Source: Antedon mediterranea (lineage: Eukaryota > Echinodermata > Crinoidea > Comatulida > Antedonidae). From it: 64,000 nucleotides of DNA. The stretch is from the NCBI RefSeq assembly GCF_964355755.1, contig NC_092679.1, positions 7,378,001-7,442,000 of the forward strand, in the 5' to 3' direction. The notes beneath the pieces are model-generated. The model made no database searches and was not told the origin of the DNA. It saw only the letters and a program-made list of their open reading frames with translations. A program made the position numbers and the translations under genes. Below, piece after piece: positions 1 to 64,000 of the stretch; the stretch's first letter is position 1; each line of letters starts with the position of its first letter.

Positions 1-538
1 TTGCAAAACATCTCAATAATGACATTTAATAGGACTTGAGTTCCGATATCTTAAAAAACATTCAGAAGAACACAAACTTTCTATCTTTCGTTTAAATTCA
101 ATCAAGGACTACAATTTTTTTATGTGTTCGATGTTGGAGGTACTGTGAAAACATAGTAGCTACAAAGAAAAAAAACACGGGACCACAGTTGGGATAGCCC
201 AAAGTACTGTAACTGGCTTTCTAGAATATTATATATATTATTTGGTTTTCTAAAATCCATTTCAAATAGTAGAAAAGAATTTAGGAGATTTTTACCTAAC
301 AATTTCTTTAAAACTTAGTTTTTCAGGAAGTAAGTTTCAAGAAAAATAAATTATTAATCTACAATTTTCACTTGGAAAAGCCCATTTGTATGGTGCCCTC
401 TAGAGATTAAAAAAAACTTTATGTAAACTTTACTAAATATTACTAATAAATATTTCAACCAATAAATGACAATAAACAATATCGGGTCTACTCCAAAAAC
501 TGAAGTTCGATTGTAACAATATTTAAGCATATACTTAC
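1..538. other. Intronic AT-rich DNA left of the last visible WD40 exon
   Basis: The segment follows the splice donor at 538 (TT|GTAAGT on the minus strand), so it is intron of the F-box/WD40 gene. I see no further WD40 blade or recognisable repeat in it. Confidence 0.6.
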
Positions 539-3500
539 AAATATTTCAACCCAATAAGTTGAAGAGCAGAAACGACATCAGTGTGCCCAACAAGAATGGC
601 TATTTGGGTAAACTTGATGACGTCCCAAATAATAACCGTGGTGTCCCATGACCCGCTAAGTATCCATTGGTCATTGAACGCAAGGCATCTCACGCCACCC
701 TTTAATAAAAAAACTAATTTAATCAATACATTTATTGTTTTGTGCTAGTATTATTCATACACAAAACAACAACTCATTCAAAGTACTAATCCTCAATTAT
801 AAGTCTATAGTGTTTTAGTCGCGTGCAAACGCAACTCTACAGCTCACTATGTGGGTCGGTTGGTCGGTCAGTCGGTTGGTCGGTAAACAATAACTTGAGC
901 ATGCGACTGCAGCCATGTATATGGCCTTGTTATTGTTATTGTCGCATTATAATATTTAAACATAATTATTCTATAAATTAAAAACATATTCAACATGAAA
1001 TGAGGCGTTATTCAATATTAACTAAAACAAATACAGTAATTTATTGAGTACAGTACACACTTCTCATTTACAAACTTTTCATTTACACACTTCTCATTTA
1101 CACACTTCTCATTTACACACTTCTCATTTACACACTTCTCATTTACACACTTCTCATTTACACACTTCTCATTTACACACTTCTCATTTACACACTTCTC
1201 ATTTACACACTTCTCATTTACACACTTCTCATTTACAAACTTCTCATTTACACACTTCTCATTTACACACTTCTCATTTACACACTTCTCATTTACACAC
1301 TTCTCATTTACACACTTCTCATTTACACACTTCTCATTTACAAACTTCTCATTTACACACTTCTCATTTACACACTTCTCATTTACAAACTTTTTTATTT
1401 ATGTACGCCTCTCAGACTAAGGGGTACGTAAATGACTGTGTATATTAATACGTTTGTTTGTTTCTATAATGTCCCTAATTTTCAACATATTTTCCTGAAT
1501 TTTTAACAGACCATGCTACCAATGCTTCTTCAAATCAGGGAAGAGTGAAATCCCTGTTCAAACCAGAAGTTTTCTTTAATATGGGCCGTAAATTAGGTAG
1601 CATGCCCTCTGTTGTTCACTTTATTTTTATGTTGACGAATATTGATTAATTAAAACCATACAAAGCAAATCATTAAAAACAAATTGACATAATTATAATT
1701 CTAGATAAGAGACAGACAGAAAACAATCAACAATTTATCAATCAGATGTTGAAAATATTATTCAGACTGTTTTTGTCATCACTATCAGTTCCCAGACGTT
1801 CCGGTCATTTAGTTTTTTCGAGGTCAAGTGTCATATTCATTTCTGATAGTAATGAAATTGATTTTTCGCAGAGTTTGTCTTGGTATGATAAGTGGATTGT
1901 TTTTCTTATTTTCTATGGATTTTCTTACATGTTTTGGCATGATCCTCAATGTAATCTGTGTTCTATGAAAATTGTTTTTTGAAAATTAATTTTAGAAAAT
2001 TACAATTGTTGAATCAAAATTTAAAAAAACTTAAATCATTTAAATATTTATAATATTTACATTATATGGAGTGACGCTGCAGCTTGGTGGTTTTGCCTTC
2101 CAATCCTAGGGGCCAGGGTTGTAACTCACGACTCTTTAAACTCCACTCCCTATGCATCTAAAGACTTAAAAGCACGCTTTTATTTATAAAAGAGTTTATA
2201 CATCCTATAATTGGTGAGTTGGATGGGTATGAAATTTTAAATATATAAAACACCTGAAGATTGAGGTACTCCTCATGAAACAGCCTGTAGTGCATTAAAA
2301 TGTTCAGTTGTAACTAGCATCTTTGACTATTTATATTCTGCTCTGCTTTGCATCAAGCACTTTTGCCTACATGACCTACTATATATAACCTATATAGTTC
2401 ATATATGGGTAATTTTTAGCTTTTTATTAGAACCTATTTATTAATTTAATTTTAATGTAAACATTTGCTATTGAAGGAAATAGACATGTAAACTTAATGC
2501 GAATTAAGACTTGTAGAAACCAATATGATTATAAATCAACTTAAATTTAAACCCCTGTTGTCGATAAATAATAATTCATCCATGATCGTAATAGGATAGG
2601 GAATCCAGTCATCAAAGCATTGACCAGAATTTTAATAAAATTATTTTGGGAATATTATAGGTGATGAGTCATGTTGACTAATTTTACAATTTAAAACGAC
2701 ACAATCTGGTTATTACATAATACAAATTGGGAAGCGATGTGGGATGGGAGGTTTATTGGTTAGGACCTCTGGGAAGAGGAATGTCACTTTTTCATATTTT
2801 TTGTCACAAGTGGTTACTTTTTTGTAGAATATTAAGCCATGATTTTAAAGGAATTAAAAAAAAAAAATTTTTGATGGTAGGTTTTTTAATGAAGTCAATG
2901 TTTATGTAAATACAGTCCAGTCATTACCATGAATGTAGACTGTTATTGTCTAGCTACTTCAATTATTTGTCGCATTATAATATTTAAACATAATTATTCT
3001 ATAAATTAAAAACATATTCAACATGAAATGAGGCGTTATTTTGAGTGAGAGGTGAGATTGGACTCTAGGGAAGACGTGAGGTGAGTCACATGAAAACTTG
3101 TCCTGAGTCTCTTTACTGTATAAATTTGGCTATATGTTTTTCAAATACCATTGCCTTTTTTTACAGTGCTTTCCTTTTTTAATACACAAATACCATAATA
3201 CTCATAAATTTATCTAAGATATGAAATAATTTATTTGGACATTTTAAATGCATTGCTAATTGATTCAGGCGCTTGTGTGGGCAAGATTCCTCACCTTATG
3301 ACCGTATATTTTATGAATACTGCGTCCGCTTCGAATATCCCACACACGAAGAGAGTGATCGGATGATCCTGTAATTATACGTCGTCTGTCAAACTTAAGA
3401 CAACATACAGCATTCATGTGACCCTGAGAAAAATAATTAAAAGCAGATAAAGTAAGAAAAATATAGGTTTTATCCCATCTATTTACTGATACACAAACTT

Positions 3501-6500
3501 AAAATAAAACTCAAATATTAGTATCAAATCCACACATTCTTTCCGTCAACAATTACTGTTCATTCCAGCCCTCAGTCATAATTAGGATATAGTCGCCGAT
3601 ATTCATACACTTTTGCGATAATCAATTCATTGTTAAAAATATATTTAATAAAGCTTCCTCCATAATTACTATACAGTATAAAATACCAATATGTGTGGTG
3701 TAAACTAAATAAACATTGTTTTACTTTTTTATTATATCTAAACATTTTTTGTATACCCCATGTAGATCAGCAGTTTTTCTGCAAATTGGTTTCTGCTAAT
3801 AAAGATAATGATGATAAGAACTTGTGAATCTAATTATTTCATTACAGCAGTAAGCATTTAACTACTTTTGAATGAGAGCAGAAAGAGTTGTTACCTCTCA
3901 ACGAACTTAAACCACAAGATGCTCTCATTTAGCATCGCTTCCACCCACATGACATGAGGAATAAACCAACAACTCTAATTTACTGATATGCTTACAAATA
4001 ACATTACAATGATTAAATGTATAATGACGGGTACAGAAAGATAAGCAAGAACACTTAAGTGTTTTTACTTTAATCTTATGTACTATGTCACCTCTGTACC
4101 AAGTATTTGGTTACAGTGAAAATAGTTACAATGAGTGTAAAAAGAGGAGTAAGAATTGGAATACATACAAATAACTACCGTACATGCACTGCAGGAAAAC
4201 TGTAGCCAATAAAACTAGCTTAGAGCTAAAATAGCGTAGCAAAAAATGCAGTACAAAACTGTATTAATGCAACTTCAGACTGATTATTAATTATTGCTAA
4301 TATGCAAACAGACCACACTCTACAGTACCATCCATCATGATTTATGTCGATATTCTTTCTGCGTGTATAAAAGGAAACTGATTGAAAAAGTATTGTATTT
4401 GAAGTTTTTTTTTTCTATTGAAATAGAAAGAGATATTAAGTATCATTTAAAAATCAGAGAATACAAAACAGTTTTCAAGTACAAATACTCAATTTGTAAA
4501 CATATTTTCTATGTGTATACAGTATCTTCTGTATCACCGCTTCATAAAATGCGCAACTAAGCATTCTGCGTACGTGACCAATCATAGCTCTAAACGAAAT
4601 AAAATGAAAATGGCAAATGAGAAGTGACTTGAGGAGCCACAGGGGAATTGGGCTCTCACCAAGTCAGTTGTTTATGGTATTGTACAGTTTGCATGTTTGT
4701 ATTACTAATTTCCTATGTCTGACCACAAACATATGGTAACACTTGAAATTAATCAGTAGAAATCAACTCACTTACGTTGATCACAGAGTGAGGTTGGCAG
4801 TCGGTACGGGAGGGTAATGAATGCACGATTAATTGCTACAATCCATGTGTTTATCTGAGCATGTGCAAAGTGAGGTACAGTAGGCAGAAAGTACAAAAAG
4901 GGATGGCATGATAATTGCACTCTTCTGAGCATGTGCAGAGTGAGGTACAATAGGCAGAAAGTAAAAAAGGGATGGCATGATAATTGCACTCTTCTGAGCA
5001 TGTGCAGAGTGAGGTACAATAGGCAGAAAGTTCAAAAGAGATGGCATGATAATTGCACTCTTCTGAGCATGTGCAGAGTGAGGCTTGTACTCAGTGTAGG
5101 ATGTTTTGTAAAGAGTAGGCCTGAAATTGCAAGAACCTGATCTGAATTTTGAGCATGTGCAGAGTGAAGTTGAAAGTACAGTAAGATACGATGACACTGT
5201 TTGCTCAAATATGTTGTGAGTATGTGCAGTGCGACTTGCTCATTTTATTTTAACATTAAAGGCTTAGGCTTTTGTTTGACTGATGTAAAATGACTTTGCT
5301 CCAATTCGAAATCCCGCAAGTACACTCTGTCTGTATCTCCTCTGTACATTTCAAAATATAATTTCAGGAAATAAAAATAATTTTGAGGAAACTTGTATAC
5401 AATTTAATAAAAACGTAATCATTAAAAACAATTTTGAAGTCAAATTTACATACAAAAGGTGCAAATAATTATTGTCACTTTTTCACTTAATATTTGCAAA
5501 GTTAAATCCCAAAGTGAAGATTTGAAGTTAAATTTGTTCTTGATGATTGACCAATTGATGATTGACCAATTGATTTAATTTTGTTAAATAAATGGATTGG
5601 TTGATTGAGTGAATGATGGATCAGCAACGCCCCATGTACTTAAGTATCGTCCTCAAATATGCAACAGATTGCCAAATGCTTATTATACTGATTAAAGTCA
5701 ATAGTTATTGCGTCAACTAGGGGATAACTACAGTAGATATATTTAGAACAAGAGAAGGTGGCGTAACAGTATCCATAACAGGCAATGTCTAGTAAAGAAT
5801 TTAGGCTATCCACTTTCTTTTGGGCTATTCAAGTTTAGTATCAGTTCCCAGTCTCACTTACAAGTTCTGGACCTGGATAATAATGTGTTGCTTTGTCATG
5901 TTTAGTTCGTACTGTATTATCAACCTCTGACTCACAAGAAGCATTACCTTTTGTTTATCTGACAAATATCCCCATCAACAAACATTATAACACATCCTTT
6001 CAATGTGATTGAATAATTAATGTGCTGTTTAGTTTTACTAAAATTGAAAATAAAATTATATTTGATGATATCAACGGTAACATAAATTGAAAACTACTTT
6101 TGTTTAAAAGTTTAGAAACAACGTACCTGTAACCTGCGAACCCTTTTCACTGCCCTCACCATCATGGATACTTTGTTTAGATGTCTTGTTAGTTTCTCTC
6201 CTGCCATTGTCTCTTCTTCCATGCCTATATCACCAGTTACCTAAACACACAAATGTGACAAAAAAAACCATCATGTAGGTACTTCATTATTATTATTCGG
6301 CAAGCCATTTTTGGGTGATCATACAATTCAATCATCGTTAGACATAGCGCGTGCTACTGTAACTATTTTGTGCCATTTATTCATCATGTTTTGGGTCAGG
6401 TGTGTTTCAACCTGTGTAATTTAAAATGTTGTGTGATTATACACACTGTTTATTAGAGTGACTGACTCATAAACAAAATTAAAACACTCATCCAGTTGTC

Positions 6501-9500
6501 CATCCAAATGTAGTTACTGCAGTAATTCCAACATGATCCTTAAATTTAGGAGGCATATAAAACTAAAACTGTATTCAATTTTAAATTTAAATTCAATTTC
6601 TATTTAAATCGACATAAAAACATGTAATATACCATAACATTATTATAAACTTGTATATAAATACAATGAAAAAAATTAGTGATGTGGGGGGAGAGTGAGA
6701 TATTAAAGTCAAACAGACTTTAAGTTCAACCTACCCCAAGATATATTAATATCATATAAACTGGTAAAATATAAAAGAAAACTTCATGAACAGAACAAAG
6801 CACTCACTAGCACACTCTTTGCTTGTTCGTGGTCAGGCCTAATGTCCAATGCCAAGTTCTCATTGTCTTCCCTAGGTTTCTTAGGTTTTCTTTTCTTCTT
6901 TTTCACTACTTTCTTGTCTTCTTCTTTAACCTCCAACTTACTTTTGGATTCCCATGGTGAAATGAAATCACTTGTAAAAATATTCAATTCCAACATTAAT
7001 CATATAAGTTATAAACAAAGGTAAATAATTTAGGTATAATAACATTATTCAATCAGATATAGCATTCTAAATCTCACAATTTTTTTAATTCAATATTTTG
7101 CACGGAGGCACCTCACAATGCGAAACCACCTTGCTTCATGGTGCCTCAGGTAACCAATACAAATATTCTTGTCACCTGTATCATAAAAATATTTTCCTGT
7201 TTTAAACAAGTTTTCAGAACTAATACACGTGGTGTACCGCAAACTTTATATCAACATTTGATTTCGCCATGCAAACCTTCAAACAATATATAAGTTTTTT
7301 AAACTCATAAAGAGATAAAGAGACAAAGATTTTTTCATTTAATTATTTAAGAATGAGTTAAGAGTCTTAAATGTTCATTAAATTACAGAAAAGTATTTTG
7401 TTGAGACTAAATTAAAAGATGGACTAGATTTAAATTCATTATTGCCATAAGATGAGACTTACTTGTTTAATTCATTATCTTTTTCTACTGCATCTGTTTC
7501 AGGGATATCATCAATTGAGTCTTTCTGAAATGTTTCTAGTTGTTGGATTGGAAGATCAACTGATAAAGAAAAACAACATGGCAGATAGGTAAGCATGCAG
7601 GTAGGTAGGTAGGCAGGTTGGTAAGCATGTAGGTAGGTAGGTAGGTAGGTAGGTAGGCAGGTAGACAGGCAGGTAGTTAAGCATGCAGGTAGGTAGGTAA
7701 GCATGCAGGTAGGTAGACAGGCAGGCATGTAGACAGGCAGGTAGGTAAGCATGTAGACAGGTAGGTATGTAGTTAGGCAGGTAGGTAAGCATGTAGACAG
7801 GTAGGTATGTAGTTAGGCAGGCATGTAGACAGGCAGGTAGGTAAGCATGTAGACAGGCAGGTATGTAGTTAGGCAGGCATGTAGACAGGCAGGTAGGTAA
7901 GCATGTAGACAGGTAGGTATGTAGTTAGGCAGGCATGTAGACAGGCAGGTAGGTAAGCATGTAGACAGGCAGGTATGTAGTTAGTCAGGCATGTAGACAG
8001 GCAGGTATGTAGTTAGTCAGGCATGTAGACAGGCAGGTATGTAGTTAGTCAGGCATGTAGACAGGCAGGTAGGTAGGTAAAAAGGTAGGTAAATAAGAAG
8101 GCAGGTAGGTAGGAAAGGAAGGCAGGTAGACTCTTACTTTAGTCGGTTACAATCTCTGTATAGTACATATTGTTAACTTACCTACAGTACTTCGCTGTCT
8201 ATCGGCTGATAATTCAGAGAACATTGATGAACTTGTACTACTGCTGCTGTACGAATCTAAATAAAAATCACAGATTTGTAAATAATTTGAAAATCAAAAG
8301 GTAATTGAAAAGTAATTAATATCCATGCCTTAGTCAAAACGATTGAGAAGACACGTTATTGCATAAGTAACTCACCGAACTCTTCGGGTGGAGTAATTCT
8401 AGCTGGCGTAAGAACATCAATTACTCTAAGTTCTTTACCTTGTGGTAGAAAAAAATATGTTAAATTTTAATCAGATTTAACATAACATATTTATGCAACC
8501 TAATAAATTATTGGAGCATTTGTATATTTTTCTGTAGTTTCTGTACATTGTACGGTATTATGTCTAGCAATGCAGTATCAAAAGCCTTTATCCTATATGG
8601 GATACCGTAGAGTAGGCGTCTCTTGACAATAATCAGTACCCTCTTCAAAATTGGAATATTTTTACCTGAAGCCTGGTAGTTTGCCATTTGAAGGTTGTCT
8701 ACAATCAACTTCAACTCATAATATGCCTCATGCCAGTCTATCAGGCAACTATCCATTGCGTCTTTCATTAACAGAGCTATGTCTAGAATGCCTTTAGTGT
8801 AGCCTACAAAGTAAACAGTTATTGTCAAAGTTGATGTTGGTCATATTAAATACTAAATAGAGAAGCAAACAATCTATCATGAATTGATTCCAACGAACAA
8901 ATAAATCTTTCATACCAATTTCTTTACACTTCAATATCCAGAGTTCATCTTGTGCTGCTATGTAACGCCAACGTCGACAAACTTTGCCTGCTGTGTTAAT
9001 ATCATCGGCGGGCAAGAACGAAAATATATACATGAGTAGCTTGTCTGGTAGACAATTAATGTCATTGCGAGCCTGTAACCTTTGTAGCAAACACTGAGTG
9101 TAGAATTGTAATAGAGTTTGATTACACTGCTTCAGGAGCTGCACTAACATATCAATCTTCTCGTAGTTTTCCCATGAATTTATCCACTGAAATGAAGAAA
9201 ACACATTTGCAATAATTGGTAAATATTATTAAGGGATTAAAATTTGCTGGTGTGATACACTATACAAGCACTCAAGACATTCAGAGGCTGTTGGTGTGTT
9301 TCTGTGAATATAAATACCTGCCAAAGAGTTTGCGCTTGTTTCTGGAAATTGTTCTTTTCATATCTTTGTTTCTTTTTGGCCGTCTGTACATCATTTGTTT
9401 TGTTACAGTGAATTATCTTAGGCAAATGTTTTATTGGGCCTGTCCGTAACATTCCTGGTCCTAGAAAAATTATACAGTAAAGTATTAGTAGTGTTAAACA

Positions 9501-10242
9501 GGCTTTTTTTGTGCTTTTTTTAGGTACCATAGGTATCATTTTAAATTTAAATTTCTGGTACTTGTATCTTCATATGGTTTTCTATTAATGTTTTTGTTTT
9601 GGAAATGTTACTTACTATAGTGCGAGTTTTTAAGTGGCGGTAATCTACTATCTTCAACACTACGCAAGTCTTCATCTTTGTTCAAACCACCATCTCCAGT
9701 TTCATACATCATATTACTAAACTGTCCCGATAAACTTCGCTTCAACCGAACCACTTCATCGGGTCTTTTAACAACACGATTTATTGCATTACAAAGAATA
9801 TCCTTTACATAGTTACTAACAAAAGAGTCCATTGACGTCTTTCTACCAAAATCATCAACCGAGCCATTGGAACGCGACCTGATATCTAAAGATCTTGTAA
9901 TTGATGTACAAATTGGATAGTTGCCAGTTAGTGCATTTCTGAAGTCACGGTGGAATACTGGTTCTAATGCAGTTGATAAATATTCCAGCTGGGTGTTAGA
10001 GCATCTATCAGTGATACCACAAAGAACGACTTTTCGTTGATTATGAGTGCAAGTTGCGAACCAGTTACTGATGCTTTGGAAGATCCTAGTGTGGCTAATC
10101 TCAGCTTCCGGACTCTTTGTCTTAATTGATGGCAGGACATCGGAAGATATAATTATAGTATCTTGTAAACTTCTGTTTAAAGAAGTTAACAACTTATTGT
10201 TTCTATTGTTCATCATTGTAGATACATTTAGACATATTATAT
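539..10242 (-). CDS. F-box/WD40 repeat protein (FBXW10/FBXO16-like), 3' end off the left edge
   Basis: Eleven in-phase coding exons, minus strand: 10242-9616 (ATG at 10216), 9460-9318, 9186-8916, 8803-8666, 8438-8376, 8256-8182, 7559-7463, 6970-6808, 6240-6127, 3423-3295, 699-539; about 651 residues are present. Exon 1 holds a region with ISNWFATCTHNQRKVV and RCSNTQLEYLSTALEPV, resembling the N-terminus of FBXO16/FBXW10 proteins. Exon 3 encodes a clear F-box (LPDKLLMYIFSFLPADD, then VCRRWR and ELWILKC). A charged, lysine-rich linker (exon 8) precedes WD40 blades in the last two exons (SSDHSLRVWDIRSG, then GSWDTTVIIWDV). F-box/WD40 proteins are substrate receptors of SCF ubiquitin ligases: the F-box binds Skp1 and the propeller binds the target. 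The remaining blades should lie left of position 539. The start is chosen as the first in-frame ATG after a TTTCAG acceptor, so a 5' UTR exon is expected upstream. Assignment to FBXW10 rather than a separate invertebrate family is uncertain. Confidence 0.87.
939..1012. repeat. 73-bp direct repeat, copy 1
   Basis: Begins TTGTCGCATTATAATATTTA and ends AATGAGGCGTTATT. The same sequence recurs at about 2967-3040 in the same orientation and the same intron, about 2 kb away. The origin is unclear. Confidence 0.9.
1058..1395. repeat. 15-bp minisatellite (consensus CACACTTCTCATTTA)
   Basis: About 22 head-to-tail copies of a 15-bp unit, with rare variants (CAAACTTCTCATTTA), inside the intron between the last two WD40 exons. 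Because 15 is divisible by 3 it gives a long spurious open frame (TSHLH repeats), which is not a gene. Confidence 0.95.
2065..2150 (+). mobile_element. Possible degenerate tRNA-derived SINE fragment
   Basis: A box-A-like stretch (GCAGCTTGGTGGTT) is followed about 25 bases later by a box-B-like stretch (AGGGTTGTAACTC). Spacing and order resemble a tRNA-derived SINE head, but no clean cloverleaf forms, so this is tentative. Confidence 0.3.
2967..3040. repeat. 73-bp direct repeat, copy 2
   Basis: Appears identical to 939-1012 over its length. The two copies bracket the 15-bp minisatellite and a SINE-like stretch. Confidence 0.9.
4855..5165. repeat. Tandem repeat of about 65-70 bp, 3-4 copies
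   Basis: Units start at TGAGCATGTGCAGAGTGAGG and continue through AGGCAGAAAG and GATGGCATGATAATTGC. Three good copies are followed by decayed ones. It lies in the F-box/WD40 intron; the frames open through it on both strands are artefacts of the repeat. Confidence 0.9.
7208..7290 (+). repeat. Dispersed repeat, inverted partner of 46258-46333
   Basis: CAGAACTAATACACGTGGTG and the following 60 bases recur in inverse orientation 39 kb away in a UBR intron. It lies in the F-box/WD40 intron. Confidence 0.8.
7580..8130. repeat. Degenerate minisatellite rich in GTAGGTAGGCAG
   Basis: About 550 bp of intron made of 4-bp (AGGT/AGGC) and longer units such as GCATGTAGACAGGCAGG. Reverse-strand frames read PTCLPTYL-type peptides that are repeat artefacts. 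It sits between coding exons 8182-8256 and 7463-7559. Confidence 0.92.
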
Positions 10243-12740
10243 CTGAAAGAGAAACAGAAATTGTGTGGATATAATTATTTATAATTATACAGTCTTTACT
10301 CATCATATTATTAATAATATTAATTATTATGCCTAAAGTATCTATAGCCTACTACTACTAGCCTATATAGTATATATAGGAATAGTTGGTACAGTAAAGA
10401 CTAAAGTAATTATTAAATATTTAAAGAATTCCCCCACTCTCTTGTCTGGTGGTATGTGTAGGCTAGGCCGCAAGTAGATTTATCTAGGCGTAGGCTAGGG
10501 CTAGGCCTAGGCCTAGTGCATTTCTGAATTATGAACCCTGGCCTCTAACTACTGGCTTAGCTGGTTAGTTTAGGTCGTCGGGCTGGCAACCAAATCACAC
10601 ACTCCACTGCACACAAAACCGACCCATTAATTCCTCTCACGCTCCTCCTCTCCTCCTTTTCAGCGGAAATTTGTTTTTATTGTTTTTTTATTGTTAATGT
10701 ATGATATATCGTACATTTAAACCATTGCTACTTACATTTTAAATCCTTTGTACTCTTAGGCCTATTGTGGCCTAGGCCTAGACCTATAATATTTTCGAAT
10801 CGAAGGCAGGTCCCAGGACTTTCTTCCAGCCACACTACTCACTTTTTCTACCAAAATTCCGAGAAACATTCGGAATACCAAAGTGGACTTCACTTTTTGC
10901 CTGAATTAAGCAAGGCTAGACTCTATGACCCAGAGGTACAGAAGCGAATTACATTACGTGAAGAAATCACTTGATTTCATTGGTAGAAAGTTTTAAAAAG
11001 AACAATACACACAATCAGTACATTAGGATAAGATAAGAATACTAATACATTTATTTGCCGAATAGGGCAAAATTGAAAAAAATCTTGTTCTCAATTTTAT
11101 ATAAAAGAAATATAAATTTTGTATAGCAACCAGGCCAATCAATTTTGTGAAGGAGTGATCCTTATTTCTATTTTATTCACTGTTATTTTTTAATATTAGC
11201 CCAGCCACCAAAAATCCTGGGTCAGCAGAGTAAGGCACTGACGACTGCCGATGAATTGCATCAAGTTCTTAAATTGTTAATAACTGATAATGACATATAT
11301 ACAGTTTTAAAACGGATATTTATGCAGGTTGTTTTTACTACAACTAAAGACAAAATGTAGTCTAAATCAAATTATTGTTTTTTTCATTTAGTTTTGATTC
11401 AACAACACACAAACATCAGCGTTTTAATTATAGGCTATACTGTCTGTCCCATAAGTGTGTATAAACTCTGTTTAGTTTTAGTTTTGCTATGCGATGTAAA
11501 AAGAAGTACCGACGTACCATGTCTGTTAGTATTGGTTTGCCTTTCTTCCAATGCCCTCCAGTTGACTCAATTTGGCTCTTATACCCATCCTCTCTTCGTC
11601 CTAGTTGATAATATATACTCTTCCGAAAGACCCATCTTTTTGTTATTTTGGTAAAATCAAACTTCCATCTCAAAAACAACACTGGACTAAAATAAAAGAT
11701 CAAGATTTAATTTTAATGAATCATAAAAATGAAATCTGGATTCGTTACAGCGAGGAAATCAATCAACCGTAACATTATTTTTCTAATTTTTACAATACTT
11801 AGAAACCTGTAACTTTACTCCTTTTCAAAAAAATATGCTTTCAAATCGAATTATATCTACAAAATGGAAAGATCCATCGGGAAAAGTGTTTCTATTATTT
11901 TCTCATCTTGTAATGTTATATATTTTTAAAGCGTCTGCATCAACTCTAGACTTATGATGAGATAGGATAAATATGGGACCCGAAACGGCGACGATGATCT
12001 ATCTCTGAAAATCATACAGACACAATATTGACGGCAGGGCTAGACACGGGATCGAAGGTAAGGTAGGCCTAGGATTATGAATAAGTCGTTTATATGGCAA
12101 AAATATGAATAGAATGTTGTTGATAACTATCAAATAATATTAATTTGTCCCAAGTATTGATCTGTATTAAATCAGGTTCCGATAACTGTTGTTTCAGTTC
12201 AGAATACCACACACACAGCTATCTATTACATTTTCAATTGTGTTGAGGAAGTTGTTGCACCGTCTATAAAGCTTATGAAGTCCCCGTGCTATTCTTCTTG
12301 TGGTCGGTTCGTACTCATTCAAACAGCAGTCGCAACACATCATAAAGTACACGCAGGGGCAGATCCAGGAATCTGATAAAGGCCAGGGTGGGAGTGGGGG
12401 AAGCTGCTGTTGTTGATATATAAACACGAATATATCCATATCCTGTAGAGGGGGTGGGGGTTCTGGTGGAATTGTCCTTTTTTTTAAAATATTTTCTAAA
12501 TTCTATCACAAGCATTGCATGTCCAAGATCAAGTGCTATGGACTATCAATTCTTTTAGTTTTATATCATAAATTAATCATCATTAAATTTAGTCTAAGAT
12601 TAAACAAATTAGACCCTCCTACTCGCTTGAAATAATTTTGATAATAACATTTTCTTTTTTCTCTCTGCATACAGTAAAAGTTAACACTATTCATTAAAGA
12701 TTAGTGTTACCATCTGATATGTGTCCATAAAGACCACAAG
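10243..12740. promoter_or_regulatory. Divergent intergenic region between the F-box/WD40 and START genes
   Basis: The two genes are transcribed away from each other, so both promoters and 5' UTR exons should lie here. Visible items are repeated GGCCTAG words near 10490-10520 and 10770-10790 and a short purine-rich C/G block at 12440-12470. Two short open frames (10765-10974 plus, 11428-11703 minus) match nothing I recognise. Promoter elements were not identified. Confidence 0.4.
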
Positions 12741-15700
12741 ATGTTATTATGGGATGCCTGGACGCAATTGGTATTCCCACACATTGAGGTCGCTGTATTC
12801 TTGTGCTTGATAACCTTGTCTATTATATTTCTGCTGGTACTTCTCATTTCACTATTCTGGTTTGATAGCAAGGTAAGTAAATTGTTTGCTGTTAATAATT
12901 TGATAATAATTGATATCAACAGTCAGTCGAGACGTCTTGTTCCATCAAGGTTAGCCTTAAACTATTCAGATACGTTGCTAATTCTGCTTTTTCAATATTC
13001 TTGATTTTTAAAATTTAATTTTTTTAATTAAGGGGTTTGGTTGTTGGCATTATGCCAAGTTATTACACAAGTTTATAGAGTAGAATGTATACAGCAATGT
13101 ACACACTGTAAATAATAAACACCAACATGTGTGAAGTGAACTAGCATTATTTAGAGAGAGTTAGACACCTGCAAAAAACTGACCCAGGTAAATGGCACCA
13201 ACAGGTCAGAGTTATGACAAACACTAAGAAAATTGATCTCAATATACCAGTTCCTGAAATCTCTCCATTGGATCATAAATCCATTGCTAATGTCATCAAT
13301 TACTTGTTTACTAACATTAGTGCTCACATCCCTTTTCTAAATAAAACTCAACTCCCTGCATTCCTTCCCTCTGACAAACCTGCACCTAAACTTTATCCTT
13401 GGGATATTTATAAAAAATTAAGATCTATTAAAGAAAACAAGGCCTGCGGACCAGATTTGGTCCCACCCAAAATTGTTAAATTATTTGCCATGGAGTTTTG
13501 TGAACCACTTTGTGATATACTCAACTGTTCTTTTTCTGAAGGCATTGTCCCTTCTCAGTGGAAAAAGGCAGTTGTAGTCCCTGTGCCCAAGGTTCAGCCT
13601 CCTACTATTGACAAACTCAGACCTATCTCCATTACTTCTGTGTTTGCCAAAGTAGCTGAGGAGTTTATCACTGACTGGATCTTACAAGATATAAGTTCAA
13701 AAATCGATGTTAACCAGTTTGGAAATGTTAAGGGTTTGTCTACTGCTCATTACCTGACCCACTTGGTGCATTATCTCTGTCAAGGTGCTGAGAATAAGCA
13801 CAATGTTGGTACCATGGTTCTTACTGATTTCTCCAAGGCCTTTGATCTTATCGACCATTCCATCCTTGTTAATAAGATCATTGATATTGGTGTCAGGGGG
13901 GCTTTGGTACCATGGTTGTGTGATTTTCTTTTTATGCGTATGCAGTGTGTTAAATATAATGGTACCTTATCTAATTACTCTTACTTAAAAGCTGGTGTCC
14001 CACAGGGAACCAAGTTAGGCCCTTTATGTTTCCAGATCATGATCAACGATGCTGGTACAAATGCTAAAACTAAGTATCTGAAATATGTAGATGATCTTAC
14101 ATTTTGTGAAAATCGTAAGCTCTCATTGCCTGGTTTTTTACAAGATGATCTTAATTCTTTTTTCCGCTGGTGTAACGACAACTGTTTAGTGCTTAACCCC
14201 AAAAAATGTCAAGCCCTTAAGGTGTGTTTCAGTTCTACCCAACCTTCACACGTTGACATACACTTGGGAACTGATAAGCTCCAATATGTTAATAAAGCCA
14301 AGATCCTGGGAGTTTTTTTTTCAAGACAACCTTAAATGGGACTGTCATATTGATTCCATCATCACTAAAGCTTCCAGGAAACTTTTCTTTTTACGATCAC
14401 TAAAACGATTTGGTTTTAACATTGAAGAGCTTAAATTGACCTTTTGTGGTTACATTAGACCAGTTGTTGAGTATGCTGATGTTGTTTGGCATTCTGGCCT
14501 GTCTAGTAGATTAAGCGATTGTATTGAAAATGTTCAAAAGAGGGCTTGCCGTATAATGTTAGGCAATGATTACTTTTCTTACTCTGGTGCCCTTGAATTT
14601 CTTAAATTAGAGACTTTGGCTCAAAGAAGGGTGGAGCATTGTCGCAAGTTCGCTGAGTATCTCCCCAAAATTAAACAAACAGCTGATTTAATCCCACCGA
14701 CCAGACATAGCTGTCATGGTAGGAATTTAAGAAATAAAAACAAAATTACCCAGCTAGCGTCTAAAACATCCAGATTTACCAATAGCCCTATACCCTACTT
14801 CATCAAATTACTGAATTCTTAATTTTCTCCCCTGCTAGTTTGCGACTGCTCTCCCCTTCTTTGTTGTTTTTTTTTTTTCATATTTTTTTTATATATTTAT
14901 ATTTTTGATATGACATGTATTTTACACGCAATTTGGCTCTTAGCCACGAGTTGTAATTTTGGTCAATTTTTTGATATTTGAAATAAAAGTGAATAATATT
15001 CGAATTTATGAAACTTTTTTTTAAATTCAGACTTTCTCATGGCATATGAACTTGTATTATATCAGCGTTCCAAGGCATTGGTAGGATGAAACAAGACAAC
15101 ACTTTATTTATTACCATATATATTCATGGGTTAATTATTTTGGAAGCTTGGATATTTATTTTTGGTTTAATCATTTTTGGGTCAACTGATTTATCTATCA
15201 TTTAATAATATTGGTGAAATATTTGCATTAAACATAAAAACACACATGCTGTATGTCATAAAAAAAGAAAACAAAATTTGTAAGACCATTTTATTTTATA
15301 TCAAAATTGCAGCCAAAGGCTGAATTACATGATGGTCATTACAAATTGCAGCCAAAGGCTGAATTACATGATGGTCATTACAAATTGCAGCCAAAGGCTG
15401 AATTACATGATGGTCATTACAAATTTGAACAAAAAAAACGTTATAAAGGTGCATGTTTGCCTCACTAAAACCAACAGTGAAGTGAAAGCAAACATGTTGC
15501 ACTGGAAATGTATATGAACACAATTACAATCACATGGCAGATTGAGCATGGCATATTACAATGCACTAACTGTATTTGCATTTTTGTCCGTTTGAAACAT
15601 ATCACGCTTTGAACGTGCACATGATTCCGACCATGTTTCATGATTTACTTAATTTGTAAGCGTTTATTATTCATTTATTCTTCTTGTGAATACCATGATG

Positions 15701-18700
15701 ATCACACTGCAGAATATGCTGGTAGTAATATTTGTTAATTCTTACAGAAAAATTCATACAGTACAACATGGGACAAAAATATAAATGATAAAACGTATTG
15801 ATTCTAGTTTTCGCTTTCTTCATATGTTTGTACAGTGAAATTTAAATATTTGTGTTACTTTTATTTTTTAACAATTCCCCAAAGGAAACTCAGAATAATT
15901 TGATCTTCCTGGTTACATAATAGTTTCAATAAATACAGTAATTTATCAAAATGTTTACTTTTTAATGGTTTCACATTTCAACATTATTTAGAGTTAACCA
16001 ACTTTAGTTAGTTTCTATAGTATAAGTACTATATTATACAAAACCCAAAATTAAAATTAGTCCGATTCAAATTGTCATATTCAGTTCAAATCTTCGTATA
16101 AGGAATTATTCATTGATATTACAGTATTATCTTTGTACAAACATCTTGTCTTGTACTACTGTACAGTATTACATCACGTTTGTAAAGAAGCTTAATAATA
16201 ATAATACATACATACAGTATAACTTCCTTTTAACACTAACAATGACATTGAATAATAATATAACATGACATGCTATTTGTTAGTATGAAAGTTCATCTGT
16301 GATAATATTACATGATAAAATTTTACTTTTGAAATTTTGACATGTAAGTTATTAGTGTGATATCTAAAGTTAAATTTTGTTTTTAATCACCTGCTACACT
16401 AATAACAATATATAAATGCAATATTACTCTCTACTATTCTACTAATATCTTTTCTTCAAATTCGTTGTATTCCATTTGTTGTTGGTCGATCTTGTTTAGG
16501 AGTTAGGGTGGTGGTAGTGTACAGTATAATAATGCATGTTTCATGAATGGTTTTGGCTTGCTCAAGGGGGTTGATGTATTTGTGTAAACTTACAATACTG
16601 TATTTACTGTTAAAGTAAATTATACCATTGTTAGTTATGTCAGTGGTGTATACAGGATTCTTTGAACGAAGGAGTACTACGTAATATACAATATTAACAT
16701 TCTGTCGAAAAATCTATATCAAATATTAGTACAGTAATTAACAATAATACAGTACAATTTTAGCTGTCAAAGTGGGAACATGTCGCCTTATAGCATAACC
16801 CCATGGTTCCACACCCCTGAATGTTTTAACATTTAATGTTGGTGTCATTAATTCAAAGTCATATTCCACCTTTTCTGTATTATCTTGGTACTGTATATAC
16901 TCGTTTGGTGTGTTGGTCTGTCTAGGTATGCTAACCATGTTTTGGGTCACAAAATTACAAAACTGATTTGACTTTTTCAGAGTGGCCAGTTAGATCAGGG
17001 TCAGGCTAATTTCTTTGCTCTTGAAAGATATCAGTCATCACTTAATGTGGTAGGTGTCTATAGTACATTCAAGTCATGTATCTAGGTACAAACTGTAATG
17101 TATTTAAATATTGTAATGTTAAGTATTTAAAAGAGTGCATGTAATGTATTGTAAGGGTTTCGATCCAAGTCGGCCCTAAACCGTCTCGGCCAAAGTCAAG
17201 TCGGCCCCAAGTCAAGTCGGCCCCAAGTCAACTCGGCCTCACGTCAACTCGGCCTCACGTCAACTCGGCCTCACGTCAACTCGGCCTCACGTCAACTCGG
17301 CCAAAGAATAATCGGTCAACTCGGCCCCGTTAAAGTATGGAACGAAAAAAGTGCAAGTGAAGGGGATTGATAAAATAATATTTCTTCACAATTTTTTAAC
17401 TATGAATAATTCTGACTTTTAATGAATATTATTATTTAGACAATAATATATTTAGCAAAAAAAATAGGAAGGATTTCACCAACTTTCCTTTATTTACGTT
17501 TAATAAAATTTCGTAGCTGAGCCTCCCTGCGCGTTTGCCAGCTTTTTCGATATCTACAACTGCTACGTGTTTTCGCTGACCGGGGGATTCCCCTTTTTTT
17601 AAAACGCAAATCATGCACAAACACGATGTACGATCATTTTTACTATGGCCAAATGGTGGAACGTAGGCCTCCGTCTTCGATTTCCTAAAATACGGTACCT
17701 GCACGTGTTTTTTGTAACATCGGCAATGAGTTCATTTTTTTATATGATATTATATTTTTTATTTCTTCATTTTTTTTAAAACGTGGATAGTAAGAATCGT
17801 AATAATATTAAGCACTTTTTGCGTTCCATACTTTATTGTGGCCGAGTTGACCGATTAGTTTTTGGCCGAGTTGACGTGAGGCCGAGTTGACTTGAGGCCG
17901 AGTTGACTTGGGGCCGACTTGACGTGGGGCCGACTTGACTTTGGCCGAGACGGTTTGGGGCCGACTTGACCTGCACCCATTGTAAGCTAATACACAAAGA
18001 TGCTACATGTACGAATGTCAACCTACTGTACTGTACATACAGTAAACACAATAGGCATTCCCAAGTGTTTAAAATCTATTCATATTGTGATGTTGGTCTT
18101 GCCTGGAGCTATAAGTATAATCCACCAAAACTGCGCGCAAAAAAAGCATGTATTTTTTAATTTATTATATATATATATTGTTTATTATATATAAACACAA
18201 CAGGCAAAGAACATTAATTCTAAACCGCCCGGTGATATACTGAAATTTAATTAATTAATTTGAAACGATAAAGATGAGGAAATCTGTGAGAATGAGAAAA
18301 ACTGTGAGAGTGAGAAAAAGTTGCCCCAACCGAGACTCGAACTCGGACCGCCTGCTTGATATGCAGATGTCCTAACCATTAGACCACTGGGGCTTTCATG
18401 GTATTGTTCGAACTCGATTTGATAGCGACTCTTTAACATTCTCGGCGTGGTACGGCGGAACAGCACTAGTCCTTCTCGGCGTGGTACGGCGGAACAGCAC
18501 TAGTCCTCAGTTGTTGTAGTTGTTTATTATATATATATTGTTTATATATTATTTCAATGAATCAAAAGCTCAATATTACTGATCTGCTGTATTTCTATCA
18601 TAGGTTAAAATTCACTTAGATTTATCAGCTTATATTCTTTTTTATAAATCCACAGAGGCAACAACAATAATATATTTTGAGGTTTTATAAACTCAAACAA

Positions 18701-21700
18701 TTTTCCTGATAAGAATATTAAAAAGGATAGTACAATGCTTAACCAACCATATCGTATCATTTCAGGATGATGAACAAGTGGATCTCCATGGTAACAAGGC
18801 ACCACAGGGACTGGAGGCTCTTCATCAGGCTTTTGTGAGAAAGGTAAAATAAAAACAAACCAAAGAAGTGGTACCAGAAGAAATAAAAATAAGTGAAAAC
18901 AAACTAAATGTACAGTAATAACATTTTGTTCAATTTTCAGCTTCTTCCAATCGATTCAGAAAGTGGCTGGAGTCTAAATGGTGTTCATCATGAATTACGG
19001 TTGTGGAGGCAGGTTTTAAATGATGAGGCTGCAACTGGACGTATTCATTACCTCTATGGATGTTCCTCTGCAATCTCTGCCTCTCCAGAGGTTGGTTTAT
19101 TTGTTTTAATATTTACGTATTCAAATAAATATTGAACAGTTGCCGAATGTTAAGATATATACACCTTTGGGTGGCAACAAGAGCGCAACAAAATTGTGAT
19201 TTTTTTTTATTTTGTATAATAAAACAGGAAGTAATGGAAATGTTGCAAGATGTAAGCAAAAAGGTTGAATGGGATTCGCACGTTTCGGAAGCAGATCAAG
19301 TGAGCATGCCCACAAGTACCGGGCTCGACTTGGATCATTCCGTCATGACGGATGTTGTTACAGAAGCACTCAAGAGTCCTGGAAGCATCCAGTTGCTGTG
19401 CTCCAGGATTAAGTTTTATCTGAAGATGCCTTATCTGATGTTTACTGGCAAACCAGCCCAACTGGAAGAAGTCAGACTAAATAGAATTGCAAGGTGTTTA
19501 ATAATTTATGTACAGTTTGTATCAGAATACAATAAAATACATAAGAAAACAACCAGCAATATCAGTAGAGTAGTGTTTAAAGTAAGATACAAAATAACAA
19601 AGTTGCCCTAACCGAGACATAAACTTACTGGCTGTGAAATAAACTAGGCTAATTAATTCAAAAGAAAGCTTGAGATAACTACTTAATAACAAGGTCATCT
19701 GGAAACTAAATATGTACCAATTATTTTGAATTCAATATTTTTTCTGTCATGTAGGACCTGGCAGAAGGAGAATGATGGATGTTGCTGGATGTTCTGTAAG
19801 AAAGTGAACAAAGGCATTGTTCTTGAAAGCCTCCCGGACATTTGGACATATTTTTATTTACGACCAGTACTAGGAGGTTGGTGGTGGTGGAACATATTGT
19901 TACCATTGGAAGAAATTATATACAAATACTTAAATTTGGTTGACAGGTTAAATTGAACAATGTTTTTAAAACGTAGTAAATCGTTAATAGTGCCATTGAG
20001 AGTACTTTAGATAGAAGGATGTATTTGTGTTGTTTACAATATGATAATTCAAATTCCGTTCTGTGTTTTCAATTACTATTTACGATGAACTAAATGATGA
20101 TTGATGATCATGAGTTCATCTAGCAGGAAACCCTAAACTGATCTCTTAGACTCCTTTTATACTTTTTGATCCAATCGAGTGCGTGCGTTTGTAAGGTAGT
20201 CTTAATTTAGGTCACTCCATGATCGACTCAAAGCCTCGGATGTTTTACTTTCATCATTTCTCGACCCTGGGCTGTAACAAATCGTGTGTGAATGGGGTCT
20301 TAGTGTACCCTAAATAATTAGGAATATATGATGATTAATGGTCAGTGAATCTTATCAGTCCACCTTAAACAACGATCCTGATCTCTATCTCTTAGTCTAC
20401 ACTACTGTAAATACTGATGCCAACTAATACAAAATGAATGTTTTATTACAGTTGAAAGAGGTTGTATACTTCATTACATACTGTGCATAGAATCTGATCT
20501 GCCAGAAACAGCTGAAATAGTGGCTTCCAGGGTTGCAGCAATCAAACATTACTTTGGCCTAAGAAGACTACAGCTTCCGCCTCTCAGACGCAAATCTTTA
20601 AAGCATGTCACCGAAGGCTTTGGCAACCAACCAACAAGTGGAATAGCTGTTACCGACAACAATTCTATGGAAGATATCCAGCCTGGGAGTGTTAACCAGC
20701 GTGCAATATGTAGCGGCACAAGTCCTAACGAGACAACTCAAAAACAAGTAGCAGGGCGTGTGAGCAGCGACCACGTATCATGGGCATGGGACTCGTCGAG
20801 TGATGACACAGGATTTCAGAGTGACGGGATGCCGACACCAGTGAGAAGAAAGGAGAGAAGATCTTCTAAAGGAAGCAAAAATCCTGCCAAGATGCTGGAA
20901 AGAAGACGGCTTATGAGTGGAGGTATTAATCTCTTACAACATCCTCATTAAAAACTAAACTAATAAGCTTCACTGTATTCTTGTACATAAATGTTGAATT
21001 AATTAAGATTTATTTAAGTGTGTCTCGTGTGATGTTGCATTTTCTAAAATAAAATAAAATCATCTATTAAACAACAATAAACATCTCAAGACAAATGTGT
21101 TTGCATCATCATTTTTTTGTTTTGCTTTCATTCTTTTTTATCATCATTTTTTGTAACATTATTTGATCGTGATTTGAAGTTGGAAATGCACTACAGAAGT
21201 TGGCATGATGCATAGAATAATTCTTTGTTTTAATATTATATTTCAGCTGAAAACTTTGACTATCGTACTCTTGCGAACCACTGTGCTGGTGAAGTCTTAG
21301 AAGAAGCATTGAAAGCAGGTGTTATCAATGTGAATACAAGTGAGGCTGATCAACAGCTCCAAACTGGTGGATGGACGTAAGCTTATTTTAAATAATTTAA
21401 AAAGTTGATAGTGAGCTTTCATGGTATAAGGGGAAGGATGGTAATTTACACTTTAAAGATTAATCTACACATGCATTTAGGCCCTATTTTAAGCAGTGTA
21501 TTGGGTCAATTTAATATTTGTTTGAAATCTTGCTATTATTTAAGAAAAAGGTAAGAAATGTTACCTCTAGTGAAGGAATAATTTATGTTAATTATTTATA
21601 TTTTAGATTCCAATGCTTAGAAAAGGATGTTGTTATATTAAAGAAGAAAGAAAGAGGATCTGTATTTTACAGGTAAAGTGTACAAATAAATAATGTTTTG

Positions 21701-22576
21701 TGAATGGTGAGAATATTTCATGAGTTGAAAAATTGACTGTTCTATTTTAATGTGGTGGGGTAAATATTAGAATAATAGTCCAACATAAAAAATCCTATCA
21801 ATCCATCAATCAATCAATATTACAGTTATGATAAGGGTTTACGTACTTGTTTGTTACAGTTTCCTGGGCAAAGGCTTGATCAGGGCGTCTCCAGATGTGG
21901 TGTTCAAAGCAGTTAAAAACCCTAGAACACGATTTATTTACGACAACATGCTAAAAAAAATGAATATTGTTCGTGACCTTGGAAACGACCTTCTTATCTA
22001 CAACATGATACATGAAGTCCCGCAGATAATCCGCAAGGAAAGTCGAGACTTCTGTTTGCTTCAGACAAGTAGGACGGACGGTCAGAGACACATTGTAGCC
22101 GCACGGTCAGTGGATTGGCCAGAATGCCCACCAAGCCAAGATGGTATTGTACGGTCAAAGTTAAATCCAAGTGGATGGGTTATTGAACCAGTGATAAAGA
22201 AGAATGCTGTGAATTCAATCGTCACATATTTGGTGCAAGTGAGTATCTTGTGTGTTGTCATTCATTTGTCACAAGTTCTGTAAGCGCTTCACATTATTAT
22301 TTCATTGGTGGATCAAACGTGTAATCAGCACAGTTGTGTTTTGACCTTACCCAATTGTACACCTGTGTGAAGAGAGGCAAATGTACTATAAGTAAAGTTG
22401 GATTCAAACTCACGATTGTGATGTAACCAAAACAGTTAAATAAATTTGCTTTTTTCCCTTTTTAGATTGAAGTTGGTGGAAAGGACGTACCCCAGAGTTT
22501 TCTACAGTTTCTGTCACGCAGAATTCCATTAAGCGTTGCCTATTTAAGGTTGTTCCTAGAGGCAGACTTGCCATAG
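12741..22576 (+). CDS. Membrane-anchored protein with tandem START-like lipid-binding domains
   Basis: Eleven exons, fully in phase, about 657 residues: 12741-12872, 16981-17049, 18766-18843, 18941-19090, 19228-19493, 19755-19876, 20452-20922, 21247-21376, 21607-21672, 21860-22238, 22466-22576 (stop TAG). Exon 1 encodes a transmembrane segment (VAVFLCLITLSIIFLLVLLI, about residues 17-36). Exons 4-7 form a START-like fold (SASPEEVMEMLQDVSKKVEW; later GCILHYILCIESDLPETAE). A polar linker rich in Ser/Arg follows, then a second, clearer START domain in exons 8-11 (ASPDVVFKAVKNPRTRFIYD, DFCLLQTSR, PSGWVIEPV, VTYLVQIEVGG, VPQSFLQFLSRRIPLSV). START domains bind single lipids or sterols in a hydrophobic cavity; a membrane-tethered pair suggests lipid transfer or sensing at a membrane. 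I do not recognise a vertebrate orthologue. Ligand and location are inferred. Confidence 0.88.
13200..15005 (+). mobile_element. 5'-truncated non-LTR retrotransposon (CR1/Jockey-like reverse transcriptase)
   Basis: A 373-residue frame (13214-14335) followed by an overlapping frame (to 14822) together encode a reverse transcriptase C-terminal half. Motifs include KACGPDLVPPKIVKLF, LRPISITSVFAKV, DFSKAFDLIDHSIL, AGVPQGTKLGPLCFQIMIND, the catalytic YVDD box, and a CR1-type tail (RRVEHCRKFAEYL). The frame breaks near 14313 in a run of T residues. No endonuclease is present, so the copy is 5'-truncated, as is usual for LINEs. The 3' UTR contains a T-rich run and ends near TGAATAATATTCGAA. It sits in sense orientation in intron 1 of the START gene. 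Confidence 0.92.
15307..15423. repeat. 39-bp tandem repeat, three copies
   Basis: Unit AATTGCAGCCAAAGGCTGAA.. TTACATGATGGTCATTACA repeated three times in intron 1 of the START gene. Confidence 0.95.
17156..17978. mobile_element. Non-autonomous DNA transposon with 8-bp target duplication and iterated TIRs
   Basis: The element is flanked by the direct repeat ATTGTAAG (17148-17155 and 17979-17986). Its ends are inverted: both carry AAGTCGGCCC, then AAACCGTCTCGGCCAAAGTC, and several 15-bp iterations of CTCGGCCTCACGTCAA. The 8-bp duplication points to the hAT, P or Zisupton/KDZ classes; iterated inverted ends favour the last, but without a transposase this is inference. A core of about 480 bp lies between the ends and contains a 90-codon minus frame (17704-17432). 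Confidence 0.85.
17432..17704 (-). other. 90-codon open frame in the transposon core
   Basis: Starts MQVPYFRKSKTEAYVPPFGH and contains CLCMICVLKK and DIEKAGKRAGRLSYEIL. It occupies the unique core between the inverted ends of the 823-bp element. I do not recognise the protein. It could be a transposase remnant, a captured host exon or a chance frame. Confidence 0.3.
18322..18393 (-). tRNA. tRNA-like gene, full cloverleaf, anticodon AUC
   Basis: The minus strand folds as a 72-nt tRNA without intron. The acceptor stem is GCCCCAG/TTGGGGC; the D arm GTCT..GGAC has loop AATGGTTA, as in eukaryotic tRNA-Glu; the anticodon stem is TCTGC/GCAGG with 7-nt loop ATATCAA; the T arm is CCGAG-TTCGAGT-CTCGG. 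A TTTTT terminator follows two bases after the discriminator A. Box A and box B are intact. The anticodon would be AUC (Asp codon GAU), unusual since eukaryotic tRNA-Asp uses GUC; A32 is also atypical. With a partial relative at about 19604, this may be a tRNA-derived repeat or pseudogene rather than a decoding tRNA. Confidence 0.6.
18439..18506. repeat. 34-bp tandem duplication upstream of the tRNA-like gene
   Basis: Two adjacent copies of TTCTCGGCGTGGTACGGCGG..AACAGCACTAGTCC, directly upstream of the tRNA-like gene on its strand. Confidence 0.9.
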
Positions 22577-24794
22577 TTTACTTTTTGCTGTCTGGAATGA
22601 TGAATACTAGAATGGATATTGTAAAGAGGTTAACAAAATGTGTTTAATTCACAAGCATTTTTTTTATACTGGTTAGTTACTTGACATTACACAGAATCAT
22701 TTTAAGAACATGTTCTGGCAGTTTTTTTTGCTGATTTTGTGCTTTTAGGATAAATATGAATTCTTGCCAACCAAGGACACTATTGAAAAATCATCATTTC
22801 AGCAATTTCGACGTCCAAGAGGTCTGTCTAGGCCTAGTAGTTCATTAAGAAATATGTTTTTAATTTTCTATAATTTTTGTAATTTTTGTCGGTTGGGCAA
22901 CATAAAGTACAAATTACAAAATAGTCGCAAATGTTAGTGTCTTTAAAATTGAAAAATGTGTGCTTCCTAAATCTTTCAAGTTCCCTCGGACACAATGCTT
23001 GGACGTAACCACAAGTAATTTGGACAATCATGACGCGGTAAACCATCCAAACTGCCGCTGTGATTAGTGAACTCAATTTCACTTTCATTGCGTTGCATCT
23101 AAGTGGGAACCAAGCTTTAAATGTAACTAAAAAGATGACATGCTTATAATAGGACCTTTTTATCCTTGCTGTATATACAGTAAACTATAATCATTTTAGT
23201 AATTCCTAGTTTTTGTATTGTGTAAGAATCTGGACATTTTTTGTACATGCAACTTTGCTTCAGTTATGCAAATAATTTAAGGTGCTTTTTAATATAGTAT
23301 ATAATATACTGTAGTTTTTAGTTAGTATTGCTGTTGTTTCTTGTGGTTTCTTGTGGTTTTAAGATCTAACAACAATTATCAGCTGAATACTTATATTGGT
23401 GCAATTTAGTGGTAAAATAATATATTTTAATACAGTATTATAATCCCTGTTCATTGCACATTTCTGGACTTGGACAAACTATTTTAAATAAGTGTAATTA
23501 GTATGCAAATGAGGTGTCCGTCTTAGATGGACAATCGTCTTTCATAACATATATATATATAGCAATAAAACATTCTAATCAGAGGGATATTGGCCTAGCA
23601 TGCGAGAGAACACTTCTCTGTGTCATATTTCTTGTATCCTTAGGCACCCGTCCTTTCGATGGGACATAAATCTGTTGGTCCTGTGTACATACATTGCACA
23701 TAAAGCACAATAGACTTGGTACACTTATCTAAAAGAGTAGGGGTGTACTGAGCATTCTAATGAAGTCAAATTAAACTACAACTGAAACAAAGTTCATGCT
23801 AAATACACTTGTCATTGTGAAGTATAGTACTTCAACGTCCATATGGTATAATACATTACAAAGAGAAAGTAAAAATTTAATAACATTTAATATAAAATTA
23901 ACTAATTAAAATTGTGCAACAATTTGATTTTATCGAGGACCTCATTTTGTATTATTTTTTGTAAATTATAAGGACATAATTACGTTAGTTTAGTTTTGGA
24001 ATAATGGTTATGGGGTATGTGCTTTTTAACTCCATATCAACTACAATGAGTCCATGCAATTGATGGCTACAACTGGCAAAATAATCTAATACATAATCAA
24101 TAATTGTCACTACTGTATGTATGATTTAATAAATATATTATAATATTTTATTGACCATATTTTATTAAGATATAGAAAAACCAAAACATTTAACAAATAC
24201 AAGAAGATATTATACTTTGTAGTCAATTTATTACCAAGTGTAAATTATATAACAACAATATAAAGATCATTTTACTGTGTTGGCATATACCTTATTGTAT
24301 CATCACTGGTAAACAATGTAAGTTTATTGGTAGTAAACATAAATGGATGTCTTGAAAGTAGGACAGGCATTTGTTAGTTTTTTCCAAAAAAAGTTAGTAC
24401 CGTATGTGTAAAAAATGTAATATTATTTTGTTTTTAATGCTCACAAATGCAATACTGTGTTTTATTGTTGAATGATCAACATTTCTTTTTTACCAAAGTT
24501 AATATGATTTGTGTATTAGAAAATAAAGTTTCTGTAGTTAAATACAACTCTTTTGGAATCATGTTCATTTGGGATGGCTTTTTCAGAATCTTTGTTTTTA
24601 GAGAAATTTTCGGTTTAGGAAAACTAATATCCAGACTTTTCAGCACCTCTCCATGTGCAATGTTTTAACATATACCATCCTTTTGACTTCTAAATCAAAC
24701 ACAAATAATAGTTTCTAATATTCTTGAACATCAACAATTCTTTTTCAATAAAAAAAAACCTGAGCAACATTTCCTTCCTGATGACTTTGACATT
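22577..24794. other. 3' flank of the START gene and spacer before MRPL33
   Basis: The two genes converge here. AT-rich DNA has several candidate polyadenylation signals (for example AATAAA near 23563 and 24128 on plus, and its complement near 24163). I see no coding exon or recognisable repeat. Confidence 0.5.
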
Positions 24795-25837
24795 TCAAAT
24801 GGATCGGATTTTTTTTAGCTCTTTATAGATGACATGTTGTTTCACTGAAAAAGATAAAATATTAATTAAAAACAAATTGCATTAAATGAACAGCTTTATG
24901 TGTGGAATGAGATTGGTCATTCAATTCGGAGGGGTTTTCCACAAAAGGGCAAAAATCATTAGGCTAGTTAGACCTATTTATTACAGTTGCACTGCTGATC
25001 TCTAGCTTGAAACTTCACGAAAAACAGGGATTTGTTTAAACCTAAATATAGAAAGTTCACCTTTTCGATCAAATAAATAGCGAACAAGTTTGTCTGCCGT
25101 TCTTGCTCGCCTCATTATCTTAATGGAATTAGTTCCTGCTAAACTCCGCAACACTACTAACACATTTCTGAAAAAGAGTTTAAAAAAAACGTTTAAAAAA
25201 AAGCATTTGGATTGTATCATAAACTAATTTAGTATTAAGATCTAAAGGTATTTTCTTCATATTTAAAAGCTGACTGAAATGTTGAAAAACAAGAAAAATA
25301 AAATAGAAAAATTACTGGAAAACCCCAGAAAAACTGTCCTGACCAGGGCTGGTCAGACTGTTAAAAATAATACTCCATATTTTAATAGATAAGAAGAAAT
25401 AATATAGATTAGTACATACTTGCTTTTTTTCTTTGCCACTGCAAAAAAAACATAAACACGTTTTTAATTTAAAATAAACTAGGACTAGCCTAGTAGGCCG
25501 ATATTTATACTATTAATTATTACTAAAAATAACTGAGTAGACTTTAGATAGGCCTATATAGCTGCAGTGAATTCAGCAGCAGCAGTCTTCACAGATGCTG
25601 TGCTGCTTATCTACTAGTATACAGGTAGTAGGTCTAGGCCTAGTGGGCGGCAAGCCGAATCGTCTTCGAGCCGGATCGTACCCTAGTTAGGCCTCTCCTA
25701 GGCTAGTAGTAGTGTGTAGCCGCATAGCGCCGGCCTGCCTAGCCAGGACGGCTAGCTAATTTTAGGCCTAGCTATATAAAGTCAGAAGTTACACTATGTA
25801 TATCAGTTTACTTACAGTGTATCCTTGTCAGAAACAT
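24795..25837 (-). CDS. MRPL33: Mitochondrial ribosomal protein bL33m
   Basis: Four small exons, minus strand: 25837-25816, 25438-25420, 25167-25061, 24844-24795. All have GT..AG junctions, together 198 nt encoding 65 residues plus TGA. Human MRPL33 is also 65 residues. The product starts MFLTRIHLAKKKSKNVLVVL, has a central LAGTNSIKIMRRARTADKL, and ends DRKVKQHVIYKELKKIRSI. This follows the family pattern: an MFL start, an AK-S-K-N run, an AGT element and a terminal V-K-Q-x-V..E-x-KKIRS. It is a component of the large subunit of the mitoribosome. Exon 2 is only 19 nt, and the longest open stretch is far below usual gene-finder limits. The ATG lies about 210 bp from the divergently transcribed methyltransferase ATG. 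Confidence 0.93.
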
Positions 25838-26045
25838 TTTATTTTACTTCACTTTCGCATTAATACAGATAAATACAAGTTTTTTCCTTCCAAAAATTAG
25901 TCCTCATGCGACATGTTGAGAAAACAAATACAACCAAACGCATATTTCGTGCACAAACGATAGAGGGAAGCATTTATGACATACCGGTACACATGTTTAC
26001 TGAGCCCACTGTTTTTTCAGTTCTACTACTAGAAAATATTTTAAA
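25838..26045. promoter_or_regulatory. Putative bidirectional promoter, MRPL33 and OvoA-type methyltransferase
   Basis: Only about 208 bp separate the two divergent start codons, so the genes must share a promoter region. No TATA box or other named element is obvious. Assignment rests on spacing and orientation. Confidence 0.6.
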
Positions 26046-29000
26046 ATGTCGAATTTACTAAGCAATTATCAACATTATTTTATTGGAGGTGCTTTGTTAG
26101 TAAGTTCAGGTGTAGCTGCATACTCTACTTACAAACTCTTGTCCCTACAGAAGTCGATTGATGCCAACAAAGAGGCGACTGATTACGAATCCGAAAAGGT
26201 TCTGAGTGAATATTTAGTATTTCACTATGGAGCGCCACATGAAGTTCTTCGATACAGCTACGGACCTAAAGACGCATTGGACTTTCCAAAAAGAGTTGCA
26301 GATGAGTGCCTCAGGGTGTTGTCTACATTGGACAAAGTAAATATATAATTAGAATTAATTCTAAATTTGTTTGTGTAAAGTAATTGTTTAGATGACTTTG
26401 CAGAAAACCGTCCTTCAAGTTCAGATGATGAAACATAGTTTTAGCAGGGAGTTGTTAATTATTTAACTACTCCCTGGTTTTAGGTTAGCAATAGCTGTCC
26501 ATCGTAGCTTCTTATTAAATATTATTTATGACTGAATACTGTCAATTACTATTACTAAGTACATACATTTGTTTTTGTCGTAATTTCCAATTGAAACCTC
26601 GAACGTCCTAAACAATTTTAACAATTTGAATCTTTTCGTCATCTTTTTTTATCATCTATTGACTCTTTCCTTCTTGATAAATTATCTTTAATTCTTTTTT
26701 TTTTGTATATTTTATTCAAATTTTTTTGTTTATCATATCTGTTCTTTTTTTTTCTGTTTTCTCACAGCTTTATACTTTTTTTGTTTATAAAATTATATAT
26801 TTATTTTAGTTAAGATCATGGGACTGCTGACTCTTGTAGTTACAGTAATCCTATTACTTTAGCAGTCCCTGACCAATTCATCTTTGTACATTGTATATTA
26901 TTTTTTGTTGGTCAAATAAATAAATGAAATGAAATGAACATACATTTTTTATCAGTTAATTCATTCAGGCTTATCGCCTGACTTTATTTACTTTAGGCCT
27001 CTGGCCCCTAGTAATTAACAAAATAATAATTACATTGAAAAATAAAGCAATTTATGGTCACAAGATAAATGAATTAATTAATTTCGTTCTCTAAGCAAAA
27101 CATATATCTTAACTTATAAGCATGATAAATATATTTAGATAGATTATCAATAATTATTGGATCCTGTGATGACATTAAACGGCAGAATTTAAAAGTATTT
27201 GGATTTTCCAAAAATAAAGAAGGTATAAATTTTTTTCTGATTTCCTTGTAACGAGAGCAAACTGTAACAAAATGATATTCATCTTCAACTTCATTTATAT
27301 TACATATTTTACATAACCTATTGCTGCGCTCTATTCTTTTCCATCTTCCCTTTTCTACCTCTAGTTGAAGTGTGCCCAGTCTTAGTTGACTTAAAGCTCG
27401 CTTATATCTAGTATCAAGGGTCTGTAGTAAGTATCCATCTACTCCGAAAATTGTTTTTGAACATTTTATAATATCTTAATTTTGAAGAAATATTTATGCT
27501 TTCATGAAAGGATTGGCGTTCCATATCGGTTAGCCTTTCTTTTATTTTATTAATTATATAAAATTTATCAAGGACATTATTTTGTGAAAACCATATGTTT
27601 CCATTATTATGTTTCCATTACTACATGACCAATAGAGCATAACATATGTTTTACATCGCTTACCCAACAATTACTATTATTTTGCGCTTTATGAAGTTGA
27701 GATTTATAACATTTCTTCGCATATTTGTCCTCGTTCATATTTACTAGTCTTACCCAATAACGGATAACATTGAGTACACTTTCGATTGATAAAGAGAATC
27801 GTCCACATTCTCCTCTAATTGAAACACTTTTGGCTGATTTCCCGACCCCTTAAACATATCTACAGAAATTATTTTGAATATCATCAATTTTGTTGTTGTT
27901 TAGTTTTCCCCATATTTCACTACCATACAGTATAATTGGGTTTATTTTAACATCAAATAAGTAGTTCCAAATATTCACTGGTAGATGTCCATATTTCTGA
28001 TATACTATATTTTTGAGTGAGAAAAGTGCTTTATTAGCCTGTGTATTATTTTGTTCTCTGGCCTTTTCCCAATTTCCTGAACAATCGAAAGTGACTCCAA
28101 GATATTTGAGAGATTTTACTATTTCAATTTCTTTACCAAGATAATTCCACTTTTCGTAGTTCTTAAGTTTTCCATTTTTTTTAAATACTATTATTTTACT
28201 TTTGTCAATGTTAACTACCAATCCCCACCTATTACAATAATATGCTAATTTATTTAAAAGATCTTGTAATGAGTACACTGTATCACTGATTAAAACTAGA
28301 TCATCTGCATACAGTAGGTGATTAATATTTATGTTATCAATTTTTATTTTGTTTCGATTTTCAGCAGTATGTAATAACTCAGTTATATCATTAATAAAAA
28401 TATTAAATAATAATGAAGATAAAGGTGACCCTTGTTGTATTCCTACAGTACTTCACATTTAAAGGATTCTCCAATTTTGTTGCCAACCTTTACATGCCCT
28501 TTTAGTTTACTATACATTGTTTTTATAACTTTTATTATTTTACCTTTTATACCAGATTTTCTTAGTTTACTTATAAGGAAATCGTGTCTAATAGAATCGA
28601 AAGCGCATTTTAAATCTATAAACGCCATGTACACAGTTCTTCGTTTTTTGAGAGATATTTGTTAACAATTGTGTCTAAAATAAATATGTTATCAATAGTA
28701 CGACAATCTTTTCTAAACCCTCCCTGTTCTTGATATAATATTTCATTTTCTTCTGTCCATTTTCTTAATCTATTGCTTATAATGTATAAAAACACCTTGC
28801 CTAAAGTGGATATTAAGGATACGCCTCTATAATTTCCTGGTTGATCTCTTTTACCCTTTTTAAATATAGGAATAATAATGCTTGTTGCCCGTTGTTGGGG
28901 AAAATTTCCAGAGGTAAAAATACTATTAAAAATTTTCGTAATTGCGCTAATAGCAGCATTTGGCATACAAGTAAAAAATTCAATTGGGAATCCATCAATA

Positions 29001-32000
29001 CCTGTGTAACAGGGTAACAGGTATGCTTATACCCAAATACTTAAATGATTTATCTGCTGAATCTGACTTGAATCTGAGAAACCTTGTGGGACCCATTAAA
29101 GTAAAAGCTGGAATGATAAGTGACCATGCTATAAATAGATGAGTCACCTCATCCAAGTGGCGGGAAAATGGTCATGAATATTTAGTGTATAATGTTTCAG
29201 TATGGGTCAGTTCATAAATGGACAAGGGATTTTGTTAATTGATTTGCATTTTTAATAGTTTCTTTTTTTGTATAACCGAACTTTAAATTGATAATTACAT
29301 GTGTATGACTCGAGTTACAATACAATCGTTCTGTAAACTACGAAATAACGTTATGGTAAATGTATGTACCATCGGTTAAAAATGGTCATAGTACCCAACT
29401 GGGAATGGATGACACTTACTAGTGCCTAGCCCAAAGTGAAGGTTTTCATCTCCTTCTGACTGGTTACTAGGTAAGCATCTATATTTTTATCTCTCTTAAT
29501 TTTAGAATTGTTTTACTATAGTTAATATAGTTGATTAGTTAATTGATTGTTATACTAGACACAACGCAATAGTAGCCTATACTGTCGTTAATGATACGAT
29601 CGATCGATCACTGATATGTTATTTTAAATATAGTAACACTGTTTTTGTTATATCTCCTTCTGACTGGTTACTAGCTTCAATAAAAGAATTTAACTTTTCC
29701 AAACCAAGAACTGTCTCTGTGGATGATTTTATTGTGTTTGTGCCAGTGCTGCAGCTCCTGAAAATACTACGCGATAAAGCTACGACGCTAGTAGTACGAA
29801 CCTGTTACATTTGGTGCCGTGACCAGGATTTGCTGTTCAGCCAGGAAGGGATCACTCTCAAGAAAGACTACGATAAGTGCTGATTAGTCTTTTCTTGAGT
29901 TTTAACCAGCCATTTGGAAAGATGTGGATCTTACTCAACCTTACGTCCCTGAAGCTGCAGTACCAGAATCTGCTAATACAATATCCATAGAACAATAAGA
30001 AACACCATCTATCAACCCTGCTTCTGCCCAGGAATCTGTGGAACCGTCAGAAACTTCTCCTTCAAATGAGCATGATATCACTCCCGTCGCAGTCGTCATG
30101 GATCATACTGATGATGATAACTCCTCAGGAGAAACACGTTCAGAACCAACCTTAAGTCTCCGACGTTCGAAACGTGTAATTAAACCGCCAGACCGATACG
30201 GCTTTATTTCTAAGTGGCTCTGGGGAACCCCTACACTAACATCCCATGTGGGTTGTTTAGATGTTTGATTGTTTAAACTGTATTAATTTTGCTTGATACT
30301 TAACTTGTTTTTTTTATATAATGATGTCTGAGAGAAAACAATTTTACTTGATTTTAATTTTAATCTCAATAGTTTAATTTCGTTACCTTTATTGTATACT
30401 GTATCTTTTGTATGATCATGTTTTTTTAACATACTTGTTTGCCATGTGTATGGCTTGTGTTATGTTGGTACGTCACCTTGTGTTGGGTGGGATTGAACCT
30501 TCGAGTAGTAATCGCAGGATTTCGAGAAACTTCTGAAGTGTAAACGGGCACTTCTGTACACCGACTATTGTGGGGATGGCCACCCTTCAATAGTAATCCA
30601 TTTGGATAAATTTTTATTGGTTGTTTCTAATAATTCTGCATAACTTGCTCTCATTGGTTCAATCAGGTACAGGTATACTGTTGTGATATAACAGTTTCGT
30701 TTTTTTATAAATGCCATTTAGTTAAGTTTTTTATTTTTGTTTTTTTATGTAATTCCCTATGATGTCATTTTCATTGTATAAATAGTGACTAAATGTACCG
30801 GTGTATTTAGGTTTAGGTTAATGAATTTGTATATCACTGAGATTTAGCAGATAAATGGGGGGTGAGTGTAACAGGGTAACAGGTATGCTTATACCCAAAT
30901 ACTTAAATGATTTATCTGCTGAATCTGACTTGAATCTGAGAAACCTTGTGGGACCCATTAAAGTAAAAGCTGGAATGATAAGTGACCATGCTATAAATAG
31001 ATGAGTCACCTCATCCAAGTGGCGGGAAAATGGTCATGAATATTTAGTGTATAATGTTTCAGTATGGGTCAGTTCATAAATGGACAAGGGATTTTGTTAA
31101 TTGATTTGCATTTTTAATAGTTTCTTTTTTTGTATAACCGAACTTTAAATTGATAATTACATGTGTATGACTCGAGTTACAATACAATCGTTCTGTAAAC
31201 TACGAAATAACGTTATGGTAAATGTATGTACCATCGGTTAAAAATGGTCATAGTACCCAACTGGGAATGGATGACACTTACTAGTGCCTAGCCCAAAGTG
31301 AAGGTTTTCATCTCCTTCTGACTGGTTACTAGGTAAGCATCTATATTTTTATCTCTCTTAATTTTAGAATTGTTTTACTATAGTTAATATAGTTGATTAG
31401 TTAATTGATTGTTATACTAGACACAACGCAATAGTAGCCTATACTGTCGTTAATGATACGATCGATCGATCACTGATATGTTATTTTAAATATAGTAACA
31501 CTGTTTTTGTTATATCTCCTTCTGACTGGTTACTAGCTTCAATAAAAGAATTTAACTTTTCCAAACCAAGAACTGTCTCTGTGGATGATTTTATTGTGTT
31601 TGTGCCAGTGCTGCAGCTCCTGAAAATACTACGCGATAAAGCTACGACGCTAGTAGTACGAACCTGTTACACCTGGAGCTTTACCCCTTTTCTGTGCTTT
31701 AATTGCATAAATTACCTCTTCCCGGCTGATTTCTTCATTGTAACAATCGTTATGTTCGCAATTGTTATCGTTATCGTCTTCTATATTGATTTCTTGTATA
31801 TTATTTGTTTGATTTTGGAACATTGTTTTGAAGTAATCATGCCATTTTTTAAGTGTAATGTTTGTCACGTTTTGTTGTCGTTTGGTTTTTCCAAAATTTT
31901 GTACTGTTATGTTCCTTTATTAACCTGATTAATTTTTGTTGTGATGAATTTTTATGTTATGTGATAATTTTTTATAACTCCTTTTCTTTAACAGATATTC

Positions 32001-35000
32001 CTTTAATAGGGTGTTAGTTTTGTATTTTCTATATTTATTAAGAATGCTACGAATAATAATTTTCTTTTTAATGCATTGACGATCAAACCATGTATTCTTG
32101 GGCAATTTTGTGCATTTTTTTTTGTATTTGTGTTTGTTTTTTTGTATTTATGTAAACATATTCTAAAGTTCTATAAAGGTTAATTAGGGCTTCATCAATA
32201 TCCTTTTTTCCAATATTTTCATTAATATCATCAAGAAATTTGAAAATTTGTTCATCATTCCATTTGTCTTTGGCTTTATTCACCTTTGTTTCGGACCATA
32301 AGAGTAAGAGAAATCAAGAGTATAGGACTATTTAAAAAAACAATTCATACTAATCTCCTCAAAAAATATTCTAATACCTAAAATCACAACGTATTATGAA
32401 CAAAATATTTTTCATTATCGATTTCTTTTTTTCTTTTTTTTATGAATGATCTATTCTGGTCATATTTTTTAAATTGTTATTACATGTATAATAATATATA
32501 TATATATTTTTTTTTATTCAACTGTCATTTATGATTATTGCTTATTGTCTCTATTGTTTACATATATATTTACTAATTGTTATTGTTTTTATTGTAATTT
32601 ATTTATTTATTTAATTTTTCCAATTTTTAATTCTTACATAGGACATCACATTTTAAAGCTTTGCTTATAGTGATGCCCGATTCAATCAATCAATATATAA
32701 CTTTTGCTTAAAACCATGTTCAACTGTAGGCCGTTGCCAATATACAGTAATCTCTCTAAACAATGCTACTTTTAATACTTACAATATTATATGTTTTCAT
32801 CTTTTCCATTGATTGTAAACCTCTAACTAAACTTTCCAGTATTTTATTATTCAACTTCTGTTTCCAATAATAGTCAATATAAACAATTAATTTTTATTTT
32901 ATCATTACTGTAAATAATCATTGTATATATTTTATAATTTATATTTATATTGGTCTTGTTTTTTTTGTTTGTAAAAATCTACTGTAATATTATACCTTAT
33001 TGTGGTTACCATTATAACAAATGTACGATTGATTGAATAAAGTTCACATATAAAAAAAAAAAAAAAAAAACCATTGAAATGTTTCATGTGTTTTCCAGAT
33101 TTCTTTTTTTAAATCGTTCGTAATTTCTTTTTTGTTTTAAAAAATGTAAAGGCATATGGTCGGATTCTATCCTAATATCCACGTTTGGTCTTATTATTTT
33201 ATCAAAAGTAATAATATAATCAACAACACTTTTGCCAAAATTTCCTAAAAAAGTAAAGCACCTACTAAATTCCCTATTTATCCTACCATTTACTATTCTC
33301 ATCCCGGTTTCTTTACAATGACTTAACAAAATTAGTTCCATATTCATTGACTATTTGATCTTCATTACTTCTAACACCTATATTACTATCTATTTCTATT
33401 ATCTTTATATATATCATTATCCCAATTGGGTGGACATTCATCTTCTGTAATAAAATCATTCATTGTACCTGTTCTTCCATTAAAATCTCCCATTACATAT
33501 ATATTATTTCCAAACTTTTTTTTTTAATTTGTTAGGTCATTAGAAATAGTTCCAAAAAAATCTTGATTATTTATACTGTAGCATGTGTTGAATTAACTGG
33601 TGGTCTATAAACCACTGCTAAGGCGATATTTTCAGAATTATGCTTGATAGATAACCAACATATATAATTTGATGTACTGGGAAGTTCTTTAACGTCTAAA
33701 TTTGTTTTATAATAAATAATAATGCCGCCACTCTTTCTACCCCCTGCTTTATGTCTTATGGGCAATTTACTATACAGTCATATCCTTCTATATAACAATT
33801 TTCTACAAGTCCCGTCCATGTTTCTACTAAACATACAATATCATATTTTTTAATACATAGTTCAGTGTCTGTCTGTTTATCTCAACAGCATAAAATCCCA
33901 AGCAGAGCACTTGACATCGGATGTGCAGTTGGTCGTACATCATTTGAACTGACGAAAGGTTTTAAGGATGTGATAGGTATTGATTACAGTCATGCGTTCG
34001 TTGAAGCATGCAATATGATGAAGGCAAACGGCAGTATAGAGTATAGCATACAAGAGGAGTGGCGGTTAATGACGCCCTGTACGGCTGTAGTTGATTCAAA
34101 CATTGTAAGTCCTGCAACCATAAAAATTGTAGGAAGTTTTACAGGGAAGAGAGTGGTCCACATGATCTGTATGTGTTGAAGAAGGGTGTTTGGGATAGCA
34201 AAAACAAAGGAGTTATTATTACTAGAGGCATTGTTTCATTACTAATGGCGAAAGTGTGGTCCATGTGTCGTGTTTGGGAGGGTTGATTTGGGGGTAGAAA
34301 AAGGTTATTTAATACACTAATCAAAATCTGTCTTCACAGGATCGTAGCAAAGTGACGTTCCAACAAGGCGATGCGTGTAACCTGCCTCTCGATCTAGGCC
34401 AGTTTGGTTGTGTTGTGGCTGCTAATCTCATTTGTAGACTACACACCCCTGTAGACTTCTTAAATCGTCTATCAAGCCTGGTTGCTCCTGGTGGAATCTT
34501 GTTGATTACATCCCCATACACTTTTAGTCCTGAATATACTCCAAAGGTAAGGTGATCAATAAACTTGTAAATATATAAATATCAGCAAACTTTATAAAAG
34601 TCTGACCACACCATAGAGTGTGCTATATTTAAATCCAAACTTAAAGTGGGCTTTAACAATTATATTTGTATTTTATTTTCAAAACACACCCAACGAGAAG
34701 CCAATTACAGGATGCCTTATGATATCAAACAACAAATAAAACTATCATATATATATACTCAGAAAAAGTAAAAAAACAGAGTCATCATCTATATTAAACA
34801 ATATGCTAGACGCTTTCCAAAATGGGCCTAGTAGAGCCTACATGGACTATCAACTATCAAACACAATTAGTTAATTATAACAAATAATGTCATGTTTATT
34901 TTTCAGAAACACATGCTTGGGGGATTCAAAGATAAATACGGCAATCCAGTGTGGGCCTCCGAAACATTACTAAAGGTGTTAGGAGTAAACTTTGAACAAA

Positions 35001-35095
35001 TTGAAAACAAAGAAATGCCGTTCTTTATACGAGAGACTGCGCACAAGAACCAGTGGACCGTAGCGTGCGTTACTATTTGGAAGAGAAAAGAGTGA
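26046..35095 (+). CDS. Stand-alone OvoA C-terminal-type SAM methyltransferase (putative 4-mercaptohistidine N1-methyltransferase)
   Basis: Four phase-0 exons, 300 residues: 26046-26336, 33889-34104, 34340-34546, 34907-35095. Residues about 10-32 are hydrophobic (YFIGGALLVSSGVAAYSTYK), a likely membrane anchor or targeting segment. Then come the family signature YESEKVLSEYLVFHYG with RYSYGPKDALDFPKRVADE, SAM motif I ALDIGCAVGRTSFEL (about residues 104-118), VTFQQGDACNLP (about 174-185), LLITSPYTFSPEYTP and MPFFIRETAHKNQW. This matches, in order, the C-terminal domain of OvoA, which N-methylates 4-mercaptohistidine to give ovothiol A. No sulfoxide-synthase (DinB/FGE-like) region is present in the spliced product or nearby, so this is a separate methyltransferase paralogue. 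The first intron (7.55 kb) is filled with transposons. Substrate and membrane location are inferred. A polyadenylation signal AATAAA lies near 35242. Confidence 0.9.
26570..26940 (+). mobile_element. 3' end of a CR1-like LINE with (AAATG)n tail
   Basis: A T-rich 3' UTR-like stretch ends TTGGTCAAATAAATAAATGA followed by AAATG repeats, typical of a CR1-type 3' terminus. No coding part is recognisable, so this would be a short 5'-truncated copy in intron 1 of the methyltransferase gene. Confidence 0.5.
29005..29809 (+). repeat. Left LTR
   Basis: 805 bp, TG..CA ends with the 9-bp inverted terminus TGTAACAGG. It repeats as the right LTR 1862 bp downstream. Confidence 0.95.
30038..30268 (+). pseudogene. 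Remnant of LTR-element pol C-terminus
   Basis: The 76-codon frame contains a basic run (LRRSKRVIKPPDRYGFISKW) typical of the tail of Gypsy-class integrases. It lies in the short internal region and has no catalytic domain. Confidence 0.6.
30867..31671 (+). repeat. Right LTR
   Basis: 805 bp, co-linear with the left LTR without visible indels, and preceded by a polypurine tract. Confidence 0.95.
32300..33070 (+). mobile_element. Poly(A)-tailed retroposon inside the LINE
   Basis: A 771-bp plus-strand insert ends in about 20 A residues at 33051-33070. It splits the LINE frame between residues reading HETFQW and SETKVNKAKDKW; removing it restores a continuous codon order. The short direct repeat CCAT (possibly ACCAT) flanks it. 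AATAAA lies just before the tail. It is non-coding and of unrecognised family. Confidence 0.75.
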
Positions 35096-36792
35096 AGTTA
35101 ATTTTAGAACAATACAATTAGAGTGTAATTTGACAGAGGTCAGATGTTAGGTTTAACCTAATAATACCTATGTTATGAAATGTGGTGATGTTAGAAGTTC
35201 ATGCAGTATTTCTAGGAGATGTAGGCCTATATTAGGGTTATTAATAAAGTTATTTATTTGGGATTTGCATGAGATGTGTTACTTTACGTTCAAAGTGTGT
35301 TGTCAATACAGAGAATGGGAATTCTGTAAGTAAATAGTAAAAATACTATTTCTTTGATGCAGGTTTTGAGGAATGAGGTAGCTAGTTGTTTGTCGTTCTT
35401 CCCCATTCCATATGTGTAACATCTATGAAAGGTTAACTTCAGTACCTGGATCATGTGTTCCCTAATTCACAGCAAATGTTTAAATGTTATATGCAATATG
35501 AATATATTATTATATAGATAAAATGTCGTCAATAAATTGATTATCAAAATCTCATTGTTTACTGTGTATTTATAAGGTAATTGAAGTGCCGCTACCTTTG
35601 AATCCACCTCTAGAAAATGACTAGATAGATGACACACAAGGGGACCAACGAGCGCGGTGATTTAGTGAACCATGGCTGGTATCACGTCATCGCGTCATAT
35701 CAAACATATCAATCAATTTCAAGTATTGATTTTGGCTATGCGATTTGTGTATACCATAAACATGTGATAATAAATGTTGATTACACATTATGCAACGTAT
35801 AACGTATTACACCCAATCCTCAACATCAACCCAGATTTTCTTTTTCGTGTGACACCCAACTCATTTAATATTCTCTCAATGATGCACAAAATGTTTCATG
35901 TATCAACACAATGTTGATTGACACCCAACAACTCATTTAATATTCTCTTAATGATGCACAAAATGTTTCCTGTATCAACACAATGTTGATTGACACCAAC
36001 TCATTTAATAATCTCTTAATGATGCACAAAATGTTTCCTGTACCAACACAATGTTGATTGACACCAACTCATTTAATAATCTCTTAATGATGCACAAAAT
36101 GTTTCATGTATCAACAGAATGTTGATAAAAAATGATTTAGTTATACCAAGGCAATAATGATAAACTACAACATTCATTAAAATGTTTCGAAAACACATAG
36201 TGTTTATTCCTTCGTAAATACCAACCATGAATGTATCAATTCAACCTTTCATTATAGTGTTTTATTCTAAATAATAATTGAATTGTAAATCTCCTTTTCT
36301 ATTTGGCTGACTTGAAATCGTACAGTACTTGACTTGTTCTTAACCAGTATATTTGGAGAGTTAATCCCACAGAATGATGTATGTTCTTTATTGTTATTGT
36401 TTAAGTTATCCGATGTTGTCATTGTGTATTTTATAATAATTGTTATTTAATAATGCAATTGCGCGCGTACAAAAGCCATCCGTTATGCGTGTAAGTTTTG
36501 TCTTTTTGATGTTCATCACACTGACGAAATATCAATACGTCTCTCGCATTTAAATTATTAGTCCCGATTGCTAATTCGTTCAAACAACAACAACGCCCCT
36601 GGTTCACGCTTTTATATAAGTAAACATGGTTAATACTTAATCTCAGACTTTGCCCTTTTACTAATAAACCAATAATTTCAAACATTTGAATAGCGTCCGT
36701 GCAGTTGCTCATCCAAAAACGTTGAAGTTTCACCAACAAATCTCAGTGTGAATGGATTAGTTTCTTAATTCAGTTGATTGATTCATTTAAAG
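35096..36792. other. Spacer between the methyltransferase and macrodomain genes
   Basis: It holds the methyltransferase 3' UTR (AATAAA near 35242), a 62-68-bp tandem repeat at about 35850-36125, and presumably the macrodomain gene promoter. No coding exon was recognised. Confidence 0.5.
35850..36125. repeat. Tandem repeat of about 62-68 bp, four copies
   Basis: Units carry TTAATGATGCACAAAATGTT and CAACACAATGTTGATTGACACC. The last copy is decayed (CAACAGAATGTTGATAAAA). A related word (CACAAAATGATTCATGTACA) recurs near 37704. Confidence 0.9.
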
Positions 36793-39700
36793 ATGTATTA
36801 CAGTGGGAGTACCGACCGTATGAATACGACAAGTCGTAGCTATGCGAGTACCGACCGTATGAACACGACAAGTCGCAGCTACACGTCTTCGTCGTCGTAT
36901 TCGTCCCTTCCCAGAAGGACACCGCAGCAAAGGCCACGGCGCGGAAACCAAAGGTATGGAACGCCAGACTCACCGACAGTACGTGGACTTATGTCCCAGT
37001 CTGCTAAATTTGCGGGAGAATACGGATCATGTGATTTTCAAGATGGATTGGAAATATTTGTTTTTGGTAGGTATATTGTTTTACATTTAACGTTTTTAAC
37101 GAAGACAATGTGCTCTAACTGAATAATCTACGTGCAAAAAAAGTTTCCCGGATAATGCACCAACCCACAACCTTCAGTAAACTGTATAGTAGGTCTCCTA
37201 AACGGACACAAACTTATAATAATTATTATTATTTAATTATCCTATATGCCTAATTAAAGATGATGACATTACGTTTGAACATTTCATACGTTTGTCTTAA
37301 GTAGGTGTAATCGTTGTAGATAGGCAAGGTGGTAATGGTCAGTGCGATCTGAGCCATATTCACTACTTATTCCCTTAAATAACACCAAGTATTTCACTTA
37401 TGTCAATATAATATTTAAGAATAAGTGGCATTCACTTTACTTTAATTTCACTTTATTTTAAGTACAATTGTTGAAATTGACCACGTACCCTAGCGGTATA
37501 ACCTAAAAAATAAAGTAAGATGTGTAGAAAAAAAAAAGATAATATTTTATTAATTTTGTGAAACTTGCTTCGGCTATATTTATACAAATTTGGCAATTGC
37601 GCATAATTCCAATTAAGTTAACAATGAGTTCTCATGGTAGCATGTCATACCACTTAGAGAATTAACAGTTTTGCCCTTAACGAAACAATTGCGTCCCACA
37701 CGACACAAAATGATTCATGTACAAATGTTGATTGTATTACTGTACTATACAGCAATCACTATCTGCGGTGACATGTTAACCAATATAACGATTTTTCAAA
37801 TACCGATGTTATCAATAAACAAATATTTGTAACGCCTCACTTTGTGGTGTACTAGAGATCCAATCTTCAGTTGAAATCCCTGGGATATACCGTTTATTTC
37901 CGTAAGCAGATGTAGGCCTACATGAAGTAATGTGTTGTTACTACTAATCTATACAAACAATATTTAATGATGGTGACACGCTCTACATAAACAAAGTCTT
38001 ATTACAAGTCTTTGGGAGTGGAGTTGTAATTTTGTCCTTAGAAAAAATCCTGACATGTGACGGGACTTGAACCCAGGACCCTTGGATAAATAAACTGTAA
38101 AAAAGACCGGTAATTATCCTACTTGAACGTAATCAAGTTCATTATTATTCTCACTCTTCTCTAATATATTGTATTTTTAATTGGTTCGATACCTGAACTC
38201 TAACCATTATCATCAGTATCATTTTTTATATCACTTTTAAAATTATGTAGAACATTTTCTGGAAATGTCAGTGGATGATAAACGAGTAAAAAAGAAAAAC
38301 AGAACTTATGTTGAGTTAAATGAACTTACACATTGGTCTAAGTATGCACTAACAGAAAAGATACCAAAGGCAGGTGAGGAATATACATTGATTCTGATTG
38401 GTCAACCGTCTAGCGAATAGCAAACAATCACGTGCATTTGGGGAAACAAAAGCATGTGGAAAATATGTATTGATTCTGATTGGTCAGCAGTCTATTGCTA
38501 ATTTCAAGCGCGTTTGAAATGTTTTGAATAACGATACAGCCACGTGTTTTTTAATACAAGAGCACAGTAAATATGATATTAAAAACTGCTGCTTCGTAAT
38601 AATATATCACAATCAAATATATCACAATAAAACCTATACTAATCAACTTTTCCAATATCATGTCAATGCTTAATATCTAATAACATAACTATTGTACATT
38701 ATACTTCATCAGATGAAATTTTCTTCAAGCCTAACCCCAAACTCAATACAAAACTATGTCTATGGTTAGGAGACATAACGAGTCTCTGTGTTGATGCAAT
38801 CGTTAACCCAACAAACGGACCTCTTAAGGGAGGACCTGGCTTAAATGGTGAGATACATTCACGAGCTGGACCGTTAATGCGACAAGAATGCTTGGAACAT
38901 CCAATCTTACCTGGAAAGAGAATGATTCGACTTGAGACCGGTTATGCCATCGTCACGTGTGGTACGTAAATTAATTCCATTAAAATATATTTCTTGAATG
39001 ATTCAGCTAGTTGTGCCATATATTACGTCGTAAAAAGATTTCACTTGAGAAAATACAGTTAGAGAATACTACGGCTAGAGACTGTATATGCAATAGTCTG
39101 AGTACGTAAATTACGTTTGATAAAATAAGACGATTCAGACTGAGACTGGTTGTTCTATCGTTGTTATCGTACGTAAAGAATGACATAAATATGATTCAGG
39201 CAGAATATTCAAAATAATAATGTGTGAATCGAACCGTTAACAGTTTCAGTCAGTGGTGACGGCAGTGGAGGGCTATAGTAATCCATTTACGCAAGTCACT
39301 AAAAAGTGTTACATATTTACTAAAACGTCGTAGTATCGTCAATACTCCTCCAAATCGGGCAAACCCGGGTTTCATATTTGATGAGACGGGTACACATCAC
39401 CAGGGTAGGCTTAACTTTTTGTTTCTCATTCTCTAATAACGTATGTATTTTTCAAAATTTCACAGGTTATTGGCTTCCAGCTAAATGTAAGTTTTAACAT
39501 TCATTCTACAGTATTTGTGTAGCCATAAATACTATTCGTTTTGACAAATTTACCATACAGCAACATTCTAAAACTCTGTCTACACTATTAAACTTTGTGA
39601 CAAAAAAATGTTATGTGCCCATATACCACTACCATATTACATATATACTAGGCCTACACACTTTTTTTGTCAAACTAGTTTGATAGTGTAGACAGAGCTT

Positions 39701-42700
39701 AAGTACGCAACGAAATGACGTATAGCTCAACGCAAGCGAGTTGACCAATGACAAGCGACAGGTCGAATAATCCATCGTCTGTGATTGGTCATGCTTGTGT
39801 TACGATTACCTCTTGCAGGCCCGTAGCCAGGGGGGGTTTTTATGGTTCGGGCGAACCCCCCCCCCCCCCCTTTACAGCGAACCCCCCTTAACCGACTGCG
39901 AACCCCCATCCCCGACATGCCCAATACCTCACCCTCATCTCCGAAAATCGTCCAAATACGTGCCCCACAGTACAAAAAGTTGTTCGTAAATTAAAAAATT
40001 CGTAAACTCGTTCGGAATAACTCATACAGTACCTTCTTCCCTGTATGAGCGTACTTCGAGCGATATAGTCTGTAAATTTCTAAGAGTTGCAAATGAATTG
40101 CCGATTTTAACCTGAAAAATAAATGTTTGGTCCCTGCATTCAACATGATATTGACGCGTCTCACAGCGAGCTGGGGGACGAACGATTCGTACAAAGGAAA
40201 GGACACCGCCAGACAACTGCGTACCAATTGTTTAGATCACTGGCAGTCAGGCAGCATGCATAAAGTATATAGCCTTCCGACATACATCAGTATTTATGTG
40301 TGGCTATGAAGTATAATGTATCATAGAGGATTATAGTGAATATTAATATTTTACACTATAATATCTATGGTATCATGTACTGTAGTTCACATTATGGCAT
40401 CCGATTATATTTTTCTAGACCACCAGCCGATACGTACTCAAATGTATCAATATCACCTATTTACATTGGCATATTTAATTTCCTCAACAAATTGCTGTAA
40501 ATAAATATTATAGATAGAGCTATAATAAGAATTGCATTTTCCTTCACCCAGTGTGCTTTTTTCGGGGCTTCTCCTAGACGTACGTTCGCATTGAACTTGA
40601 ACGCAAAACAAAATATCGAGTAAAATGATCTAACAATCGGCGGTTCCGCACAGAGCACGCGCATCTAACATACGGCAACAAATGTTATCGTTTAAATAGT
40701 CCACGAGTCCAAGTACGATCGTTTTGCTCATTGTAGCATGCTGCATGAGAGTGTCTTTTCCGGCCATCTAGGGGTGTCATTTAACAAAATTTGCTTCGCC
40801 GATACGTACTCAAATGTATCAATATCACCTATTTACATTGGCATATTTAATTTCCTCAACAAATTGCTGTAAATAAATATTATAGATAGAGCTATAATAA
40901 GAATTGCATTTGCCTTCACCCAGTGTGCTTTTTTCGGGGCTTCTCCTAGACGTATGTTCGCATTGAACTTGAACGCAAAACAAAATATCGAGTAAATGAT
41001 CAAACAATCGGCGGTTCCGCACAGAGCACGCGCATCTAACATACGGCAACAAATGTTATCGTTTAAATAGTCCACGAGTCCAAGTACGATCGTTTTGCTC
41101 ATTGGTAGAATGCTGCATGAGAGTGTCTTTTCCGGCCATCAAGGGGTGTCATTTAACAAAATTTGCTTCGCCGATACGTACTCAAATGTATCAATATCAC
41201 CTATTTACATTGGCATATTTAATTTCCTCAACAAATTGCTGTAAATAAATATTATAGATAGAGCTATAATAAGAATTGCATTTTCCTTCACCCAGTGTGC
41301 TTTTTTCGGGGCTTCTCCTAGACGTACGTTCGCATTGAACTTGAACGCAAAACAAAATATCGAGTAAATGATCTAACAATCGGCGGTTCCGCACAGAGCA
41401 CGCGCATCTAACATACGGCAACAAATGTTATCGTTTAAATAGTCCACGGGTCCAAGTACGATCGTTTTGCTCATTGGTAGCATGCTGCATGAGAGTGTCT
41501 TTTCCGGCCATCTAGGGGTGTCATTTAACAAAATTTGCTTCGCCTCAGGCCCCACCCCAGGGGGGGGGGGTAGGTATGGGGGTGGGGTGACCCAAATACT
41601 TAGTGTGCGAACCCCCCCTTGACAGATCCTGGCTACGGCCCTGTCTTGCGCTGCGACATACTGAAAATCAAGCTTTATACTATATTTAAAACTTAAACGT
41701 TGAAAAATTTATTTATTAAACTTTCACATATTCTAGATGTTATCCATACAGTTGGTCCAACTGTCAACGATGATGTGAAGGAGATCCACCAAAACCTTCT
41801 AAGCAGTTGCTACCACGAATGTATGGAAGTCGTCAAAATGCATAATGAACGATACTACCGGATAAGCAGATTCCGGGAAAGAGAACGCAGCGAAGACGAG
41901 AAGAATAAGAAAACGTTACAAAAACTAGGCTTGGAAAAAACTGAAGTTGAAGATGATAAACAACCAATTGGAATAGAGTATTCTGAGGCGTCACAGGGGA
42001 ACGTGTTCCTGAAACCACCAATCAAATCGGTAGCGTTCCCATGTATATCAACCGGTATCTATGGTAAGCTTCTCTTTCATTTCTTCCCTTCTTCCTTCCC
42101 ATTCTTACCTTGTGTATTATGTTAACTTTGTTTTGTCTAATATGTTACTTTTATTTCTTCCACTGCATTTTCCCATGATCCTTATCTTGCGTCTAAAACC
42201 ACTCATTCTTTTTATCTAATAGGTTACCCTCATGACCAAGCGGCTGATGTTGCAATGATGACGGTACGAAAATGGTTGGATAATCCGCATAACTACGAAG
42301 CGGTAAGTCATTGTTATTCATTTCTGATATATCAAGGATAATGAACTTATCTATCTGATCATCTTTCTTTGAAATTGAAGAATAACTTGCACTCGTTCAT
42401 CTCCTCTTTTTGACAGATCGAAGACCTGGATATGATAATAATATGTGTAATGTCCGAACACGACAAACGTATTTATAACGAGACCCTTCCAAAATACTTT
42501 CCAATTTACGATGGAAAACTTCGGAAAACTAGTCACATCTCCAGTAGTACTCCTCCGAGAGTAAAGGCAAAAGTAGTCGCCGCTGCAGAGAAGAGAACAG
42601 CGTTAAACAAGGCAGCAGCAGCCGAAACACACGAAGCAAAGGTCACCACGTTTAGTAGCAGTCCTGGTGCTCACCCTAGGACACAGGAAACAAAGACAAC

Positions 42701-44145
42701 TACATTTAGTAGCAGTCCTGTTGCTCATCGACAACAAGCGACGTCGGCGACTCCTCCTCCTGTCGTTGGCAGACACAGTGGAGCAATAAACACACCTTCA
42801 CAATACACAACTCCGGGAAATGACGATACGTACACTGAAGTCACATTTCATGAACCAATACAAGCTCAGAGACAAACGGTGCAAACGTCTCAACAACCTC
42901 ACGTCCACTATGAGAATCAACCTTCTCCGGCATCAGTACATCCGATATCGCCACTAGGGGAAAGTAAAGAGGCTAAACAGCAACGAAAGAAGGAAGAACA
43001 ACAAGCAAAGAAAGAGGCAAAACTAGCAAAGAAACAACAAGCTAAAGTAGCAAAGAAAAACAAGAAATCTAAGAAGGGATTCGAAACTGAAGACTTTGCT
43101 CCGATGGATATTGATTTCGACGAAGAAATGCTTAGTGCTGCTCCTGTCAAAAACGTTACTCCTTCAAAGACGCAAAAGGTAGCCGGTACAACGCCAGTGC
43201 AGAAGACGCAAGTACAATCTAACGTTCAAATGAAGCGGGCACCACCACTTATCCATGCGTCACCACCAACTCACGCGTCGTCACAACCCATACACGCGTC
43301 ACCTCCCGTTCATGCGCCAACGCCAGTCTACGCAACAGTTAACAAAACGTCAACTCATCATCACCACGAACGAGAGAAAGTGTTGTCGGGCCGCTACCCC
43401 GATGCTGGTGTAAATGGAAGATCACCACATAATGTTTCGATAGACGTGCATACACAGAGATATTCAAATGGTAAGCTATCGTGATTGTTTTCTTCATGAT
43501 TCTTTGCCACTATTGAAGCATGTGTTGAAATATATATGGGTTGATTATATGGGATGGGATGAGATTCAATAATGGAGAGAGATCGAGACAAAAATGAATG
43601 AATGAACAAAAGAACGAAAGAGAATGGGTGTACGGATGAATGAATGGACGACTGAATCTTAATCAAGCCGCAGACCAATATATAGTAATGTCAATATAAT
43701 AGAGTTTAACGAGCATCCATGCAAACAATTCTTTTGTGACCCAATCATTACCTCATCACTACTAATATTACATAATTTGTTGTTTTCAGATGCAGATATT
43801 GATGAATATGAATACGCAGATGATGATGATGATGATGATGATGATGACGGCGACGATATGCCTCCACCACCTGGAAGCTATGACGATGAGGTGTTTCACC
43901 AGGATTCGCCACCACCACCACGTCCCCCACCACCTCAAAACTACTCATACGACAACGATTTGCCACCTCCACCACCACCACAGAGTTTACCACCAGAAGA
44001 TGACTTACCACCCCCACCACCACAGAGCTTACCACCCGAAGATGAATTACTACCCCCAGTCCCACGAGGTTCTCCCTCACCTTTACGCAACAATGGAACA
44101 AGCGATAACGTACCTAAAATGGCAATTGTAACAACAATTTACTAG
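36793..44145 (+). CDS. MacroD-type macrodomain protein with charged insert and proline-rich tail
   Basis: Eight in-phase exons, 827 residues: 36793-37066, 38251-38373, 38713-38961, 39466-39486 (21-nt microexon), 41737-42063, 42223-42302, 42417-43470, 43790-44145. The Ser/Arg-rich N-terminus has an in-frame duplication (STDRMNTTSRSY twice). The macrodomain spans roughly residues 130-390: LGDITSLCVDAIVNPTNGPL, GGPGLNGEIHSRAGPL, GYWLPAKYVIHTVGP, VAFPCISTGIYGYPHDQAA, DLDMIIICVMSEHDKRIY. This order matches MACROD1/2, which bind ADP-ribose and remove mono-ADP-ribose from Asp/Glu. The loop usually reading GGGGVDG is GGPGLNG here, replacing the Asp implicated in catalysis with Asn. About 50 charged residues split the fold before VAFPCIST. 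The long disordered tail has Lys/Gln-rich, poly-Asp and PPPPP segments that could bind SH3, WW or EVH1 domains. It may act as a reader rather than a hydrolase (inference). Confidence 0.92.
37990..38130 (-). mobile_element. Possible tRNA-derived SINE fragment
   Basis: The minus strand has a good box B (GGGTCCTGGGTTCAAGTCCC near 38059-38078) at tRNA-like spacing. The box A half is degraded. It lies in intron 1 of the macrodomain gene. Confidence 0.35.
39571..39702. mobile_element. MITE, GCTCTGTCTACACTATC family, copy 1
   Basis: Inverted ends ACTCTGTCTACACTATTAAA and GTTTGATAGTGTAGACAGAG enclose about 90 bp including ATGTGCCCATAT. It lies in the macrodomain intron, just upstream of another inserted element. 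Confidence 0.85.
39816..41643. mobile_element. Non-autonomous TIR element carrying three 372-bp tandem repeats
   Basis: The ends CAGGCCCGTAGCCAGG and (reverse complement) CAGGGCCGTAGCCAGG match at 15 of 16 positions. A 5-bp direct repeat TCTTG flanks the element (39811-39815, 41644-41648). Next to each end is a C-run or G-run with the word GCGAACCCCCC. No transposase frame is seen. The CAG start is hAT-like, but a 5-bp duplication is not typical of hAT, so the superfamily is left open. It occupies most of the intron after the 21-nt microexon. Confidence 0.85.
40426..41541. repeat. 372-bp tandem repeat, three copies, inside the TIR element
   Basis: Units start GCCGATACGTACTCAAATG at 40426, 40798 and 41170 and end TTAACAAAATTTGCTTC. 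They are near-identical, with a few substitutions and 1-bp indels. Minus frames of 67-89 codons through each unit are shared only because the units are copies. Confidence 0.95.
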
Positions 44146-44360
44146 GTTTAGTTAGATTAGAGTAAGTAGATTTATAAATGATGAACTCCAATTAAGAAAA
44201 CGAAAATGAATCAAAAATTTAATTAATTAATGCTATAAAGTATGTACTGTATAAAAGTGTAAACGGAATGATTAACTATATTTTAATGTGTCTGAAAGCG
44301 ATAGAATTACAAAAAATCAGCATGAAAATATGTGTATGTTATGTACATATGCCAGATGTG

Positions 44361-44462
44361 ATATATTGTAGAGTGACACCATTCCTGGTGATAAGTGGTG
44401 GTATATTCAGATATGATATATTGTAGAGTGACACCATTGCTGGTAATAAGTGATGGTATATC
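44361..44462. repeat. Two-copy 53-bp tandem repeat in the macrodomain 3' UTR
   Basis: Two copies of GATATATTGTAGAGTGACAC followed by CATT.CTGGT.ATAAGTG.TGGTATAT. An AATAAA signal follows near 44528. Confidence 0.85.
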
Positions 44463-45055
44463 TAGTCCTGTCCCTGCTCAGTATTCAACGTAAATTGTGT
44501 TATGTTTGTAATGTAATGTTTTACTTAATAAAATAAACTATAATTTACTCATGTTAGGTAGAGACCATATTTTTAAAGCATAAAATTTCAATTAAATCCT
44601 ATTTTTGCTTTTGTTTGTAATTTTACTGGTACACTTTGATATCACATGACAGACACAATGGTCATTAACGGTTTATTCCACTTTATTATGACTTACTACC
44701 CTGATTAAAAAACACGCCTACCATATTATTGTGTTCACTCCATTTGTACTATAATGTTTCATTAAAGGTTCAAATAGTTATAATACCTGTATATACCTTT
44801 TCACAATACTGTACAATAAAGTAAGAACAACAAAAGGTATAATGAATTTGCTTTTATAAATATAATAATAGGGACTGTTTAAAAGTTATGAATTTCATAA
44901 AGGACATATAAATCTGAATCTGATTAGGCAGAGACAAATATGAGCATGCAGTGAATTCATTACACAGCACTAGATTACATCCCTATCACGACAAAAAGAA
45001 ATTATGTGCACATGTGCCATATGTTCAAAATGTTGATTACAATCGTAGCATGTAT

Positions 45056-45203
45056 TAGGCTCTGTCTAAACACTATCAAACTAGTTGGACAAAAAAAATG
45101 TGTGATGTGCCCTAATATAATAGTGGTATAACATCATCATGTCCATAATATTGGCACATCACATACTTTTGTCACATGAAGTTTGATAGTGTAAACAGAG
45201 CTT
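45056..45203. mobile_element. MITE, GCTCTGTCTACACTATC family, copy 2
   Basis: Ends GGCTCTGTCTAAACACTATC and GTTTGATAGTGTAAACAGAG are inverted; the centre carries GACATG-like words and TGTGATGTGCCC shared with other copies. Confidence 0.88.
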
Positions 45204-45701
45204 TAAGCATTATGCTTGTTGGGTGTCAATACACCAAGTGACTGCAATAAAAAAACCCTGAGCTTTCTATCCTGTGATTGGTAGGATCAAATTAATTTAG
45301 AAACATCTATCAAACATTAAAAAATGTACTATATACTTTCTTTTCTCCATGTATATAGTAACATGATTTTGAAAAAAAACAAAACAAAATTGCACAGCAA
45401 TAATTAAGCAAGGACTTATACTGTAAAAAGTCCTTGGATTAAATATGATCTATGACAACTACTTTTTAACATAAAGTTACATAATACACTTTCTATTCAT
45501 TATAAATTTGTTTAAATGGCAGTTTTAATTAAATCCTTGTATTTATAGAATTTATAGTCTGTTTAATATCAAAGCTTTTCTGCTAAATATGAATTAATTT
45601 TAAAATGCAACGTTCCACCCACAGTGCGTTTTCCGATATGTCTGAATCATGATATCCCCATGCCAGATACGTCATGCGACCAAAAACTTTATCAAGCGTT
45701 A

Positions 45702-48700
45702 TCAGAGATTTTGCCAGTCAATATGAAGCAAGTTATTATTTGCTTCCAGTTTGTGAATCACCTCGCCAGGTATACCATGTTGTAACCAAAGAATGTAAAG
45801 TTTATGGTACAAATCTTGACAAAGTCTTAAAGGATTTCCCCTCCTACAGAATAAAATAAAAGTAGTTTAAAACAAACCTTAGTACTAAATCTACTGCAGT
45901 AACTTGAATCAATAGGTATATCATAGGGAGTAGCATACCAAGTACTGCAGTAATAAAATAACATATAGTACTTCTGAATCACAACATTCAGGGATGATTG
46001 CATAGTGAATAAACCTGAGTAAATACAGGTTTGAGGTACACCATGCGACACTCCTTGCCTTCTTGAAACACATGGTATACCATAAAAACCTGACTTTGCT
46101 AGAGTAACATACCTTAATCCAACATCCGATTCCCCATAATCATCAAGGTAAGGTGGCGTGTGAAAACAACCTCTGGACATGGATGACACCAGAAGTAATT
46201 GGCATTCTCTTACTCTGTAATAGTAATATAAAACATACTTTTTTAAAACACTTTGTAATTTATTGTTTGAAGGTTTGCATGGCGAAATCAAATGTTGATA
46301 TAAAGTTTGCGGTACACCACATACATTAGTTCTGAAAAGAAATGTTGAGTTTCTCGACGTTTCGATCAATATGCTTTGATCGTCCTCGAAATGAGAATGC
46401 AGAAAGTCCAGGAAACTGGGAATATAAAGTGGAATATAAGTGGAATAGGGTGGAAGTGGTGTGAAAGCTAGTCATTTTATTTCACTTTGTAATTGTCCCT
46501 TTGTTGAGAACCTTGTAAAATCAGCCAAACTGACAGTGTCAGCCTCATGATATATGGTAAAACTAATAATGAATATTGATTGATTAATGACGTCCGAGTC
46601 AGATGTAATTATATTAATTAAGGTTAATTATGTTTCATTATATATTATATGGGTTACTAAAAAATGTTAGATGGTTTGTCCTAGTCTGACGTAATTATCA
46701 TTATTAATGTTACTTATAATGTTAAGTTATATCATTGATTAATTACTAATAAATGTTATATCACTACTAATTACAGTATCATAATTAATGTTTTTTACCT
46801 TAAATACATTCCAACTCCTGAACTACATTCTAAAGCATGAGCCATACATGCTCCTACTGTTTCATTGTCAACATCAGTCTGGCAGCAATAGCTTTGTGAA
46901 CACACTAGCTTACCACAAACCAAACACATTGCTGGTGCACGGGTTTCACCTTGGATACCACTGGACTTTGGACAGCTGTTTAATTAAAGCAATAACAATT
47001 CATATATTAATTTAGTAATTTGTTTTATTGAATACTGTAGTTCTATGCTCTAACATAAGGTTGTAAGCAACCAAGCCCAAAGGGGATAGAGGATGTTTTC
47101 TGGAAAAAGAAAATTACATTATTGTACACAACAATGATTTTATTGAATTTAATTATCCAGTGGTCCCTGAACAAGGACAACCTACAAACCATACCCTCCA
47201 AACCCATACCCCACTCGTTTTTTGCTCTGAAGTTCCCTTTTCAAATTAATGACTAGCAGCATAAGTGATGGTAAAAAGCTCTGTCTACACTATCAAACTT
47301 TATGTGACAATAAATGTGCCCATAAATGAATTCGTTGACATCATATCACTACCATATTTGGGCATATCACTATCATATGTGCATATTTTTGATAGTTTGA
47401 TAGTGTAGAAAAAGCTTTTCTAGCCTAGTTCATGATGACTTTTAGGCCTAACTAGCATAGCTTACGATGACTTTTCCTCTTTCGTGGAAAGCTTCATTTC
47501 CTGGCTACAGGCTTAGCTACTGCTAAAAATGATGAATTAATTTAGACTTACACAAATGAGGCAACCTGGTTCATAAGGTCACTATAATCATGTGGTAACG
47601 ACATAAACTTATTTGGCTGCATCGGATATCTAGCAAAACAAAGACAAATATTGTCACCGTAACAAAATTAATAATATCTTGAATTTGGGCTAAAAATTGT
47701 ACAAATATCTGGCAAATTAGAATTAAATTGAGATCAGGTTTAATCCTGTTATGGTTGCAGACCTGTCTGCCATATTACAGTGTGCTGGCCATAGTCTTTT
47801 TTTTTTCAATTTATTACTGAGGCTAAAAAAGTACAGAGTAGAAATAAACAAAAGAAAAAAAGTGGTATACCTAACAAACAAAGTGTTTTGATTATTCAAT
47901 CTTTCTTGAGTTGTTGGATGCAAACACCACTTTTGAAGTAACTCATGTACACCAGGAATAAACTGAGAATCAAACAAACTGGCAAGATTTGTAGGGACTG
48001 CTAGATATCGACACAATACGCTAAATTCATCAAAGATGTTGACTGCAAAAGGAAGAAAATTACATTATTAAGCTCTGTCTACACTATCAAATTTGATGTG
48101 CCCTTATATGGACATGATGATGTCATATCACTACCATATTTGGGCACATCACACTTTTTTATCGAAATAGACAGAGCTTTATAAACAGCAATGTTATTCC
48201 TAAACAGGAAACTAGGGACCACTGACTTTTTTACATAGTAAGTAAAATACATTATTACTTTTTATATTTTTGTAAATACTTTATTCATTTTTGTTAAATC
48301 ACTTTTCTTCATTTTTAGTTAAATCTTAGATACTTAAATTATTTTGGATGCATATTCTTTCAAAAGTGTAGATTCCAAATAAATTATAATTATAATAATT
48401 GCGGCCCAAAATAAAAATGACAAGAAATAAGATTCAAACTAAAAATCGGTGGATAGAACATTATGTTACAAAACACCATAGTTACTTTATATTATGTTTA
48501 TATAAAATCAACATACTTCTCAATTCTAATGGAAATGATGCTGCAGACAGCGAATAGAAGAACAAAGCTGAACACCGTAGAAATGGAAGGCAGGATTTAA
48601 TTACGTAATTCCAAAGGTCAAAGGCAGATGGAACGCCTCTCTTCACTCTGCATAAACAAAAATGGAGGAATGACAGATACTATAGAAAAGGTTGGAAAAA

Positions 48701-51700
48701 AAGCAGAAAAAAAGAAATTTTCCAAGCAAACAGAATACTGACTAACCATAATTTACTTACCCTGCTAATAACCATAATTCTTTTAACACTTTCTGCAAGT
48801 TTTTGGCTTCTTTACAGTACATATCATCACTTTCTTCTTCAAATAAACTTCCATCATCTATTAATTTATAAAAGAAGTATATATAAAGATAACCTTTATG
48901 TGATATTCTTTAAGATGTGAGATAAGGAAGGGTGGTAATACTCCTCCTGGAAGAGAAAGATAGTCATGCTGAAATGGTAGCATTTAAAGCAGTGAAGTGT
49001 CATGCACTAATATAATAACAAGCTTTTGTTTTGGCCAGTAGACGAATGTTAACAGACCAAATGAGAATTACGTTCCTCAACCTTCACAATCTGATGAATT
49101 ACTCGCTTTTTAAAAAAAACAATTATGATTGAAAGAAAAGCTCACTATTATATGTCCTATCAATTGCCCAAAGATTAAGGAAGCTTTCTACTGAATGACT
49201 GACAACCAATGCATGTCATGTTAATGCAGGGACATTGTGATGCATTTCCTCGTCCAACCGGTTTTATGGTTTCTAGGTTCGGGTGACCAACAACGATCGT
49301 TGCGTATCAAAAGCCCTATTGATAAACAGTTGTAATATCTTGTATCTTACCTTCTGGCAAATCACAAGTCAACAGAATCTGCGTGAGATGCCCTAAGAAA
49401 GCAAGTTTCATGATGTGTCCGTTAACGATTGGATCGGTACACACAGCGGCATTCTGCAGCTCTTCCTGCGTGTCCTTAAGCACAGGCATTGAAAAGCATA
49501 GGCTTACCAGCAGTGTAAATATATCAACATCTAAGATACTAGGCCCAGCTTGACTTGTTGGAAGTAACACTGCAATGAAAATAAGGGAGAGAAAATAATC
49601 TGATGAAAGGAACATATTCCTCAATCAGTCAGTGGGCTGCCTCTCACAAGTTTTGATTTCACCCCTCTTACGCTCTGTCTACACTATCAAACTAGTTTCA
49701 CAAAAAAGTGTGATGTGCTCAAATATGGTAGTGATATGCTTAAATATGGTATTGATATGACATCATCATAAATGGGCACATCACATTTTTTTGTCAGAGA
49801 AAGTTTACACAAATTATTGTACTTCATTATTTATGAATTTAAACGTTGCTTTTGACTTGACTTTTCTAACAGTACACAATGAGGTACCAACAGCTAAATC
49901 AATACTAGGTTATAAAGATGCTTTTAATGGCTAGATCCATAACATAACTTTCATAAAAAGGTTTACCATTTAACAGCCTGATGAGATGTGCTCGCACATG
50001 TTGATGGTTATACACACGGATACCTTCGGCTCCTAGTCTTACCAAAGCATCAAAACAATCAGCCTGTCTACTTGGAAGTGATCCAAACAATGGCTTCTCC
50101 TCAACGCGAAGATAAAGCTCTGAATATAAAGAGAAACAGATAGCAATATTATACAACAACCTATACCAAATTCAACAATGTCATCAAATCCCATTCAAAT
50201 ATTACATAGCATAAAATGCAGACTAACGTAGAAGTATTTCATTATTAAAAGATACATTGTTCACTGTAAAAAAATTTCTTTTTTGTTGAATACTTATGCC
50301 AATTTAACATCACATAATGGTTTTGTCTTTATGTAAGTGAAATCATATTTTTGTTCTGTTTTATTTTATGAAAGTAAAATGGTCTATTCAAATCTGATTT
50401 TATTAATCTTCATTTTTCATGGTTTTTTTCTACAGCTAAAACTACAGCAATTAGAAAATCTAACCTGCTGTTTGGATAGTGTAGGCTACAGCTTCCCAAC
50501 ACATGATTGGTATGCGTTTATTAGTATCATCAGGCATCACATTCAAACCAACCTAAAAGAAAGAACATTAGATGTGTCATCCCTTCTGAAGTATCAACCT
50601 AAACATAAAGACCTTGTTAAGTACACGTCTTATTTGTAGCTTACTTACCGTGTAAATGGACATGGAAAATGTCTTCAACATTTCAGTTTTGTCAACTGGT
50701 GGATGTCTGTAAAAATTAAAAACAAATAGTTTACATTGTGGAATATAGTAGTAAAACAAAATAAGAATACTGAAAGTAAGATTGAGGTATTGATCTTACT
50801 TTGTACTTGATTGTTGGTTGAAACTTAGTAATCGCCAAACTTCAGAACTTGAGAATCCACTGGTGCTCTTAGAACTAAAAGGTCTTTTATGATCTGAAAT
50901 AAAAAAAGAAACAAAATGTTTGCTATTAACTCAAATATTAATAAGTAAGAAATGTATATTAAAGGTATGCATTTGAATGAACTATAAACCCTAATGATGA
51001 AATTAACTATTTATACATTTCTGAGTTGAGAACTTTTCTATATCAAAGAAGTATTATTTTACAACTAAATAGTTAACTAGGTCAAACTCCTCAAAATGAC
51101 TGCAGTACAATAAAGTACACTTTGATTGACTTTGTGTTGGAGTTGACTCTCTAGTTTTAACATAGTAACTCTACCGTTTATTCAGAACATTGGTTTTCAA
51201 ATCAAACTCACCATCTTTTTTCTGTTTAGCAGGAGTCTCATCTGTTGCTGTGGTGGTATCCATCTCGCGTTCTGCCTTCTCCTTGGCTGCTTTATCTTCC
51301 TTGAGCACACCCCCTATCGTTTTTATAAGCTGTTCAAGACTACTACATGCTTTACTGTAATAAGATAATTATAAGTACAAAGTTATAGTTATTCAGGCAC
51401 AGCAAAGTGCATTATATACTGTTAGTAATCCAAAGACAAAATATTGAAAAAATGACAATACTGTGGGCATCAGTGGTTAGACCTCAATGGAGATACAAAT
51501 AAAATAAGCACAGAAAAATGAACATGCTGTGGGTATCTGTGGTTAGATCTCAATGGAGAATAAAGAGAATAAAATAAGCAAAAAACTAATCAAACAATAA
51601 AGAAAAAAAAAACAGTCAGAAAGAAATTGTAGAGCTTTAGGGTAAAACTTAACCTTTCCTAAGTATGTTACTGTTACTCTTATATTTTATGTAATAATGT

Positions 51701-54700
51701 ACAAAGAAGTCTCTTTGTCTGATTTGGCCACTCTGATATATATTATTTATATAGATTTATATGGAAGACAACTAGTATATTGTATATGATTTACCTTTTG
51801 TTAACCGGTTTAATTTGAGGAAGAAGTGTTATAACAGTGTTGCCTACAGTTTCACAGAGTGGGCACAGGAACTCATTCCTGCTCAAATCATAGCTGAGGT
51901 GACGTCGGAATCGACCTGACCTTTTGTTCTCTTTGGCAACTAGTGAATCAGTGTATCTGAAAACAAATGTTTACATGATTTCAATCACTGTATGGTTATA
52001 TACTGTGGGTATAATAATAATAACCCCTATTTATTTGTTTTGCACCTTGTAAATGCAATAAATATAACCTGCCATCAAATCTTACATTTGCCAACAAGTA
52101 GCATGCATAATGTGACCACAACTGCTCACGTGTGTTCCCCAATAAAGGTCAGTTGACTTCAACAGGGGGTCAAATGAATCTGAAACAACAAACATCAAAT
52201 ATTGTATGCCCCAACTGAAAATTTGTCTTAATATTTATTATATACTATCGTGATAAATATTATACTATTAATAAATTAATAATGTATCTTAGGCAAGAAG
52301 CTTTGCTTATGTTTCCCTCTCTCCACCCAGGTGTATAAATGGGTACCTGGTTAGGTCAAAGCACAGACTGCACTGATTCCTGGCTTCAACATTATGGAAG
52401 TATGTTTCCATGCTTGTTTGATCAAAATAACTGGGGCAATAATGTGAACATAAATATATATGGAATTTGTGTTATATAAATTATTATTATTACATTAAAA
52501 CAAAACACTTACCTTTATCAACAATTTTCTTGTCTCTGGCTCTTGACAATACAGATGATCTATAAAAAAAAAAAAGATTACACACTGAGTCATTTGGGTC
52601 CCTATCAATGGATTTGGTTCTTTTTAGAGAAAATTATGTTTGTCTGAGATTTTCTGGTATTTCAGTTTGGGAAAGTAAAAACACTGTACAAATATTTGTA
52701 TATATTTACCGTTGAATAAAAGCAGTTAGAACCATAACAGGAGCAGCATGTTTGATCAACTCTTCTTCCTGACATAAGATGCACGTTACTTGTGAGGGCT
52801 CAACCTCTGAGACAGTTGTGTGCTCTGGGCCTAGAGCTATTGCATATGACACCGGCCCATCACTGCAGTGTAAAAAGGTTTTTTTTTTAATTCAGTGATG
52901 GCTAATTATCATCATCATTTATAATGATTAATTATGTAAAATCAACTGTTATTTATTATTAATAATAAGCAGAAATATAACAGGGCATTTTATTAGAATC
53001 CAAACAGTCTTTAATTTTAGTTCAGAAATCAGTACAACAATTATTATAGGTTGACAAATAGATGATAAATCTTAAGTTATGCAAATAGAAGCTTGAAAAA
53101 CAACCCAGCCAAAATAGTGAATTTACCAACATGTTGTTGCAGTACATCAAAAAAGTTGTAGAGGTGAAGTGAATTGAACATTTGCGTTATAACTTAAGTG
53201 AATTGAACATTTGCGTTATAACTTAAGTGAATTGAACATTTGCGTTATAACTTAAGTGAATTGAACATTTGCATTATAACCTTACTCAACATCCATTGAA
53301 ATGAATTGAACATTTGCATTATAACTTACTCAACATCCATACTTGTCGTGGATGACTTCCTGTCACTTTGTGAACTTGAAACCTCAAACAAATTTGGATT
53401 CTTCTTGATAAACGACTTCTGCATGTTTGACATTTGTGCCATTATACGTTTTCTTCGCTCTTGCGCCAACTGTGCTTTGGTTTTCTTTTCCTCTTCTTTT
53501 TTACTGTTGTCAACGGAAGGCACGTCAGGCTGCGGACTTGTTCCACAGGTTCCTTTGAGTTTCAAAACCTCTGACAATTTCTAACAAAGAATATGAAAGT
53601 GATAAAACAACGCTTTTTTACAGTTTACATAATGTACATACGTACGATATTAATATGGTTTAATTTAGTAAAACATAATATAAATAAAATAAATGTACCT
53701 CCAACACCCATTGCACAAGGTCTTTGTACACTTCAATACGTTGATTACCAACCAATGCTTGTAGATTTTGTATTAAGCTAGGATTGCCTTTAAAAAAGGA
53801 GGAAAAGAGAGATTTATGGGTAGCACATAGATGTATTATACATCTAGAGAATCAACTGTGTTGGAGTTAACTCTAGTTTTTTAATAAGATAAGATAAAAC
53901 TTTAATAACCTTATGGTCTAGTATTACGTTGTTAAATTTACATAAAACACTCAGTTATTCAATTCAAATAACAAGGTACAGTATCTTTATTAGTATACCA
54001 TGTTTGTATGGCAGTTATTTCATGGTGAATTGAACTCTGACCTTTTAAAGCCTTTGCAGTGAACTGGAAATTCCCTGACTTGTGATACAATCGCTCTTCT
54101 TCCAGTAGTGCTAAGCCGGTCAGATAGAGAGCCTAAAAGAAAGTGGCATTGTTTTATGAAGTATGTTGTATCCAGATTTATTTAACAACATCCAATAACT
54201 AATGTAACTAAGAATGAACTCACCTTGTGTGCAAGACTCTCTGACCAGAACTTACTGGTTGCAGTTCTTGCAAGCGTTGTGCTGACTATGTGCACGAATA
54301 CATCACAATCAAGCAATCGTACTATGTTGCTATAGTTTGCACATAGAGAAGGGGGCAAGGGTGGTGCCATGGCGGTAACTACAAAAAAAAAAACCAAAAT
54401 ATTATTTAGACAAATGTAAAAACCAGAAATAGACTACATAAGTCTGATTGAGGTTCAAACAATATAGAAATCAACTTATATATAAATCATACTGTAAATT
54501 ACAGAAACAGTGCTCATATTCGGAACATGATCTCATAATCGCGTTGAGCATAGCTCATTGGCGAAAGTATTTTTTTTAGTTGTATGAACCTTGTAGCAAA
54601 GACATAATATCCACACACACACAAAGTAGTAAAGTAAATAAAGGTAGTTAATTTGCCACAATTTATTTAAAGATTTGCAAACAATAATTACAGTGCATAT

Positions 54701-57700
54701 ACTTGCTAGTGTGTGTGCTACATCTTACTTAGTCTCAACTTACCTTCTAAAGACTTGACTTGGCAAGTTTTCCTTGCCTTTCTTTGATATTCTTCTGACT
54801 GAAATTGAAAAAGAAAATTACAGTATCATCATGTTGAACAAGTAGGATTTGAAAATTGATCCCGATCAGGTCTATTCGGAATTCACACTATTGAAACAAC
54901 ATTCCAATTTGGTTTAGGCTCTATTACAATTAGCATCCTGCAACTTAAAATGAATGAATAGCATGTACTAATCATACCTACACACTGGCCACTACTATGT
55001 ACTAATCATACCTACACACTGAGGGCCACTACTATGTACTAATCATACCTACACACTGAGGTCCACTACTATGTACTAATCATACCTACACACTGGCCAC
55101 TTCTATGTACTACCTGTAATCATACCTACACACTGAGGGCCACTACTATGTACTAATCATACTTACACACTGAGGGCCACTACTATGTACTAATCATACC
55201 TACACACTGAGGGTCACTACTATGTACTAATCATACCTACACACTGAGGGCCACTACTATGTACTAAATCATACCTACACACTGGCCACTACTATGTACT
55301 AATCATACCTACACACTGAGGGTCACTACTATTTACTAATCATACCTACACACTGAGGGCCACTACTATGTACTAAATCATACCTACACACTGGCCACTA
55401 CTATGTACTAATCATACCTACACACTGAGGGTCACTACTATTTACTAATCATACCTACACACTGAGGGCCACTACTATGTACTAATCATACCTACACACT
55501 GAGGGTCACTACTATGTAATAATCATACCTACACACTGAGGGCCACTACTATGTAATAATCATACCTACACACTGAGGTCCACTACTATGTACTAATCAT
55601 ACCTACACACTGAGGGCCACTACTATGTACTAATCATACTTACACACTGGCCACTACTATGTACTAATCATACCTACACACTGAGGGCCACTACTATGTA
55701 CTAATCATACCTACACACTGGCCACTACTATGTACTATAAATCATACCTACACACTGAGGTCCACTACTATGTACTAATCATACCTACACACTGAGGTCC
55801 ACTACTATGTACTAATCATACCTACACACTGGCCACTACTACGTACTAATCATACCTACACACTGAGGGCCACTACTATTTACTAATCATACCTACACAC
55901 TGAGGGCCACTACTATGTACTAATCATACCTACACACTGGACTACTACTATGTACTAATCATACCTACACACTGAGGGCCACTACTATTTACTAATCATA
56001 CCTACACACTGAGGGCCACTACTATGTACTAATCATACCTACACACTGAGGGCCACTACTATGTACTAATCATACCTACACACTGGCCACTACTATGTAC
56101 TAATCATACCTACACACTGGCCACTACTATGTACTAATCATACCTACACACTGGCCACTACTATGTACTAATCATACCTACACACTGAGGGTCACTACTA
56201 TGTACTAATCATACCTACACACTGGCCACTACTATGTACTAATCATACCTACACACTGGCCACTACTATGTACTAATCATACCTACACACTGGCCACTAC
56301 TATGTACTAATCATACCTACACACTGAGGGCCACTACTATTTACTAATCATCCCACACACTGAGGGCCACTACTATGTACTAATCATACCTACACACTGG
56401 CCACTACTACGTACTAATCATACCTACACACTGAGGGCCACTACTATTTACTAATCATACCTACACACTGAGGGTCACTACTATGTACTAATCATACCTA
56501 CACACTGGCCACTACTATGTAATAATCATACCTACACACTGAGGTCCACTACTATGTACTAATCATACCTACACACTGAGGGCCACTACTATGTACTAAT
56601 CATACCTACACACTGAGGGCCACTACTATGTACTAATCATACCTACACACTGGCCACTACTATTTACTAATCATACCTACACACTGGCCACTACTATGTA
56701 CTAATAATACCTACACACTGGCCACTACTATGTCACTACTTACTTTGGATTTATCTGCTCTAGTGTAGTGGTAGAAATATGGGCTATAATGAGTCAGAAA
56801 TCTTTGGTTCAATTCATAAATTCCTCTGCCAGTTGTACCAGATTTTCTGAAATATAAACATAACAAAAATTAAACGTTCATGGTGTAACTTTCAAAAGTT
56901 TTTCCTAATGAATAATTTATCTTCGTCAGAAAATCAAATCTGTTAGGTTACATGCTTCACAAACTAAAAAAAACTCACATCATTGGATATACACTTATTT
57001 TCAAACGGCAAATAGATTCAAAACATTGCATACTGTGGGTCTACATAGTTACAACATACTTACTTGAAAACCCCCACTAAATTCACAACATCTTCTGCAC
57101 CTGTCTCTTCTTGGGCCTGCAAAATCCATCAAACATTGTACAAATAAAAGGCAAAAAGCAAGTAACAACACCTCATTTAAGAGGCCCTTTAACTTACTTG
57201 AAATTGGCAACGAGGTTAATGACCTTGTCCATGCCTGTTTCATGATGGTACTGAAACATAAGTAGATTAGCTCACTGTGTGTATATACAATTGCATAATA
57301 AATAAGGGAATCCCAATTTTGAATTGGGAATTCCCATTTAATTCCTGTTCTATGACACAATGAGCTATATTCAATACTGCCAGTGAAACCATAAACCTTT
57401 CCTAATTTAATAAATACAGTTAGTATCCTACACAGTTCCACTACTAAAAATTAGTCTCAAAAACAGATTAATTCATTTATATGGTACATTATTTGTTTGT
57501 TCTTTATTAGCTTGCTTAAAGTAACAAATTCAGAATAGACTGCCATTTAAGGGATGATTCTCTTATATTGATTACCTCCTCGTCTCAAAATAATTAAATA
57601 CATTTTAAATTAGAAGATATTCAGTAACAATTTTAGAATGGATCATTCCATTTTGTTGAATGGGTTGTTTACTTACATCTTCTGGTAAGGATTTGTTGAT

Positions 57701-60700
57701 TTCACTATGAGCCATTGGTGACATACACAGCTGGTGGATTACTTCACGCTTCACTCGATCCGTGTCCGATATCTCACCAACCCCGACTACATAACGCTCA
57801 CCTTTTATGGTCAGGTATCAAACAGATGTAATACATTATTATGTTTATTATTGTTTTATTATTTATTTATCTATTCTATAGATTAATTGTTTATATATTT
57901 CTAATTAGAGATATTTATACTTTTTGTCTAGACGTAACATTCTTAGGTTATTGTTATTTCGTTTGTTTTGTTGTTTTTTTATTTACATGAATGTAACACC
58001 TCTATTATTGGTGAATTTGTTGGTTGAAAAAAATATGGACTTACAAACAATAATAATAAGCAATTCCAGAAACTCCTTGAGCAAAGTAACATAACGCTGT
58101 CTAGCTTGTACTTCCTAAAAGTATAAAACACAAATATTATTAATGAATTGTTTTTATCACTGTCACATTCTTTATTATTAAAGATGTATTGTCCCTTTGA
58201 CTAATTAAAAAAAAGTTTAATCTTTTTATATTTCGAAAAAAAGTGGTTCATTTTGAAGTATCATAATAGTTATTAACTTTCACCAAAAATTAGTTGAAAA
58301 AAAATATTTTAACCGAAATACGGACATTTTTTTGTTCAAAAAATAACTTTGACTTCCAGTCAAAGTTTTCGATCTCATAATGCAACAGGCTTGTTTGGCT
58401 ACTCTGTATGCATAATCATAAAACTTCCTCGCATTCTGTGTGAAAACACCTTCTCAACCGCGACAAGTTGTAAACAATCCTAATTAGCATCATGCATAAT
58501 GCATACTCGTAGTTTGAAATCTTTGTTTACTTTCACTCGTGACGATTTTCCAGATGAAATGTAAACAAATTAATTTACCTGTTAATTAAGTAAACTTGTT
58601 GTTTTTGCCTCGAATTTTCAGCTTAAAGTAAATAACTTTAATATTACCTTGATATGGCCAATTTATATTTAGAATACTTTTTTTTCATTTTTTGTGTTTC
58701 AAGGGACAATACATCAGGCAGCTGATAGAGCACTATCTTTAATATCACCATTGCCACTAATGACGGTGGTGATGATATTAGTGGTGGTTGTGATCGTGGT
58801 GGTGATGGTTGTGATCGTGGTGGTTGTGATTGTGGTGGTGGTGGTTGTGATCGTGGTGGTGATGATTGTGATCATGGTGGTTGTGATCGTGGTGGTTGTG
58901 ATCGTGGTGGTGATTAGATTACATAAGATTACAAACAACTTACATCTGCTGATAGGGCCTGTGTATTGTACTGCCTATCCATGCATTGAACAAGATCAAA
59001 TCGATTCAACACAGTAATTAAGAACTCATCAGGTGATACTAAGGCAGCTGATGTCTGAAAAATGCAATAAACAAATATAGATTTCTATATCTTACTAGGT
59101 AGAACTTTAAGTCATAATCATTTAATTAATTTTGATACCAAACAATTAATGAAATCAAGGTTCACTCAAAGTAAATACCAAAAATGTGTAGAATCATATA
59201 CAATAGAACCCATATAAAGTGGACACCTTCAGGACCCTGCAAAGGGTTCCCTGAATAGAACCCATATAAAGTGGACACCTTCAGGACCCTGCAAAGGGTT
59301 CCCTGAATAGAACCCATATAAAGTGGACACCTTCAGAACCCTGCAAAGGGTTCCCTGAATAGAACCCATATAAAGTGGACACCTTCAGGACCCTGCAAAG
59401 GGTTCCCTGAATAGAACCCATATAAAGTGGACACCTTCAGGACCCTGCAAAGGGTTCCCTGAATAGAACCCATATAAAGTGGACACCTTCAGAACCCTGC
59501 AAAGGGTTCCCTGAATAGAACCCATATAAAGTGGACACCTTCAGAACCCTGCAAAGGGTTCCCTGAATAGAACCCATATAAAGTGGACACCTTCAGAACC
59601 CTGCAAAGGGTTCCCTGAATAGAACCCATATAAAGTGGACACCTTCAGAACCCTGCAAAGGGTTCCCTGAATAGAACCCATATAAAGTGGACACCTTCAG
59701 AACCCTGCAAAGGGTTCCCTGAATAGAACCCATATAAAGTGGACACCTTCAGAACCCTGCAAAGGGTTCCCTGAATAGAACCCATATAAAGTGGACACCT
59801 TCAGAACCCTGCAAAGGGTTCCCTGAATAGAACCCATATAAAGTGGACACCTTCAGGACCCTGCAAAGGGTTCCCTGAATAGAACCCATATAAAGTGGAC
59901 ACCTTCAGAACCCTGCAAAGGGTTCCCTGAATAGAACCCATATAAAGTGGACACCTTCAGAACCCTGCAAAGGGTTCCCTGAATAGAACCCATATAAAGT
60001 GGACACCTTCAGAACCCTGCAAAGGCTTCCCTGAATAGAACCCATATAAAGTGGACACCTTCAGGACCCTGCAAAGGGTTCCCTGAATAGAACCCATATA
60101 AAGTGGACACCTTCAGGACACTGCAAAGGGTTCCCTGAATAGAACCCATATAAAGTGGACACCTTCAGGACCCTGCAAAGGGTTCCCTGAATAGAACCCA
60201 TATAAAGTGGACACCTTCAGGACCCTGCAAAGGGTTCCCTGAATAGAACCCATATAAAGTGGACACCTTCAGGACCCTGCAAAGGGTTCCCTGAATAGAA
60301 CCCATATAAAGTGGACACCTTCAGGACCCTGCAAAGGGTTCCCTGAATAGAACCCATAAAAAGTGGACACCTTCAGGACCCTGCAAAGGGTTCCCTGAAT
60401 AGAACCCATATAAAGTGGACACCTTCAGGACCCTGCAAAGGGTTCCCTGAATAGAACTCATATAAAGTGGACACCTTCAGGACCCTGCAAAGGGTTCCCT
60501 GAATAGAACCCATATAAAGTGGACACCTTCAGGACCCTGCAAAGGGTTCCCTGAATAGAACCCATATAAAGTGGACACCTTCAGGACCCTGCAAAGGGTT
60601 CCCTGAATAGAACCCATATAAAGTGGACACCTTCAGGACCCTGCAAAGGGTTCCCTGAATAGAACCCATATAAAGTGGACACCTTCAGGACCCTGCAAAG

Positions 60701-62704
60701 GGTTCCCTGAATAGAACCCATATAAAGTGGACACCTTCAGAACCCTGCAAAGGGTTCCCTGAATAGAACCCATATAAAGTGGACACCTTCAGGACCCTGC
60801 AAAGGGTTCCCTGAATAGAACCCATATAAAGTGGACACCTTCAGGACCCTGCAAAGGGTTCCCTGAATAGAACCCATATAAAGTGGACACCTTCAGAACC
60901 CTGCAAAGGGTTCCCTGAATAGAACCCATATAAAGTGGACACCTTCAGGACCCTGCAAAGGGTCCCCTGAATAGAACCCATATAAAGTGGACACCTTCAG
61001 AACCCTGCAAAGGGTTCCCTGAATAGAACCCATATAAAGTGGACACCTTCAGGACCCTGCAAAGGGTTCCCTGAATAGAACCCATATAAAGTGGACACCT
61101 TCAGGACCCTGCAAAGGGTTCCCTGAATAGAACCCATATAAAGTGGACACCTTCAGAACCCTGCAAAGGGTTCCCTGAATAGAACCCATATAAAGTGGAC
61201 ACCTTCAGAACCCTGCAAAGGGTTCCCTGAATAGAACCCATATAAAGTGGACACCTTCAGGACCCTGCAAAGGGTTCCCTGAATAGAACCCATATAAAGT
61301 GGACACCTTCAGAACCCTGCAAAGGGTCCCCTGAATAGAACCCATATAAAGTGGACACCTTCAGGACCCTGCAAAGGGTTCCCTGAATAGAACCCATATA
61401 AAGTGGACACCTTCAGAACCCTGCAAAGGGTTCCCTGAATAGAACTCATATAAAGTGGACACCTTCAGGACCCTGCAAAGGGTTCCCTGAATAGAACCCA
61501 TATAAAGTGGACACCTTCAGAACCCTGCAAAGGGTTCCCTGAATAGAACTCATATAAAGTGGACACCTTCAGGACCCTGCAAAGGGTTCCCTGAATAGAA
61601 CCCATATAAAGTGGACACCTTCAGGACCCTGCAAAGGGTTCCCTGAATAGAACCCATATAAAGTGGACACCTTCAGGACCCTGCAAAGGGTCCCCTGAAT
61701 AGAACCCATATAAAGTGGACACCTTCAGGACCCTGCAAAGGGTTCCCTGAATAGAACCCATATAAAGTGGACACCTTCAGGACCCTGCAAAAGGTTCCCT
61801 GAATAGAACCCATATAAAGTGGACACCTTCAGGACCCTGCAAAGGGTTCCCTGAATAGAACCCATATAAAAGTGGACACCTTCAGAACCCTGCAAAGGGT
61901 TCCCTGAACAGAACCCATATAAAGTATAATAAAACTTTATTGCTTCAATGTTCGTTTCTCGGAAAGTGTCCTCTGAATAGGTGTATCCCCCTAATCGTAG
62001 TGTCCCAAAAGAAGGGTTTTATTGTAGTATAAAATGTGTGTCATACCTGAAGCATTAGGATGTCTCTATCATAAGTTTCAATTTGAAACCTTACACTGTT
62101 GTAGTTATAAAGCTGAAAAAAAAATGAATGCTAGATCAACATATCAATCATAAAGCATGTTAATTAATTGGATACTAGATGTTAACTGTTAGACTATGTA
62201 TCATCAAGTCCAACAAACTCTCATTGTGTAAAATAGAGCCAACTTGAGCCAAATAAATGAGTCATCAAGAGCAAAATAATTAAAAGAAATCTTGGATTCA
62301 TTCACAACCTTATTTGACATACAAAGATGTTACCTGATTGAGTAATGCATAGCCGTTACGCCGCCATTGACCTGCCTGACATTGTGCTTTTAAAACTTGG
62401 ATTCTCAATGCATCTTCCATCAATTCCATTGGTGTAAGGGCTCCCTGAAAGACGGATATGACAATGTTTCTTTTATGTCCAGATTTTGTAAATAGCATGC
62501 AATTTATAATTAGTATTTTTATTAATTTAATTCAAAAACAAATTGACATAATACTTTACATCTTTGATTGGTCAATATTTATTTTCTGGTAGTGTGGGAA
62601 TTTCACTAGCAAAAATATTGTGATGTTACTATGGTTACCTACCATTGGTAAAAGGCCTTCTTTGTAGAAGTGTAAATTATATTTTCCAAGGTGTAGATGC
62701 AAAC
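45702..62704 (-). CDS. UBR1: UBR1/UBR2-type N-recognin E3 ubiquitin ligase, C-terminal two thirds (5' end off the right edge)
   Basis: Thirty coding exons with one of the alternative 53-nt pair used, 1149 residues in continuous phase: 62704-62643, 62445-62334, 62112-62047, 59054-58944, 58114-58046, 57801-57677, 57250-57198 or 57116-57064, 56846-56744, 54798-54744, 54378-54224, 54132-54042, 53787-53699, 53580-53330, 52862-52710, 52559-52513, 52179-52086, 51956-51795, 51354-51212, 50893-50800, 50706-50649, 50552-50465, 50119-49967, 49569-49351, 48857-48761, 48647-48517, 48042-47871, 47629-47552, 46975-46799, 46214-46113, 45843-45702. Landmarks: QAGQWRRNGYALLNQ, RRKRIMAQMSNMQKSFI, the RING-H2 pieces VTCILCQEE / SSCGHIMHATCW / FLCPLCE, EEKPLFGSLPSRQADC, and the C-terminal cap CLVCGKLVCSQSYCC, GCFHTPPYLDDYGE and terminal HIDWQNL. 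The family recognises N-degrons and ubiquitinates them. The UBR box should lie beyond 64000. The end resembles UBR1 more than UBR2. Confidence 0.95.
46230..46400 (-). mobile_element. Dispersed repeat, possibly the end of a Penelope-like element
   Basis: 46258-46333 is the reverse complement of 7208-7290 (core GTACCGCAAACTTTATATC). Next to it the minus strand has GATCGAAACGTCGAGAAACT after a small hairpin (GATCAA/TTGATC), a motif I associate with Penelope-like element ends. No coding part is seen. Confidence 0.4.
47275..47416. mobile_element. MITE, GCTCTGTCTACACTATC family, copy 3
   Basis: Begins AAGCTCTGTCTACACTATCA and ends GTTTGATAGTGTAGAAAAAGC; UBR intron. Confidence 0.88.
48068..48179. 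mobile_element. MITE, GCTCTGTCTACACTATC family, copy 4 (shorter)
   Basis: Begins TTAAGCTCTGTCTACACTAT and ends AATAGACAGAGCTTT. It lacks part of the right inverted end; UBR intron. Confidence 0.85.
49670..49808. mobile_element. MITE, GCTCTGTCTACACTATC family, copy 5 (right end lost)
   Basis: The left end CGCTCTGTCTACACTATCAA is intact. The copy stops after GTCAGAGAAAGTTT without GATAGTGTAGAC; UBR intron. Confidence 0.85.
52270..52495. mobile_element. SINE-like element with CCAGGTGTATAAATGGGTACCTGG hairpin
   Basis: GGCAAGAAGCTTTGCTTATG is followed by CTCTCCACCC, then the 24-bp near-palindrome (52327-52350) and GTTAGGTCAAAGCAC. It ends in an ATTATTATTA simple tail. I know this hairpin from SINE 3' domains of marine invertebrates; family assignment is from memory. 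It lies in a UBR intron. Confidence 0.5.
53166..53340. repeat. 34-bp tandem repeats merging into a duplicated exon end and splice donor
   Basis: GTGAATTGAACATTTGCGTT..ATAACTTAA repeats about four times in the UBR intron. The last unit is larger and includes CTTACTCAACATCCAT, the minus-strand exon end plus donor, present at 53282-53297 and again at 53325-53340. Confidence 0.85.
54955..56735. repeat. 34/37-bp minisatellite, about 50 copies, in a UBR intron
   Basis: Units read TACTAATCATACCTACACAC then TGAGGGCCACTACTATG (37 bp) or lack three bases (TGGCCACTACTATG, 34 bp); the two types are interspersed. The array starts within about 10 bp of the donor of exon 56744-56846 and fills the 1.95-kb intron. 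Confidence 0.96.
57064..57116 (-). CDS. UBR1: UBR gene mutually exclusive exon, downstream alternative
   Basis: 53 nt with a GCAG acceptor and GTAAGT donor, encoding AQEETGAEDVVNLVGVF plus two bases. It continues KSGTTGRGIYEL in the next exon. It is homologous to the exon at 57198-57250 and has the same length and phase. Confidence 0.9.
57198..57250 (-). CDS. UBR1: UBR gene mutually exclusive exon, upstream alternative
   Basis: 53 nt with a TTTCAG acceptor and GTAAGT donor, encoding YHHETGMDKVINLVANF plus two bases. It shares ETG..V.NLV..F with the other exon. Only 81 bp separate the two. Confidence 0.9.
58760..58920. repeat. (GTGGTGATGGTT)n simple repeat
   Basis: GTGGTT/GTGATC/GTGGTG units over about 150 bp in a UBR intron. 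The long valine-rich or threonine-rich frames through it are artefacts. Confidence 0.9.
59201..61927. repeat. 52-bp minisatellite, about 52 copies
   Basis: Unit GAATAGAACCCATATAAAGT, GGACACCTTCAGGACCCTGC, AAAGGGTTCCCT. Copies are nearly identical. The main variant is GGACCC versus GAACCC, which occurs in runs; rare changes include GGGTCCCC and AACTCATA. Confidence 0.98.
59201..62024. mobile_element. Tc1/mariner-like MITE swollen by an internal 52-bp minisatellite
   Basis: Left end CAATAGAACCC and right end GGGTTTTATTG are inverted with one mismatch and flanked by TA (59199-59200; 62025-62026), the target of Tc1/mariner elements. The sequence next to the left end (CATATAAAGTGGACACCTT) and the right end (GTGTCC..) also has mariner-MITE character. 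Almost all of the 2.8 kb is the minisatellite. Confidence 0.75.
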
Positions 62705-62822
62705 CTGTAAGTTAACAATAAACTATAATATTATGATACACCCTCTACCAAAGTCAAGTATAAACTCATAAAAAAGTCATTAAAAAGTGAAATAACAGCT
62801 TACTTACAAAGTCAACTATTAT

Positions 62823-63008
62823 ACAGATATTGACTGTTTAGAGGTTAAATATAAGATTTGACATCCCCGAGGGAATGATATTATGTTCGAGGGAATATAT
62901 ATTTCCCGAAGCGCCAGCTGAGGGAAATATATATTCCCCGAGAACTTAATATCATTCCCGAGGGGATGCCAAATCTTATATTTAACCGATATAAAAGGCA
63001 ATATCTGT
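62823..63008. mobile_element. Foldback (palindromic) element of about 186 bp
   Basis: ACAGATATTG at the left pairs with CAATATCTGT at the right. Inside, GGTTAAATATAAGATTTG and its complement, CCCCGAGGGAATGATATTA and GAGGGAATATATATTTCCC continue the palindrome to a small centre near 62915. It could form a long hairpin. Typical of a short MITE. Confidence 0.85.
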
Positions 63009-63460
63009 TATATTATATAGCCAAGAACAAGTCTGCTGCTGGGTTGGGTGAAGCTAGGCTAGGCCTCCTATAGCCTATAGTATTTGTATTGTATTTAAAC
63101 AAGCCTGCCTAGACACTTTACCTTGCGAAGAATAATATACAGATAATTACTAATTAATGATTCCTTGGCAATAAAATATTCACTTAGGCCTAGGTCGTTT
63201 AAATTAACAGAAGAATTTCCATCAATAAGCCTATTAATAATAATATTATAATCAGGTAGGCCGAATAAACAATTCGTCTTCTTCTCTTCTTCGAGGAGCC
63301 GAATCACCGGATGTTCAGCGCGTACTAGTTACTAGGTTACTACCGTGAGTATTGACCAATCACAAACGGTGTTTCATCACATTTAGGGTGGACTAATAAC
63401 AAATGAGGGCGCTATGTATGCATAGTTTAAATAGTTTAGATGATTAATTTCTTCAAGCAA

Positions 63461-63535
63461 GCTACGTGGCGCAGCGGTTGAAGCGTTGTCTTGCGATGGA
63501 GTGACAATTCCACCCGAGTTCAAGATCGAGTAGAT
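63461..63535 (+). mobile_element. Degenerate tRNA-like SINE head
   Basis: Box A-like TGGCGCAGCGGTTGAAGC and box B-like GAGTTCAAGATCG at tRNA spacing, with CTAC/GTAG-like ends. The cloverleaf is imperfect. Confidence 0.4.
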
Positions 63536-63578
63536 GACTTTTGTTTATTTATCGGCAACGCGAGTGTTGGCACACGAA

Positions 63579-63678
63579 AATTACACAGTCAATATCATCG
63601 TACTCGAGAATCTATATGTTTAATGACAGGGGACACGATAATTACGCGAAAATTACACAGTCAATATCATCGTTCTCG
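63579..63678. repeat. Direct repeat of about 30 bp, two copies
   Basis: CGAAAATTACACAGTCAATA followed by TCATCGT(A/T)CTCGAG occurs at about 63577 and 63645, 68 bp apart. Confidence 0.9.
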
Positions 63679-63847
63679 AGGATATATACGATTTACGATC
63701 CTCGCAGCGGTAGTCATGTGATGCAGTTTCAACCAATCACGTTCGCGTATTTACATAGGCTATGTAATATAAACTCATAACAAATAGTTAACATAACAAA
63801 AGCGAAATCACAGTTTACATTCTTTTTTAATGTACAAAGAATATCCT

Positions 63848-63990
63848 AAGGCTCTGTCTACACTATCAAACTAGATTGAACAAAAAGTGTGATGTGCCCA
63901 AATACAGTAGTGATATGACATCATTGTGTCCATATATGGGCACATCAAATTTATTTGTCACAGAAAGTTTGATAGTGTGGACAGAGCTTA
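63848..63990. mobile_element. MITE, GCTCTGTCTACACTATC family, copy 6
   Basis: Begins AAGGCTCTGTCTACACTATC and ends GTTTGATAGTGTGGACAGAG. The centre shares TGTGATGTGCCCAAATA and TGGGCACATCA with other copies. Confidence 0.9.
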
Positions 63991-64000
63991 ATAATATATA

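Follow-up and report, generated by a model that had tools for sequence, protein, structure and literature searches.

A gene for a UBR1/UBR2-type ubiquitin ligase in the crinoid Antedon mediterranea very probably carries a pair of mutually exclusive exons, designated here A and B, which appear to derive from an old tandem duplication of a single 53-nt exon. The pair was detected in the window, the whole stretch of 64,000 nucleotides that was analyzed. According to the explanation favored here, one ancestral exon of 53 nt was duplicated in tandem long ago, and splicing would place exactly one of the two copies into the working messenger. The choice would swap the segment that leads up to the wing of the winged helix, with the conserved positions kept, and the resulting forms of the ligase may differ in ubiquitin transfer or chain elongation. 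Ligases of the UBR1/UBR2 type read N-degrons, and loss of UBR1 leads to Johanson-Blizzard syndrome. Locations of the exons and of the downstream domains can be seen in Table 1; the coordinates, equal lengths, phases, peptides and short middle intron given in a first-pass annotation were all reproduced, and the AG acceptors and GTAAGT donors are present.

Table 1. Exon pair, flanking features and downstream domains of the UBR1/UBR2-type gene (positions in the window)
Feature	Position	Strand	Length (nt)	Description
Upstream flanking exon	57677..57801	-	125	Phase 1 to 0; GERYV...KSLPED; N-terminal part of winged-helix domain; aligned to UBR2/UBR1
Intron before exon A	57251..57676	-	426	GTAAGT...CAG
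Putative alternative exon A	57198..57250	-	53	Phase 0 to 2; peptide YHHETGMDKVINLVANF; nearer to UBR2/UBR1
Intron between A and B	57117..57197	-	81	
Putative alternative exon B	57064..57116	-	53	Phase 0 to 2; peptide AQEETGAEDVVNLVGVF; more acidic, less UBR2/UBR1-like
Intron after exon B	56847..57063	-	217	
Downstream flanking exon	56744..56846	-	103	KSGTTGRGIYELN...ADKSK; C-terminal part of winged-helix domain
RING region	51795..52862	-		Exons 52862-52710, 52179-52086, 51956-51795; same gene, downstream of the A/B pair
PRT6_C-type C-terminal region	46112..49606	-		Matches 49606-49358, 48619-48515, 48031-47861, 46977-46777, 46222-46112

Exons A and B share the donor context TTTCAA/GTAAGT (the slash marks the exon end), and each is preceded by an AG acceptor. 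The acceptor of the upstream flanking exon, CATAAAAG, is without a clear pyrimidine tract. On conceptual splicing, A alone or B alone leaves the frame open through KSLPED...FKKSGTTGRG. The first-pass annotation had joined both exons to KSLPED and KSGTTGRG; both joins are in frame, with the correction that the codon split at the downstream junction itself encodes Lys, so that the join reads F-K-K-S-G. With the standard splice sites, the length of 53 nt, not divisible by three, lets the frame continue only when a transcript contains one exon and not the other. With both included, the frame meets a stop within exon B (122 nt from the end of the 103-nt downstream exon); with both omitted, the stop is 70 nt from the end of that same exon. 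Further coding exons lie 3' of this exon (56846-56744), and an early stop with coding exons further 3' is expected to cause decay of the message; transcripts with both exons or neither would thus probably enter nonsense-mediated decay. The statement that splicing must choose one exon agrees with these stops at the standard sites. As worded it is too strong, because double inclusion or skipping could occur and be followed by decay, and because two weak cryptic donors within exon A, at 57224 (AAG/GTCATT) and 57212 (CTC/GTTGCC), could in theory give rise to in-frame messages that combine portions of both exons.

The two peptides are identical at 8 of 17 residues and differ at the other 9 (BLOSUM score 38). 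When the exon A peptide was scored along the two strands of the window (127,882 positions), scores of at least 38 were found only at A itself (93) and at B (38), and the third-best score was 25. The pattern AG-N53-GT occurs 574 times in the window (231 on the plus and 343 on the minus strand); 226 of these sites are open, and the best score beyond A and B is 11. Among 14 exons of the gene, only A and B have a homologous, open AG...GT neighbor of the same length within 4 kb, and the best neighbor score for the other tested exons is -9; these 14 have both ends set by eye, out of 16 exon starts listed. In an all-against-all comparison of open frames from the 5' part of the gene, other pairs were not seen among the matches listed, in which tandem repeats dominate. 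Within the genome, the 1,058-base region gave no match other than its own location, and no second copy of the locus was found. Equal length, compatibility of splice sites and frame, and homology are published predictors of mutually exclusive exons, shared by 0.56% of other Drosophila X-chromosome exons (90/16,180; PMC3228551).

Both exons look as if they have been kept by selection on the protein, judging from how their differences are distributed. Across the 17 codons, A and B differ at 7 first, 4 second and 13 third positions, and the excess at the third position over the rest is significant in this small sample (one-sided Fisher p = 0.0034, 17 codons). When the 24 differences were placed randomly in 20,000 copies, 47% were stop-free, and 0.02% had a BLOSUM score of at least 38. 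Six of the eight shared residues are encoded by different codons in A and B, and the NG86 method gave a dN of 0.56 and an undefined dS, the synonymous rate being beyond estimation; the duplication is thus suggested to be old. B keeps the conserved E-T-G, V, V and F but differs from A elsewhere, in charge as well (YHH...DK in A, AQE...ED in B). Chance homology of exon B was ruled out by the window-wide scan together with the codon-position and random-change tests.

Several domains support the identity of the gene. In a three-frame search with the sequences of solved structures (9wbv and 9wbw, which we take to be human UBR2 and UBR1), the interval from 62.4 to 49.4 kb of the window aligned piecewise to UBR2 residues 642-1464, the RING among them. 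A number of pieces have low domain scores (-2.8 to 5 bits), and parts of UBR2 had no match, so that the assignment to the UBR1/UBR2 type rests on the order of the pieces and on the strong ones. The Cys/His motifs of the RING, CILCQEE, SCGHIMHATCW and FLCPLCE, aligned to UBR2 1090-1229, and the RING exons place the pair upstream of the RING, as the first-pass annotation had proposed. Two zf-UBR matches (26.6 and 28.6 bits, cut-off 25.2) lie on the same strand of the same contig, 6-7 kb past the window end (C10:7448056-7449254); from strand and contig they are presumed to belong to this gene. Five PRT6_C matches were found on this contig and strand, two of them above the cut-off of 26.2 (72.1 and 40.3 bits). 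By its predicted UBR box, winged helix, RING and PRT6_C region, the gene is a UBR1/UBR2-type N-degron ligase. The earlier description of a homologous exon pair in such a ligase is borne out by these domain matches and by the BLOSUM score of 38, which is unmatched elsewhere in the window.

One UBR1/UBR2-type gene was found in the genome. The only other winged-helix match is at C1:41016306 (17.9 bits, below the cut-off), between a UBR box and PRT6_C matches, and this locus is therefore probably UBR3. In the 2,101 bases inspected on one strand, out of 3,500 around the match, no next exon was seen after its winged-helix exon, and comparison of all 3,500 bases with the solved structures in one frame gave no match. 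A tandem array with units of about 73 bp (L004, 600-2250) follows this probable UBR3 winged-helix exon. A single 18-residue match to a prokaryote contig, Methylomonas, was taken as chance.

The spliced forms were compared with the UBR1-like winged-helix family PF22960 (cut-off 27 bits). The A form scored 94.5 and the B form 88.8 bits, and an artificial protein without the swapped segment scored 60.4 bits. Both forms align to UBR2 and UBR1 across all 94 residues. From the type of fold, we infer that the swapped segment is mostly the helix before the wing.

Another explanation is that A is the working exon and B a regulated poison exon, with A+B transcripts entering decay and thereby setting the amount of ligase, and with B alone being rare. 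The stop of the A+B transcript does fall inside B with more exons downstream, and BLOSUM scores against UBR2 and UBR1 are higher for A (43 and 46) than for B (33 and 41). However, B is constrained as a protein and has the right frame and phase, none of which a poison exon needs, and the B form fits the domain nearly as well as the A form (88.8 against 94.5 bits), which makes this explanation improbable. It is more improbable still that B is a dead duplicate whose splicing has been lost: B is indeed the copy less like UBR2 and UBR1, but it is stop-free with AG and GTAAGT intact and core residues conserved, and the excess at the third position (p = 0.0034) and the fraction of random copies this similar (0.0002) led to rejection of this candidate.

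The manner in which exclusion is achieved in the putative A/B pair may involve the short middle intron. In alpha-tropomyosin and OGDH, a branch point too near the upstream 5' splice site prevents joining of two exons. The steric threshold proposed for this distance is about 50 nt (PMC7969005, PMC5740500). The same arrangement, with the branch point of B too near the 5' splice site of A, is compatible with a mutually exclusive pair and is a real possibility here, with a chance somewhat short of even. The 81-nt intron is the shortest of 8 measured in the gene (81, 118, 129, 217, 221, 345, 397 and 426 nt), and the 55 nt before its end are an AG-free zone. One branch candidate in this zone is at a distance of 35 nt from the 5' splice site and has a pyrimidine-rich stretch after it. 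On the other hand, the other candidates in this zone are at 53, 59 and 69 nt, the best-scoring one there being that at 53; the top score overall is at 21 nt but stands before an AG, and this site is therefore less likely to be used. All candidates are predictions, scored with our own weights. The steric exclusion proposed in the first-pass annotation thus agrees with the candidate at 35 nt and disagrees with those beyond the threshold, and the spacing of 81 nt may contribute to exclusion. A Dscam-like competition between intron RNA pairings as the means of exclusion is very doubtful: no supporting signal was found in the two intron pairs tested by duplex energy with 20 shuffles each, as 15 of 20 shuffles were as low for the upstream-middle duplex and 4 of 20 for the middle-downstream duplex.

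Exons of this kind are well known in other genes. According to PMC5224494, exons Ab and 3 of vertebrate U2AF1 are, like A and B, short tandem duplicates (67 nt) with a length not divisible by three, and transcripts with both or neither contain stops, as they do here; in U2AF1 these transcripts are lowered by decay. Unlike A and B, the U2AF1 exons belong to another gene and domain, their isoforms differ by seven residues compared with 9 of 17 here, and they are supported by RNA evidence, whereas the crinoid pair is predicted from the DNA sequence. Vertebrate OGDH exons 4a and 4b are likewise an ancient duplicated pair with a short intron between them, and their branch points are close to the 5' splice site (PMC7969005). 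The OGDH branch points have been mapped (25-41 nt in human), whereas those of A/B are only predicted, and three of the four candidates from the AG-free zone are at distances greater than 50 nt. UBR2 and UBR1 (9wbv, 9wbw) have the same winged-helix and RING region, with one segment each at the swap site, ENKETGMESVIEAVAHF and ENNETGLENVINKVATF. To the extent of the literature searched, the site of the putative pair, the winged helix of an N-degron ligase, would be new, and its kind is familiar from U2AF1 and OGDH.

Human UBR1 was also compared with the crinoid gene. The numbering of the UBR1 structure fits human His774 in PMC3172311, where the donor of human UBR1 exon 20 is placed at c.2254. 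The crinoid upstream flanking exon starts after the first base of a Gly codon, which is the same codon position as in human UBR1 exon 21. Exon 26 of human UBR1 starts at c.2740 (PMC5702574). Exons 21-25 thus correspond to c.2255-2739, which leaves room for 125 + 53 + 103 + 204 nt; this span fits a 53-nt exon at the swap site and is no proof of it. Splice variants c.2379+1 and c.2432+5 of human UBR1 would mark a 53-nt exon at that place, and the literature search gave no confirmation of these variants.

No report of mutually exclusive splicing at the swap site was found in the open-access literature searched. One cancer paper names a mutually exclusive event for human UBR2, in a passage that does not give its place (PMC7227031). 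Other passages on UBR2 concern an early-termination isoform and an exon-skipping entry, and one mentions it beside UBR4. The term 'UBR' is absent from the main texts of PMC5740500 and PMC9741552, and passages of PMC12324394 and PMC5533463 contain nothing on the swap site.

Tandem repeats are abundant in the introns of the gene. A 37-bp array of about 49 copies (54963-56738) occupies the intron directly after the downstream flanking exon, and is reported to end on the final base of the GTAAGT donor of that exon. A 52-bp array of about 52 copies with 98% matches (59202-61925) lies in an upstream intron and yields repeated minus-strand open frames. Another intronic repeat, GTGGTGGTTGTGATC-like with a period of 36 bp, is found at 58781-58914. 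Long open frames on the plus strand at 41697-43484 belong to a neighboring gene, and by eye appear to resemble a macro-domain protein.

The position of the swapped segment offers some indication of function. In yeast, the winged helix is close to the donor ubiquitin, and changing the winged-helix Lys965 together with two cap-helix residues caused a modest loss of chain elongation, according to a review (PMC11668491). In the 94-residue segment, the counterpart of Lys965 in the alignment is Ser62; the swapped exon ends with the split-codon Lys two residues earlier. The residue itself therefore lies outside this exon and is Ser rather than Lys in the crinoid protein, and similarity to yeast Ubr1 is weak; the B form scores slightly higher (19.4 bits) than the A form (16.5 bits), so that either copy may be the one nearer to the ancestor. 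Because the yeast winged helix is near the donor ubiquitin, we tentatively consider it possible that the main difference between the A and B forms concerns the transfer of ubiquitin or the elongation of chains, and not the choice of N-degron. The first-pass annotation had suggested that the swap could tune substrate or partner choice; ubiquitin transfer is the better-grounded guess, because the exon lies in the winged helix next to a position implicated in yeast chain elongation.

A natural pair of isoforms differing only in a winged-helix segment close to the donor ubiquitin would provide a ready test of the role of this domain in animals, and the pair would add a ubiquitin ligase to the genes whose core module is tuned by duplicated exons. 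A wider and rather unlikely proposal is that of an ancient switch, in which one crinoid gene makes two UBR1/2 proteins that read the same degrons and carry a different segment beside the donor ubiquitin, and in which vertebrates have split the job by gene duplication into UBR1 and UBR2. If this were true, tissues or stages would control how fast or how long ubiquitin chains grow, with recognition unchanged, and vertebrate UBR1 and UBR2, with one version of the segment each, would do the same job via two genes.
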